Shown one piece after another: positions 1 through 41,618 of a DNA stretch of 41,618 bases. The notes beneath the pieces are model-generated. The model ran no database searches. It was not told the origin of the DNA and worked only from the letters and a program-made list of their open reading frames with translations. How positions within the stretch are numbered: the first letter of the stretch is position 1; every line of letters begins with the position of its first letter. Source of the DNA: Candidatus Tayloriibacteriota bacterium (GTDB lineage: Bacteria; Patescibacteriota; Minisyncoccia; Phycocordibacterales; CAIRYW01); the NCBI GenBank assembly GCA_029288615.1, contig JARIGV010000010.1, positions 1 to 41,618 of the forward strand, given 5' to 3'. Made by a program: the position numbers and the translations under genes.

Positions 1-30
1 ATAAAAGATTCTGTAAAGGGGAATGAAGCA

Positions 31-633
31 GTGACATTTTTAGTGGGAGATCCGGGAAGTGTGGTGAAAGCTGCGGTTATCGCAGAAAATTTAAAAAAAG
101 AAAATCCAGAGAGAATTACAGATGTCGTGCTTTTTCAAAATCGAAGGTGGCACGTTGTCGATGCAACAAAGATTCTTTCTATTTTTGATACCGTTATTCG
201 ATTTGAAAAACCGTGTGTCCGCTATTCTGCAAGACCTCAAAAAATTATAGCTGCGATACACATGGCGCGTTATATTAAAAAACTCCCTATAAAAAAAGAT
301 ACGACGATCGTCAGTTTTTCAAATATGATCTTCGAAGAAAATTGTATCCTTTCATACCACAAAAATTCTAGAAAAATATGTCTCATAGAAAACAGATGGT
401 ATGATTTTACCTTCAATGGCGGCTATGAAGCTTTACCAAAAGAAGAATTTAGAGAGACGATAGGACAAAAAGTTTTCAAATATATTTTCGAGCCGCTACT
501 TGGTCTTCAAGCTACGGTCTTTCTCGAGCACAAAGACGGAAAGGTCATCAATTATTTCAGATACAAAAAACCACTCGAAGAAATTTATAACGAGACTTTT
601 GTTCTTATGCCTTTTTCTCAAAAGAACGCTTGA
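31..633 (+). CDS. Hypothetical protein, possibly glycan-related
   Basis: This is an unrecognised 200-residue protein. It starts at a GTG with an AAGGGG purine run about 9 nt upstream. The frame is also open to the window edge, so the true start could lie further upstream. It looks soluble: I see no signal peptide or clear membrane helix. The N-terminus (FLVGDPGSVVKAAVIAENL) resembles the first strand and helix of a Rossmann-type domain, but 200 residues is too short for a complete GT-B enzyme. Its 3' end overlaps the convergent gene at 605 by 29 bp. The neighbours are surface-glycan genes, so a glycan-related role is a guess from context only. Confidence 0.55.
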   Translation: MTFLVGDPGSVVKAAVIAENLKKENPERITDVVLFQNRRWHVVDATKILSIFDTVIRFEKPCVRYSARPQKIIAAIHMARYIKKLPIKKDTTIVSFSNMIFEENCILSYHKNSRKICLIENRWYDFTFNGGYEALPKEEFRETIGQKVFKYIFEPLLGLQATVFLEHKDGKVINYFRYKKPLEEIYNETFVLMPFSQKNA

Positions 634-1714
634 GTGCAATCTTCATGCGAATAAGATAGAATTTCGCCCATCTTAAAGTATCGAGAATAAAATCTTTATA
701 GAAGTTTTCTAGAGCTATAGAAAAACCTTCTGGCTTTTTCCAGTCCTTATCAAAAGGAGTTTTGTAATATTTGTTTGGAACTGATGCGAGAGTGTCTGGA
801 TGATAACGGCGATAATACGGATGTGCCTCAAGAGTCATGTTCATGTATTCAAGAGGTGTTGGTGTGTTGGATTTCCAATCATATCGAGGTGGAACATACC
901 ATGACTCTATTTCTTCTTTAGAATTTACAAATGGTATTTTCGAATCTTCATATTTAAAATGCGCCTCGATCCAATAACCATGTACATGTCTATAAAGAAA
1001 TGCTTTTGGTATGAGGAGTTTATATGTCCAGGCTTTAACGGGAGATTTTTCCATATCGTGCCAGCGTTTTGTGCCAGAAGGCATAGCGTCAAGAATTCTT
1101 TTGAAGAAATTTTTTCGATACATAAGAAAACCCATGATCGGGGGATTCACAAGTTTTTTGTGTATCGTTTCAAGAGTTTTTTTTGCAAGGAGTGGGTTTT
1201 GATAGAAGCGATATTTATCGCCCCATTCGATCATGACATATTCACTGTCATTGTAGAGAACTTTTGCTCTGTCCCAATCGGTATAGTAATCAAAATCCTG
1301 TACATGGCCGTATGCTATTGCATCAGCGTTGAGTGCGCCTGCTTTTTTCAAAGCATTACTGAAAGCGTGTGGCTTTGGATTTATATAAATATGATCCCCT
1401 GGAAAAGGCATTGTCCATTCCGCATCTGTTTCCATGAGATGTGTCATCATGAAATCTTTCCATGAACTTGGTTTTATCGCAGTGACTTTATAGTCTTTGA
1501 AATCGGCATTCCGGAGCGCGTCGTTAAATTCAGTCACATATTCTTCTCCATTCTCAATGTTGAGCCGAATCGGCTCATTTTTTAGATCAGGATTTGAGAG
1601 TATAGCAAAAATGTAATCTCTATAGTCGTGATAGGTATTTTCTTTTCCAACAATAAAAGACTGAGTAACGAGTACTCCTTTTATTTCGTGAGTTTTTTGA
1701 TCTGGGTGATCCAT
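605..1714 (-). CDS. Hypothetical protein in glycan cluster
   Basis: This is a soluble 369-residue protein of no family I recognise. It is rich in Trp, Tyr and His, especially in the middle, with stretches such as MPFPGDHIYINP and HVQDFDYYTDWDR. The acidic DFDYYTDWD patch could be a metal-binding site of a GT-A-like enzyme, but that is speculation. The ATG at 1714 lies inside the preceding gene, a 34-bp overlap with its stop at 1681, so the two are probably translationally coupled. No better start was found: the AAGGAG-like run around 1677-1683 has no ATG, GTG or TTG at a suitable distance. The reading frame is clean over 1.1 kb. Confidence 0.7.
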   Translation of the reverse strand: MDHPDQKTHEIKGVLVTQSFIVGKENTYHDYRDYIFAILSNPDLKNEPIRLNIENGEEYVTEFNDALRNADFKDYKVTAIKPSSWKDFMMTHLMETDAEWTMPFPGDHIYINPKPHAFSNALKKAGALNADAIAYGHVQDFDYYTDWDRAKVLYNDSEYVMIEWGDKYRFYQNPLLAKKTLETIHKKLVNPPIMGFLMYRKNFFKRILDAMPSGTKRWHDMEKSPVKAWTYKLLIPKAFLYRHVHGYWIEAHFKYEDSKIPFVNSKEEIESWYVPPRYDWKSNTPTPLEYMNMTLEAHPYYRRYHPDTLASVPNKYYKTPFDKDWKKPEGFSIALENFYKDFILDTLRWAKFYLIRMKIALKRSFEKKA

Positions 1715-2667
1715 TCTTTTACTGTAGCTAATTCTTTTTTATCAACAACGCCGATCTTTGAGAGTGATGTGTACATTGTAAGGAGATCCTTTGGCTCACC
1801 TGTGAGCTCGCACTTTTCCAAAGCATCAATGACTTTTTGGAATGAAATATACATTTCATATTCGCTCTCGAAGTCTTTCATGAGATTGTGCTCGTTTCGG
1901 ATCTGTCTTGCTGTCGCTTCGTGGAAACCTAGTCTGCCATTCATGGCCCAAATACCATACTGTGCAACGAATGACCGGAGAATGTCCGTGTATCGGAATG
2001 AAACAGTGTGCGGCAAGTATGTGTAGAGAAGTGCTTCGCGGTGCCATAGAGTGTTTTGAGAATTAAATGCGCTGACGATTCCTTTTTGGAGAACTACCGG
2101 TGGGCGTTTTTTGAAATCAATTTCTTTATTAAAAACGAGTCGATGAATCGCATCAACATCAGGATCGCCATTGACGAGTCCTTGCCAGACCATCACTTTC
2201 GAAGCTTCTTTTTTTAAAGAAATTTTTTCTGATTTTGTGATGAGGTTTAATGAATAACCTCTTGGCCATATTTTCTCAGATGTAAAAAGGGAATACACAT
2301 TCGGAAATTTTGGTGCAGTGATAAGATCGTGTTTTTTGTCCGGAGGAAGGACGCCCCATCCTTTTTCTGGAATATTATCGTCATCGGAATCAGCTATAAT
2401 TTCATACCCATTTTTAAGAGCTTCGAGATAACCGATATTTTTTCGCGAATAGTGATTGTAGGGAAGGAGATCTGCTAGTTTTCCGAACAATTTCTTTTGA
2501 GATTCTACATCAAGGTATGATGCGTCGAGTGAATAGCTTTCTGGAGATTTTTTGTCGCCAACGATAATGAGGTTGTAGTCTGGGTTTTTTGCAAAGCGAC
2601 GAAGCGCTTCTGTTTCCTTATTGATGGTCGTAATAACCACGCAGGACTTGGGGTTTTTTTTCGTCAT
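1681..2667 (-). CDS. DUF288/STELLO-like putative glycosyltransferase
   Basis: This 328-residue protein resembles the DUF288 (STELLO) family, known from plants and animals, where plant STELLO proteins are Golgi glycosyltransferase-like factors linked to cellulose synthase. Matching features are a nucleotide-sugar-type start (VVITTINKETEALRRF), VGDKKSP at residues 36-42, the PYNHYSRKNIGYLEALKNG block at 69-87, and the acidic DSDDDN at 93-98, a likely metal/nucleotide site. There is no N-terminal membrane anchor, unlike the plant proteins. The open frame extends further upstream, but ATG 2667 starts the recognisable domain and leaves an 82-bp divergent gap to the methyltransferase. TAGGAT lies 7 nt before this ATG and could be a -10 box. 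A surface-glycan role fits the context. Confidence 0.75.
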   Translation of the reverse strand: MTKKNPKSCVVITTINKETEALRRFAKNPDYNLIIVGDKKSPESYSLDASYLDVESQKKLFGKLADLLPYNHYSRKNIGYLEALKNGYEIIADSDDDNIPEKGWGVLPPDKKHDLITAPKFPNVYSLFTSEKIWPRGYSLNLITKSEKISLKKEASKVMVWQGLVNGDPDVDAIHRLVFNKEIDFKKRPPVVLQKGIVSAFNSQNTLWHREALLYTYLPHTVSFRYTDILRSFVAQYGIWAMNGRLGFHEATARQIRNEHNLMKDFESEYEMYISFQKVIDALEKCELTGEPKDLLTMYTSLSKIGVVDKKELATVKEWITQIKKLTK

Positions 2668-2749
2668 TCCCGATATCCTAGCATAATTGTTAGCTTTATT
2701 GAATATTATTAATCGCCCAGAATTCTGATAGAATATCGTTACAAATTCA

Positions 2750-3502
2750 ATGAATACATTTAAGAAAAACCTACAAAGGCTCATATCTTCGGGATTCGGA
2801 ACGAGTGTTATAAAACGCCATTTTCGAAAGATAAAAGATAGAAAAAATGTAGTTTCACTTCTCCAAAAACGTGCAGGCAATGTGCCGCTTATCACAAATC
2901 GTTTTGAGCTTAAATCTCTTCTTGGAGCCCCGGCCCTTCTTGTAGACCCTGAAGTCATCGCTCTCGGTGAATTTGCTCGCAAAGCAGAAAACGTGATCGT
3001 TGAGATCGGAGCTGCGTACGGAGCATCGTCCCTTGTTTTTCTTGTGAATAAAAAAGAACACACAAAATTGTACTCAATTGATCCTTTTATTGTTGATTCG
3101 ATGGGGCCATTTCAGGCAACAAAAGAAAAGTGTGAGAGAGGAGTAAAAACTGGGCTTGCTGATATTGGACTTTCGACACAGGCAGATCGATGGCATCTTA
3201 TTTCAGACTATAGCTACAATGTTGTAAATAATTTCAAAGAAAAAATTGATGTGATTTTTATTGATGGAGACCACACATATGAAGCTGTGAAAAAAGATTT
3301 CGAAGATTGGTTTCCGCTTGTGAAAAAAGGGGGCTTTATTCTTTTTCATGATTCGCAGAAGACTCCTCAAAGTGATCCAGAAAAATATGAGAAAGGCTGG
3401 CCAGGTCCGACACGACTTGTGAATGAACTTAAAGAAAATAAAAGTCTCGAATATCTTTCTCCAGCAAGCTCGCTTTCTGCTTTCAGAAAAATAAATGACT
3501 AA
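2750..3502 (+). CDS. Class I SAM-dependent methyltransferase
   Basis: This 250-residue enzyme has the Rossmann methyltransferase fold of the Methyltransf_24 type. Motif I is VEIGAAYGAS (84-93), with an acidic residue at strand 2 (D111). The family signature IDGDHTYEAV (171-180) is followed by GGFILFHD (194-201). The first 80 residues form a basic, helical lead-in. The family methylates small molecules or sugars, and the acceptor here is unknown. It sits among glycosyltransferases and its stop overlaps the next ATG by 8 bp, so methylation of a surface glycan is the likely role. ATG 2750 is the first good start. A possible -10 (TAGAAT, 2729-2734) lies 15 nt upstream. Confidence 0.85.
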   Translation: MNTFKKNLQRLISSGFGTSVIKRHFRKIKDRKNVVSLLQKRAGNVPLITNRFELKSLLGAPALLVDPEVIALGEFARKAENVIVEIGAAYGASSLVFLVNKKEHTKLYSIDPFIVDSMGPFQATKEKCERGVKTGLADIGLSTQADRWHLISDYSYNVVNNFKEKIDVIFIDGDHTYEAVKKDFEDWFPLVKKGGFILFHDSQKTPQSDPEKYEKGWPGPTRLVNELKENKSLEYLSPASSLSAFRKIND

Positions 3503-4586
3503 GAGAACGATTCATTTTGTATATACGGTACCGCTCGGACGCGGAATTTTTCGGCGTGGTATCGATAAGGTTTTTAAAATCTTCCATCTGACTCCGCTTC
3601 ATCGCTACGGTATCGATTTTCTTATTCCATGGCAGCATCCGATTCGCGCGCCACACTCTATTTCATATCATCTCCTTAAGGCTCTTAAGCAAAAAGGTAA
3701 AGTAAGGTTTTATAATATGTATGAGAAAGGGAAGATCACTTTGGGACCTCATGATATTTTTATCGGTCAGCCTGCACCGGCAGGAGGATTTTCTTATGAA
3801 GGAAGACCGGACCATGATGATTTTGATTCGATCACATCACAAACACTGCGTGCTTACAAAGGAAGCGTGCACAAAAAAATTTTGATTATGCCATTTGCGA
3901 ATGATCCACTTCTTGTGTCATGGGCGAAAGATTTGGCAGAAAATTACGCTGATAAAATTATTCTTATTGGCGGAGATATTTGGACAAAGAATTGGAAAGA
4001 CACTCCTTTTGGATCAATCGACGAGAAAAAAGTATTTCGAGTTGATATGGGAATTGATATGAAAGATTATCCGCTTGTGAAAAAAAACTTTAATTCAAAA
4101 GGGAAGAGAGGATATCTCTATATTGGACACAATGCTTGGTATAAGAATACGAAAGAGCTTGAAAAAATCGCAGAGAGAATGCCGGGATATCGCTTCACAC
4201 ATATTGGTGGTGCGGAAGTAAAAGGATGGAATAAGCTTGCTAATTTTGCAGCTCTCACACCTGAATTTATGTCATCAATTGCAAAGGATCATGATATTTT
4301 TGTGAACACGAGTACAGCTGATGCACAGGCAACGACAATTCTTGAAGAAATGTGTTTTGGAATGGTTGTGGCTGCAACACCAGAATCTGGATACTCTCAT
4401 GAATCTCTAGTGAAGCTTGATGTTTCCGACACGGATTCCAATGTAAAAACACTACTCTCACTTCAGGAAAAAGATGAGAAAGAACTCTTAGACATTGTTC
4501 ACAAGAATAGAGAGACTGTAAAAGAAAAGCACTCATGGGAAAGTTTCTCTGCGAAGATCGTTCGCTGCCTTGAGGAAAATATGTAA
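3495..4586 (+). CDS. GT-B-fold glycosyltransferase (GT4-like)
   Basis: This 363-residue protein resembles retaining GT-B glycosyltransferases. The C-terminal half has a strand-helix start (GYLYIGHNAWYKNTKELEKI), then a Rossmann series ending in DIFVNTSTADAQATTILEEM followed by GMVVAATPESGY. That is the position of the acidic donor-binding motif of GT4 enzymes, but the exact EX7E spacing is not kept. The N-terminal half (IHFVYTVPLG) is divergent. No membrane segment is visible, so it probably acts on the cytoplasmic side on a lipid-linked or nucleotide-sugar substrate. It overlaps the methyltransferase by 8 bp and precedes another GT-B gene, suggesting one transcript. The sugar specificity cannot be read from sequence. 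Confidence 0.75.
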   Translation: MTKRTIHFVYTVPLGRGIFRRGIDKVFKIFHLTPLHRYGIDFLIPWQHPIRAPHSISYHLLKALKQKGKVRFYNMYEKGKITLGPHDIFIGQPAPAGGFSYEGRPDHDDFDSITSQTLRAYKGSVHKKILIMPFANDPLLVSWAKDLAENYADKIILIGGDIWTKNWKDTPFGSIDEKKVFRVDMGIDMKDYPLVKKNFNSKGKRGYLYIGHNAWYKNTKELEKIAERMPGYRFTHIGGAEVKGWNKLANFAALTPEFMSSIAKDHDIFVNTSTADAQATTILEEMCFGMVVAATPESGYSHESLVKLDVSDTDSNVKTLLSLQEKDEKELLDIVHKNRETVKEKHSWESFSAKIVRCLEENM

Positions 4587-4596
4587 TGTAGAATCT

Positions 4597-5634
4597 ATGA
4601 AAATATCATTTATCTGCCCGTTTGATCTCGAACAATACACAGGCACTCCAAAAAGAACGAAAACGACTATTTCAGTGGCAAAACGCTGTGCTGATATTTC
4701 AGTAACGAGCTCTCTTAAACAAGAGAAATTTTTTCCTTTTTTTAAAAGAGCACTACAAAGTCTTAAACAGGAAAAACCTGACATTATTCATGCTGTGACA
4801 ACACTCGCGATTCCAAGTGCTGTTGTTTTTAAACTATTTTCAAAATGGAAGGTAAAAATAGTTTTTGAAATGCACGGATGGGGTTGGTACGAAGTGAGAA
4901 AAAATCTTATAAAAAAGACAATCTTTTTATTCATAGATTGTGTGGGACTCTGGCTATCGGCTAGGGTGATTGCTATGAGTTATTCAGAGAAAAAATTTCT
5001 TACGCAAAGAGTATGGAATGCAAAAAAAATTATAGTTCTTTGGGGGCCTGTTGAATGTGATGGTGTGTATGTGCCACCGGAAGATAATAAAAACTTTATT
5101 GCAGGTTATCTTGGTAATGGTTCGTGGTGGCAGGGGATTCACTACATCATTGGTGCGGCGAAAATTCTTGCAGAAAAAAGAAAAGATATTTTTTTTACAT
5201 TAGCGGGATTTGATTTTTCAGATCAGGAAAAGTATCCACGATTGCCGAATGTTTCATATCTAGGAAAAATTTCTGAAATATCTGTTGTTCCAACTCTTCA
5301 TGCTGCAGACGTCTTACTTTCGCCTCGACTCAAGGAAAAAGTAAGTGATCTTCAATATCCTCATAAACTTTCTGAATATCTTGCTTCTGGACGCCCTGTG
5401 ATTGTTTCGTCTGCGAGCGACCAACCATTTGTGATTGAAAAAGCAGACTGCGGAGTGGTTGTACACGATATGAATGCGGAAAATCTTGCTCACATAATTC
5501 TGCATATGGCAGATCTTACAAAAGAAGAGAGAGAAAAAATGGGGCAGAATGCCTTTGCCTTCGCAAAGAAAAATTTGAGTAGTGAAACTTTCGAAAAGAA
5601 ATTAAGAGACATCTATTCTAGCGTTCGCTCTTAA
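4597..5634 (+). CDS. Glycosyltransferase family 4 protein
   Basis: This 345-residue GT-B enzyme starts MKISFICPFDLEQYTG and contains DIIHAVTTLAIPSAVV and FEMHGWGW in the acceptor domain. The C-terminal domain has GYLGNGSWWQGIHYIIGAAK and the donor-site region LLSPRLKE followed by PHKLSEYLASGRPVIVSS, which is typical of GT4. The ATG at 4597 is preferred over an in-frame TTG at 4570, which lies inside the upstream gene, because the glycosyltransferase fold begins right after the ATG. Spacing to the upstream stop is 10 nt. The 3' end overlaps the convergent fcl gene by 17 bp. The donor sugar is unknown; GDP-fucose from the adjacent gmd/fcl pair is possible but unproven. Confidence 0.85.
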   Translation: MKISFICPFDLEQYTGTPKRTKTTISVAKRCADISVTSSLKQEKFFPFFKRALQSLKQEKPDIIHAVTTLAIPSAVVFKLFSKWKVKIVFEMHGWGWYEVRKNLIKKTIFLFIDCVGLWLSARVIAMSYSEKKFLTQRVWNAKKIIVLWGPVECDGVYVPPEDNKNFIAGYLGNGSWWQGIHYIIGAAKILAEKRKDIFFTLAGFDFSDQEKYPRLPNVSYLGKISEISVVPTLHAADVLLSPRLKEKVSDLQYPHKLSEYLASGRPVIVSSASDQPFVIEKADCGVVVHDMNAENLAHIILHMADLTKEEREKMGQNAFAFAKKNLSSETFEKKLRDIYSSVRS

Positions 5635-6547
5635 GGTACCACTGATAGGTTTTTTGAAGACCTGTCTCTAGTTTTGTCTTTGGCTTCCAGCCAAGTTTTT
5701 TGATCTTTGAAATATCAAGAAGTTTACGTGGTGTACCGTCTGGCTTTGTTTTGTCCCACACAATTTTCCCTTGGAAGCCAGTTATTTTTTTAACCAAAAT
5801 TCCAAGCTCTTTAATTGTTATGTCGGCGCCAGTGCCGACATTAACTGTGCTTTCACCATCGTATTTTTCCATAAGAAAAACGAGCGCTTCTGCGAGATCG
5901 TCGACATGGAGAAATTCTCGCTTCGGTTTTCCTGAACCCCAGAGTATGACTTCTTTTTTGTTTTCTATTTTTGCTTCGTGGAATTTTCGAAGGAGTGCAG
6001 GTATAACGTGGGAGTTAGTAAGATCAAAATTATCATTTTCTCCGTAGAGGTTTGTTGGCATGGCAGAGATAAAATTGTCGCCGTATTGTTTTTTGAAATA
6101 CTCGCACATTTTAAGGCCTGCGATTTTTGCTAGAGCATAGGCTTCGTTTGTTTTTTCAAGTTCGCCTGTAAGAAGATAGCCTTCTTTGATCGGCTGTTTT
6201 GAAAGCTTTGGATAAATGCATGAGCTTCCAAGAAATAAAAGTTTTTTTGTTTTACATTCATGCGCGGCAGAAATGACATTGTTTTGAATCTCAAGATTCT
6301 CCAGTATGAAATCGGCTGGAAAAGTATTATTTGCGACAATGCCACCAACTTTCGCAGCGGCGAGGAAAACATACTCAGGTTTTTCTTTCGTAAAAAAATT
6401 AAAGACTGCTTTCTTGTCACGAAGATCAAGTTCCTTTCGTGTTCGGAGAAGGAGGTTTTTGTAACCTTTACTCTTTAATGTGCGAACAATTGCGCTCCCA
6501 ACAAGGCCGCCGTGTCCCGCAACAAATATTTTAGAGTTTCTTTTCAT
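5618..6547 (-). CDS. fcl: GDP-L-fucose synthase
   Basis: This 309-residue epimerase/reductase of the SDR superfamily converts GDP-4-keto-6-deoxymannose to GDP-L-fucose with NADPH. Seen here are the nucleotide-binding GHGGLVGS (11-18), the family block [12 protein letters not shown], the catalytic region GSSCIYP (107-113), and YxxxK as YALAK (137-141). [12 protein letters not shown] and [13 protein letters not shown] follow, both typical of this enzyme. The length is close to the roughly 320 of E. coli. It lies directly downstream of gmd with a 17-bp overlap, so the two enzymes are made together and carry out the whole step from GDP-mannose to GDP-fucose. The donor presumably feeds the neighbouring glycosyltransferases. 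Confidence 0.95.
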
Positions 6548-7577
6548 TCTTTATTTTATCCCAGTCACTTTCTGTCATGATCTGTACCAATTCTTTGAAG
6601 GATGTTTTCGGTTTCCATCCAAGTGTCTTCTGTGCCTTTGTATAATCACCGATAAGAAGATCAACCTCTGCTGGACGAAAATAACGTGGATCAATTTCAA
6701 TAATGACTATGCCAGTTTTTCTATCGATTCCTTTTTCGTTCACACCTTTTCCTTTCCAGACAATATCGAAACCAAGAATTTTTGCCGATTCCTCAACGAA
6801 TTCTCGAACAGAGTGTGTCTCATTCGTTGCAAGGATAAAGTCATCTGGCGTATCTTGTTGAAGCATCATCCACATACCCTCGACATAGTCTTTCGCGAAG
6901 CCCCAGTCGCGTTTTGCATCAAGGTTTCCAAGATATAGTTTTTTCTCTAGGCCAGCTTTAATGAGAGAGAGACCACGTGTAATTTTTCTTGTAACAAAAG
7001 TTTCGCCTCGGCGAGGAGATTCATGATTAAAAAGAATTCCATTTGCTGCAAAGATGCCGTAGCTTTCTCGATAATTTTTTGTGATCCAATATCCAAAAAC
7101 TTTCGCAACACCATACGGAGAGCGTGGATAGAAAGGTGTCGTTTCTTTTTGCGGTACTTCTTGAACAAGTCCAAACATCTCTGAAGAAGAGGCCTGATAG
7201 AACTTTGTTTTGATTCGTGTGTCACGAATTGCGTCGAGTATTCGGAGTGTGCCAAGCGCGTCGACATCACCTGTGTATTCAGGAAGATCGAAGGAGACGC
7301 GTACATGGCTTTGTGCGCCAAGGTGATAAATTTCGTCGGGAACTATTTTTTCGATAAGACGCGATATGTTGCTTGAGTCTGAAAGATCGCCGTAGTGGAG
7401 ATGGAGTTTGTTGTAGATGTGGTCAATACGATCTGTGTTAAATGTTGAAGATCTGCGAATGATGCCATGTACCTCGTAACCTTTTTTGAGGAGAAATTCA
7501 GCGAGATACGAACCGTCCTGGCCCGTGATGCCCGTAATAAGAGCTTTCTTGGGAGTTTTGCTTTTCGATTTTGCCAT
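6531..7577 (-). CDS. gmd: GDP-mannose 4,6-dehydratase
   Basis: This 348-residue SDR enzyme makes GDP-4-keto-6-deoxymannose, the first step towards GDP-fucose. The NADP-binding GITGQDG lies at 16-22, followed by [20 protein letters not shown], a family hallmark. The active-site region reads SSSEMFG, with YGVAK downstream as the YxxxK pair, then [17 protein letters not shown], also characteristic. ATG 7577 is preceded at exactly 6 nt by a perfect TATAAT on the minus strand, with AAGACA 17 nt further up. The mRNA is therefore predicted to begin at or next to the A of the start codon. It is the first gene of a two-gene operon with fcl. Confidence 0.97.
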
Positions 7578-7583
7578 GCGGGG

Positions 7584-7612
7584 ATTATAGCAGGCAGCTC
7601 TTCCTTTGTCTT
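7584..7612 (-). promoter_or_regulatory. gmd promoter, leaderless architecture
   Basis: On the minus strand AAGACA (7607-7612), a 17-nt spacer and TATAAT (7584-7589) are followed by 6 nt and the gmd ATG. The -10 is a perfect sigma-70 hexamer. Its distance predicts transcription starting on the start codon. Confidence 0.7.
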
Positions 7613-7636
7613 CCTTTCTGGTATAGCATGTATCTC

Positions 7637-9952
7637 ATGAAAAATATCTTGAAAAAAATAGCGCAGTACGTGGTACTTGCCATCCCGTTTACTTCTTTTA
7701 TTGTTGCTACGAATATGTTTTTCCCATTCATTACGGGAAAGGCATTCTTCTTCCGCACTGCTGTTGAGATAGCGCTCGGCCTCACCTTGGCTCTTATGGT
7801 CTATGACCCGTCTGTACGCCCAAAGAAATCTATTCTTCTTTGGTGCTTTGTTGCTTTCACAGCAATTATTTTTGTCGCTGACATCTTCTCACTTGATCCT
7901 GCTCGCGCTCTGTGGAGCAATTTCGAGCGTATGGAAGGCTTCGTTACTCTCGCACATCTTTTTGCATACTTTCTTGTCCTCATCACTCTTTTCCGAGAAA
8001 AGAAAGATTGGAATATGTTTTTCTATGTTTCCGTTACCGCATCATATTTCCTCATGCTCTATGGTCTTCTTCAGTTTTATCGTGAGATTGCAATCAACCA
8101 AAGCTCTGACCGAGTTGATGGCACTTTAGGAAATGCTGCGTACTATGCGATCTATCTCGTTTTCCAGATTTTTATTTTCGCGCTCTTGTGGTGGCGAAGC
8201 CGAGGATCATATAAAGGTATTGCAAATGCTGCTGCGGCAGGACTCCTTACTTTTGTTGGCTATTATCTCTGGCATGTTAGCGATCCATTTATTCCATCAG
8301 GATCACATGGAATCACTCTAAGTATTCTTTCATTCGCAATTGCTGTATTTCTTCTTGTATACCAGAGATCATCAAATGAGAAAGCAAAACAGAAAATTGC
8401 TCACGTGCTTTTTGGAGCAGGAATTTTCCTCAATGCTTTTCTTCTTTATTTTACTGAAACACGAGGTGCGATTTTAGGATTTATTGGAGGTCTTATTCTT
8501 GCGTCTCTCTATATTCTTTTTACACATCGAGAAAATAAAATTGTACGAAAAGGAGCGATCATTACACTGTCTGTCATTGCTCTTATTGTCATTGGATTCC
8601 TCTCAGTAAAAAATCTTCCTGCAGTAAAGAATGACCCGGTACTTGGGCGATTTGCATCGATCTCATGGAATGAAACAAAAGATCAGGCGCGTTCATATGT
8701 CTGGCCAATGGCATTCAAAGGAATTGCAGAAAAACCGATCCTTGGTTGGGGACAGGAAGGATTCATGTATATCTTCGATAAATATTACAATCCAGCAATG
8801 TGGGGACAGGAGCCATGGTTTGATCGTGCTCACAACTCTTTCATCGACTGGACAGTTGCAGGAGGAATTCTCGGAGGGCTCGCATACATTTCTCTTTTTG
8901 TTGCAGCACTCTATCTTATTTTCAAGAAAAAAGATTTTGATGTCTTCGAGAAAGCGATTCTTTTTGGACTCCTTGGTGCGTATGCTTTCAACAATATCTT
9001 CGTATTCGATAACCTAGTAAGTTATATATTCTTCTTTGCTATCCTTGCGATGGTCGGCGGAGAATCACTTGAAAGAGATCCAGTTCGTGAGAAAAGAGAT
9101 CAGGAGAGTCCACATATGCTCGCGGCAATTATTCTTGTTCTTACTGTTGTACTTATCTACGTTGTGAATGCGAATCCTTTTCTTCAAAACATCACTTTGC
9201 TTCAAGCGCTTTCAGTTGCTGGTGTACAGGATGGCAACATTGTTTCATGTGCGAGCGCATCGTATCAGCGCGATTACGCAACGGGAAATTACAAACAAAT
9301 ATGTAATTCATGGTACCCAACATCAGATCTCTTCCTTAAAGCACTTTCGTACAACTCGTTTGGTAACAGTGAAGTAAGAGAACATTTCACCGATGTCTCA
9401 ACTCAGGTCAATGCACAGTCTACTATCTCAAATGACATCAAATCAAAATTCGCGCAGGCGGTCATTGCACAGTTTGATGGACAGGCGAACGAGACACCTC
9501 ATCAGTCACGTCCATTCCTTTACATGGGTTCATACCTGACATCTATCGGAATGCCAGATCAGGCTCTCTCATATCTTGCGAAAGCAAATTCTCTTTCGCC
9601 ACAAAAACAGCAGATTCTCTTTGCAATTGGCCAGGCTTATATTGCAAAGGACGATGTCGTAAAAGCCAATGAATATTTCAAGCAAGCTTACGATGAGGCG
9701 CCGACATACCCAGACGCTGAGGCTTTCTACGCAATTTCATCACTTGCGGTAAGAGACAACACAACGGCAAATAAAATTATTGCTGATCTTGTATCGCAAG
9801 ATATTGCTGATGCTCGTATTGCATCGACGCTTATTTCAGCAGGAAGAAAATCTGATGCTATCGATTATGTAAACAGAGTTCTCGCAAAAGACCCACAAAA
9901 CGCGAATGCAAAGAATCTCCTCTCCCAAATTACAGGCACAACAACACAATAG
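7637..9952 (+). CDS. O-antigen ligase/polymerase-like membrane protein with TPRs
   Basis: This 771-residue protein has about a dozen hydrophobic segments in the first ~500 residues, starting with VVLAIPFTSFIVATNMFFPF. A Wzy_C/WaaL-type core follows: YFTETRGAILGFIGGL, then a large extracytoplasmic loop with GWGQEGFMYIFDKYY and RAHNSFIDWTVAGGILG, where the catalytic Arg/His of this superfamily lie. After the last helices comes an extracellular tail of tetratricopeptide-like helices (YLAKANSLSPQKQQILFAIG and on to the C-terminus). Such proteins join or polymerise undecaprenyl-linked glycans; some act on proteins. ATG 7637 is chosen because it opens the first membrane helix. A TATAGCAT stretch sits just upstream at 7622-7629. 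The gene is divergent from gmd. Confidence 0.85.
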   Translation: MKNILKKIAQYVVLAIPFTSFIVATNMFFPFITGKAFFFRTAVEIALGLTLALMVYDPSVRPKKSILLWCFVAFTAIIFVADIFSLDPARALWSNFERMEGFVTLAHLFAYFLVLITLFREKKDWNMFFYVSVTASYFLMLYGLLQFYREIAINQSSDRVDGTLGNAAYYAIYLVFQIFIFALLWWRSRGSYKGIANAAAAGLLTFVGYYLWHVSDPFIPSGSHGITLSILSFAIAVFLLVYQRSSNEKAKQKIAHVLFGAGIFLNAFLLYFTETRGAILGFIGGLILASLYILFTHRENKIVRKGAIITLSVIALIVIGFLSVKNLPAVKNDPVLGRFASISWNETKDQARSYVWPMAFKGIAEKPILGWGQEGFMYIFDKYYNPAMWGQEPWFDRAHNSFIDWTVAGGILGGLAYISLFVAALYLIFKKKDFDVFEKAILFGLLGAYAFNNIFVFDNLVSYIFFFAILAMVGGESLERDPVREKRDQESPHMLAAIILVLTVVLIYVVNANPFLQNITLLQALSVAGVQDGNIVSCASASYQRDYATGNYKQICNSWYPTSDLFLKALSYNSFGNSEVREHFTDVSTQVNAQSTISNDIKSKFAQAVIAQFDGQANETPHQSRPFLYMGSYLTSIGMPDQALSYLAKANSLSPQKQQILFAIGQAYIAKDDVVKANEYFKQAYDEAPTYPDAEAFYAISSLAVRDNTTANKIIADLVSQDIADARIASTLISAGRKSDAIDYVNRVLAKDPQNANAKNLLSQITGTTTQ

Positions 9953-9953
9953 C

Positions 9954-9982
9954 TTGACTTTTTCCTTGTAATCTGCTATTAT
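9954..9982 (+). promoter_or_regulatory. Sigma-70 promoter of ncRNA
   Basis: TTGACT (9954-9959), a 17-nt spacer and TATTAT (9977-9982) make a near-consensus promoter just past the stop of the upstream gene. Transcription should start at about 9989-9991. Confidence 0.85.
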
Positions 9983-9989
9983 CCTTTTA

Positions 9990-10235
9990 TGTGAGACAGC
10001 TTTTATTAGCTTGCTCAACAAAGTAAACATCCGCAAAACCTGGCTCCGGCCGGGTTTTGTGTTTTTTGTAGAAGAGGCTATCATACTGTGTATGTTCTTG
10101 CCTTAAAGCAAGAGCGTTCCGTCTCTTCACGGCCAGCGACTGCACTCACATAAGATGTTTACTTTGGAGCTAGCACCCGCTGGCCCTGCAGGGATAGAAT
10201 ATAAAGGCGGATCATATCCGCCTTTTCTTTTTTTT
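9990..10235 (+). ncRNA. Structured ncRNA with pseudoknot, unassigned family
   Basis: This RNA of about 240 nt is bounded by a strong promoter and an intrinsic terminator and has no plausible ORF. A perfect 13-bp helix joins 10019-10031 to 10154-10166. Inside it are a GC-rich hairpin at 10032-10061, a stem 10071-10076/10123-10128 enclosing two small hairpins (10082-10094 and 10095-10114), and a single strand GGCCAGCG (10131-10138). This strand is perfectly complementary to CGCTGGCC (10178-10185) outside the long helix, which makes a pseudoknot. I see no signatures of RNase P, tmRNA, SRP RNA or 6S RNA. It could be a trans-acting RNA, a riboswitch-like leader of murB, or an unrecognised member of a known family. 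Confidence 0.75.
10203..10235 (+). terminator. Intrinsic terminator of ncRNA
   Basis: A perfect 10-bp stem (10203-10212 with 10216-10225) with a 3-nt loop is followed by a long T tract ending at 10235. It stops 9 nt before murB, so murB would be transcribed only by read-through or from a promoter I cannot see. Confidence 0.9.
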
Positions 10236-10243
10236 GCTTTTAT

Positions 10244-11275
10244 ATGATTACTATCGAAGAAAACATTTCATTTAAAAAACTTTCAACACTCAAAACTGGT
10301 GGGGCGGCACGTTTTCTTGCGCATATAAAAAATAGCGAAGAACTTTCCGAGGCTCTCTCTTTTGCAGAAGAAAAGGACATTCCAGTTTTTGTAATAGGAG
10401 GGGGTTCAAATATTTTACCGCCTGATGAAGGATTTTCTGGCCTTGTGATAAAGATGGAGAATAAAGGAATTCAATATAAATATGAAGAAGAGGTCGCTTA
10501 TGTTTCGGTAGAAGCAGGAGAGATCTGGGATGATTTTGTTGAGAAGTCTGTAATAGAAAATTTGTGGGGCCTTGAAAATCTTTCAGCAATTCCTGGCACT
10601 GTTGGAGCGTCTGCTGTACAAAATATCGGAGCGTATGGAAGAGAAGTGAAGGATGTTATTTTTTCTGTCGATGTGTTTGATAGTGTGGATAAAAAAATAA
10701 AAACTCTCACTAATTCAGAGTGTCTTTTTTCATATCGCGACAGCATCTTTAAAAAAGAAGAAGGTAAAAAATTTATTGTAACAAAGGTGATATATAAACT
10801 TTCTCGCATACCTTGGCCTGAGCTTTCGTATAAAGATCTTAAAAATTTCTTTGGTGAGAAAATGCCAACACTCCGCGAAATACGAGACGCTGTTACCGCA
10901 ATACGCGCGAAGAAATTTCCAGATCTTAAAGTGTGTGGTACGGCTGGATCATTTTTTAAAAATATTCTTCTCACTACAGAAGAGTTTTCAGCTTTCAGTG
11001 TGAAATATCCGGACGCAGTTTCATTTGATGCAGAAAACGGAATGAAAAAAATTTCCTCAGCATGGATTCTCGATAAAGTACTTCAGATGAAAGGTGTGAG
11101 AGAAGGTGATGTGGGACTTTTTGAAAATCAGCCACTTGTTCTTGTGAATTTTGGAAATGCGAGCGCGACAGATGTAAAAAATTTTGCTGAGAAAATAAAA
11201 AATAAAGTGAAAGAAAAAACTAATCTTTCGATCGAAGAAGAAGTTGTTGTGATAGAAAATAATTTCAAAAAATAG
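10244..11275 (+). CDS. murB: UDP-N-acetylenolpyruvoylglucosamine reductase
   Basis: This 343-residue flavoenzyme reduces UDP-GlcNAc-enolpyruvate to UDP-MurNAc in cytoplasmic peptidoglycan synthesis. Matching motifs are the FAD-domain entry LSTLKTGGAARFL, the pyrophosphate loop VIGGGSNIL, and NLSAIPGTVGASAVQNIGAYG. SYRDSIFK carries the Tyr of type I (E. coli-like) MurB. The active-site Ser lies in CGTAGSFFKNI. The length matches the type I family. The ATG lies 9 nt after the ncRNA terminator, with no Shine-Dalgarno sequence and no -10 at the spacing seen elsewhere in this window. Its expression may therefore depend on read-through from the ncRNA. Confidence 0.97.
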   Translation: MITIEENISFKKLSTLKTGGAARFLAHIKNSEELSEALSFAEEKDIPVFVIGGGSNILPPDEGFSGLVIKMENKGIQYKYEEEVAYVSVEAGEIWDDFVEKSVIENLWGLENLSAIPGTVGASAVQNIGAYGREVKDVIFSVDVFDSVDKKIKTLTNSECLFSYRDSIFKKEEGKKFIVTKVIYKLSRIPWPELSYKDLKNFFGEKMPTLREIRDAVTAIRAKKFPDLKVCGTAGSFFKNILLTTEEFSAFSVKYPDAVSFDAENGMKKISSAWILDKVLQMKGVREGDVGLFENQPLVLVNFGNASATDVKNFAEKIKNKVKEKTNLSIEEEVVVIENNFKK

Positions 11276-11339
11276 TTTCAATATTTTTTTTTAGAAAATT
11301 TTCTTTGCAAAGTTATCCACACTTTTCCGTCTCTATGTA

Positions 11340-11368
11340 TTGTGTTTGCGCGTGCATCGACAGATAAT
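11340..11368 (+). promoter_or_regulatory. Promoter of lysine-rich peptide gene
   Basis: TTGTGT (11340-11345), a 17-nt spacer and GATAAT (11363-11368) form a moderate sigma-70 promoter. It would give a 5' leader of about 110 nt, unusually long for this window. Confidence 0.5.
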
Positions 11369-11379
11369 ATAAGTGCACG

Positions 11380-11412
11380 TTAGAAAATCTTTTTGGTCAG
11401 GAGATTTTCTAA
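11380..11412 (+). promoter_or_regulatory. Hairpin in 5' leader of lysine-rich peptide gene
   Basis: A perfect 10-bp inverted repeat (11380-11389 with 11403-11412) with a 13-nt loop lies at the 5' end of the predicted leader. It has no T tract, so it is not a terminator. It may protect the RNA end or regulate translation. Confidence 0.5.
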
Positions 11413-11484
11413 AAACTTAAAAGTAAATCTTTCGTTCTTTCTTCACTGAATTTTCATAAGAGAAATAACGAAACAAAAAATACA

Positions 11485-11565
11485 ATGGCAGCAAAGAAAA
11501 AGGCTAAGAAAGCTAAGAAGACAACAAAGAAGTCTTCAAAGAAAGCTTCAAAGAAGAGAGTTTAA
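11485..11565 (+). CDS. 26-residue lysine-rich peptide, histone H1-tail-like
   Basis: This tiny ORF encodes MAAKKKAKKAKKTTKKSSKK plus six further residues: 13 of 26 are Lys, with Ala, Ser, Thr, one Arg and a terminal Val. It has its own predicted promoter, a leader with a hairpin, and a strong terminator 19 nt after the stop, which is why I believe it is a gene. The composition is that of histone H1-like or AlgP-like tails, so binding to DNA or RNA in the nucleoid is the natural guess. It could also be a remnant of a longer protein, but the flanking signals argue for an intact unit. Confidence 0.7.
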   Translation: MAAKKKAKKAKKTTKKSSKKASKKRV

Positions 11566-11584
11566 TCCTCTTCGTTCCACTTAC

Positions 11585-11620
11585 AAAAATTCCCGCAGAA
11601 ATGCGGGAATTTTTGTTTTT
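11585..11620 (+). terminator. Intrinsic terminator after lysine-rich peptide gene
   Basis: A perfect 13-bp stem (11585-11597 with 11602-11614) is closed by a GAAA tetraloop. It ends in a T run followed by GTTTTT, and the 5' A run makes it potentially bidirectional. Confidence 0.92.
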
Positions 11621-11678
11621 AGGGACATACATTTTAGGACGTTTTTTTCAGGAATAAAATATGGTAGAGTGGTCTCCT

Positions 11679-14204
11679 ATGTCATTCATGGAAAAAATCT
11701 TCGGTAACGCAAGCACAAGGGCGATGGCGGAAGCAAAGCCTTTGGTTGCAAAGATCAACTCTCTAGAGAGTGAGTTTTCAGCACTCTCAGATGATGAGCT
11801 TAAAGGCAAAACTCTCTATTTTAGAGAGAAGCTAAAGGAGGGGAAAACACTCGATGATATTTTGCCGGAAGCATTTGCGACTGTACGTGAAGCTTCAAAG
11901 CGTGTCCTTAATATGCGTCATTTCGATGTGCAGCTTATTGGTGGTATCACACTTCATCGTGGAAAAATTTCTGAAATGAGAACGGGAGAAGGAAAGACTC
12001 TTGTGGCAACACTTCCTATTTATCTCAACGCTCTTTCTGGAAAAGGAGTACATCTTGTTACTGTAAACGACTATCTCTCACGACGCGATGCTGTATGGAT
12101 GGGACAGATCTATTCTTTCCTTGGGCTTTCACTTGGAGTTGTAAACAGTGATGCGACATATATATATGATCCAAAACACACTGATCTCGACCACGAAAGA
12201 GATGAAGTCGCGAGCTTTAAAGTAGTCTACGAATTCCTCCGACCATGTTCTAGAAAAGAAGCATATGATGCTGACATTACATATGGTACGAATAATGAAT
12301 TTGGTTTCGACTATCTTCGTGACAATATTTCATACAAGAAAACAGATCTGAGACAGCGTGAATTTCATTTTGCGATTGTTGATGAGATCGACTCGATTCT
12401 TATCGATGAGGCACGAACACCTCTTATCATTTCAGCTCCCTCAAACGAAAAGGAAAATCTTTACAGTATGTTTGCAGGGATCGCAGCAAAACTTGAAGAA
12501 GGAGAAGATTTCGACATGGATGAGAAGCATCGAACGATAGCTCTCAAAGATGCTGGTATTGAAAAAGCAGAGAAACTTTTGGGTGTTGAAAATATTTATA
12601 CTGAAAAAGGCATTAAATATGTGCATCATCTTGAAACAGCTGTACGTGCAAAAGCACTTTTCCGTAAAGATAAAGAATATGTTGTTCGCGATGATGAAGT
12701 GGTGATCGTCGATGAATTTACAGGTCGCATGCAACCAGGACGACGCTGGTCCGAAGGTCTTCACCAGGCTATTGAAGCAAAAGAAGGAGTGACTATAAAA
12801 GAAGAGACGCGAACATACGCTTCGATCACATTCCAAAATTATTTCAGACTTTATTCAAAGCTTGCAGGAATGACGGGAACTGCTAAAACTTCTGCTGAGG
12901 AATTTCAGAAAGTATACAATCTCGAAACTGTAGAGATTCCTACACACAATCCAATCAAGCGAATTGATCATGATGATCTTATTTTCCAGACTGAGGCTGG
13001 AAAGTTTAAAGCTATTGCACGAAGAGTAAAAGAACTCTACGACAAAGGTCAGCCAGTACTTATTGGTACTGTTTCTATTGAACGAAATGAATTTCTTTCT
13101 GCGTATCTTAAACGTGAAGGCGTACCGCATCAGTTGCTCAATGCAAAAAATCATGAAAAGGAAGGAGAAATTATTGCTCTTGCTGGAAAGCGCGGTGCTG
13201 TGACAATTGCAACAAACATGGCAGGACGAGGGGTTGATATTAAACTTGGTGGTCCTCTAAAAGATGCAGCCGCCGAAGAAGAAATTAAAAATCTCGGTGG
13301 GCTTTTTGTCCTTGGAACAGAGCGCCATGAAGCACGTCGTATCGACAACCAGCTCCGTGGACGATCAGGACGACAGGGAGATCCTGGTGAGACACAATTC
13401 TTTGTATCAATGGAAGACAATCTTATGCGAGTGTTTGCCTCAGATATGATCAAGAACATGATGGGACGTCTTGGCATTCCAGAAGATGAACCTATTAAGA
13501 ATGGACTTATCACACGTTCGCTTGAAACAGCACAGACTCGCATTGAAGGATTTCACTTTGATGCACGAAAGCACGTGCTTGAATTCGACGACGTGATGAA
13601 CTATCAGCGAAAGATTGTGTACGAAAGACGACGAAAAGTGCTCATTGGAAACACTGAAGAAGTTTTCGCTACCGTGACAGAAATGTTTACAGGTGATGAG
13701 GAGACACTTCAGAATATTGAAACTAAAAAGAAAGAACTAGGAGATGAGATTACTGCCAATACTCTTCGTGCGGTGGTTCTCGAAACAACAGACATGTTCT
13801 GGATGGATCATTTGGAGATGATGGACTATCTTCGCTCTTCGGTAAATCTCCGCGCATATGGCCAGCGTGATCCACTTGTTGAATACAAAAAAGAAGGTCT
13901 TCGACTTTTCAAAGAAATGCAGGCTTCTGTTGCAGGTACTGTTGCTGAGGCAATCAAAGTTGTAAAAGCCCCAGTGAAAATTGAGGAGCCTCGAAATGTA
14001 GTGGCGAGCCATCAGGAAATCACTCAGTTTGGAGACCAAGCAAACGCAAACAAAGCTCCAGAGAGATCCGCGACAGTTGTTGTTGGAAATGAAGTGGGAA
14101 GAAATGATCTGTGTCCTTGTGGTAGCGGTAAAAAGTACAAAAACTGCGGACTTCAAAATACTGAAGAACACCAGAAAAACATGGCTGCGAAAGGGGTCAA
14201 ATAA
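11679..14204 (+). CDS. secA: Protein translocase ATPase SecA
   Basis: This 841-residue motor of the Sec pathway drives preproteins through SecYEG. Seen here are Walker A in EMRTGEGKTL, VTVNDYLSRRDA, TYGTNNEFGFDYLRDN, the DEAD-type IVDEIDSILIDEARTPLIIS, NMAGRGVDIKLGG and GRSGRQGDPG. About 25 extra residues (158-185) interrupt nucleotide-binding domain 1. The helical wing region between RRRKVL (~649) and TTDMFWMDHL (~702) is some 60 residues shorter than in E. coli. The C-terminal zinc motif reads CPCGSGKKYKNCG, so the usual His or Cys after the third Cys is Gly. ATG 11679 is preferred over an in-frame ATG at 11661, which overlaps a possible -10 region (TAGAGT, 11665-11670). Confidence 0.97.
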   Translation: MSFMEKIFGNASTRAMAEAKPLVAKINSLESEFSALSDDELKGKTLYFREKLKEGKTLDDILPEAFATVREASKRVLNMRHFDVQLIGGITLHRGKISEMRTGEGKTLVATLPIYLNALSGKGVHLVTVNDYLSRRDAVWMGQIYSFLGLSLGVVNSDATYIYDPKHTDLDHERDEVASFKVVYEFLRPCSRKEAYDADITYGTNNEFGFDYLRDNISYKKTDLRQREFHFAIVDEIDSILIDEARTPLIISAPSNEKENLYSMFAGIAAKLEEGEDFDMDEKHRTIALKDAGIEKAEKLLGVENIYTEKGIKYVHHLETAVRAKALFRKDKEYVVRDDEVVIVDEFTGRMQPGRRWSEGLHQAIEAKEGVTIKEETRTYASITFQNYFRLYSKLAGMTGTAKTSAEEFQKVYNLETVEIPTHNPIKRIDHDDLIFQTEAGKFKAIARRVKELYDKGQPVLIGTVSIERNEFLSAYLKREGVPHQLLNAKNHEKEGEIIALAGKRGAVTIATNMAGRGVDIKLGGPLKDAAAEEEIKNLGGLFVLGTERHEARRIDNQLRGRSGRQGDPGETQFFVSMEDNLMRVFASDMIKNMMGRLGIPEDEPIKNGLITRSLETAQTRIEGFHFDARKHVLEFDDVMNYQRKIVYERRRKVLIGNTEEVFATVTEMFTGDEETLQNIETKKKELGDEITANTLRAVVLETTDMFWMDHLEMMDYLRSSVNLRAYGQRDPLVEYKKEGLRLFKEMQASVAGTVAEAIKVVKAPVKIEEPRNVVASHQEITQFGDQANANKAPERSATVVVGNEVGRNDLCPCGSGKKYKNCGLQNTEEHQKNMAAKGVK

Positions 14205-14214
14205 GACTTTTAGT

Positions 14215-14243
14215 TTGATAGAGCTCTGCTTTTAAGCTATAGT
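14215..14243 (+). promoter_or_regulatory. Promoter of AI-2E-family operon, leaderless architecture
   Basis: TTGATA (14215-14220), a 17-nt spacer and TATAGT (14238-14243) are followed by 6 nt and ATG 14250. Both hexamers are near consensus and place transcription start at the ATG. Confidence 0.8.
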
Positions 14244-14249
14244 AATCTC

Positions 14250-15314
14250 ATGTCAGAGCGAAAGATCGAGACCTATATTTTCTTTATCGTCCTTGCGGTC
14301 ACCATCTATCTGGTGTTCCTCATCTTTGCGCCATATCTCTATACTCTTGCGATGGCGGTAGTTTTTGCTGTACTTTTTGATCCGCTTTTCAAGAAAGTCT
14401 CATCGTGGACGGGACGCCACAATTCTCTCGGAGCATTTATTACCGGAGTTCTTGTTCTTGTCATTGTTCTCATTCCTCTTATATTCCTTGGTATTGAACT
14501 TTCGCAGGAAGTGCGAAATCTCTACAGTGCAGCATTTAGCCAGACGCAAGGTGAGGGAACTATCTATCAGATCACAGAAGTTGCAAATAATATGATGCAG
14601 AAATGGAATCCATTTGGCATGCATGTTCCTGTATTTCAGGCTACGGATACAGAAAATTATATTCTCGGATTTCTCTCATGGCTTCAGGGACACTTCGGAG
14701 ACATCTTTTCAGGACTCGCGAAGTTTTTCCTCAGCATGCTTTTCTTCCTTATTTCTTTCTTTTATTTTCTTCGCGATGGGAAACATATCAGGCAGATGTT
14801 TATCGAGATCAGTCCATTTGAAGATAGTCGAGATGAACTTATTCTCGAAAAGCTTCGCCAAGCAATTATTTCAACAGTCCGCGGTTCTATCCTAGTAGCG
14901 ATGATTCAAGGAACTCTCGCTGGATTTGGATTTTTCCTTTTTGGAATTCCATCTGCAGCGCTGTGGGGTTCGGTTGCGACAATTTCAGCTCTTGTGCCGG
15001 GAGTAGGAACTTCACTTGTGATGATTCCAGGAATTCTCTTTCTTTTCTTCACAGGGCATGGCGCGCAAGCACTCGGGCTCCTTATTTGGGCGGCAACATT
15101 CGTGGCGCTTATTGATAACTTCCTCGGACCAAAACTCGTGAGTCGTGGTATGCATATTCATCCACTTCTTGTGATGCTTTCAGCTCTCGGTGGTATCGTC
15201 TTTTATGGACCAACTGGATTTATTCTAGGACCACTCACACTTTCATTCCTTATCGCGCTTTTCGATATCTATAAAACAATTATCGTCAAAGATAATACTG
15301 TCACTCATCAATAA
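14250..15314 (+). CDS. AI-2E family (PerM/YhhT) transporter
   Basis: This 354-residue integral membrane protein belongs to the AI-2E transporter family. It has two adjacent N-terminal helices (IYLVFLIFAPYLYTLAMAVV), another at ~65-85, a long extracytoplasmic stretch, a helix at ~160-175 followed by FYFLRDGKHI, and then the family's C-terminal bundle with ALVPGVGTSLVMIPG and DNFLGPKLVSRGM. Members export quorum signals or small solutes or exchange ions; the substrate here is unknown. It leads a tightly packed run with the ABC pair, MYG1 and obg genes, the next ATG lying 1 nt after its stop. A full promoter sits exactly at the start codon. Confidence 0.92.
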   Translation: MSERKIETYIFFIVLAVTIYLVFLIFAPYLYTLAMAVVFAVLFDPLFKKVSSWTGRHNSLGAFITGVLVLVIVLIPLIFLGIELSQEVRNLYSAAFSQTQGEGTIYQITEVANNMMQKWNPFGMHVPVFQATDTENYILGFLSWLQGHFGDIFSGLAKFFLSMLFFLISFFYFLRDGKHIRQMFIEISPFEDSRDELILEKLRQAIISTVRGSILVAMIQGTLAGFGFFLFGIPSAALWGSVATISALVPGVGTSLVMIPGILFLFFTGHGAQALGLLIWAATFVALIDNFLGPKLVSRGMHIHPLLVMLSALGGIVFYGPTGFILGPLTLSFLIALFDIYKTIIVKDNTVTHQ

Positions 15315-15315
15315 T

Positions 15316-16041
15316 ATGAATGTCATTGAAGTAAAAAATCTAACAAAGGATTTTGGAGATTTTCGCGCAGTCAACGATCTCTCTTTCTCAATTGAAGAAG
15401 GGAAGATCACGGCACTTCTTGGTCCAAACGGCGCTGGAAAAACAACGACAATCCAGATGCTTCTTGATATCATCACGCCGACATCGGGCTCAATTTCTTT
15501 TTTTGGAAAAGATCTTCATACAAATAAAGAAGAAATTCTTTCAAAGGTAAATTTCTCATCACCTTATGTTGCACTGCCTTCAAACCTTACTGTTATGGAA
15601 AACTTACTTACATTCGCAAGGCTTTATGGAGTCAAAAAGCCAAAACAAAAGATCGAAGAACTCGCAGATTTTTTTGAGATCAGGAATTTGCTTCCTAGAA
15701 TGACAACGTCTCTTTCAACGGGGCAGCTTACTCGCGTGAATCTTACAAAAGCTTTTGTGAATGATCCAAAGGTCCTTCTTCTTGATGAGGCGACAGCGTC
15801 TCTTGATCCTTATATTGCTGACAAAACACTTACTGTGCTCGAGAGAATGCAGAAGGAGAGAAAGGTAACAATTCTTTATACGTCACACAATATGGCGGAG
15901 ATTGAGCGTTTGTGTGATCGAGTTATTTTCATCAACAAAGGTACACTTCGTGATGACGGTACACCGCAAGAGCTAATGAGCAAGTTTGGACACAAAGATC
16001 TTAATGACGTGTTTATTAGTATTGCAACTGAAGAAGAATAA
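15316..16041 (+). CDS. ABC transporter ATP-binding protein
   Basis: This 241-residue ATPase subunit has Walker A GPNGAGKTT (36-44), a Q-loop region near FSSPYVALPS, the signature LSTGQ (the usual second-position Gly of LSGGQ is Thr), Walker B VLLLDEA, the D-loop SLDP and the H-loop TSHNMAE. It is closest in style to the DRA/CcmA-like exporters that pair with ABC-2 permeases, and such a permease is the next gene, 4 nt downstream. The substrate is unknown; drug, lipid or glycan export are all possible. The start ATG follows the upstream stop as TAATATG, suggesting termination-reinitiation. Confidence 0.93.
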   Translation: MNVIEVKNLTKDFGDFRAVNDLSFSIEEGKITALLGPNGAGKTTTIQMLLDIITPTSGSISFFGKDLHTNKEEILSKVNFSSPYVALPSNLTVMENLLTFARLYGVKKPKQKIEELADFFEIRNLLPRMTTSLSTGQLTRVNLTKAFVNDPKVLLLDEATASLDPYIADKTLTVLERMQKERKVTILYTSHNMAEIERLCDRVIFINKGTLRDDGTPQELMSKFGHKDLNDVFISIATEEE

Positions 16042-16045
16042 AAAT

Positions 16046-16840
16046 ATGAATAGTGGACGAATAAAAGCAATAGTTATGCGGCACCTCTATCTCTACAAAG
16101 GGAGGAGTCTTCCACGTTTTATGGATATTTTCTTTTGGCCTGTCATGACGCTTCTGACATGGGGATTTTTTAGCGTCTATCTCGGCAAACTTAATCTCGG
16201 AAATATAAATATCATTTCTGTACTTCTTGGCGCAGTGGTTTTCTGGGAGATCGTGCAGATGTCACAGCAGGCAGTCTCTGTATATTTTTTGGAAGATGTG
16301 TGGGAGAAGAATTTCCTTAATATTTTTGTGACACCTCTTACGCTAGGAGAATTTTTTGCTGCGACAGCGATTCTTGCGATCATAAAAATTATTATAACCG
16401 CCGCTGTCCTTCTTACTGTGGCGTACTTCTCATACCATTACAGTATCTTTACTCTGGGCTTTGCTGTCATTCCTTATGCTTTGAATCTTTTTATTTTTGG
16501 AATGGTCATTGCAATATTTATTAATGCGATCATTCTGCGTTTCGGAACATCAGCTCAAGTGCTTGCTTTCGGTGTGATCCTCATTCTTCAGCCTCTTTCT
16601 GCTGTTTTTTATCCAGTCACTGCGCTTCCGTCTTTTATTCAACCAATTTCGCGTATTCTTCCAACAACATATGTATTCGAAGCAATGAGAGCAACTCTTG
16701 CCGGCGGAGTGTTTGATACAACATCTTTTCTTCTTGCGCTCGGTCTCAATATCTTTTATTTCATCGTCGTGTGTTTTTTCTTCAGTACGATGTTTAAGAT
16801 CGTAAAAAGAAAAGGAATTCTCCTTAAAGTTCAAAACTAA
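16046..16840 (+). CDS. ABC-2 type transporter permease
   Basis: This 264-residue membrane subunit has six predicted helices: near FWPVMTLLTWGFFSVYL, VLLGAVVFWEIVQ, ATAILAIIKIIITAAVLLTV, FAVIPYALNLFIFGMVIAIF, VLAFGVILILQPLSAVFY and LLALGLNIFYFIVVCFFF. FYPVTALPSFIQPISRILP before the last helix is the classic ABC-2 signature. It pairs with the ATPase just upstream. ATG 16046 is chosen over an in-frame ATG at 15986 that lies inside the ATPase gene, because the protein's basic lead-in and first helix follow it directly. The next gene starts 1 nt after its stop. Confidence 0.9.
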   Translation: MNSGRIKAIVMRHLYLYKGRSLPRFMDIFFWPVMTLLTWGFFSVYLGKLNLGNINIISVLLGAVVFWEIVQMSQQAVSVYFLEDVWEKNFLNIFVTPLTLGEFFAATAILAIIKIIITAAVLLTVAYFSYHYSIFTLGFAVIPYALNLFIFGMVIAIFINAIILRFGTSAQVLAFGVILILQPLSAVFYPVTALPSFIQPISRILPTTYVFEAMRATLAGGVFDTTSFLLALGLNIFYFIVVCFFFSTMFKIVKRKGILLKVQN

Positions 16841-16841
16841 T

Positions 16842-17735
16842 ATGAGATTGTTTTCAAACAAAAAACTTTTGGTAACACACAATGGTAGTTTTCATGCTGA
16901 TGATGTTTTTGCTGCAGCCACTCTTCTTCTCGTGTATCCTGATGCAAAAATAATGCGCACTCGCGATCCAATAATCATCAAAAAAGGAGATATTGTCTTT
17001 GATGTCGGACGTGAATACGATCCTTCAAAAGGACGATTTGATCATCACCAGGAAGGTGGAGCAGGGAAAAGAGAGAATGGAATTCCATTTGCAGCTTTTG
17101 GACTTGTTTGGAAAACATACGGAGAGAAACTTTCTGTACCAGATGCTGCGGCTGCAATAGATAAAAAGCTCGTATCTTTTATTGATGCGGGAGATAATGG
17201 GGTTGATCTTTTCGAGTTTAAAACAACAGTAGGAAACTTCGGAATCTCGGATATCATAGGAGGATTTAATAGACAGGATGTTTCTGAGGAAGAAATATAT
17301 AAAATATTTCTCAAGGTTGTTTCTCTTGCACAGGATGTGATCCGCAATGAAATTCATGGAGCGGAAGAATTTATTGAGGCGAAGAAGGTGATTGAAGAGA
17401 CATATCAAAAAATGTCAGATAAGAGACTTCTCGTACTCGATAAAGAAATCAATAAAGTGATTCTCAATGCAATCTTGCCACAATTTCCTGAGGTGCTTTT
17501 TGTAGTGCAGCCGTACGACAATAATACTTTTGCTCTTCGAGCTGCGCGAAAAAATCCTGGAAGCTTTGAAAACAGAAAGAATCTTCCATCAGCCTGGGCA
17601 GGAAAGGTGCATGAAGAATTACAAAAAATAACTGGAGTTTCCGATGCGCTCTTTTGTCATAATTCTCTTTTTGTTGCGATTGCAAAAACAAAAGAAGGTA
17701 CACTTCGTTTAGCAGAGTTAGCTCTCAATAATTAA
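16842..17735 (+). CDS. MYG1 family protein (UPF0160), putative DHH-type phosphoesterase
   Basis: This 297-residue protein matches the MYG1/UPF0160 family, related to DHH phosphoesterases and reported in eukaryotes to be an exonuclease. Motifs are VTHNGSFHADDVFAA (11-25) with metal-binding His and Asp residues, MRTRD (38-42), FDVGREYD (53-60), RFDHHQEGGAGKRENGIPFA (65-84) and IDAGDNGVD, all likely around a two-metal centre. The length is close to that of bacterial members. It sits in the ABC-obg run with a TAATATG junction upstream and obg 5 nt downstream. In bacteria the substrate is not established; a nucleic-acid or nucleotide substrate is inferred from the family. Confidence 0.92.
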   Translation: MRLFSNKKLLVTHNGSFHADDVFAAATLLLVYPDAKIMRTRDPIIIKKGDIVFDVGREYDPSKGRFDHHQEGGAGKRENGIPFAAFGLVWKTYGEKLSVPDAAAAIDKKLVSFIDAGDNGVDLFEFKTTVGNFGISDIIGGFNRQDVSEEEIYKIFLKVVSLAQDVIRNEIHGAEEFIEAKKVIEETYQKMSDKRLLVLDKEINKVILNAILPQFPEVLFVVQPYDNNTFALRAARKNPGSFENRKNLPSAWAGKVHEELQKITGVSDALFCHNSLFVAIAKTKEGTLRLAELALNN

Positions 17736-17740
17736 ATTAC

Positions 17741-18709
17741 ATGGCATTTGTCGACGAAATACAATTTCATATCAGAGCAGGAAATGGTGGTAACGGTGTT
17801 GTGCGATGGCGCCATGAAAAAGGAAAGGAATTTTCTGGCCCCTCAGGAGGAAACGGTGGTAAAGGTGGCGATGTGTATATAAAAGCAGTTTCAGATATCG
17901 GTCTTCTTTCTAATTATCGAAATAAAAAGAAATTTGAAGCTGAAAATGGAGGTCACGGAATGAAAGATAGTATGCACGGCAAAAATGGTGAGAATTTTGT
18001 TCTTGATTTGCCGGTAGGAAGCGTTGTGGAAAACCTTGGAACGGGAGAAAAATTTAGACTCGATAAAGTAGGAGATACAGCGATGATCCTTAAAGGTGGT
18101 CGCGGTGGACTCGGTAATGAATTTTTCAAGAGTTCGGTGAATACAACTCCAATGGAGTCGACTGAAGGTCAGCCGGGAGAAGAAGCAGACTTTGAAATTG
18201 AACTTGAGATGATCGCTGATTGCGGTTTCATTGGGCTTCCAAATGCAGGCAAGTCATCACTACTTAATGCGCTCACATCTGCAAAGGCAAAGGTAGGAAA
18301 CTACGCTTTCACAACCTTGGAACCGAACCTTGGCGAAATGTACGGATTTATTCTTGCTGATATTCCAGGACTCATTGAAGGAGCGAGTGAAGGAAAAGGA
18401 CTTGGTGATAAATTTCTCAAACACATTCGCCGTACACGACTTCTCTGTCATCTTATCTCTGCAGAGAATAAAGATGTTGTGGAGGTCTATAAAACAGTGC
18501 GCAAAGAACTTCTTGAATATGATAAAGAGATGAAAGATAAAAAAGAGGTGATTGTGCTTTCAAAAACCGATGAGATAGATCCAGAAGATGTTAAGAAGAA
18601 AATGGAAGAACTTATGGTTTTTGGTGAAAATATTTTTGCTATCTCAGTTCTCGACGATCGAAGTGTTAAATCTTTTAAAGATAATCTTGTAAAGATACTC
18701 CGGCAATAG
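17741..18709 (+). CDS. obg: Obg-family GTPase
   Basis: This 322-residue ribosome-associated GTPase acts in late 50S assembly. The N-terminal Obg domain (1-158) has the glycine-rich helices (GNGGNGVVRWRHEKGKEFSG, GGNGGKGGDVY, GGRGGLGN). The G domain carries G1 GLPNAGKSS (165-173), the switch region TTLEPNLGE, G3 DIPGLIEGASEGKGLG from 207, and G4 as SKTD instead of the usual NKxD. The protein ends just after the G domain, so the variable C-terminal OCT domain is absent. It is the last gene of the run starting at 14250. Confidence 0.96.
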   Translation: MAFVDEIQFHIRAGNGGNGVVRWRHEKGKEFSGPSGGNGGKGGDVYIKAVSDIGLLSNYRNKKKFEAENGGHGMKDSMHGKNGENFVLDLPVGSVVENLGTGEKFRLDKVGDTAMILKGGRGGLGNEFFKSSVNTTPMESTEGQPGEEADFEIELEMIADCGFIGLPNAGKSSLLNALTSAKAKVGNYAFTTLEPNLGEMYGFILADIPGLIEGASEGKGLGDKFLKHIRRTRLLCHLISAENKDVVEVYKTVRKELLEYDKEMKDKKEVIVLSKTDEIDPEDVKKKMEELMVFGENIFAISVLDDRSVKSFKDNLVKILRQ

Positions 18710-18716
18710 GTTTTCT

Positions 18717-18746
18717 TTGGCACAGAAGACTAAATTTGGCTATAAT
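18717..18746 (+). promoter_or_regulatory. Promoter of giant surface protein gene, leaderless architecture
   Basis: TTGGCA (18717-18722), an 18-nt spacer and TATAAT (18741-18746) are followed by 6 nt and ATG 18753. Both hexamers are strong, and the start site is predicted on the A of the ATG. Confidence 0.82.
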
Positions 18747-18752
18747 ATAGTC

Positions 18753-21700
18753 ATGACAGAAAGAAAGATCTCAGCTTTAAAAAACATTGGTTTTTTTATT
18801 GCTGTATGCGGAATATTTTTTCTAGTCTTTTTTCCTAATCTAAAAACTGTAGCCGATACAACTCCTAATGTTGTGTCAGCAGTGGTAAATGGAAACACTC
18901 TTGTACTCACTTTGGATGAACCTGTGAATCAAAATGCAGCACAGCCTACGGATTTTACTCTAGGTGGAGCAGGGTATGGTGGAAGTGTTTCGAGTTTTTC
19001 AATTCAAGGGAGCGTTATTACACTTACCTTAGGTGGTTCGGTTATGGCGGGGGAAACCATTACGCTCAATTACAACAATGCGGGCAATGGAATTGCTGAT
19101 GTGAATACGGGAAATTCAACCGATTATCTCAATACCTTTGGCGGATTAAGTGTGACAAATAATACACCGCTTCCTACGGTGAGCTCTGCCGTTATAAATG
19201 GAGCGCTTCTCACGATTACATTTGATGAAACGATTCAAAATTCTTCGATACCTGATGCAACTGATTTCGTGGTGAATGTAAACAGTAATCCAGTATCTAT
19301 ATCATCTGTGAATATTGGCGGTTCTGATTCTAATGTTGTGATTACTCTTGCAAGCGCGGTTTCTTCTACTGATTCTGTGGACGTAAGCTATACAGTTGGC
19401 TCGCATTCAATTTTTGGCACAACAGGCGCTGTTGCTTCTTTTTCGAATCAAAGTGTGACAAACAATAGCTCGATTCCAACAGTGTCTTCTAAAAAAATAA
19501 AAGGCGACACGGTCACTCTGGTATACAATACAAATCTTGACGGAAGCTCTGTGCCTGATACGACCGATTTTGTATTGAGTGCAGATGGAACGCCAAAAAC
19601 AATTTCGCACGTAGATGTTTCTGGTACAACTGTTACTCTTACGTTGGCAGCTGCTGTATCACCACTCAATACTATTACATTAAGTTATACATCCGGCATT
19701 AATCCTTTAAGGGATTCATCGTTCAATACTGCTCAAAATTTTAGTGAGCTATCAGTCCCTAACTTAACTGAAGGGTGTACGATTACGATCCCGGGGGTAA
19801 GTCCTGGTCCATATACTGCTACATTGGTTGGAACAAAGCTCTATGTAAATAGCCCAGGCATCACTACTGTTGCGGTTATCGATACAACAACAGATACCCT
19901 TTTAAGAAATATATCAGTCGGACAATCCCCAAGCTCTTCATATCTCGTGGGGACAAAACTTTATGTACTCACTTCGAATCCCGATATTCATGCAAGTTCT
20001 ACTCTTGCTGTCATAGATACAACAAATGATACAGTCGTCAAAACGATTCAATTAAATACCACAGGAGTTGGTGGACGTGTGTCGATGGTTTTTGAAAATG
20101 GAAAATTTTTTATCTTTGGCCAATCGCGCGCCACTCCAGGCTTGAATGTTGTTGATACGGCTTCTGATACTGTTGTGGCCGCTATCAATGGAGCGTTTTC
20201 TAGTATTGTTGCTACAAAGGGGAAAGTATATGTTCAAAGTGGAAATACAGATGTCAAAGTTATCAGTGCGGTGACAAATTCTGTTATAAAAACCATTACA
20301 GGTGTGGCTACTTTCGGTGGATATAACATGACAGTGGTGGGCGATAGAATTTATACAATGAATGGTTCGTCAAATGATATTGGAGTTATTGATACTCTTA
20401 CAGATACTCTTGTCAGTCCATCAATATATATGAGTCTTGCAAACGGTCCTTATTCTTCTGTGCTCTATGGAACAAAATTGTATGTAAACGCCTATCTTGA
20501 TACACAACTTCCGGTTATTGATGTTACAAATAATTCCATTCTTCATACGATAACTGTAGGATCTTCAACGTACGCTTTCAATACAATCGTTGGTAACTAC
20601 TTATACACAAGCAATAATAATGATGGCAGTGTTTCCGTTGTTGATCTATCTACTGATACAGTTGTAAAAACTATAGGTGTAGGAAATGGACCTTCATATT
20701 CCACTATTGCCGGTAAAAAATTGTATGTAATGAATAGTAACGATGATCACATCTCAGTTATTGATACCGTGACGCGCACGGCAGAGGCGATCTGTGGCAA
20801 TGCTCCAAACCTCACATCCTTTACTTCAACAACTGCAAGCGGCACATATGGATCAGGGCAGTCAATTAACATTACAGCAAACTTCGATCAAGCGCTTTCG
20901 GGAGGTTCTATGATGACTGTGCATCTTAATTCTGGTGCCAATGTGACTTTGAATAATGTGAGCGGTACAACTCTCAGTGGTACATATGTCGTTGGTAGCG
21001 GCGATGCGACTCCTGATCTTGCCGTAACATCAATTAGTGGTGAATCAGTTGCTGATCTTTCGGGGCATACTCGAACAAACTATTCTTCATATCCGCTACC
21101 TTCTTCGCCCGGAAATCTTACTGCTGAAAATTCCGACTTAGTTCGCAATATAGGTGACTCAAAAAATATTGTCATTGGTTCATACGTGGCAATTCCTGTC
21201 GGTACTAATCCGTATCAGGTTTCTCCTAAAGTAACTGTGGGGGGAGTTGATTATGTGTATGTGGCAAACCAGGGAAGTGGAACAGTTTCAGTTGTTCGAA
21301 CTTCTGATAATACCGTTGTACAGACTATTATTGTCGGCACAGAACCTTACGGTCTTTCAACTGCGACAATTGGCGGAGTTGTCTATGTATATGTTGCAAA
21401 TACAGGCTCTGATACTGTTTCGGCTATTGATACAAGTACGAATACTGTCGCGGCAACAATTTCTGTCGGACTTCATCCGTATTATGTTGCGACAATTGGT
21501 ACAAATATTTATGTTACAAATGGCCTTTCAAATACAGTTTCTGTCATTGATGGAACAACAAATACTGTGAGTGCAACTGTTGGTGTTGGTACATACCCGC
21601 GAGGTATAAAAGCACATGGCACTGACCTCTATGTTGCCAATTATGGTAATCAAAACTACGGAGGAGGCGATTCAGTAACTGTCATAAATTCACTTAACAA

Positions 21701-22598
21701 TACCGTGACGAAAACAATTCTTTTGGCTGGAGGAAGCCAAGGTCCACGTGGAGTAACAGTACTTGGCAGCAAAGTGTATGTGGCAGATTACCTTTCAGAT
21801 ACTGTGTCTGTCATTGATACAGGCACAAATGCAGTTGTTGATACGGTACATGTTGGCAAGGGGCCTCGAGGAATGACAGTACTTGGAAGCTATATTTATG
21901 TTGAAAATTTTGATGAAGGTACGATTTCTGTGATTGATTCATCTAATGACTCCGTTGTTCAAACAATATTTGTTGGTCATTCACCAGCGGGAATGGGTAT
22001 TGTTGGTACAAATATCTATTTTTCACGTTTTTCTGATAATGCATTGTCTATTTTAAATACTACAAACAATACTCTTCTGCCTTTACCGGAGACTCAATCT
22101 GATTCAAATAATGAATCAACAACCACGACAACCGTCGCGCGTCCCGGAGGAAGAAGTGGTGGTGGAGGATCTTCATATGTGAGTTCTGATACCTCTACCA
22201 CGGTTTCAGTGCAACCATACTCAGTATCAACACTTCAAGGAATCGTTCAGAAACTTTTGAAAGAATTGATTTCTTTGGCAAAAGATAAAGGCGTGCCTGT
22301 GTCTCCTGATATTGTAGGAGTCACTGTTTCGCCAATTGCTTCAACGACAGAGGTTATTATTTTCACACACTCGCTTACATACAGAGATATTGATCCAGAA
22401 GTGAAAGATCTTCAAAGATATTTGAATTCACATGGTTTTCAGATTGCACCTTCAGGTCCCGGATCCAAAGGATTTGAAACAGAAAAATTTGGGATTGGGA
22501 CATACAACGCACTCATAAAATTTCAAAGATCGGTAAACCTTTCGGGAAGTGGATATTTTGGACCAAAAACGATTGAGTATGTAAACTCGCACCCATAG
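18753..22598 (+). CDS. Giant secreted surface protein: Ig-like, two YVTN propellers, PG-binding domain
   Basis: This 1281-residue exported protein has a signal peptide at 1-34 (basic start, then FFIAVCGIFFLVFF). Three SwmB-like beta-sandwich repeats follow (~35-130, ~139-235, ~239-345), each with a PxVxSAVxNG-type start. Next come a YVTN-type beta-propeller (~347-680; repeated VIDT and GTKLYV motifs), another Ig-like domain (~685-800), a second propeller (~817-1110), a Gly/Ser/Thr linker with RPGGRSGGGGSS, an amphipathic helix, and a C-terminal peptidoglycan-binding domain (~1213-1281: LQRYLNSHGF and LIKFQRSVNLSGSGYFGP). It is probably tethered to the wall and used for adhesion or host contact. 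The ATG at 18753 directly follows a strong promoter. Confidence 0.92.
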   Translation: MTERKISALKNIGFFIAVCGIFFLVFFPNLKTVADTTPNVVSAVVNGNTLVLTLDEPVNQNAAQPTDFTLGGAGYGGSVSSFSIQGSVITLTLGGSVMAGETITLNYNNAGNGIADVNTGNSTDYLNTFGGLSVTNNTPLPTVSSAVINGALLTITFDETIQNSSIPDATDFVVNVNSNPVSISSVNIGGSDSNVVITLASAVSSTDSVDVSYTVGSHSIFGTTGAVASFSNQSVTNNSSIPTVSSKKIKGDTVTLVYNTNLDGSSVPDTTDFVLSADGTPKTISHVDVSGTTVTLTLAAAVSPLNTITLSYTSGINPLRDSSFNTAQNFSELSVPNLTEGCTITIPGVSPGPYTATLVGTKLYVNSPGITTVAVIDTTTDTLLRNISVGQSPSSSYLVGTKLYVLTSNPDIHASSTLAVIDTTNDTVVKTIQLNTTGVGGRVSMVFENGKFFIFGQSRATPGLNVVDTASDTVVAAINGAFSSIVATKGKVYVQSGNTDVKVISAVTNSVIKTITGVATFGGYNMTVVGDRIYTMNGSSNDIGVIDTLTDTLVSPSIYMSLANGPYSSVLYGTKLYVNAYLDTQLPVIDVTNNSILHTITVGSSTYAFNTIVGNYLYTSNNNDGSVSVVDLSTDTVVKTIGVGNGPSYSTIAGKKLYVMNSNDDHISVIDTVTRTAEAICGNAPNLTSFTSTTASGTYGSGQSINITANFDQALSGGSMMTVHLNSGANVTLNNVSGTTLSGTYVVGSGDATPDLAVTSISGESVADLSGHTRTNYSSYPLPSSPGNLTAENSDLVRNIGDSKNIVIGSYVAIPVGTNPYQVSPKVTVGGVDYVYVANQGSGTVSVVRTSDNTVVQTIIVGTEPYGLSTATIGGVVYVYVANTGSDTVSAIDTSTNTVAATISVGLHPYYVATIGTNIYVTNGLSNTVSVIDGTTNTVSATVGVGTYPRGIKAHGTDLYVANYGNQNYGGGDSVTVINSLNNTVTKTILLAGGSQGPRGVTVLGSKVYVADYLSDTVSVIDTGTNAVVDTVHVGKGPRGMTVLGSYIYVENFDEGTISVIDSSNDSVVQTIFVGHSPAGMGIVGTNIYFSRFSDNALSILNTTNNTLLPLPETQSDSNNESTTTTTVARPGGRSGGGGSSYVSSDTSTTVSVQPYSVSTLQGIVQKLLKELISLAKDKGVPVSPDIVGVTVSPIASTTEVIIFTHSLTYRDIDPEVKDLQRYLNSHGFQIAPSGPGSKGFETEKFGIGTYNALIKFQRSVNLSGSGYFGPKTIEYVNSHP

Positions 22599-22615
22599 CT
22601 TTAGCTCTATATAAT

Positions 22616-22646
22616 AAGAAGGCCTTTGTAGTTTTCAGGGCTTCTT
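22616..22646 (+). promoter_or_regulatory. Imperfect hairpin abutting the ABC exporter start codon
   Basis: AAGAAGGCC (22616-22624) and GGGCTTCTT (22638-22646) pair with one internal mismatch, and the right arm ends at the base before ATG 22647. There is no T tract, so a terminator is unlikely. It could hide the AGGG ribosome-binding run at about 22637-22640. A TATAAT lies at 22610-22615. Confidence 0.35.
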
Positions 22647-23429
22647 ATGGAAAGAGAAATAAGCAAAAAAGGATATATTGATCGAGTCATAGCACTGAGT
22701 CTTTCACTTACAAAAGTAAATTTCTTTCTTCGCAATGAAGGGAGTTACTTTGGCATTTTGTGGTACCTTTTAAATCCACTCGCACTTTTCTATGTGATTT
22801 TTTTTGTAGAAGGGAATGTTTTTACGGGGCACCACACTGACTATTACGCCATTTATCTGCTGGTCGGGATTCTCCTTATTAATATTTTTTCAGGAACAGT
22901 GAGCTCGGCGATCGGCACCATTAGTGCTAATGGTAGTTTCATCAAGTCAATTAAGATTCCTGAAGAATCTTTGGTTGTATCTCGTGTGATGCAGACTATT
23001 GTGTCGCATTTTTTTGAAATGCTTATTATTCTTGCCTGTCTCATCTACTATCATTTGAATATTTTCGCAATCTTTGGATATTTTCTTGTTGTGCTCGAAC
23101 TCGCAGTATTTACATTGGGGATTTCTTTTATTTTTGCGACCATTGGAGTCTATGTGAGTGATTTTGGAAATGTTTGGAGCGTGCTCTCCGGGCTCCTTTT
23201 CTTTGTCACACCGACATTTTATGTGCCAACGCCAGGAAGCGCTCTTGCATTCGGTTCGCTTTTTAATCCGCTTTACTACTATCTTCTTATTGCGCGAGCA
23301 ATGCTTATAGGGGATAGCAATCCGCCTTTGTGGATGTTTGCTGTTATGACTGCAATGAGTATCACGAGTCTTCTGATTGGAATTTATTATTTCAGAAAGA
23401 AGAAAAATAAATTTGCTGAACAAGTATAA
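22647..23429 (+). CDS. Polysaccharide ABC exporter permease (Wzm/TagG-like)
   Basis: This 260-residue ABC-2 permease has six helices. LTKVNFFLRNEGSYFGILWY near the N-terminus is the interface helix before the first membrane segment of Wzm/TagG/KpsM proteins, and SVLSGLLFFVTPTFYVPTP with LFNPLYYYLLIARAML near the end is also typical. It exports lipid-linked polysaccharide across the cytoplasmic membrane together with the ATPase gene that starts 3 nt after its stop. A weak AGGG run precedes the ATG, partly inside a hairpin. The neighbouring glycosyltransferase genes are the likely source of its substrate. Confidence 0.9.
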   Translation: MEREISKKGYIDRVIALSLSLTKVNFFLRNEGSYFGILWYLLNPLALFYVIFFVEGNVFTGHHTDYYAIYLLVGILLINIFSGTVSSAIGTISANGSFIKSIKIPEESLVVSRVMQTIVSHFFEMLIILACLIYYHLNIFAIFGYFLVVLELAVFTLGISFIFATIGVYVSDFGNVWSVLSGLLFFVTPTFYVPTPGSALAFGSLFNPLYYYLLIARAMLIGDSNPPLWMFAVMTAMSITSLLIGIYYFRKKKNKFAEQV

Positions 23430-23432
23430 AAC

Positions 23433-24191
23433 ATGGCCGAAACAGATAAAAAAAAGATAAATGTAAAAAATGTATCCAAAAAATTCGATGGCGGACACGT
23501 CTCGAATCTTGGCGTTCTCGCGCGCATTATTGATTTTATAAAAGGAAAAAAACCATCAGAGAAGATAATTACGGCCGCAGAAGATATTTCTTTTGAGGTC
23601 TCATCAGGAGAAATGCTTGGGCTTATCGGAAAAAATGGTAGCGGTAAATCAACACTTCTTCGTATCATTGCTGGAATCTATGAACCAGATCAGGGAGATG
23701 TTGTAACACATGGATCACTTATGTACATCAATGGCTTTAATTTTGGAACACGTCCACGTCTTACAATGCGAGACAATATTTTTCTTGTTGGCTCGATTTT
23801 TGGAATGTCGAAGAAAGATATACAGGAGCGCTTCGATGATATCGTCGACTTCTCAGGACTTCGGGAATTTCTTGATATGAAGCTGTATCAATTTTCTTCT
23901 GGTATGCAGACAAGACTTAATTTCTCAATTTTTATTCACTGCGCCTCAAAGAAAACTCCCGACATTCTTCTTCTCGATGAAATTTTGGGTGCTGGTGGTG
24001 ATGTTGATTTCAATACAAAAGCCGCAGAAAAAATGGAGGAATTTATGAAAGGTGGAGCGGCTGTTGTTCTTGCGAGCCATAATCTTTCTGATATTAAAAA
24101 ATATTGCAAAAGAGTATTATGGATCGATCATGGCACAGTAATGGCAGACGGCAGCGCGGAGGAAGTGATCGAAAAATATAACACACGATAA
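23433..24191 (+). CDS. Polysaccharide ABC exporter ATPase (Wzt/TagH-like)
   Basis: This 252-residue ATPase has Walker A GKNGSGKST (66-74), signature FSSGM (~145) in place of LSGGQ, Walker B DILLLDEIL, and the H-loop ASHN. The long N-terminal extension before the core (to about residue 50) and INGFNFGTRPRLTMRDNIFL after Walker A are typical of O-antigen and teichoic-acid exporters. The C-terminal carbohydrate-binding domain of some Wzt proteins is missing, which in known systems goes with export that does not need a terminal-residue tag. It pairs with the permease upstream and overlaps the next gene by 1 nt. Confidence 0.92.
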   Translation: MAETDKKKINVKNVSKKFDGGHVSNLGVLARIIDFIKGKKPSEKIITAAEDISFEVSSGEMLGLIGKNGSGKSTLLRIIAGIYEPDQGDVVTHGSLMYINGFNFGTRPRLTMRDNIFLVGSIFGMSKKDIQERFDDIVDFSGLREFLDMKLYQFSSGMQTRLNFSIFIHCASKKTPDILLLDEILGAGGDVDFNTKAAEKMEEFMKGGAAVVLASHNLSDIKKYCKRVLWIDHGTVMADGSAEEVIEKYNTR

Positions 24192-25159
24192 TGAAAACAC
24201 TTTTTATTGGAGCGTATGGCTTTGGGAATCTAGGCGACGAACTCGTGCTTATTGAATCAATGAAAGCTTTTCCTGAGGGAAGAAAATATATACGATCCGT
24301 TGATCCGGACTTTACAGGACGATTTGTCGATTGCGATGGTTTTATTCCATGGGAACCGGCTCGCCCTGAAAAAGATTTTAAAATAAATTTTGATCGTGTG
24401 GTGATTGGCGGCGGCGGAATTTTAAATGGTCCACCAGGACATGACTATATGAGCTGGATTGTTGCCGCGCAGCAGAGTGGAGCAAAAACTTATGTACACA
24501 ATGTCGGCGCTTCAGGTCCCGATGATGCAAGCTGGCTTTCTCCAGATATTCGAGCTGCGTTTGAAAAGCTCGATGGGTTTAGTGTGCGCGACGAAGATTC
24601 TTTAGCTAAATTTAAGAGATGGGGAGTAGAACGAGAGATAACGCTTACTGATTTTCCAGAAACCTTTTTGCCAAAAGACATGAGTATTGCAGATATGATC
24701 CCGCCTGGAAAATATCTAGGCATTTCAGTCAACAATGGTCATGCTTTTTTTGAAATGGTAAATAAAAATAAAGAAAAAATCACAGAAATATTATCCCAAT
24801 TTAAAGATCATAAAGTGATTCCAATTATTAGCACCATTCATAGATCGTACGAACCTGAAAATGACATCAAGGGTTTTAAGCGTTTTGCTGAAATATTCCT
24901 TTCTGATTTTGAAATTGTCATGCCAGAAATTTTCCTTGATGAAACATGGTGGCGTACACATATGAGCCCATCAAACCTTAAAGGACTTATCAGTCGTCTT
25001 GATGTTTTGTTTTCGAGGCGAAAGCATAATTGTGTCCATGCAATTTCATGCGGTATCCGCACAATTGGACTTTCACGAAAAGATGATTTTGGTGTTCAGA
25101 GTGTTTTTGAAACTCTCAAAGATAAGCTTCCGTCTGGCTCTACATCCTATCGTCTGTAA
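24191..25159 (+). CDS. Polysaccharide pyruvyl transferase family protein
   Basis: This 322-residue protein resembles the CsaB/WcaK-like pyruvyltransferase family, which adds ketal pyruvate to surface sugars. Family features are the N-terminal GAYGFGNLGDELVLIESM, the mid-protein VVIGGGGILNG, a GFSVRDEDSLAKFKRWGV block and GHAFFEMVNKN before the second half. It is presumably cytoplasmic with phosphoenolpyruvate as donor; both are inferred from the family. It starts on the last base of the exporter ATPase stop codon, so it is cotranslated with the exporter, suggesting that it decorates the exported glycan. The 3' end overlaps the convergent glycosyltransferase gene by 20 bp. Confidence 0.85.
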   Translation: MKTLFIGAYGFGNLGDELVLIESMKAFPEGRKYIRSVDPDFTGRFVDCDGFIPWEPARPEKDFKINFDRVVIGGGGILNGPPGHDYMSWIVAAQQSGAKTYVHNVGASGPDDASWLSPDIRAAFEKLDGFSVRDEDSLAKFKRWGVEREITLTDFPETFLPKDMSIADMIPPGKYLGISVNNGHAFFEMVNKNKEKITEILSQFKDHKVIPIISTIHRSYEPENDIKGFKRFAEIFLSDFEIVMPEIFLDETWWRTHMSPSNLKGLISRLDVLFSRRKHNCVHAISCGIRTIGLSRKDDFGVQSVFETLKDKLPSGSTSYRL

Positions 25160-26477
25160 AAGGAATTTTCTTTACGATCTCTTTTATTCTTCCGATAAAT
25201 ATATGAGTACTGAAACATCGCGCGCGATCGATACATATTTCTTCGTATTTTTTTGGATTTATGAAAAGTTCATCATCAATTGTTGTGACAGAAAGAGCGA
25301 TTTTTTCCGGGGAAATATCATCAAGAAGAACACCTGTTCTTTTATGAAGAATAGTTTCTTTGTACCCACCTTCGTTCGGAGCAATGACAGGTTTTCCTGC
25401 GGCCATCGCTTCAACAACATTCATTCCAAAATCTTCATCAATAGATGTTGTTATAAATCCGCTCGCATGCGCATATAAAGAACGAAGTGTGTCGTCATCG
25501 ACTGCACCGGCAAATTCAACATTTTTAGGTGCATTTATTTTTACATCATGGGCATATCCTCGATGGCTGTCATCAAAACCGCCGACAATGATAAGGCTTT
25601 TTTCAGGTAAAAGTCGGAAGCTCTCGGTCTGCATCTCAATTCTTTTTTCTGGAGTAAGGCGATTGACTGAAAGCCAATACTCTTTGTTTTCTCCTGGTTT
25701 TATTTTTTCTGTCGCTATTGGAGGATGAACAACTTCTGCATCACGATCATAAAATTTTTTTACTCTTTCCTTTACATTCCAGCTGTTGACGACAATTGCT
25801 CGAATGTGGCCTACCGCTTCTTTATCTGATTCCTCAGTAATGTTAAATCTATAGAGCGCTAGGGAAGTGATAAAAAGAGCAAAAATATTCCATATAAAAA
25901 CAAAAGGATAAATAATTTTCTGTCCAAGATGCAGGTAGCTTTCTTTTTTTGCTTCATCATAGATCTCATGACTTAATTCTTTTGCTACAAAAAATCCATC
26001 AGATATTTTTTCTTCCGATTGCTTGAGGATGTCATCAGTATGATCTTTTGTGCGAATGAGAGCATCTCGTGTAAGGTCGCGTGAGCGTATGAGATTGTCT
26101 CGTGTGAGATCTTTTGAACGAATGAGTGTGTCTCGAGTGACGTCTCTAGATTGAAGCAGGGAGTCTCGTGTTACGTCTTTAGTTTTTACAAGTGCATCTC
26201 GTGTAAGGTCGCGTGAGCGTATGAGATTGTCTCGTGTGAGATCTTTTGTCCGTATAAAAGTATCTCGTGTAAGGTCGTGCGAACGTATCAGCGTATCTCT
26301 GGTGATATCTTTTGAATGAATAAGAAAGTCTCGACTTCTATCTTTTGATTGGATAGAGATGTTGTGAAGATTGTTGAAAAAATGGTCAAGCACGGTACCA
26401 ATCCTTTTCGGTATAATTCTTTGCGGAAAGATTTTTTTCTTACAGTCGACAAGTTGTGAGTAAAAAGTTTTCGACAT
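25140..26477 (-). CDS. C-terminal part of split GT4 enzyme with 11-residue repeats and TM helix
   Basis: This 445-residue protein starts at ATG 26477, 1 nt after the stop of the gene encoding the matching N-terminal domain. After a basic lead (1-41) come ten tandem 11-residue repeats (42-151), consensus I-R-S-K/R-D-L-T-R-D-x-L, then two decayed copies. A hydrophobic helix (188-208) follows, then a full GT4 donor domain from ~224: VVNSWNVKERVKKFY, HPPIATEKI, WLSVNRLTPEKRIE and DEDFGMNVVEAMAAGKPVIA (acidic donor-binding motif). The adjacent intact GT4 gene aligns before and after the repeats but lacks them. Losing one A from the A run at the junction would fuse both parts into one enzyme of about 563 residues. 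Confidence 0.85.
   Translation of the reverse strand: MSKTFYSQLVDCKKKIFPQRIIPKRIGTVLDHFFNNLHNISIQSKDRSRDFLIHSKDITRDTLIRSHDLTRDTFIRTKDLTRDNLIRSRDLTRDALVKTKDVTRDSLLQSRDVTRDTLIRSKDLTRDNLIRSRDLTRDALIRTKDHTDDILKQSEEKISDGFFVAKELSHEIYDEAKKESYLHLGQKIIYPFVFIWNIFALFITSLALYRFNITEESDKEAVGHIRAIVVNSWNVKERVKKFYDRDAEVVHPPIATEKIKPGENKEYWLSVNRLTPEKRIEMQTESFRLLPEKSLIIVGGFDDSHRGYAHDVKINAPKNVEFAGAVDDDTLRSLYAHASGFITTSIDEDFGMNVVEAMAAGKPVIAPNEGGYKETILHKRTGVLLDDISPEKIALSVTTIDDELFINPKKYEEICIDRARCFSTHIFIGRIKEIVKKIPFTDDRM
26025..26354 (-). repeat. Ten in-frame 33-bp tandem repeats (11-residue units)
   Basis: These 330 bp encode ten consecutive 11-residue units, K/R-D-x-T-R-D with Ile and Leu at the edges. On an 11-residue, three-turn helix the Ser/Thr, Leu/Val, Thr and small-polar positions (3, 6, 7, 10) line one uncharged face, and Arg, Lys and Asp lie opposite. 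This fits a hendecad coiled coil or an amphipathic rod. Confidence 0.92.
26062..26248 (-). repeat. Exact 55-bp duplication inside the 33-bp repeat array
   Basis: The 55 bases at 26062-26116 recur unchanged at 26194-26248, an offset of 132 bp or exactly four repeat units. This points to recent expansion by unequal recombination or slippage within the array. Confidence 0.9.
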
Positions 26478-26478
26478 G

Positions 26479-26832
26479 TTATTTTTTAAGATCGTAGAGT
26501 CCTCGAAGTGGTGTGTGGCAGTACCAGATATTTGGCGTGTGTTTTTTCGCAGCGTAAATTGAGAAATTGCCTGAGAAAATAAAGAAGTCGTAGTGCTTTG
26601 TAAAATCACATTCTGAAAATCTTTTTCTACACAAAGGCGGCAAAAGCATTCCAAGTTGGGCAGACTTTCCAAGAGCAATTACTTTTACATCAGGAAAACC
26701 AGCGGCTTTGAGTGCGTCACTATCAACTTCGGATGCAATAACATCTGCACCCAAACCTTTCGCCATTGTGAGTACTAGTTTCTCGGCCCCGCCAATCACT
26801 CTAAAATAATCATGGAAAATCGCGATTCTCAT
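26479..26832 (-). CDS. N-terminal domain of split GT4 glycosyltransferase
   Basis: These 117 residues match the acceptor-binding half of the neighbouring GT4 enzyme: IAIFHDYFRVIGGAEKLVLT corresponds to its IAVFHNFLDNIGGAEIVALT, and NIWYCHTPLRGLYDLKK to its NLWYVHSPLNELWEFKK. The stop falls immediately after this last motif, in an A6 run (CTT AAA AAA TAA), and the gene for the rest begins 1 nt later in the +1 frame. The result could be a true two-subunit enzyme, a gene broken by a 1-nt change, or a site of transcriptional slippage that restores fusion. It overlaps the upstream gene by 4 nt (ATGA). Confidence 0.8.
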   Translation of the reverse strand: MRIAIFHDYFRVIGGAEKLVLTMAKGLGADVIASEVDSDALKAAGFPDVKVIALGKSAQLGMLLPPLCRKRFSECDFTKHYDFFIFSGNFSIYAAKKHTPNIWYCHTPLRGLYDLKK

Positions 26833-27941
26833 TGATGTGTATTAATTATATTTCTGATCTTTGAGGTAAATTTTTCAGTGTCATAGAGCGCTGCTCTCTC
26901 TTGCGTTTTTCTTTTATAATGATCGGGATCATGTGCGAGCTCATTATTTATTTCGTGAATTGCAGTCACGATTTTCTTGGATGAAATATCATCAATAAGT
27001 TTTCCGGTCTCGCCGTCCACGAGAGATTCTTTAAAGCCACCTTCGTTCGGAGCAATGACAGGTTTTCCTGAAGCCATAGCCTCGACAACTGTCATGCCAA
27101 AATCTTCATTCATTGCTGTTGCGATAAATCCTTTTGCTTTGGTATAGAGATCACGGAGTTTTTGGTTGTCTGCCCAATTGATGATCGTGACATTAGCTGG
27201 GCGAATTTTCTCCAATTTGCCTTTGTAATTTTCAAATTGGCGAGCGCCTTTTTCGTAGCTTCCGACAATGATAAGTTTCTCATGTGGCAGCACACCGAAA
27301 GCTTCAAGTTGTAATTCAACTCTCTTGTGTGTAATGAGGCGATTGACCGAAAGCCAGTAGCCATCGCTTTCGCCACGTGTATATTTTTTTGTATCAATTG
27401 GTGGATGAATAATATCGACCGCTGATACGCCGTAATATTTTAAAAGACGTTCCTTCACGTTCGATGAATTGGCCACAAAATGTCCGACATGTTTTGAATA
27501 ATTTTTACTTATGATTCTGTTTATAAAAACCCAGATATCATAGAGATGTCTTTTCCAAATCGGCAATACATTTGTACGAATATATTTTTTAAATTCCCAT
27601 AGCTCATTGAGGGGCGAGTGCACATACCAGAGGTTTGGCTTATGATTGACTGCGCCTGACATAGCCCAGTCGCCAGCAATAATATAAAAATCATATTTTT
27701 TCCCGAGATTCAGTCGTCTAAATTTCCAGAGAGCAAGCTGATGTCGCCACGGGGCGTTTGTGGGAATTTTTCCGATGGACTGAATGCGAGGTAGGAGATC
27801 TCCAAAGCCCATACGAGAAATATTTTCAGCAGAAATATTGGTTGTATAAAGATCAGCGCTGAGTTCTCGTGTCAGAGTAAGAGCAACGATCTCTGCGCCG
27901 CCAATGTTGTCGAGGAAATTGTGAAATACAGCTATCTTCAT
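26829..27941 (-). CDS. Glycosyltransferase family 4 protein
   Basis: This 370-residue intact GT-B enzyme has N-terminal FHNFLDNIGGAEIVALTLTR, WYVHSPLNELWEF, interdomain VANSSNVKERLLKYYG, HPPIDTKKY, WLSVNRLITHKRVELQLEAF and the donor-site block NEDFGMTVVEAMASGKPVIA, with Glu and Asp placed as in GT4. It serves as the template showing that the following two ORFs are one split paralogue. Its ATG follows the upstream GT2 stop with no spacer (TAAATG), and its stop overlaps the next ATG by 4 nt. It probably builds the same glycan as the other enzymes of the operon; donor and acceptor are unknown. Confidence 0.93.
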   Translation of the reverse strand: MKIAVFHNFLDNIGGAEIVALTLTRELSADLYTTNISAENISRMGFGDLLPRIQSIGKIPTNAPWRHQLALWKFRRLNLGKKYDFYIIAGDWAMSGAVNHKPNLWYVHSPLNELWEFKKYIRTNVLPIWKRHLYDIWVFINRIISKNYSKHVGHFVANSSNVKERLLKYYGVSAVDIIHPPIDTKKYTRGESDGYWLSVNRLITHKRVELQLEAFGVLPHEKLIIVGSYEKGARQFENYKGKLEKIRPANVTIINWADNQKLRDLYTKAKGFIATAMNEDFGMTVVEAMASGKPVIAPNEGGFKESLVDGETGKLIDDISSKKIVTAIHEINNELAHDPDHYKRKTQERAALYDTEKFTSKIRNIINTHQ

Positions 27942-29099
27942 TTATTTTTCTTTAATGCCGAGAATACTTAACATGAAAGCTGAAAAGAATGTTTGAATTC
28001 CAAGAATGACAAATGTAAGAGCAACGACTGCGTTTTTGATTTCATTGAGAGAACCGAATCCAGATGAAATCCATTCGATAAAAATATAGAGATAAATCCC
28101 ACCACCGACTACTGCGGAAATAATTCCAAGAAGCCCTGCTTTTTCGATCGTAATATGGCGATAGAGTGGCTCGATAAATGAATCCTTGTCGCCAAGATGG
28201 GCAATGGCATATGTTCTTGCAAATGCTGCAAAGAGAACGAGTTGATAGCCGCCAATGATAAAGAGTGATGAAAGGAAAATTGGGTGAATATAAAATTGAA
28301 TACCAAAAATTTTCGGTGGCGATAGATAAAGAAGAATAAGAGAAATGATGCCAAGGAAAAAAAGAATTGCGCCTGGTATAAAAAATAAAATGAGCGGGGA
28401 ATAGAGTAGGATAAATCGCAGATGTCTCCATCCATCTGAAAACGAGCGGAGCTTTGAAATTCCAATTCTTTCTTTGTATGAAATAGGAATTTCTGTAATT
28501 TTAAGATTCTGTTTCGCAGCTTTGACAACCATCTCAGAGGCAAATTCCATGCCACGAGTGTAGAGAACAATTTTCCCAAGAGCGTTCTTTGTGATGGCAC
28601 GTGCTCCACAATGAATATCACCAATTTTCACATTGAAGAAAATTTTTACAATTCGTGAGAGAAGAGGATTGCCAATGTATTTGTGAAGCCAGGGCATTGC
28701 ACCTTTCTCAATGGGCATTTGAAAGCGATTTCCTACAACAAGGTCATATCCTTGATCAAGTTTCTCTATAAAACGAGGAATATCATTAAAATCGTATGTG
28801 TTATCACAGTCGGCGAGATACATATATGTACCTCGTGCATTCATGAGGCCTTTGATGCACGCAGCACCATAGCCAAGATTCGTTTCCTCAACGATTTTAA
28901 GTTGGGGAATTCTTTTTTGATTGTCTAAGAGTATTTTTCGAGAAGAATCAGTCGACTGGTTATCGACAACGATAATCTCTGCTGAAAGAGAATTTTTTTC
29001 TATGACATCACGAATGCTAAGAAGGCATTTATTAAGCGCTTTTTCTTCATTGTGGCAGGGCAGTACGATGCTTATCGCGATAGTAGGGTCTTCAGTCAT
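27942..29099 (-). CDS. Membrane glycosyltransferase family 2 protein (DPM1-like)
   Basis: This 385-residue GT-A enzyme has SIVLPCHNEEKALNKCL, VVDNQSTDSS, ETNLGYGAACIKGLMNARG and the metal-binding LADCDNTYD (D-C-D) in the catalytic domain (1-~235), then four hydrophobic helices from about 240 (YSPLILFFIPGAILFFLGII onwards). This is the layout of polyprenyl-phosphate mannose or glucose synthases, which load sugars on undecaprenyl phosphate for use outside the membrane, often by GT-C enzymes. The GT-C-like gene at 29160 is divergent from it, which supports that pairing. It is first in the four-ORF minus-strand operon ending at 25140. Confidence 0.92.
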   Translation of the reverse strand: MTEDPTIAISIVLPCHNEEKALNKCLLSIRDVIEKNSLSAEIIVVDNQSTDSSRKILLDNQKRIPQLKIVEETNLGYGAACIKGLMNARGTYMYLADCDNTYDFNDIPRFIEKLDQGYDLVVGNRFQMPIEKGAMPWLHKYIGNPLLSRIVKIFFNVKIGDIHCGARAITKNALGKIVLYTRGMEFASEMVVKAAKQNLKITEIPISYKERIGISKLRSFSDGWRHLRFILLYSPLILFFIPGAILFFLGIISLILLYLSPPKIFGIQFYIHPIFLSSLFIIGGYQLVLFAAFARTYAIAHLGDKDSFIEPLYRHITIEKAGLLGIISAVVGGGIYLYIFIEWISSGFGSLNEIKNAVVALTFVILGIQTFFSAFMLSILGIKEK

Positions 29100-29113
29100 G
29101 TGTTGTGGAAAAC

Positions 29114-29119
29114 ATTATA
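29114..29119 (-). promoter_or_regulatory. -10 box of minus-strand glycosyltransferase operon
   Basis: A perfect TATAAT on the minus strand lies 14 nt before ATG 29099, with a weak -35 (TTCAAT, 29137-29142) at 17 nt spacing. The leader would be only about 7-8 nt. Confidence 0.55.
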
Positions 29120-29132
29120 TCGCAGAAGGTGG

Positions 29133-29138
29133 TATGAT
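29133..29138 (+). promoter_or_regulatory. -10 box of GT-C-like gene
   Basis: TATGAT lies 21 nt before ATG 29160 and would give a leader of about 14 nt. It overlaps the -35 zone of the divergent operon, so the two promoters may compete. Confidence 0.4.
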
Positions 29139-29159
29139 TGAATAAATTAAAACATTTTT

Positions 29160-30947
29160 ATGCTACAACCTCTTTTAGGTTTTATAGTACTTTTGTTACC
29201 GTTTACTGCGATTGTTTGCTTTGAGGATAGACTGCGAGGATTTTTCAAGATATTTGTGCTCATAGGAGCTCTTCATCTTTTTGTTGCTATCTTAAGTCAG
29301 CTCTTCCATGTCTTTTATTATCCTGTTATTCTCGGCATACATGCCATTGTCGGTGTCACTTGTCTTTATTTTGCATCGAGAAATTACACGAAAGCTCATG
29401 TACGAGAAAAAAAGAGGAATCTCTTTGTTCCATTTTGTTTCGCTATTATCGTCCTTTTCTTATATTCGATTCACTTTTGTTACAACGGTGTTGTTGATAC
29501 AGGATTTCGTGCTCAGGGTGTTACTGAAAGCTCGTATTCGTATCCTTTCTATTCGGATGAATGGGCAGCGGTTGCTTTCGCAAACTGGAGCATAGCGAAT
29601 AATGCTCTACCTCTCGCAAATCCACTCAACCTTGACTCAACCTTCATAAACTTCTTAGCAGGCTTCCATTCTCTTATTGCTGAAGTGTTACTCCTTCTTT
29701 CACTATCACCGCTGACATATTATGTATGGCTTGCGATAGCTAATGGTTTTTTGATCTGTCTTTTCGCTTATTTTGTTCTAAGGCTTTCGAAGGTGTCGAC
29801 ATATGCATCTGCCGCTGCTGCAGTGGGAATTGTCTTTATTACAAGTAGTGGAAACTTACCTGGCATCATCAATCTTTTGCCTTACGATCTTTCCCTCACT
29901 TTTTTCTTGGCAGGAATCATCGGGGCACTTCTTCAAAGTGAGATAATTCTAAGTTTTGGATTTGCTGTGGCTCTCATATTGTATCCACCGATGGTTATGT
30001 TTATTTTACCAACGCTCATTGGAATTTTCCTAAAGACACCATCGCATTTTCGAAATAAATTCTTCCGTAAGACAAATCCGAATTTTGCACTTTGTCTCAT
30101 TGCGCCACTTGTTGTGTTTTTCATCGGCCTTGCGCGTTTTGGTTACAATGAACTCTTTGATCGTATATTTTCTTTCCTTCTTCGTAACAATCTCGAACAC
30201 GGCACAATTATTTTCGAGCCATGGAATATAATTCCAATTTTTATTTTGCCATTTTCACTTGTTGGGCTTTGGATAGTCTACAAACGAAGAGTAGATTACC
30301 TTTATTTCCCAATCATTATTGGCGCTGCACTTTGGATCATCTATGGATTTGAGCAGTATGTTCTCATCATCGATCACTCACGAGTTGTTGCCATCACAGC
30401 ACTCTTTGTTGTTATGGTAGGAGCATTTGGAATGGATTCTGTTTTTACTTACATTTTGGACCGACATCCTGATCTCGCAGATCCTATTATGGAGAATTCA
30501 CTCAAGTGTATCGTTCTGGTTTTCTTTGTTTTCTGGTCTATGTTCTATTCGCGTTTCGGTCTCTGGGACAAACTTGTTCTTGTTGTAAATGATTCTCATG
30601 GTACAGCGGCATATATTCCATCACCACCTGTGACGCGATATCTATCTGAGGGAGACGTGAAGCTTTTTGCTCCTTATAAAGGAAAAATCTTTATTTCAGA
30701 GCCATGGAAAGGGCTCGTAGTTGGTGTTGCGACAGGAAATTATCCTCTTGATTCGAAAGCGTCAACAATTACAAATAATATTCTCAACTATTTTGATTTC
30801 ATGAATGCGGACTGTAAAAAGAAAGAGATGATGGCGGAGAAATTTAAGATTGATCTTGCCTACACCGCACATTTTTCTTGTCCGACATTCAAAGAAATCG
30901 GTGAAAGTGGGGAAGGTGTAGCTTTATATAAACACATCAGTAAATAA
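29160..30947 (+). CDS. Multi-spanning membrane protein, GT-C glycosyltransferase-like
   Basis: This 595-residue protein has a dozen or so hydrophobic helices in the first ~460 residues and an extracytoplasmic C-terminal domain of about 120 residues. The first large loop contains YSDEWAAVAFANWSIANNAL, with an acidic Asp-Glu pair at the site where GT-C enzymes keep their catalytic acid, and NPLNLDSTFINFLAGFH before the next helices. GT-C enzymes use polyprenyl-phosphate sugars on the outer face, and the divergent GT2 gene could supply such a donor. I do not recognise the exact family, so an unrelated polytopic glycan protein remains possible. Confidence 0.75.
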   Translation: MLQPLLGFIVLLLPFTAIVCFEDRLRGFFKIFVLIGALHLFVAILSQLFHVFYYPVILGIHAIVGVTCLYFASRNYTKAHVREKKRNLFVPFCFAIIVLFLYSIHFCYNGVVDTGFRAQGVTESSYSYPFYSDEWAAVAFANWSIANNALPLANPLNLDSTFINFLAGFHSLIAEVLLLLSLSPLTYYVWLAIANGFLICLFAYFVLRLSKVSTYASAAAAVGIVFITSSGNLPGIINLLPYDLSLTFFLAGIIGALLQSEIILSFGFAVALILYPPMVMFILPTLIGIFLKTPSHFRNKFFRKTNPNFALCLIAPLVVFFIGLARFGYNELFDRIFSFLLRNNLEHGTIIFEPWNIIPIFILPFSLVGLWIVYKRRVDYLYFPIIIGAALWIIYGFEQYVLIIDHSRVVAITALFVVMVGAFGMDSVFTYILDRHPDLADPIMENSLKCIVLVFFVFWSMFYSRFGLWDKLVLVVNDSHGTAAYIPSPPVTRYLSEGDVKLFAPYKGKIFISEPWKGLVVGVATGNYPLDSKASTITNNILNYFDFMNADCKKKEMMAEKFKIDLAYTAHFSCPTFKEIGESGEGVALYKHISK

Positions 30948-30970
30948 TTTAAATTCAGGATCAAAAATAG

Positions 30971-30976
30971 TATAAT
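30971..30976 (+). promoter_or_regulatory. -10 box of second giant surface protein
   Basis: TATAAT ends 11 nt before ATG 30988, so the transcript would have a leader of about 4-6 nt and no room for a Shine-Dalgarno site. Confidence 0.6.
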
Positions 30977-30987
30977 AGAAAAAAGTA

Positions 30988-33945
30988 ATGTCTTTCTTCC
31001 CACCCTTATCAAAAAAAGTAAAATTCCTCACACTTCTTACGGCTTTTCTATCTGCCATTTCGATATTTTCATTTGTGTACGCTGATAATTATCAGTGGAC
31101 ATTTATTTCAAATTCTTCAAACGCCTCAGATTGGGTAAGTATTGCCGTATCATCAGATGCTACTCATGTTTATGCAGTGAGAAATGCTGACTATATTTAT
31201 AAATCAGATGATTTTGGAGCAAGTTGGCAACAAATATCTAGTGTGGGCCCATATAATTGGCGTTCAATTAAAACATCATCAAGTGGAGCAAATGCAATTG
31301 CTGTCGCAAATGGAGGTCAGCCTTGGGTAACGAATAATTACGGAGGATCGTGGACGCCTTTTGCAGGTGTGGGTCTTTGGAGTGCGGCAGCGATGAGTCC
31401 TGATGGAGGTGCTATTTATATTGCTGATCAGACAGGAGCTGTTTTTAAAACAACAAACAATGGTCCAGATTTAGCTTCGTCGATGAATGCAGGTAGTGAA
31501 GTATCTGAAATTTCATACTCACCTGATGGTAATAAGACAGTATTATCAACGCTTGGTAATGGAGTTTATTACATAGACTTTGAGGGTTGGCACAATTCGA
31601 ATGTTGGTGATCAAAATATTAGCAGTGTTGCGGTTTCAAATGGAGGTACGTATGTTGCCGCAGCCACTGATGGTTATGTTTATCTTTCAACGAGCCCTGA
31701 GACAAATGTTTGGAATAGAGTAAATTCTCTCGGAATTAAGTATTGGAAATCTGTATCAATCTCTGCTGATGGAAATACAATTGCCGCAGCTGCGTATGAT
31801 GATTCTATATTTACATCTACAGATGGTGGTACGACGTGGAATGAGGAATCAATTGCTGGAGTCAAGGCGTGGAACGGAGTAGCACTTAGCTATGATGGTA
31901 CTCTTATTCTTGCTGCAAGTTCAAACTCTTATTTGGCGAAGGCAAATTTGGTGTCTGGAAATGATTTTTATTATAACGACAGTAACGGAAACCATGACTG
32001 GGGCACGGTGGCAAACTGGTGGAAGGATTCATCGTTTACTGTTCCTGCCGGAAAGTTGCCAGATTCTAATTCGGATGTCTTTATTAAAGCAAACGTGATA
32101 GATAATTCTGATGCTCTACCTCATGTAAAAAATTTGGATATATCCAATGACTCGTTTGTTGGAACTCCAGTTACGGTTACAGAGAATACAATTATTCACG
32201 ATACATCCAGTCTGTCGTCAACGCTTACTGGTAATGCATATTTCTACGATTCATCTTCAAATGGGGGAACAGTTAACGGTAATGCTGAATTCTTTAATCA
32301 CAGTCAAAATGGCAGTACGGTTAATGGTAATGCGGTATTCCATGACTCTTCTGTAAATGCCAATCAAGTTACAGGTACTGCAGTGTTTAATGATTCGGCC
32401 CACAATAATGATGGAGCTGAAGTTCATGATGATGCAACGTTTAATGGTAGTGCAGAGAATTTTGGAACACTGGGAAATAATGCAATCTTTAATGACTCAA
32501 GTATTTTGGTCGCTGGAGGTGCTCTTGGCAATGCCACATTTTATGGCGATGTAAGCGATATTCAACCTTCTCAGGTTTACGGAACTCCATCAATAACTGG
32601 TACAAAAATTCGCCGCTATACAGCTGATATCACGACAAGTAGAGACTTTACAGCGTATGGAAGTAATTGGACGGTGATTGCGGATGGTGCAGTGGTTGAT
32701 ATTACAAATGCCACACATGACAGCTCGACTATTTTCACAACTCTTAATGGTGGATCGTTTTACGATGCAAATCAAATGCCGCAAGACAGTACTCGGCCAA
32801 CTGTAGGAAATATCAGCTCTGCTAGTTCAGATGGCACGTATAAAGCCGGAGATAGTATCAATATCGGCGTAGGTTTTTCTGAGAATGTGACATCAACCGG
32901 TGGTGTTACGGTAACTCTTGACACAGGAGGCTCGTGTTCATTTGATGTCACTAATGGGGCGGCTGGTACATGTAATTATATTGTGCGACCGGGTGACAAT
33001 TCATCGCGACTCACTGTCACTTCGATAGTGGGAACTATTGTGGATCAAAGCTCAAACGCGATGACAGATTTCACGCCGCTTTCAAACTTAAATCAAAATA
33101 AAAATATTATAGTTGATACAACTGCACCAACTATTTCAATCACATCTCCTACATCTGGTACAACAAACAGCTTCACTCCTTCGGTTTCGTGGGGAGATTC
33201 TTCAACGTGTCAGTACAAGTTTGATGGTGGTAGCTATCAGAGTGCTGTCTGTGCAAGTAATGGTTCGGATATTCCAACACCTCCTGATGGGTCACATACG
33301 CTCATGATTCGTGGAACTGACACGGTGGGGAATAGTGCTACATCGTCAGTGTCATTTACATATACGACACCAACTCAGGACAATGGTATGGGTGGAGGAA
33401 ACGACAATGGTAATAATGAATCGACGACAACTGTGCCTCGGCCACCTTCATCATCAAGTGGTAATTCAAATTCAAGCATCTCTATCACATTGCCTAATAA
33501 TTCAGTTGTGAACGCTCCGGCATATGTCGTGAAAAGCATTGTGACAAAACTTCAGTCGATCCTTCAATCACTTCTACGTCTCGTACAAAATAAGAACGTA
33601 CCAACAGGTGAAAGCAATTCATCGACAATGTCTTCACCAGATGAGACAAACGCATCACCGACAGCTCCTCTGCCTGCTCCAGTAGCGACAACAACAGAAC
33701 AAGTCATGTTCACACATACACTGACACTAAAAGATAGCGGTCCAGATGTGAAAAAACTTCAAGAGTATCTCAATTCTCATGGATTTGTTATTGCAAAAAG
33801 CGGTCCTGGCTCACCAGGAAATGAAACTGATAAATTTGGTATTGGTACGTTTACCACTCTCATCAAATTCCAAAGATCAGTAGGAATTTCAGGAAGTGGT
33901 TTCTTTGGTTCGACGACTCTCGATTACGTCAACTCTCATCAATAA
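30988..33945 (+). CDS. Secreted surface protein: BNR-type propeller, 16-residue repeats, Ig-like, PG-binding domain
   Basis: This 985-residue exported protein has a signal peptide at 1-32 (LTLLTAFLSAISIFSFVYA). A BNR/YCF48-like propeller (~33-320) follows, with units such as SADGNTIAAAAYDDSIFTST followed by DGG-TTW. Then come a linker domain with WGTVANWW, about seven ~16-residue repeats (412-524, GNAxFxDSS) likely forming a beta-solenoid, an Ig-like domain (~605-710), a second beta-sandwich (~712-790), a Ser/Asn/Thr linker, a helix, and a C-terminal peptidoglycan-binding domain (~905-985: LQEYLNSHGF, LIKFQRSVGISGSGFFG). The last module is a close paralogue of that in the 18753 gene. Wall attachment is likely. 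Confidence 0.92.
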   Translation: MSFFPPLSKKVKFLTLLTAFLSAISIFSFVYADNYQWTFISNSSNASDWVSIAVSSDATHVYAVRNADYIYKSDDFGASWQQISSVGPYNWRSIKTSSSGANAIAVANGGQPWVTNNYGGSWTPFAGVGLWSAAAMSPDGGAIYIADQTGAVFKTTNNGPDLASSMNAGSEVSEISYSPDGNKTVLSTLGNGVYYIDFEGWHNSNVGDQNISSVAVSNGGTYVAAATDGYVYLSTSPETNVWNRVNSLGIKYWKSVSISADGNTIAAAAYDDSIFTSTDGGTTWNEESIAGVKAWNGVALSYDGTLILAASSNSYLAKANLVSGNDFYYNDSNGNHDWGTVANWWKDSSFTVPAGKLPDSNSDVFIKANVIDNSDALPHVKNLDISNDSFVGTPVTVTENTIIHDTSSLSSTLTGNAYFYDSSSNGGTVNGNAEFFNHSQNGSTVNGNAVFHDSSVNANQVTGTAVFNDSAHNNDGAEVHDDATFNGSAENFGTLGNNAIFNDSSILVAGGALGNATFYGDVSDIQPSQVYGTPSITGTKIRRYTADITTSRDFTAYGSNWTVIADGAVVDITNATHDSSTIFTTLNGGSFYDANQMPQDSTRPTVGNISSASSDGTYKAGDSINIGVGFSENVTSTGGVTVTLDTGGSCSFDVTNGAAGTCNYIVRPGDNSSRLTVTSIVGTIVDQSSNAMTDFTPLSNLNQNKNIIVDTTAPTISITSPTSGTTNSFTPSVSWGDSSTCQYKFDGGSYQSAVCASNGSDIPTPPDGSHTLMIRGTDTVGNSATSSVSFTYTTPTQDNGMGGGNDNGNNESTTTVPRPPSSSSGNSNSSISITLPNNSVVNAPAYVVKSIVTKLQSILQSLLRLVQNKNVPTGESNSSTMSSPDETNASPTAPLPAPVATTTEQVMFTHTLTLKDSGPDVKKLQEYLNSHGFVIAKSGPGSPGNETDKFGIGTFTTLIKFQRSVGISGSGFFGSTTLDYVNSHQ

Positions 33946-33974
33946 AAATTCCCTGACTTCAATCAGGGTTTTTG
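33944..33974. terminator. Bidirectional intrinsic terminator
   Basis: A 6-bp GC-rich stem (33951-33956 with 33963-33968) is flanked by an A run on the left and a T run on the right. It can therefore stop the plus-strand surface protein gene and the minus-strand zinc-ribbon gene, whose stop codon lies inside the hairpin. Confidence 0.75.
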
Positions 33975-34153
33975 GGTTTCGGTGGCGGGCAGAGAGGGCA
34001 GACTCCCATCTCGAGAATGCTTTTGCATTTCGGACACGATGGCCAAATGCTGAGATCAACTTTCAGCACACACCAAGGGTAGGCGTTGCAGATGTCTACA
34101 CCATCTCTTTGCTTTGTGGCTTTTTGGCCGCACTTACAAAAATGAGCACTCAT
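33959..34153 (-). CDS. Small zinc-ribbon protein
   Basis: This 64-residue protein has eight Cys: CKC near the start (6, 8), C22 and C28, then CPKC (40, 43) and CPLC (52, 55), followed by a Pro/Lys tail. The spacing suggests two treble-clef or rubredoxin-like metal sites. I do not recognise the family. Evidence that it is real: the cysteine pattern, the fit between two plus-strand genes, and a terminator exactly at its 3' end. It would be transcribed against the flanking genes. Roles as a nucleic-acid-binding or protein-interaction module are guesses. Confidence 0.6.
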   Translation of the reverse strand: MSAHFCKCGQKATKQRDGVDICNAYPWCVLKVDLSIWPSCPKCKSILEMGVCPLCPPPKPKNPD

Positions 34154-34205
34154 AAAATCGAGTCAAAAGTAGCACAATTTCGGAGTTGTGCAAGAAATAT
34201 GATAG

Positions 34206-34211
34206 GATAGT
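34206..34211 (+). promoter_or_regulatory. Putative -10 of gatB at leaderless spacing
   Basis: GATAGT lies exactly 6 nt before ATG 34218. It matches the consensus at four of six positions, so it is the weakest of the seven -10 boxes at this spacing. TATGAT at 34198-34203 is an alternative that would give a leader of about 8 nt. Confidence 0.45.
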
Positions 34212-34217
34212 GCCGTT

Positions 34218-35669
34218 ATGCAAAGCGACGAAAACGCAAAAAAATACTATGTAACAATCGGTCTTGAGGTGCATGCGGAGCTTAAAACAGCGACGAAAAT
34301 GTTCTGCAACTCAAAGAATGATCCGGACGAAGAGCGACCGAATGTAAATATTTGTCCTATCTGTATGGGACATCCCGGAACTCTTCCTGTTATCAATAAA
34401 GAAGCGGTAAAGCATGTGCTTAAAGTGGGACATGCTCTCGGTGGTACGATTGCAGACTTCACAGAATTCGACCGAAAGAATTATTTCTATCCTGATATTC
34501 CGAAAGGCTATCAAATTTCTCAATATAAATATCCGCTCGTCTCCGGTGGAACATTGAGTGGGGTTGCAATTACTCGTGTACATCTCGAAGAAGATACAGC
34601 GACATCAAAACATGATGAAGGCAAAGGAGATGAAAAGTATTCTCTTGTTGATTTTAACCGTGCAGGCGTGCCTCTCATGGAGCTTGTGACAGAGCCTGTC
34701 ATTCACTCAGCAGAGCAAGCAGCACAATTCGGAAAAGAACTTCAGTTGCTTCTCCGAACTCTCGGCGTATCAGATGCGAATATGGAAAAAGGGGAAATGC
34801 GCGTTGAAGCAAATATTTCTATTTCTTCTGATCCAAACAAATTCGGTACAAAGGTAGAAGTAAAAAATCTAAACTCATTCCGTTCGGTTGAAAGAGCAAT
34901 TGAATTTGAACTCAAACGACACGAATCTGTTCTTGAAGCAGGAGAAAAGATCACACAGGAAACACGTGGCTTTGACGAGACGACAGGAAAGACATTTTCA
35001 CAGCGAAGCAAAGAAGATTCGCATGACTACCGTTATTTCCCAGATCCAGATCTTCCAAAACTTTTCATTTCTGAAATTCCAGAATTTGCAAAAGAGAATT
35101 TGGAAAAGGAAATGCCTGAGCTTCCTTGGAAAAAACGAGAGCGATATGCAAAAGATTTTGGTCTTAAGGAAACTGATGTCGAGGTTTTTGTACAAAATCC
35201 AACTCTTGCAAAACTCTTTGAAGGAGCGATCAAGAAATTCTCTGGTGATAAAAACTCAATCACGCTCGCTTCAAACTATATCGTCTCTGATCTCGTAGGT
35301 CTCATGAAAACAAACGGAAATGAGACTGCAGGAAATATGAACGAAGATTCATACGGTAAACTTATTCTTCTCATTAAAGATGGAAAGCTTTCATCTCGTG
35401 GGGCAAAAGATACACTCGCAATTCTTTTTAAGGAAGGAGGCGAGCCAGAAGCTATTGCCGAGAAGAATGGTTGGATTCTTAAAAATGATCCGGAGGCATT
35501 TAAACCTGCACTACAGAAAATTATTGATGCAAATCCTGCTGTTGTCGCAGAATATAAGGCTGGAAAAGTAGCTGTGATCAATTCTCTCATTGGACAAGCT
35601 ATGAAAGAGACAAAAGGGGCAGGCAATCCACAACTTCTCAAAGAAATTCTCATATCATTGATCAAGTAG
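34218..35669 (+). CDS. gatB: Asp/Glu-tRNA amidotransferase subunit B
   Basis: This 483-residue subunit of GatCAB binds and phosphorylates misacylated Glu-tRNA(Gln) or Asp-tRNA(Asn) before amidation. Family motifs are IGLEVHAELKTATKMFC at the N-terminus, CPICMGHPGTLPVIN, DRKNYFYPDIPKGYQISQY, DFNRAGVPLMELVTEP, MEKGEMRVEANIS, VKNLNSF and DYRYFPDPDLP. The C-terminal ~150 residues form the GatB/YqeY tRNA-binding domain. The length is normal. gatA and gatC are not in this window. It is followed at 18 nt by gap, which has its own -10 box. Confidence 0.97.
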   Translation: MQSDENAKKYYVTIGLEVHAELKTATKMFCNSKNDPDEERPNVNICPICMGHPGTLPVINKEAVKHVLKVGHALGGTIADFTEFDRKNYFYPDIPKGYQISQYKYPLVSGGTLSGVAITRVHLEEDTATSKHDEGKGDEKYSLVDFNRAGVPLMELVTEPVIHSAEQAAQFGKELQLLLRTLGVSDANMEKGEMRVEANISISSDPNKFGTKVEVKNLNSFRSVERAIEFELKRHESVLEAGEKITQETRGFDETTGKTFSQRSKEDSHDYRYFPDPDLPKLFISEIPEFAKENLEKEMPELPWKKRERYAKDFGLKETDVEVFVQNPTLAKLFEGAIKKFSGDKNSITLASNYIVSDLVGLMKTNGNETAGNMNEDSYGKLILLIKDGKLSSRGAKDTLAILFKEGGEPEAIAEKNGWILKNDPEAFKPALQKIIDANPAVVAEYKAGKVAVINSLIGQAMKETKGAGNPQLLKEILISLIK

Positions 35670-35675
35670 GGGTGC

Positions 35676-35681
35676 TATAAT
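35676..35681 (+). promoter_or_regulatory. -10 box of gap, leaderless architecture
   Basis: A perfect TATAAT stands exactly 6 nt before ATG 35688 in the 18-nt gap after gatB. No good -35 is seen. Confidence 0.65.
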
Positions 35682-35687
35682 TTCTCC

Positions 35688-36722
35688 ATGACACCTATCA
35701 AAGTAGCGATAAACGGCGCAGGGCGCATCGGCCGCGCATTTTACAAAATCGCATCTCAAAATCCGATGATTGATATCGTAGCGCTCAATGACTTGGGTGA
35801 TATCGATAACATCGCATACCTTCTCAAATACGACACAGTCTATGGAAAGAGCGGTTTTGCAATTGTTGTTTCAGAAGATAAGAAATCAATGACGATCGGC
35901 GGAAAGCAGGTAAAATATTTCAGCGAAAAAGATCCTTCAAAACTTCCATGGAGAGATCTCGGAGTTGATGTCGTTGTTGAATCAACAGGACTTTTTACAA
36001 GTTTTGTGAAAGCGCATCCGCATATTGAAGCGGGAGCAAAGCATGTTGTGATCTCAGCTCCTTCAAAAGATGAGGCGGGTGCACCAGCAACCCCGACAAT
36101 TCTTATGGGTATCAATGAAAAGGAATTCATTGGATCTCAAGTGACATCAAACGCAAGCTGTACAACAAACTCTGCAAGCCCAGTAATGTCGATTCTTGAT
36201 GAATCAATTGGTATTGAAAAAGCAATTCTCTCAACGGTGCATGGATATACTGCAAGCCAGTCTATTGTTGATGGGCCATCAAAGAAAGATTGGAAAGAAG
36301 GACGTGCTGCAGCGCAAAATATCGTACCAACATCAACTGGTGCAGCAATTGCTGTAACAAAAGCACTTCCAAAATTTGTTGGAAAGTTTGATGGTATCTC
36401 AATGCGTGTACCGGTGCCTGCAGGATCTATTGCCGATATTACTTTCATTTCAAAAAGACCAACGACAGTAGAGGAAATAAATAACGCTCTTACGGACGCT
36501 TCAAAAAATCCTCGCTGGGCAGACATTTTTACAGTAACAAATGATCCTCTTGTTTCTTCGGATATTGTTGGATCAACATATGCATCAATCGCAGATCTCT
36601 CGCTTACGCGGGTTATCGATGGAAATCTTGTGAAGGTGTGCTCTTGGTATGACAATGAAATTGGTTATACGCATGCACTTGTAATGCATGTTCTCAAAGC
36701 TGGAGGGGAGACACAGAAATAA
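35688..36722 (+). CDS. gap: Glyceraldehyde-3-phosphate dehydrogenase
   Basis: This 344-residue glycolytic enzyme oxidises glyceraldehyde 3-phosphate with NAD(P) and phosphate. It has the Rossmann start VAINGAGRIGRAFYK, the cofactor-specificity region LNDLGD, the catalytic Cys158 in NASCTTNSASP (the second Cys common in this motif is Ser here), the catalytic His185 in STVHGYTASQ, GAAIAVTKALP, RVPVPAGSIAD, and the C-terminal SWYDNEIGYTHA. LND at 33-35 favours NAD, but this is not decisive. It heads a central-carbon run with rpiB, rpe and split transketolase. Confidence 0.97.
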   Translation: MTPIKVAINGAGRIGRAFYKIASQNPMIDIVALNDLGDIDNIAYLLKYDTVYGKSGFAIVVSEDKKSMTIGGKQVKYFSEKDPSKLPWRDLGVDVVVESTGLFTSFVKAHPHIEAGAKHVVISAPSKDEAGAPATPTILMGINEKEFIGSQVTSNASCTTNSASPVMSILDESIGIEKAILSTVHGYTASQSIVDGPSKKDWKEGRAAAQNIVPTSTGAAIAVTKALPKFVGKFDGISMRVPVPAGSIADITFISKRPTTVEEINNALTDASKNPRWADIFTVTNDPLVSSDIVGSTYASIADLSLTRVIDGNLVKVCSWYDNEIGYTHALVMHVLKAGGETQK

Positions 36723-36734
36723 ACTCTACAAAAA

Positions 36735-37196
36735 ATGAAAATACTCATTGCCACAGACCACGCAGGATTTGAACTCAAAGAGAAACTAAAGACTGATCTC
36801 GAGAAAGAAGGACACGAAGTGAAAGATTTCGGTGCGTTTTCTTTTGATCCAGAGGACGATTATCCGGATTTTATAAAGCCTCTCGCGAAAGAAATCTCAG
36901 AGAATGGCGGCATGGGAATAATTCTCGGAGGCTCAGGCCAAGGAGAGGCAATGACAGCGAATCGTTTCAAAAATGTACGAGCTGTTGTTTTCAATGGCCA
37001 GTACAAACCAGAGGATGGTAGAGCTGTACCAGAAGAAATAAAGATTTCGCGCGAGCATAATGATGCAAATATTCTTTCGCTTGGTGTACGTTTTCTCTCA
37101 TACGAAGAAGCAAGAGAGGCTGTAAGACAATGGCTCTCGACTCCTTTTTCGGGCGACGAGCGACATGTAAGACGAATTAAAAAAATAGACGAATAA
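36735..37196 (+). CDS. rpiB: Ribose 5-phosphate isomerase B
   Basis: This 153-residue RpiB/LacAB-family isomerase interconverts ribose 5-phosphate and ribulose 5-phosphate. The N-terminal IATDHAGFELKEKL carries the ring-opening Asp and His. The active-site loop is GGSGQGEAMTANR (65-77). The Cys used as base in E. coli RpiB is absent and a Glu follows two residues after the second Gly, as in the mycobacterial type, where Glu is the base. The C-terminus matches the family (HNDANILSLGVRFLSYEEA). It lies 12 nt after gap and 1 nt before rpe, so it is cotranscribed with both. Confidence 0.93.
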   Translation: MKILIATDHAGFELKEKLKTDLEKEGHEVKDFGAFSFDPEDDYPDFIKPLAKEISENGGMGIILGGSGQGEAMTANRFKNVRAVVFNGQYKPEDGRAVPEEIKISREHNDANILSLGVRFLSYEEAREAVRQWLSTPFSGDERHVRRIKKIDE

Positions 37197-37197
37197 A

Positions 37198-37878
37198 ATG
37201 GCTGAAATAATTCCCGCAATTATCCCAGAGAATTTCCGCGATCTCGAGGAAAAGCTCACTTTTGTAAAAGGTGCTGCACAGAGTGTGCATATTGATGTGA
37301 CTGACGGCACTCTTGGAGGAAAGGTAAGCTGGCCGCTTGTTGGCGACACAGGAGAATTTAAAAAAATGAAAGAGCAGGAAAGAGGAATGCCTTTTTGGGA
37401 GGATTTTGATTTTGAATTCCATCTTATGACTTCAGAGCCACTCTCACATGCGAGAGATTATATCGATGCGGGAGCGACACGCATTATTTTTCAGGTAGAA
37501 AGTCTCGATTATGAAAACGATATTCAGTTTTTGGATCAGCTCAAGACTTCTGGAGTTGTTGAAATCGGAATTTCAATTAAAGCAGATACAGAAGCGACAG
37601 AGCTTGCTCCGTTTTTCCAGATTGCAGATTTCATTCAGGTTATGACGATCGATCGTATTGGTGCTCAGGGAGCGAAGTTTGATCAAAGAGGTCTTGAACA
37701 TTTACAGTGGGTCAAAGAAAACTATCATCATATTCCAATTTCCGTTGACGGCTCTATGAATCTTGAGACGGCAGAAGCAGCACTTAATCTTGGTGCAGAT
37801 AGAATTGTCGCAGGGTCATTTATCTTTGGTGCAGTAAATCCTAGAGAAGCTCTGGAAGAACTCAAGAATTTGGTATAA
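37198..37878 (+). CDS. rpe: Ribulose-phosphate 3-epimerase family protein, divergent
   Basis: This 226-residue TIM-barrel protein should interconvert ribulose 5-phosphate and xylulose 5-phosphate. The four metal ligands are kept: H31 and D33 in HIDVTDG, H75 in FHLMT and D184 in ISVDGSM. The rest is divergent: the usual GxGGQ loop after the MT strand reads MTIDRIGAQGAKF, and the His of the HxE motif is Gln (FQVES). The length is normal. Its context between rpiB and transketolase supports the epimerase role. A different ketopentose phosphate substrate is the main alternative. Its stop codon lies inside the TATAAT of the next gene. Confidence 0.85.
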   Translation: MAEIIPAIIPENFRDLEEKLTFVKGAAQSVHIDVTDGTLGGKVSWPLVGDTGEFKKMKEQERGMPFWEDFDFEFHLMTSEPLSHARDYIDAGATRIIFQVESLDYENDIQFLDQLKTSGVVEIGISIKADTEATELAPFFQIADFIQVMTIDRIGAQGAKFDQRGLEHLQWVKENYHHIPISVDGSMNLETAEAALNLGADRIVAGSFIFGAVNPREALEELKNLV

Positions 37879-37879
37879 T
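37874..37879 (+). promoter_or_regulatory. -10 box of transketolase operon, leaderless architecture
   Basis: A perfect TATAAT contains the rpe stop codon (TAA) and lies exactly 6 nt before ATG 37886. No clear -35 is visible. Confidence 0.65.
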
Positions 37880-37885
37880 CAGAGC

Positions 37886-38734
37886 ATGGAAGCTCTTACA
37901 GATAGCAAAGTAAAATTCTTAGAAGAGAAGGCGAATGATATTCGCATTTCTATTATTGAAAGTTTGGTCACTGCAAAGTCGGGACACACTGCTGGACCTC
38001 TTGGAATGGCAGATATTTTTACCGCTCTCTTTTTTCATGTACTAAAACACGATCCAAAAAAACCAGACTGGCAGGATCGCGACCGTGTGATACTTTCAAA
38101 TGGTCACATTTGTCCTGTGTATTACGCGACTCTCGCACACTCTGGATATTTTCCAATCGACGAACTTCAGACGCTCCGAAAATTTGGTTCACGACTTCAG
38201 GGTCACCCGCACAGAGAATATCTTCCTCTTCTTGAGACAAGTTCTGGGCCACTGGGCTCCGGTCTTTCTCAGGCGGTGGGAATGGTGATCGCAGATAGGA
38301 TTGATAACGGCAAAACTTCAAACAAACAATTCTACGCACTCCTTTCAGATGGTGAACATGATGAAGGAAATACATGGGAAGCATATCTTCTCGCTGGGAA
38401 AGAAAAATTGCAGAATCTTACAGTGATTATCGACCGAAACAATATTCAAATCGATGGATTTACAGAAGACATCCTGCCGCTTGATCCGTTCGAAGATAAA
38501 CTCAAAGCTTTTAATTTTCATGTGCAGTCTATCGATGGTCATGATATGAGACAGATCGTTGCTGCGATTGGCGAAGCGCAGGCTGTGTTTGATAAGCCAT
38601 CAGTCATTATTGCAAATACGATTCCAGGAAAAGGTGTTTCATTTATGGAAAGAAAATTTGAATGGCATGGAAAGCCACCGACTGCAGAGGAAGGGGAGAA
38701 AGCTCTGGAAGAACTTCGAACAAAGAAAAAATAA
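37886..38734 (+). CDS. Transketolase, N-terminal (TPP-binding) subunit
   Basis: This 282-residue subunit corresponds to the N-terminal third of full-length transketolase. SLVTAKSGHTAGPLGMADI is the substrate/TPP entry, SNGHICPVYYATLAHSGYF and TSSGPLGSGLSQAVGMVIAD follow, and the TPP/metal motif is SDGEHDEGNTWEA (the first Gly of the usual GDGE is Ser), with DRNN. The pyrimidine-binding and C-terminal domains are in the next gene, 1 nt downstream, so the active enzyme needs both products. Split transketolases are common in archaea and CPR bacteria. The enzyme links pentose phosphates to glycolysis. Confidence 0.95.
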   Translation: MEALTDSKVKFLEEKANDIRISIIESLVTAKSGHTAGPLGMADIFTALFFHVLKHDPKKPDWQDRDRVILSNGHICPVYYATLAHSGYFPIDELQTLRKFGSRLQGHPHREYLPLLETSSGPLGSGLSQAVGMVIADRIDNGKTSNKQFYALLSDGEHDEGNTWEAYLLAGKEKLQNLTVIIDRNNIQIDGFTEDILPLDPFEDKLKAFNFHVQSIDGHDMRQIVAAIGEAQAVFDKPSVIIANTIPGKGVSFMERKFEWHGKPPTAEEGEKALEELRTKKK

Positions 38735-38735
38735 T

Positions 38736-39716
38736 ATGAAACTTAATCCAAAAATTTTTGATGCGGATGCAGAACAAGTACCGATCCGAAAAGGATTTGG
38801 CGAAGGGCTACTTATTGCAGGGCAAACAAATGATTCCGTCGTGGGACTCTGCGCAGACCTTACTGAATCGACTCAGATGCATCTTTTTAAAAATAAATTT
38901 CCAGAACGATTTATTGAGGTCGGTGTAGCAGAACAAAATATGGCGACAGTTGCTTCTGGTATGGCGGCAATGGGGAAAGTGCCAGTTATTTCTTCTTACT
39001 CGATGTTTTCTCCTGGAAGAAACTGGGAACAAATCCGCACGACAATTGCCTATAACGACAGGAAAGTAGTTATAGCCGGAAATCATACTGGGCTTTCTGT
39101 AGGTCCTGACGGGGGAACTCATCAGGCAATCGAAGATATTGCTCTCATGCGTGTCATGCCAAATATGATCGTCCTTTCACCATGTGATTCTATTGAAGCA
39201 AAAAAAGCAACTATCGCAGCACTTTCATCAAAGATAAAATCTCCTGTCTATATCCGTCTCGCTCGAGAGAAAACTCCAGTCATTACAGTAGACGATACCC
39301 CGTTTGAAATTGGTAAAGCTGCTGTATTTTTTGAACCAAAAGAAAAGGCTACTGTAGGAATCATTGCGACAGGTTCGCTTGTGCATAAAGCGATCATGGC
39401 TGCAAAAGAACTTGAAGAAGAAAATATTTTTGTAAAAGTTTTAAATCTAGGAACTATAAAACCAATCGATGTAGATGCTGTCGTTGCGCTTGCAAAAGAA
39501 TGCGGCAGAATCGTCACGGTGGAAGAACACCAAATCGCAGGAGGAATGGGAAGCACTGTGGCTGAAGTCTTAGCCTCACATTACTCAGTACCTATGGAAT
39601 TTGTCGGAGTGAATGATAAATTTGGCCAGTCAGGAACCCCAGAAGAGCTCATTGAATATTATGGAATAGGAAAAGAGGGAATAAAGAAAGCTGCAGAGAA
39701 AGTTTTATCTCGCTAG
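38736..39716 (+). CDS. Transketolase, C-terminal (PYR) subunit
   Basis: This 326-residue protein carries the pyrimidine-binding and C-terminal domains of transketolase. The catalytic Glu66 lies in EVGVAEQNMATVASGMA. NHTGLSVGPDGGTHQAIEDI, MIVLSPCDSIEAKKA, SPVYIRLAREKTP, VGIIATGSLVHKA, VTVEEHQIAGGMGS and DKFGQSGTPEEL all match. The ATG at 38736 follows the upstream stop as TAATATG, so translation is likely coupled. A longer open frame extends 5' into the first subunit gene, but homology starts only after this ATG. The gene converges on the coiled-coil gene at 39726, 9 nt away. Confidence 0.95.
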   Translation: MKLNPKIFDADAEQVPIRKGFGEGLLIAGQTNDSVVGLCADLTESTQMHLFKNKFPERFIEVGVAEQNMATVASGMAAMGKVPVISSYSMFSPGRNWEQIRTTIAYNDRKVVIAGNHTGLSVGPDGGTHQAIEDIALMRVMPNMIVLSPCDSIEAKKATIAALSSKIKSPVYIRLAREKTPVITVDDTPFEIGKAAVFFEPKEKATVGIIATGSLVHKAIMAAKELEEENIFVKVLNLGTIKPIDVDAVVALAKECGRIVTVEEHQIAGGMGSTVAEVLASHYSVPMEFVGVNDKFGQSGTPEELIEYYGIGKEGIKKAAEKVLSR

Positions 39717-39725
39717 TGTCTATGT

Positions 39726-40184
39726 CTAGTGTATCGCTCGTCTCGTCATATCAGCAATATCTTTTGCGCGATCTAAAAAAGATTCGAGTTTTGTTTTAAT
39801 ATCTTCGTTTCCAAAAGAAAGAGTATCAATGTCGAAATTTATTTTATCTGATATTTTTTCTGCTTGATTTTGGTGCTGTCTTATTTCGCTCTGTATGTCC
39901 TTGGTCTCGGCCTCGATATCCTCAATTCTCTGTGCGAGCTCTTCAGGGCGGTCTTTCAAAGCTATGCGGAGAATATTTATTTCTTCATCGCGCGTCTGTA
40001 TTGCTTGCTCGAGGTTTGCAATAGTCGTGAGCTCAATATGAAAGCTCGCTAAAGTATCTATAAGTTCCTTTGCTTCTTTGGGAAAATCTTCCTCAGAATT
40101 TTCTAGAAATTCACTCAGATTTTTTTGAAAGAGATTTTCAAACTGTTTTTCCAAGCTTTCTGGAAAATTCTCAGGAGATGCCAT
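39726..40184 (-). CDS. Coiled-coil protein coupled to sugar kinase
   Basis: This soluble 152-residue protein is rich in Glu, Lys, Gln and Ile, with a long coiled coil at about 45-125 (TIANLEQAIQTRDEEINILR, then DIEAETKDIQSEIRQHQNQA). I do not recognise the family. The ATG at 40184 uses the last base of the sugar-kinase stop codon (TAATG), so it is translationally coupled. The frame stays open upstream to 40310, but that part lies inside the kinase gene and has an unrelated Cys/Arg-rich composition. A structural or regulatory partner of the kinase is possible from context only. Confidence 0.75.
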   Translation of the reverse strand: MASPENFPESLEKQFENLFQKNLSEFLENSEEDFPKEAKELIDTLASFHIELTTIANLEQAIQTRDEEINILRIALKDRPEELAQRIEDIEAETKDIQSEIRQHQNQAEKISDKINFDIDTLSFGNEDIKTKLESFLDRAKDIADMTRRAIH

Positions 40185-41185
40185 TAGATTTTTCTTGGCT
40201 TGTAATCTACAGGTGCATTTTTGAGATATTCGAATAGTTTTTCTTCCGTCACAAGTCCTCTCTGTGCACCGATATCTTGCACGACAGACATAGAGTTTAT
40301 GGGAGCCCACATCAAAGCTTCTTCGATAGATTTTCCTTTAATGATGGCGACGGCAAATGTTGATGAGAAAGCATCACCTGCGCCTGTGCGCTCATATGGT
40401 GGTTTTGGATCCGGGTAGGGCGGCATAAACCACATTTCAGAACCGTCCGACACATAAGCACCTTTTGGTCCGTCAGTAATACAGACAATTTTTGGTCCGA
40501 GCGCATGGATCCCTTTCGCGAGGTTTTTTACATCACGATCTTCGACTTTAAGAATGCGCTCCGCTTCTTCAAGATTGCAGAAGAAAATCTCTGTACGCTT
40601 GTAAATTCCGGCAAGAGATTCTGTGCCAAAACGAATCTGATATGTACCAGGTTGGAAAACGACTTTGATGTCTGGATGCTCGGCCAAGTATTTTTCTATT
40701 TCATGATGATACGGAAGTGTGTGCTCGCCGAGTGAGCTGAGGTAAATCCATTTTGGATCGTCGATGTCTGGGAAGCTTCCTGGATATTCCTGGTGTTTTA
40801 TGAGAATTGTTCGATCCTGTTCGTACCAAAGCACATAATGATAGTTTGTCTTTATACCGTCGTGCTCTCTGATGAATTTTGTGCTGACGCCTTCTTTTTC
40901 AAATTGTGCGAGTGCTTCTTCACCATTCTGATCTTTTCCGAGATTCGTAACGATTGCAGCATTGAGACCAAGACGAGCGGCAGAGACTGCAGCATTGGCG
41001 CTGTTTCCAACAGCTGGGCAGACATCAACAGATTCATAAGGGATCTTGTCTCCGTATTTCATGCAGATCTCGCATGATTCGTTATTGAGATTGCAATTGA
41101 GGTGAGCTTCTTTAAGTTTTATAAACGCGTCGGTTACTGTGTCTCCGATACCGACAAAATCGAATTTTTTTGATTTGAAAAACAT
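40184..41185 (-). CDS. PfkB-family carbohydrate kinase
   Basis: This 333-residue ribokinase-like enzyme should phosphorylate a sugar or nucleoside with ATP. It has VGIGDTVTDAFI at the start, PAVGNSANAAVSAARLGLNA for substrate binding, VFQPGTYQI, FFCNLEEAERIL, CITDGPKGAYV and the anion-hole/catalytic GAGDAF (268-273, base Asp271). An unusual Cys cluster (C31, C38, C41, C56) sits in an insertion after the first strand, near where the lid and substrate site form. The substrate cannot be assigned. ATG 41185 has a perfect TATAAT 6 nt upstream. It is first of two coupled genes. Confidence 0.92.
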   Translation of the reverse strand: MFFKSKKFDFVGIGDTVTDAFIKLKEAHLNCNLNNESCEICMKYGDKIPYESVDVCPAVGNSANAAVSAARLGLNAAIVTNLGKDQNGEEALAQFEKEGVSTKFIREHDGIKTNYHYVLWYEQDRTILIKHQEYPGSFPDIDDPKWIYLSSLGEHTLPYHHEIEKYLAEHPDIKVVFQPGTYQIRFGTESLAGIYKRTEIFFCNLEEAERILKVEDRDVKNLAKGIHALGPKIVCITDGPKGAYVSDGSEMWFMPPYPDPKPPYERTGAGDAFSSTFAVAIIKGKSIEEALMWAPINSMSVVQDIGAQRGLVTEEKLFEYLKNAPVDYKPRKI

Positions 41186-41191
41186 ATAGCA

Positions 41192-41197
41192 ATTATA
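41192..41197 (-). promoter_or_regulatory. -10 box of PfkB-type kinase gene, leaderless architecture
   Basis: A perfect TATAAT on the minus strand stands exactly 6 nt before ATG 41185. The -35 zone falls in the T tract of the upstream terminator. Confidence 0.65.
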
Positions 41198-41212
41198 TAT
41201 CGGCTTACATAA

Positions 41213-41245
41213 ATAAAAAATTGCCGTAAGCTTTTGCTTGCGGCA
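41213..41245 (-). terminator. Intrinsic terminator after small membrane protein pair
   Basis: On the minus strand a 10-bp stem with one wobble pair (41236-41245 with 41222-41231) and a 4-nt loop is followed by a run of T. It ends the 41254-41530 unit just before the kinase promoter. Confidence 0.85.
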
Positions 41246-41253
41246 TGAAATGT

Positions 41254-41385
41254 CTAGCCTTTGTTGGGATTACCCCAGAGGATGTATCCGCCGAGAAGCC
41301 AGCGGTCGACGAAGGCGATTGTGGCGGTGCCTAGAACCTCAATGGTTCCAAGGAAACCATCCAGGATGTTAATGATGATTTTCAT
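41254..41385 (-). CDS. Small membrane-associated protein, 43 residues
   Basis: This tiny protein starts MKIIINILDGFLGTIEVLG, continues through a hydrophobic stretch and ends YILWGNPNKG. It could form one membrane helix or two short amphipathic ones. The ATG at 41385 has AAAGGA 8 nt upstream, a good Shine-Dalgarno, which is rare in this window. An in-frame ATG at 41394 is an alternative start. It overlaps the upstream small gene by 17 bp and is followed 9 nt later by a terminator. No family is recognised; the size and context resemble small secreted or membrane peptides, but there is no functional evidence. Confidence 0.65.
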   Translation of the reverse strand: MKIIINILDGFLGTIEVLGTATIAFVDRWLLGGYILWGNPNKG

Positions 41386-41530
41386 TTTTTTCATCCTTTC
41401 CAAAGAAAAAGTTGATTCCGTGCACGACGAGAAGGGCAATGCCAATGCCAATGCCGAGAATGATGTCGCGCAGGCGGAATTTGGAGTTCTCAGTGTTGAC
41501 TAAGTTCGGGGAGGTAGAAGGAGCGTTCAT
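41369..41530 (-). CDS. Small single-pass membrane protein, 53 residues
   Basis: This protein is 53 residues long: a polar N-terminus (MNAPSTSPNLVNTENSKFRL), one strongly hydrophobic helix with a Gly-Ile zipper (IILGIGIGIALLVV, about 23-36), then GINFFFGKDEKNENHH. The Gly-x-Gly-x-Gly spacing is typical of helix packing in a membrane. It has its own predicted promoter and overlaps the next small gene by 17 bp with a Shine-Dalgarno inside its coding end, so the two are coupled. I do not recognise it. Confidence 0.65.
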   Translation of the reverse strand: MNAPSTSPNLVNTENSKFRLRDIILGIGIGIALLVVHGINFFFGKDEKNENHH

Positions 41531-41538
41531 TGAGTTTT

Positions 41539-41566
41539 ACATTACCACTCTTTTGTGAAATTTCAA
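41539..41566 (-). promoter_or_regulatory. Promoter of small membrane protein pair
   Basis: On the minus strand TTGAAA (41561-41566), a 16-nt spacer and TAATGT (41539-41544) stand 8 nt before ATG 41530. TGG just before the -10 makes it extended. The -35 lies inside the terminal palindrome. Confidence 0.6.
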
Positions 41567-41618
41567 GAGGGCTGCCGGGAAAACTGTGCACAGTTTTCCC
41601 GGCAGCCCTCTTGAAATT
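41559..41618. repeat. Perfect 60-bp palindrome at the sequence end
   Basis: Two 30-bp arms (41559-41588 and 41589-41618) are exact reverse complements with no spacer, GC-rich in the middle of each arm. The last base of the window is the last base of the palindrome. It may be a fold-back assembly end, a genuine hairpin element, or part of a longer inverted repeat. Confidence 0.95.

Follow-up and report, generated by a model that had tools for sequence, protein, structure and literature searches.

A conserved locus upstream of murB in Patescibacteria apparently encodes two undescribed small RNAs that pair in trans

What does the stretch immediately upstream of murB (UDP-N-acetylenolpyruvoylglucosamine reductase; 10244-11275, PF01565 and PF02873) encode, and how would its product act? 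The window, that is, the whole 41,618 nucleotides analysed, is contig C21 of its own 98.8%-complete genome (G000), and the initial annotation read positions 9954-10235 as a single pseudoknotted RNA with its own promoter and terminator. Our answer is that this stretch is a conserved, structured, non-coding locus encoding two small RNAs, which we call A and B; all features given below lie on the plus strand. All of the elements first described are present at the positions given. The promoter TTGACT-N17-TATTAT at 9954-9982 agrees with the consensus in 10/12 positions and has TG before the -10, a hairpin at 10203-10225 followed by a T tract forms the terminator, and the complementarity does exceed chance, the minimum free energy of the region being -103.5 kcal/mol against -68.4 +/- 4.6 in 200 shuffles (z = -7.6). 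CAAAGTAAACATC at 10019-10031 is exactly complementary to GATGTTTACTTTG at 10154-10166, as is GGCCAGCG at 10131-10138 to CGCTGGCC at 10178-10185. A second strong terminator, with 13 pairs at 10032-10061 followed by TTTTTT, had been overlooked. This internal terminator closes off one RNA ahead of the next and so divides the stretch in two. The supposed 13-bp closing helix does not close one RNA; it is the linker of A paired with the loop of B. The supposed crossing 8-bp helix likewise pairs exactly as described, not as a pseudoknot but as RNA B's own stem.

RNA B is about 90-100 nt in length; its core (10113-10201) is a long hairpin with a conserved apical loop, followed by an intrinsic terminator (10203-10233 with its T tract). 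It is matched in the window by two covariance models, R1 (84.3 bits, E 1.4e-20) and the wider R2 (81.3 bits, E 9.8e-20), and across relatives the hairpin is built around GCACTCACA ... TTTGGAG. The covariation on which the initial structural claim depended was found: within the order, 21/29 pairs of the hairpin show compensatory changes, including 7/8 pairs of the main stem (5' arm 10131-10138, partner 10178-10185), and in other orders all pairs of this stem vary with compensation. In the independent other-order set, 92.1% of cells pair and the covariation score is 0.810 versus 0.221 for shuffled alignments, falling to about 0.2 when the partner is slid by one column. While the stem varies freely, the loop, GCACUCACA...UGGAG, is nearly invariant. 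In the window the loop spans 10145-10169 and reads CUCACA ... GAUGUUUACUUUG ... UGGAG, where CUCACA and UGGAG form B's own clamp (its pairs are 96% formed in the other-order set) and both parts are also able to pair with RNA A; with B folded alone, the loop is predicted to be unpaired at 0.52, against an RNA B average of 0.30. Model matches on the antisense strand of RNA B reflect its palindromic stem. A TATAAT-like -10 stands just before RNA B in most relatives; in the window, a possible weak promoter, TTGTGT-16-TATCAT, can be read at 10057-10084, and it is uncertain, scoring no better than shuffles.

RNA A is predicted to be about 77 nt long (9991-10067, from covariance model R3 and the predicted fold). 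Its promoter at 9954-9982 has an extended -10 (TGC), and the unit continues with a predicted 5' hairpin, H1 (9990-10020), whose 5' arm contains GUGAG, a 13-nt linker (10019-10031) that is the exact complement of 10154-10166 and co-varies with B in relatives, and an intrinsic terminator (10032-10067, 13-pair stem and T6) that is also found in nearly all of 50 relatives. R3 is a model of RNA A alone, built without reference to B, and it matches the window at 9952-10065, promoter included, with 68.6 bits. Among the 50 relatives, 6-9 nt separate the end of the -10 from GTGAG (6-8 nt in 49/50), which places the predicted 5' end at GUGAG or 1-2 bases earlier. The order promoter, GTGAG, hairpin, linker, terminator holds in about 30 loci that were read, and a hairpin like H1, whose upper stem varies, can be drawn for relatives. 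When RNA A is folded alone, its linker is predicted to be unpaired at 0.65, against an average of 0.36. A leaderless small peptide starting at the 5' GUG was considered and rejected, the frames not being conserved in four sequences read by eye.

The conservation that the initial annotation presupposed is present. When 98 genomes, nearly all from the same order, were searched at the DNA level, the stretch recurred, chiefly its 3' half, with significant relatives in about 30 same-order genomes. R1 places RNA B, mostly as a single copy, in at least 220 of the 397 genomes of the window's order, and R2 adds at least about 80 genomes of other orders in the same class; these tallies are lower bounds, with 11 candidates per genome scored in the large searches. 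Judged by the names of the genome records, the carriers are Ca. Taylorbacteria, Zambryskibacteria, Yonathbacteria and other Parcubacteria. The distribution of RNA B is patchy, since 25 same-order genomes without a match stayed negative with fuller scoring. The sole match outside the class (G309, E 0.0026) has neither the core nor any A and was taken as a false positive. RNA A tends to occur with RNA B: R3 found it in 37/47 other-order loci that had been fetched only for B (one of these, L049, was in the R3 training set), and a further copy was read by eye in L179. Strong A matches occur in 10/12 genomes with B versus 2/21 without B (Fisher p = 4e-5; p = 0.004 with the R3 training genomes left out). 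The R3 search gave no A in G050 and G054 despite their B, and A stands without a detected B in G038 and G058, congeners of which have B. The pair is class-wide in Parcubacteria-type Patescibacteria.

Are A and B parts of one transcription unit or separate genes? Most loci have A upstream of B on the same strand, commonly in the order O-antigen-ligase/TPR gene, A, B, murB, secA. The two lie on opposite strands in L007, L009, L028, L052, L060 and L071 and in 9/33 class-level pairs; with A located by the covariance model R3 alone, they are on different contigs in G056 and G089 and are separated by about 250 kb in G446 and by 1.9 kb in G063. Because the arrangement varies from same strand to opposite strand to unlinked while the complementarity co-evolves, we regard A and B as separate genes that would pair in trans. 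As side observations on gene order, murB and B are encoded on opposite strands in L121, L123, L134, L141, L144 and L147, and A is also strand-opposed to B in L123, L134, L141 and L147; murB therefore stays near the pair even in these rearranged class-level modules. Between murB and secA, the window (11276-11660) holds a very short open frame rich in lysine (MAAKKKAKKAKKTTKKSSKKASKKRV), and a hairpin resembling a terminator comes after it.

The co-evolution was judged on the intermolecular helix by permutation tests, as indels in the linker require a joint alignment. Across 50 cognate pairs of A linker and B loop, the mean was -13.6 kcal/mol versus -9.1 for mismatched pairs, and 0/10,000 permutations were as good; in this set every A has a promoter and was picked partly by complementarity among the GTGAG sites near B. 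A further 37 pairs, whose A was found by R3 only, averaged -14.3 versus -8.8 kcal/mol for mismatched partners (0/20,000 permutations), and they are free of that selection bias because the model made no reference to B. The contact (A/B) is CAAAGUAAACAUC/GAUGUUUACUUUG in the window, UCAACAAAUACCAUU/AAUGGUAUUUGUUGG in L019, CAUCAUCAUCA/UGAUGUAUGAUG in L122, AAAAUAAGUGCCU/AGGCACUUAUGUU in L047 and CAAUAUAUGUGCC/GGCACAUAUGUUG in G089. A second contact, helix 1, between the 5' end of A and CUCAC of B is nearly invariant, so its covariation support comes from two related genomes (L119 and L124), which have AUGAG in A and CUCAU in B. In L134, GGAAU of B stands opposite AUUCC of A, replacing GGAG and CUCC. 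In the complete genome G089, the one genome scanned in this way, the B loop scores -20.9 for the A linker versus -17.6 for the best of 669 gene starts. RNA A thus shows what is expected of a trans-encoded base-pairing small RNA, namely its own promoter and terminator, a separate gene and, by the permutation tests, conserved covarying complementarity, and trans pairing of A and B is strongly supported by these comparisons.

We propose that A and B are separately made small RNAs that bind in trans, and that A is a dedicated antisense-type partner controlling B. We put the probability of this reading at roughly two in three; the two conserved RNA genes, their co-evolving complementarity and their location in trans are established at the sequence level. 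In the proposed mechanism, the linker of A would pair with the loop of B over about 8-15 bp, the 5' end of A (UGUGAG) would pair with CUCACA of B, and GGAG of B could pair with the CUCC or CCCU that many species have at the base of the A hairpin. In many species the closing pairs of the A hairpin are of the GAG/CUC type. Since the clamps of both RNAs use complementary halves, A may swap partners and open the clamp of B by strand exchange, whereupon the linker would zip up the B loop between the two clamp contacts; such partner swapping would explain why the clamp letters hardly change. In this way A would determine how active or stable B is, or how it is processed; that control runs from A to B is an assumption. 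Where B forms the 5' UTR of murB, A would tune murB, and elsewhere B would act as a free RNA. As the linker is not fixed but changes in step with B, A is unlikely to have many further targets.

A different possibility is that neither RNA regulates the other, and that A and B together make up one bipartite functional RNA, probably protein-bound and class-wide, with a conserved clamp-exchange core. If true, the complex would be a split non-coding RNA without a described counterpart. Across the class, the two RNAs occur together, mostly in one copy each, and evolve together, the pair survives unlinking from murB and of A from B, and the B loop (with GCACUCACA and UGGAG) is more invariant than pairing with the linker requires. 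However, invariance of the clamp is also expected if each half has to find a complement in its own RNA as well as in the other one, no protein partner is known, and the many same-order genomes without B (25 of them re-tested) argue that the complex is not essential everywhere. We treat this reading as tentative, with the odds distinctly against it.

The link to murB leads to a further explanation, in which B is a murB leader, A a small RNA acting in trans on murB translation or read-through, and murB regulation the whole function; gating of murB by read-through had already been suggested for the window. In many same-order loci the murB AUG follows RNA B after only about 0-45 nt, so that B must serve as the murB 5' UTR there, unless cut off, and the spacing leaves scant room for another promoter. 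Measured from the closing helix of B, the AUG often comes 0-20 nt downstream. RNA B abuts murB also in distant families of the class (L119, L120, L124, L126, L131, L135, L145 and L177), and in L016 the AUG lies within the 3' arm of B. Yet a cis-acting murB leader should always be on the murB transcript, whereas murB is not adjacent in about 19/60 loci, where B is usually terminator-ended and the A-B complementarity is kept. The complete genome G089 carries murB, A and B at three unlinked sites. Because the pair persists there with murB elsewhere, gating cannot be the whole function, and we consider the murB-only explanation unlikely. Control of murB by B, including read-through in the window, is possible as a local role. 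Separately, this genome may have an antiterminator between B and murB: 10116-10123 (GUUCCGUC, the 5' arm of the B closing helix) could base-pair with GGCGGAUC, the terminator arm at 10206-10213, with a single mismatch.

Two readings as a single, known or new, RNA fare far worse. The one first proposed, a single RNA with an internal pseudoknot, draws on the adjacency of A and B on one strand of the window and on the energy of their joint fold (-103.5 kcal/mol); it is contradicted by the strong terminator between them, by the promoter that each RNA has to itself in most relatives, by loci with the two genes on opposite strands, and by unlinked copies of A and B that have stayed complementary, and is thus highly improbable. 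The last reading concerns the housekeeping RNAs. The Rfam 15 search gave no match in the window at the gathering threshold and none close at relaxed E, as the initial annotation had anticipated in calling the RNA a candidate new one, and no match in the loci of ten relatives. RNase P RNA and tmRNA were rightly excluded, both lying elsewhere in the window's own genome: tmRNA (RF00023) on C14 with 112 bits, and RNase P RNA (RF00010) at C27:12652-13005 with 95 bits against the Rfam cut-off of 100, a diverged form. The Rfam model of SRP RNA (RF00169) found nothing in this genome, nor was the Ffh M domain (PF02978) found there, while it is present in 14/14 control genomes; the lineage may be without a signal recognition particle, and a replacement of SRP RNA was dropped as a candidate. 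The 6S RNA model (RF00013) also gave no match in this genome, in what is a weak search, as the control was positive in only 8/14 genomes. A diverged housekeeping RNA is thus the least probable reading of all, although the Rfam models find neither SRP RNA nor 6S RNA in the genome, as nothing here matches Rfam, tmRNA and RNase P RNA lie elsewhere, the Ffh M domain is missing as well, and a two-RNA architecture fits none of the four.

Knowledge of non-coding RNA in Patescibacteria is very sparse. No description of the A-B pair was found in Rfam or the open literature, and, from sequence comparison, A and B apparently form an undescribed, class-wide small-RNA pair whose members recognise each other in trans. 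This would mean that a dedicated RNA-RNA pair is kept across a whole class of ultra-small Patescibacteria with streamlined genomes. It points to a further regulatory layer near cell-wall and secretion genes, and the co-evolving contacts in hundreds of species offer a natural data set for RNA-RNA recognition in trans.

How does A, as a dedicated partner controlling B, compare with known systems? First, OxyS-fhlA is a trans-encoded base-pairing small RNA system with loop-loop contacts (PMC2946933). The likeness is that a short RNA ending in a terminator would bind, in trans, two brief segments of a structured RNA, possibly an mRNA leader; unlike fhlA, B stands by itself in many genomes as a conserved hairpin RNA, A and B co-evolve one-to-one, their gene linkage is usually kept, and the pair has no known chaperone. 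Second, the sponge pair SroC-GcvB is similar in that one non-coding RNA is bound by another. In such pairs the small-RNA seed is held by many mRNA targets, whereas the seed of A drifts with B, which suggests that B is its main partner. Third, crRNA and tracrRNA are likewise two RNAs joined by a duplex, there of repeat and anti-repeat; the A-B duplex instead forms in a hairpin loop, and neither a Cas gene nor a repeat array was noticed at the loci that were read. Finally, RNAI-RNAII and CopA-CopT are dedicated pairs with a kissing-type initial contact, as we propose for A and B. Those pairs are cis-encoded and fully complementary, whereas A and B come from separate genes, and their complementarity is made up of two or three blocks with about 15-25 bases in all.
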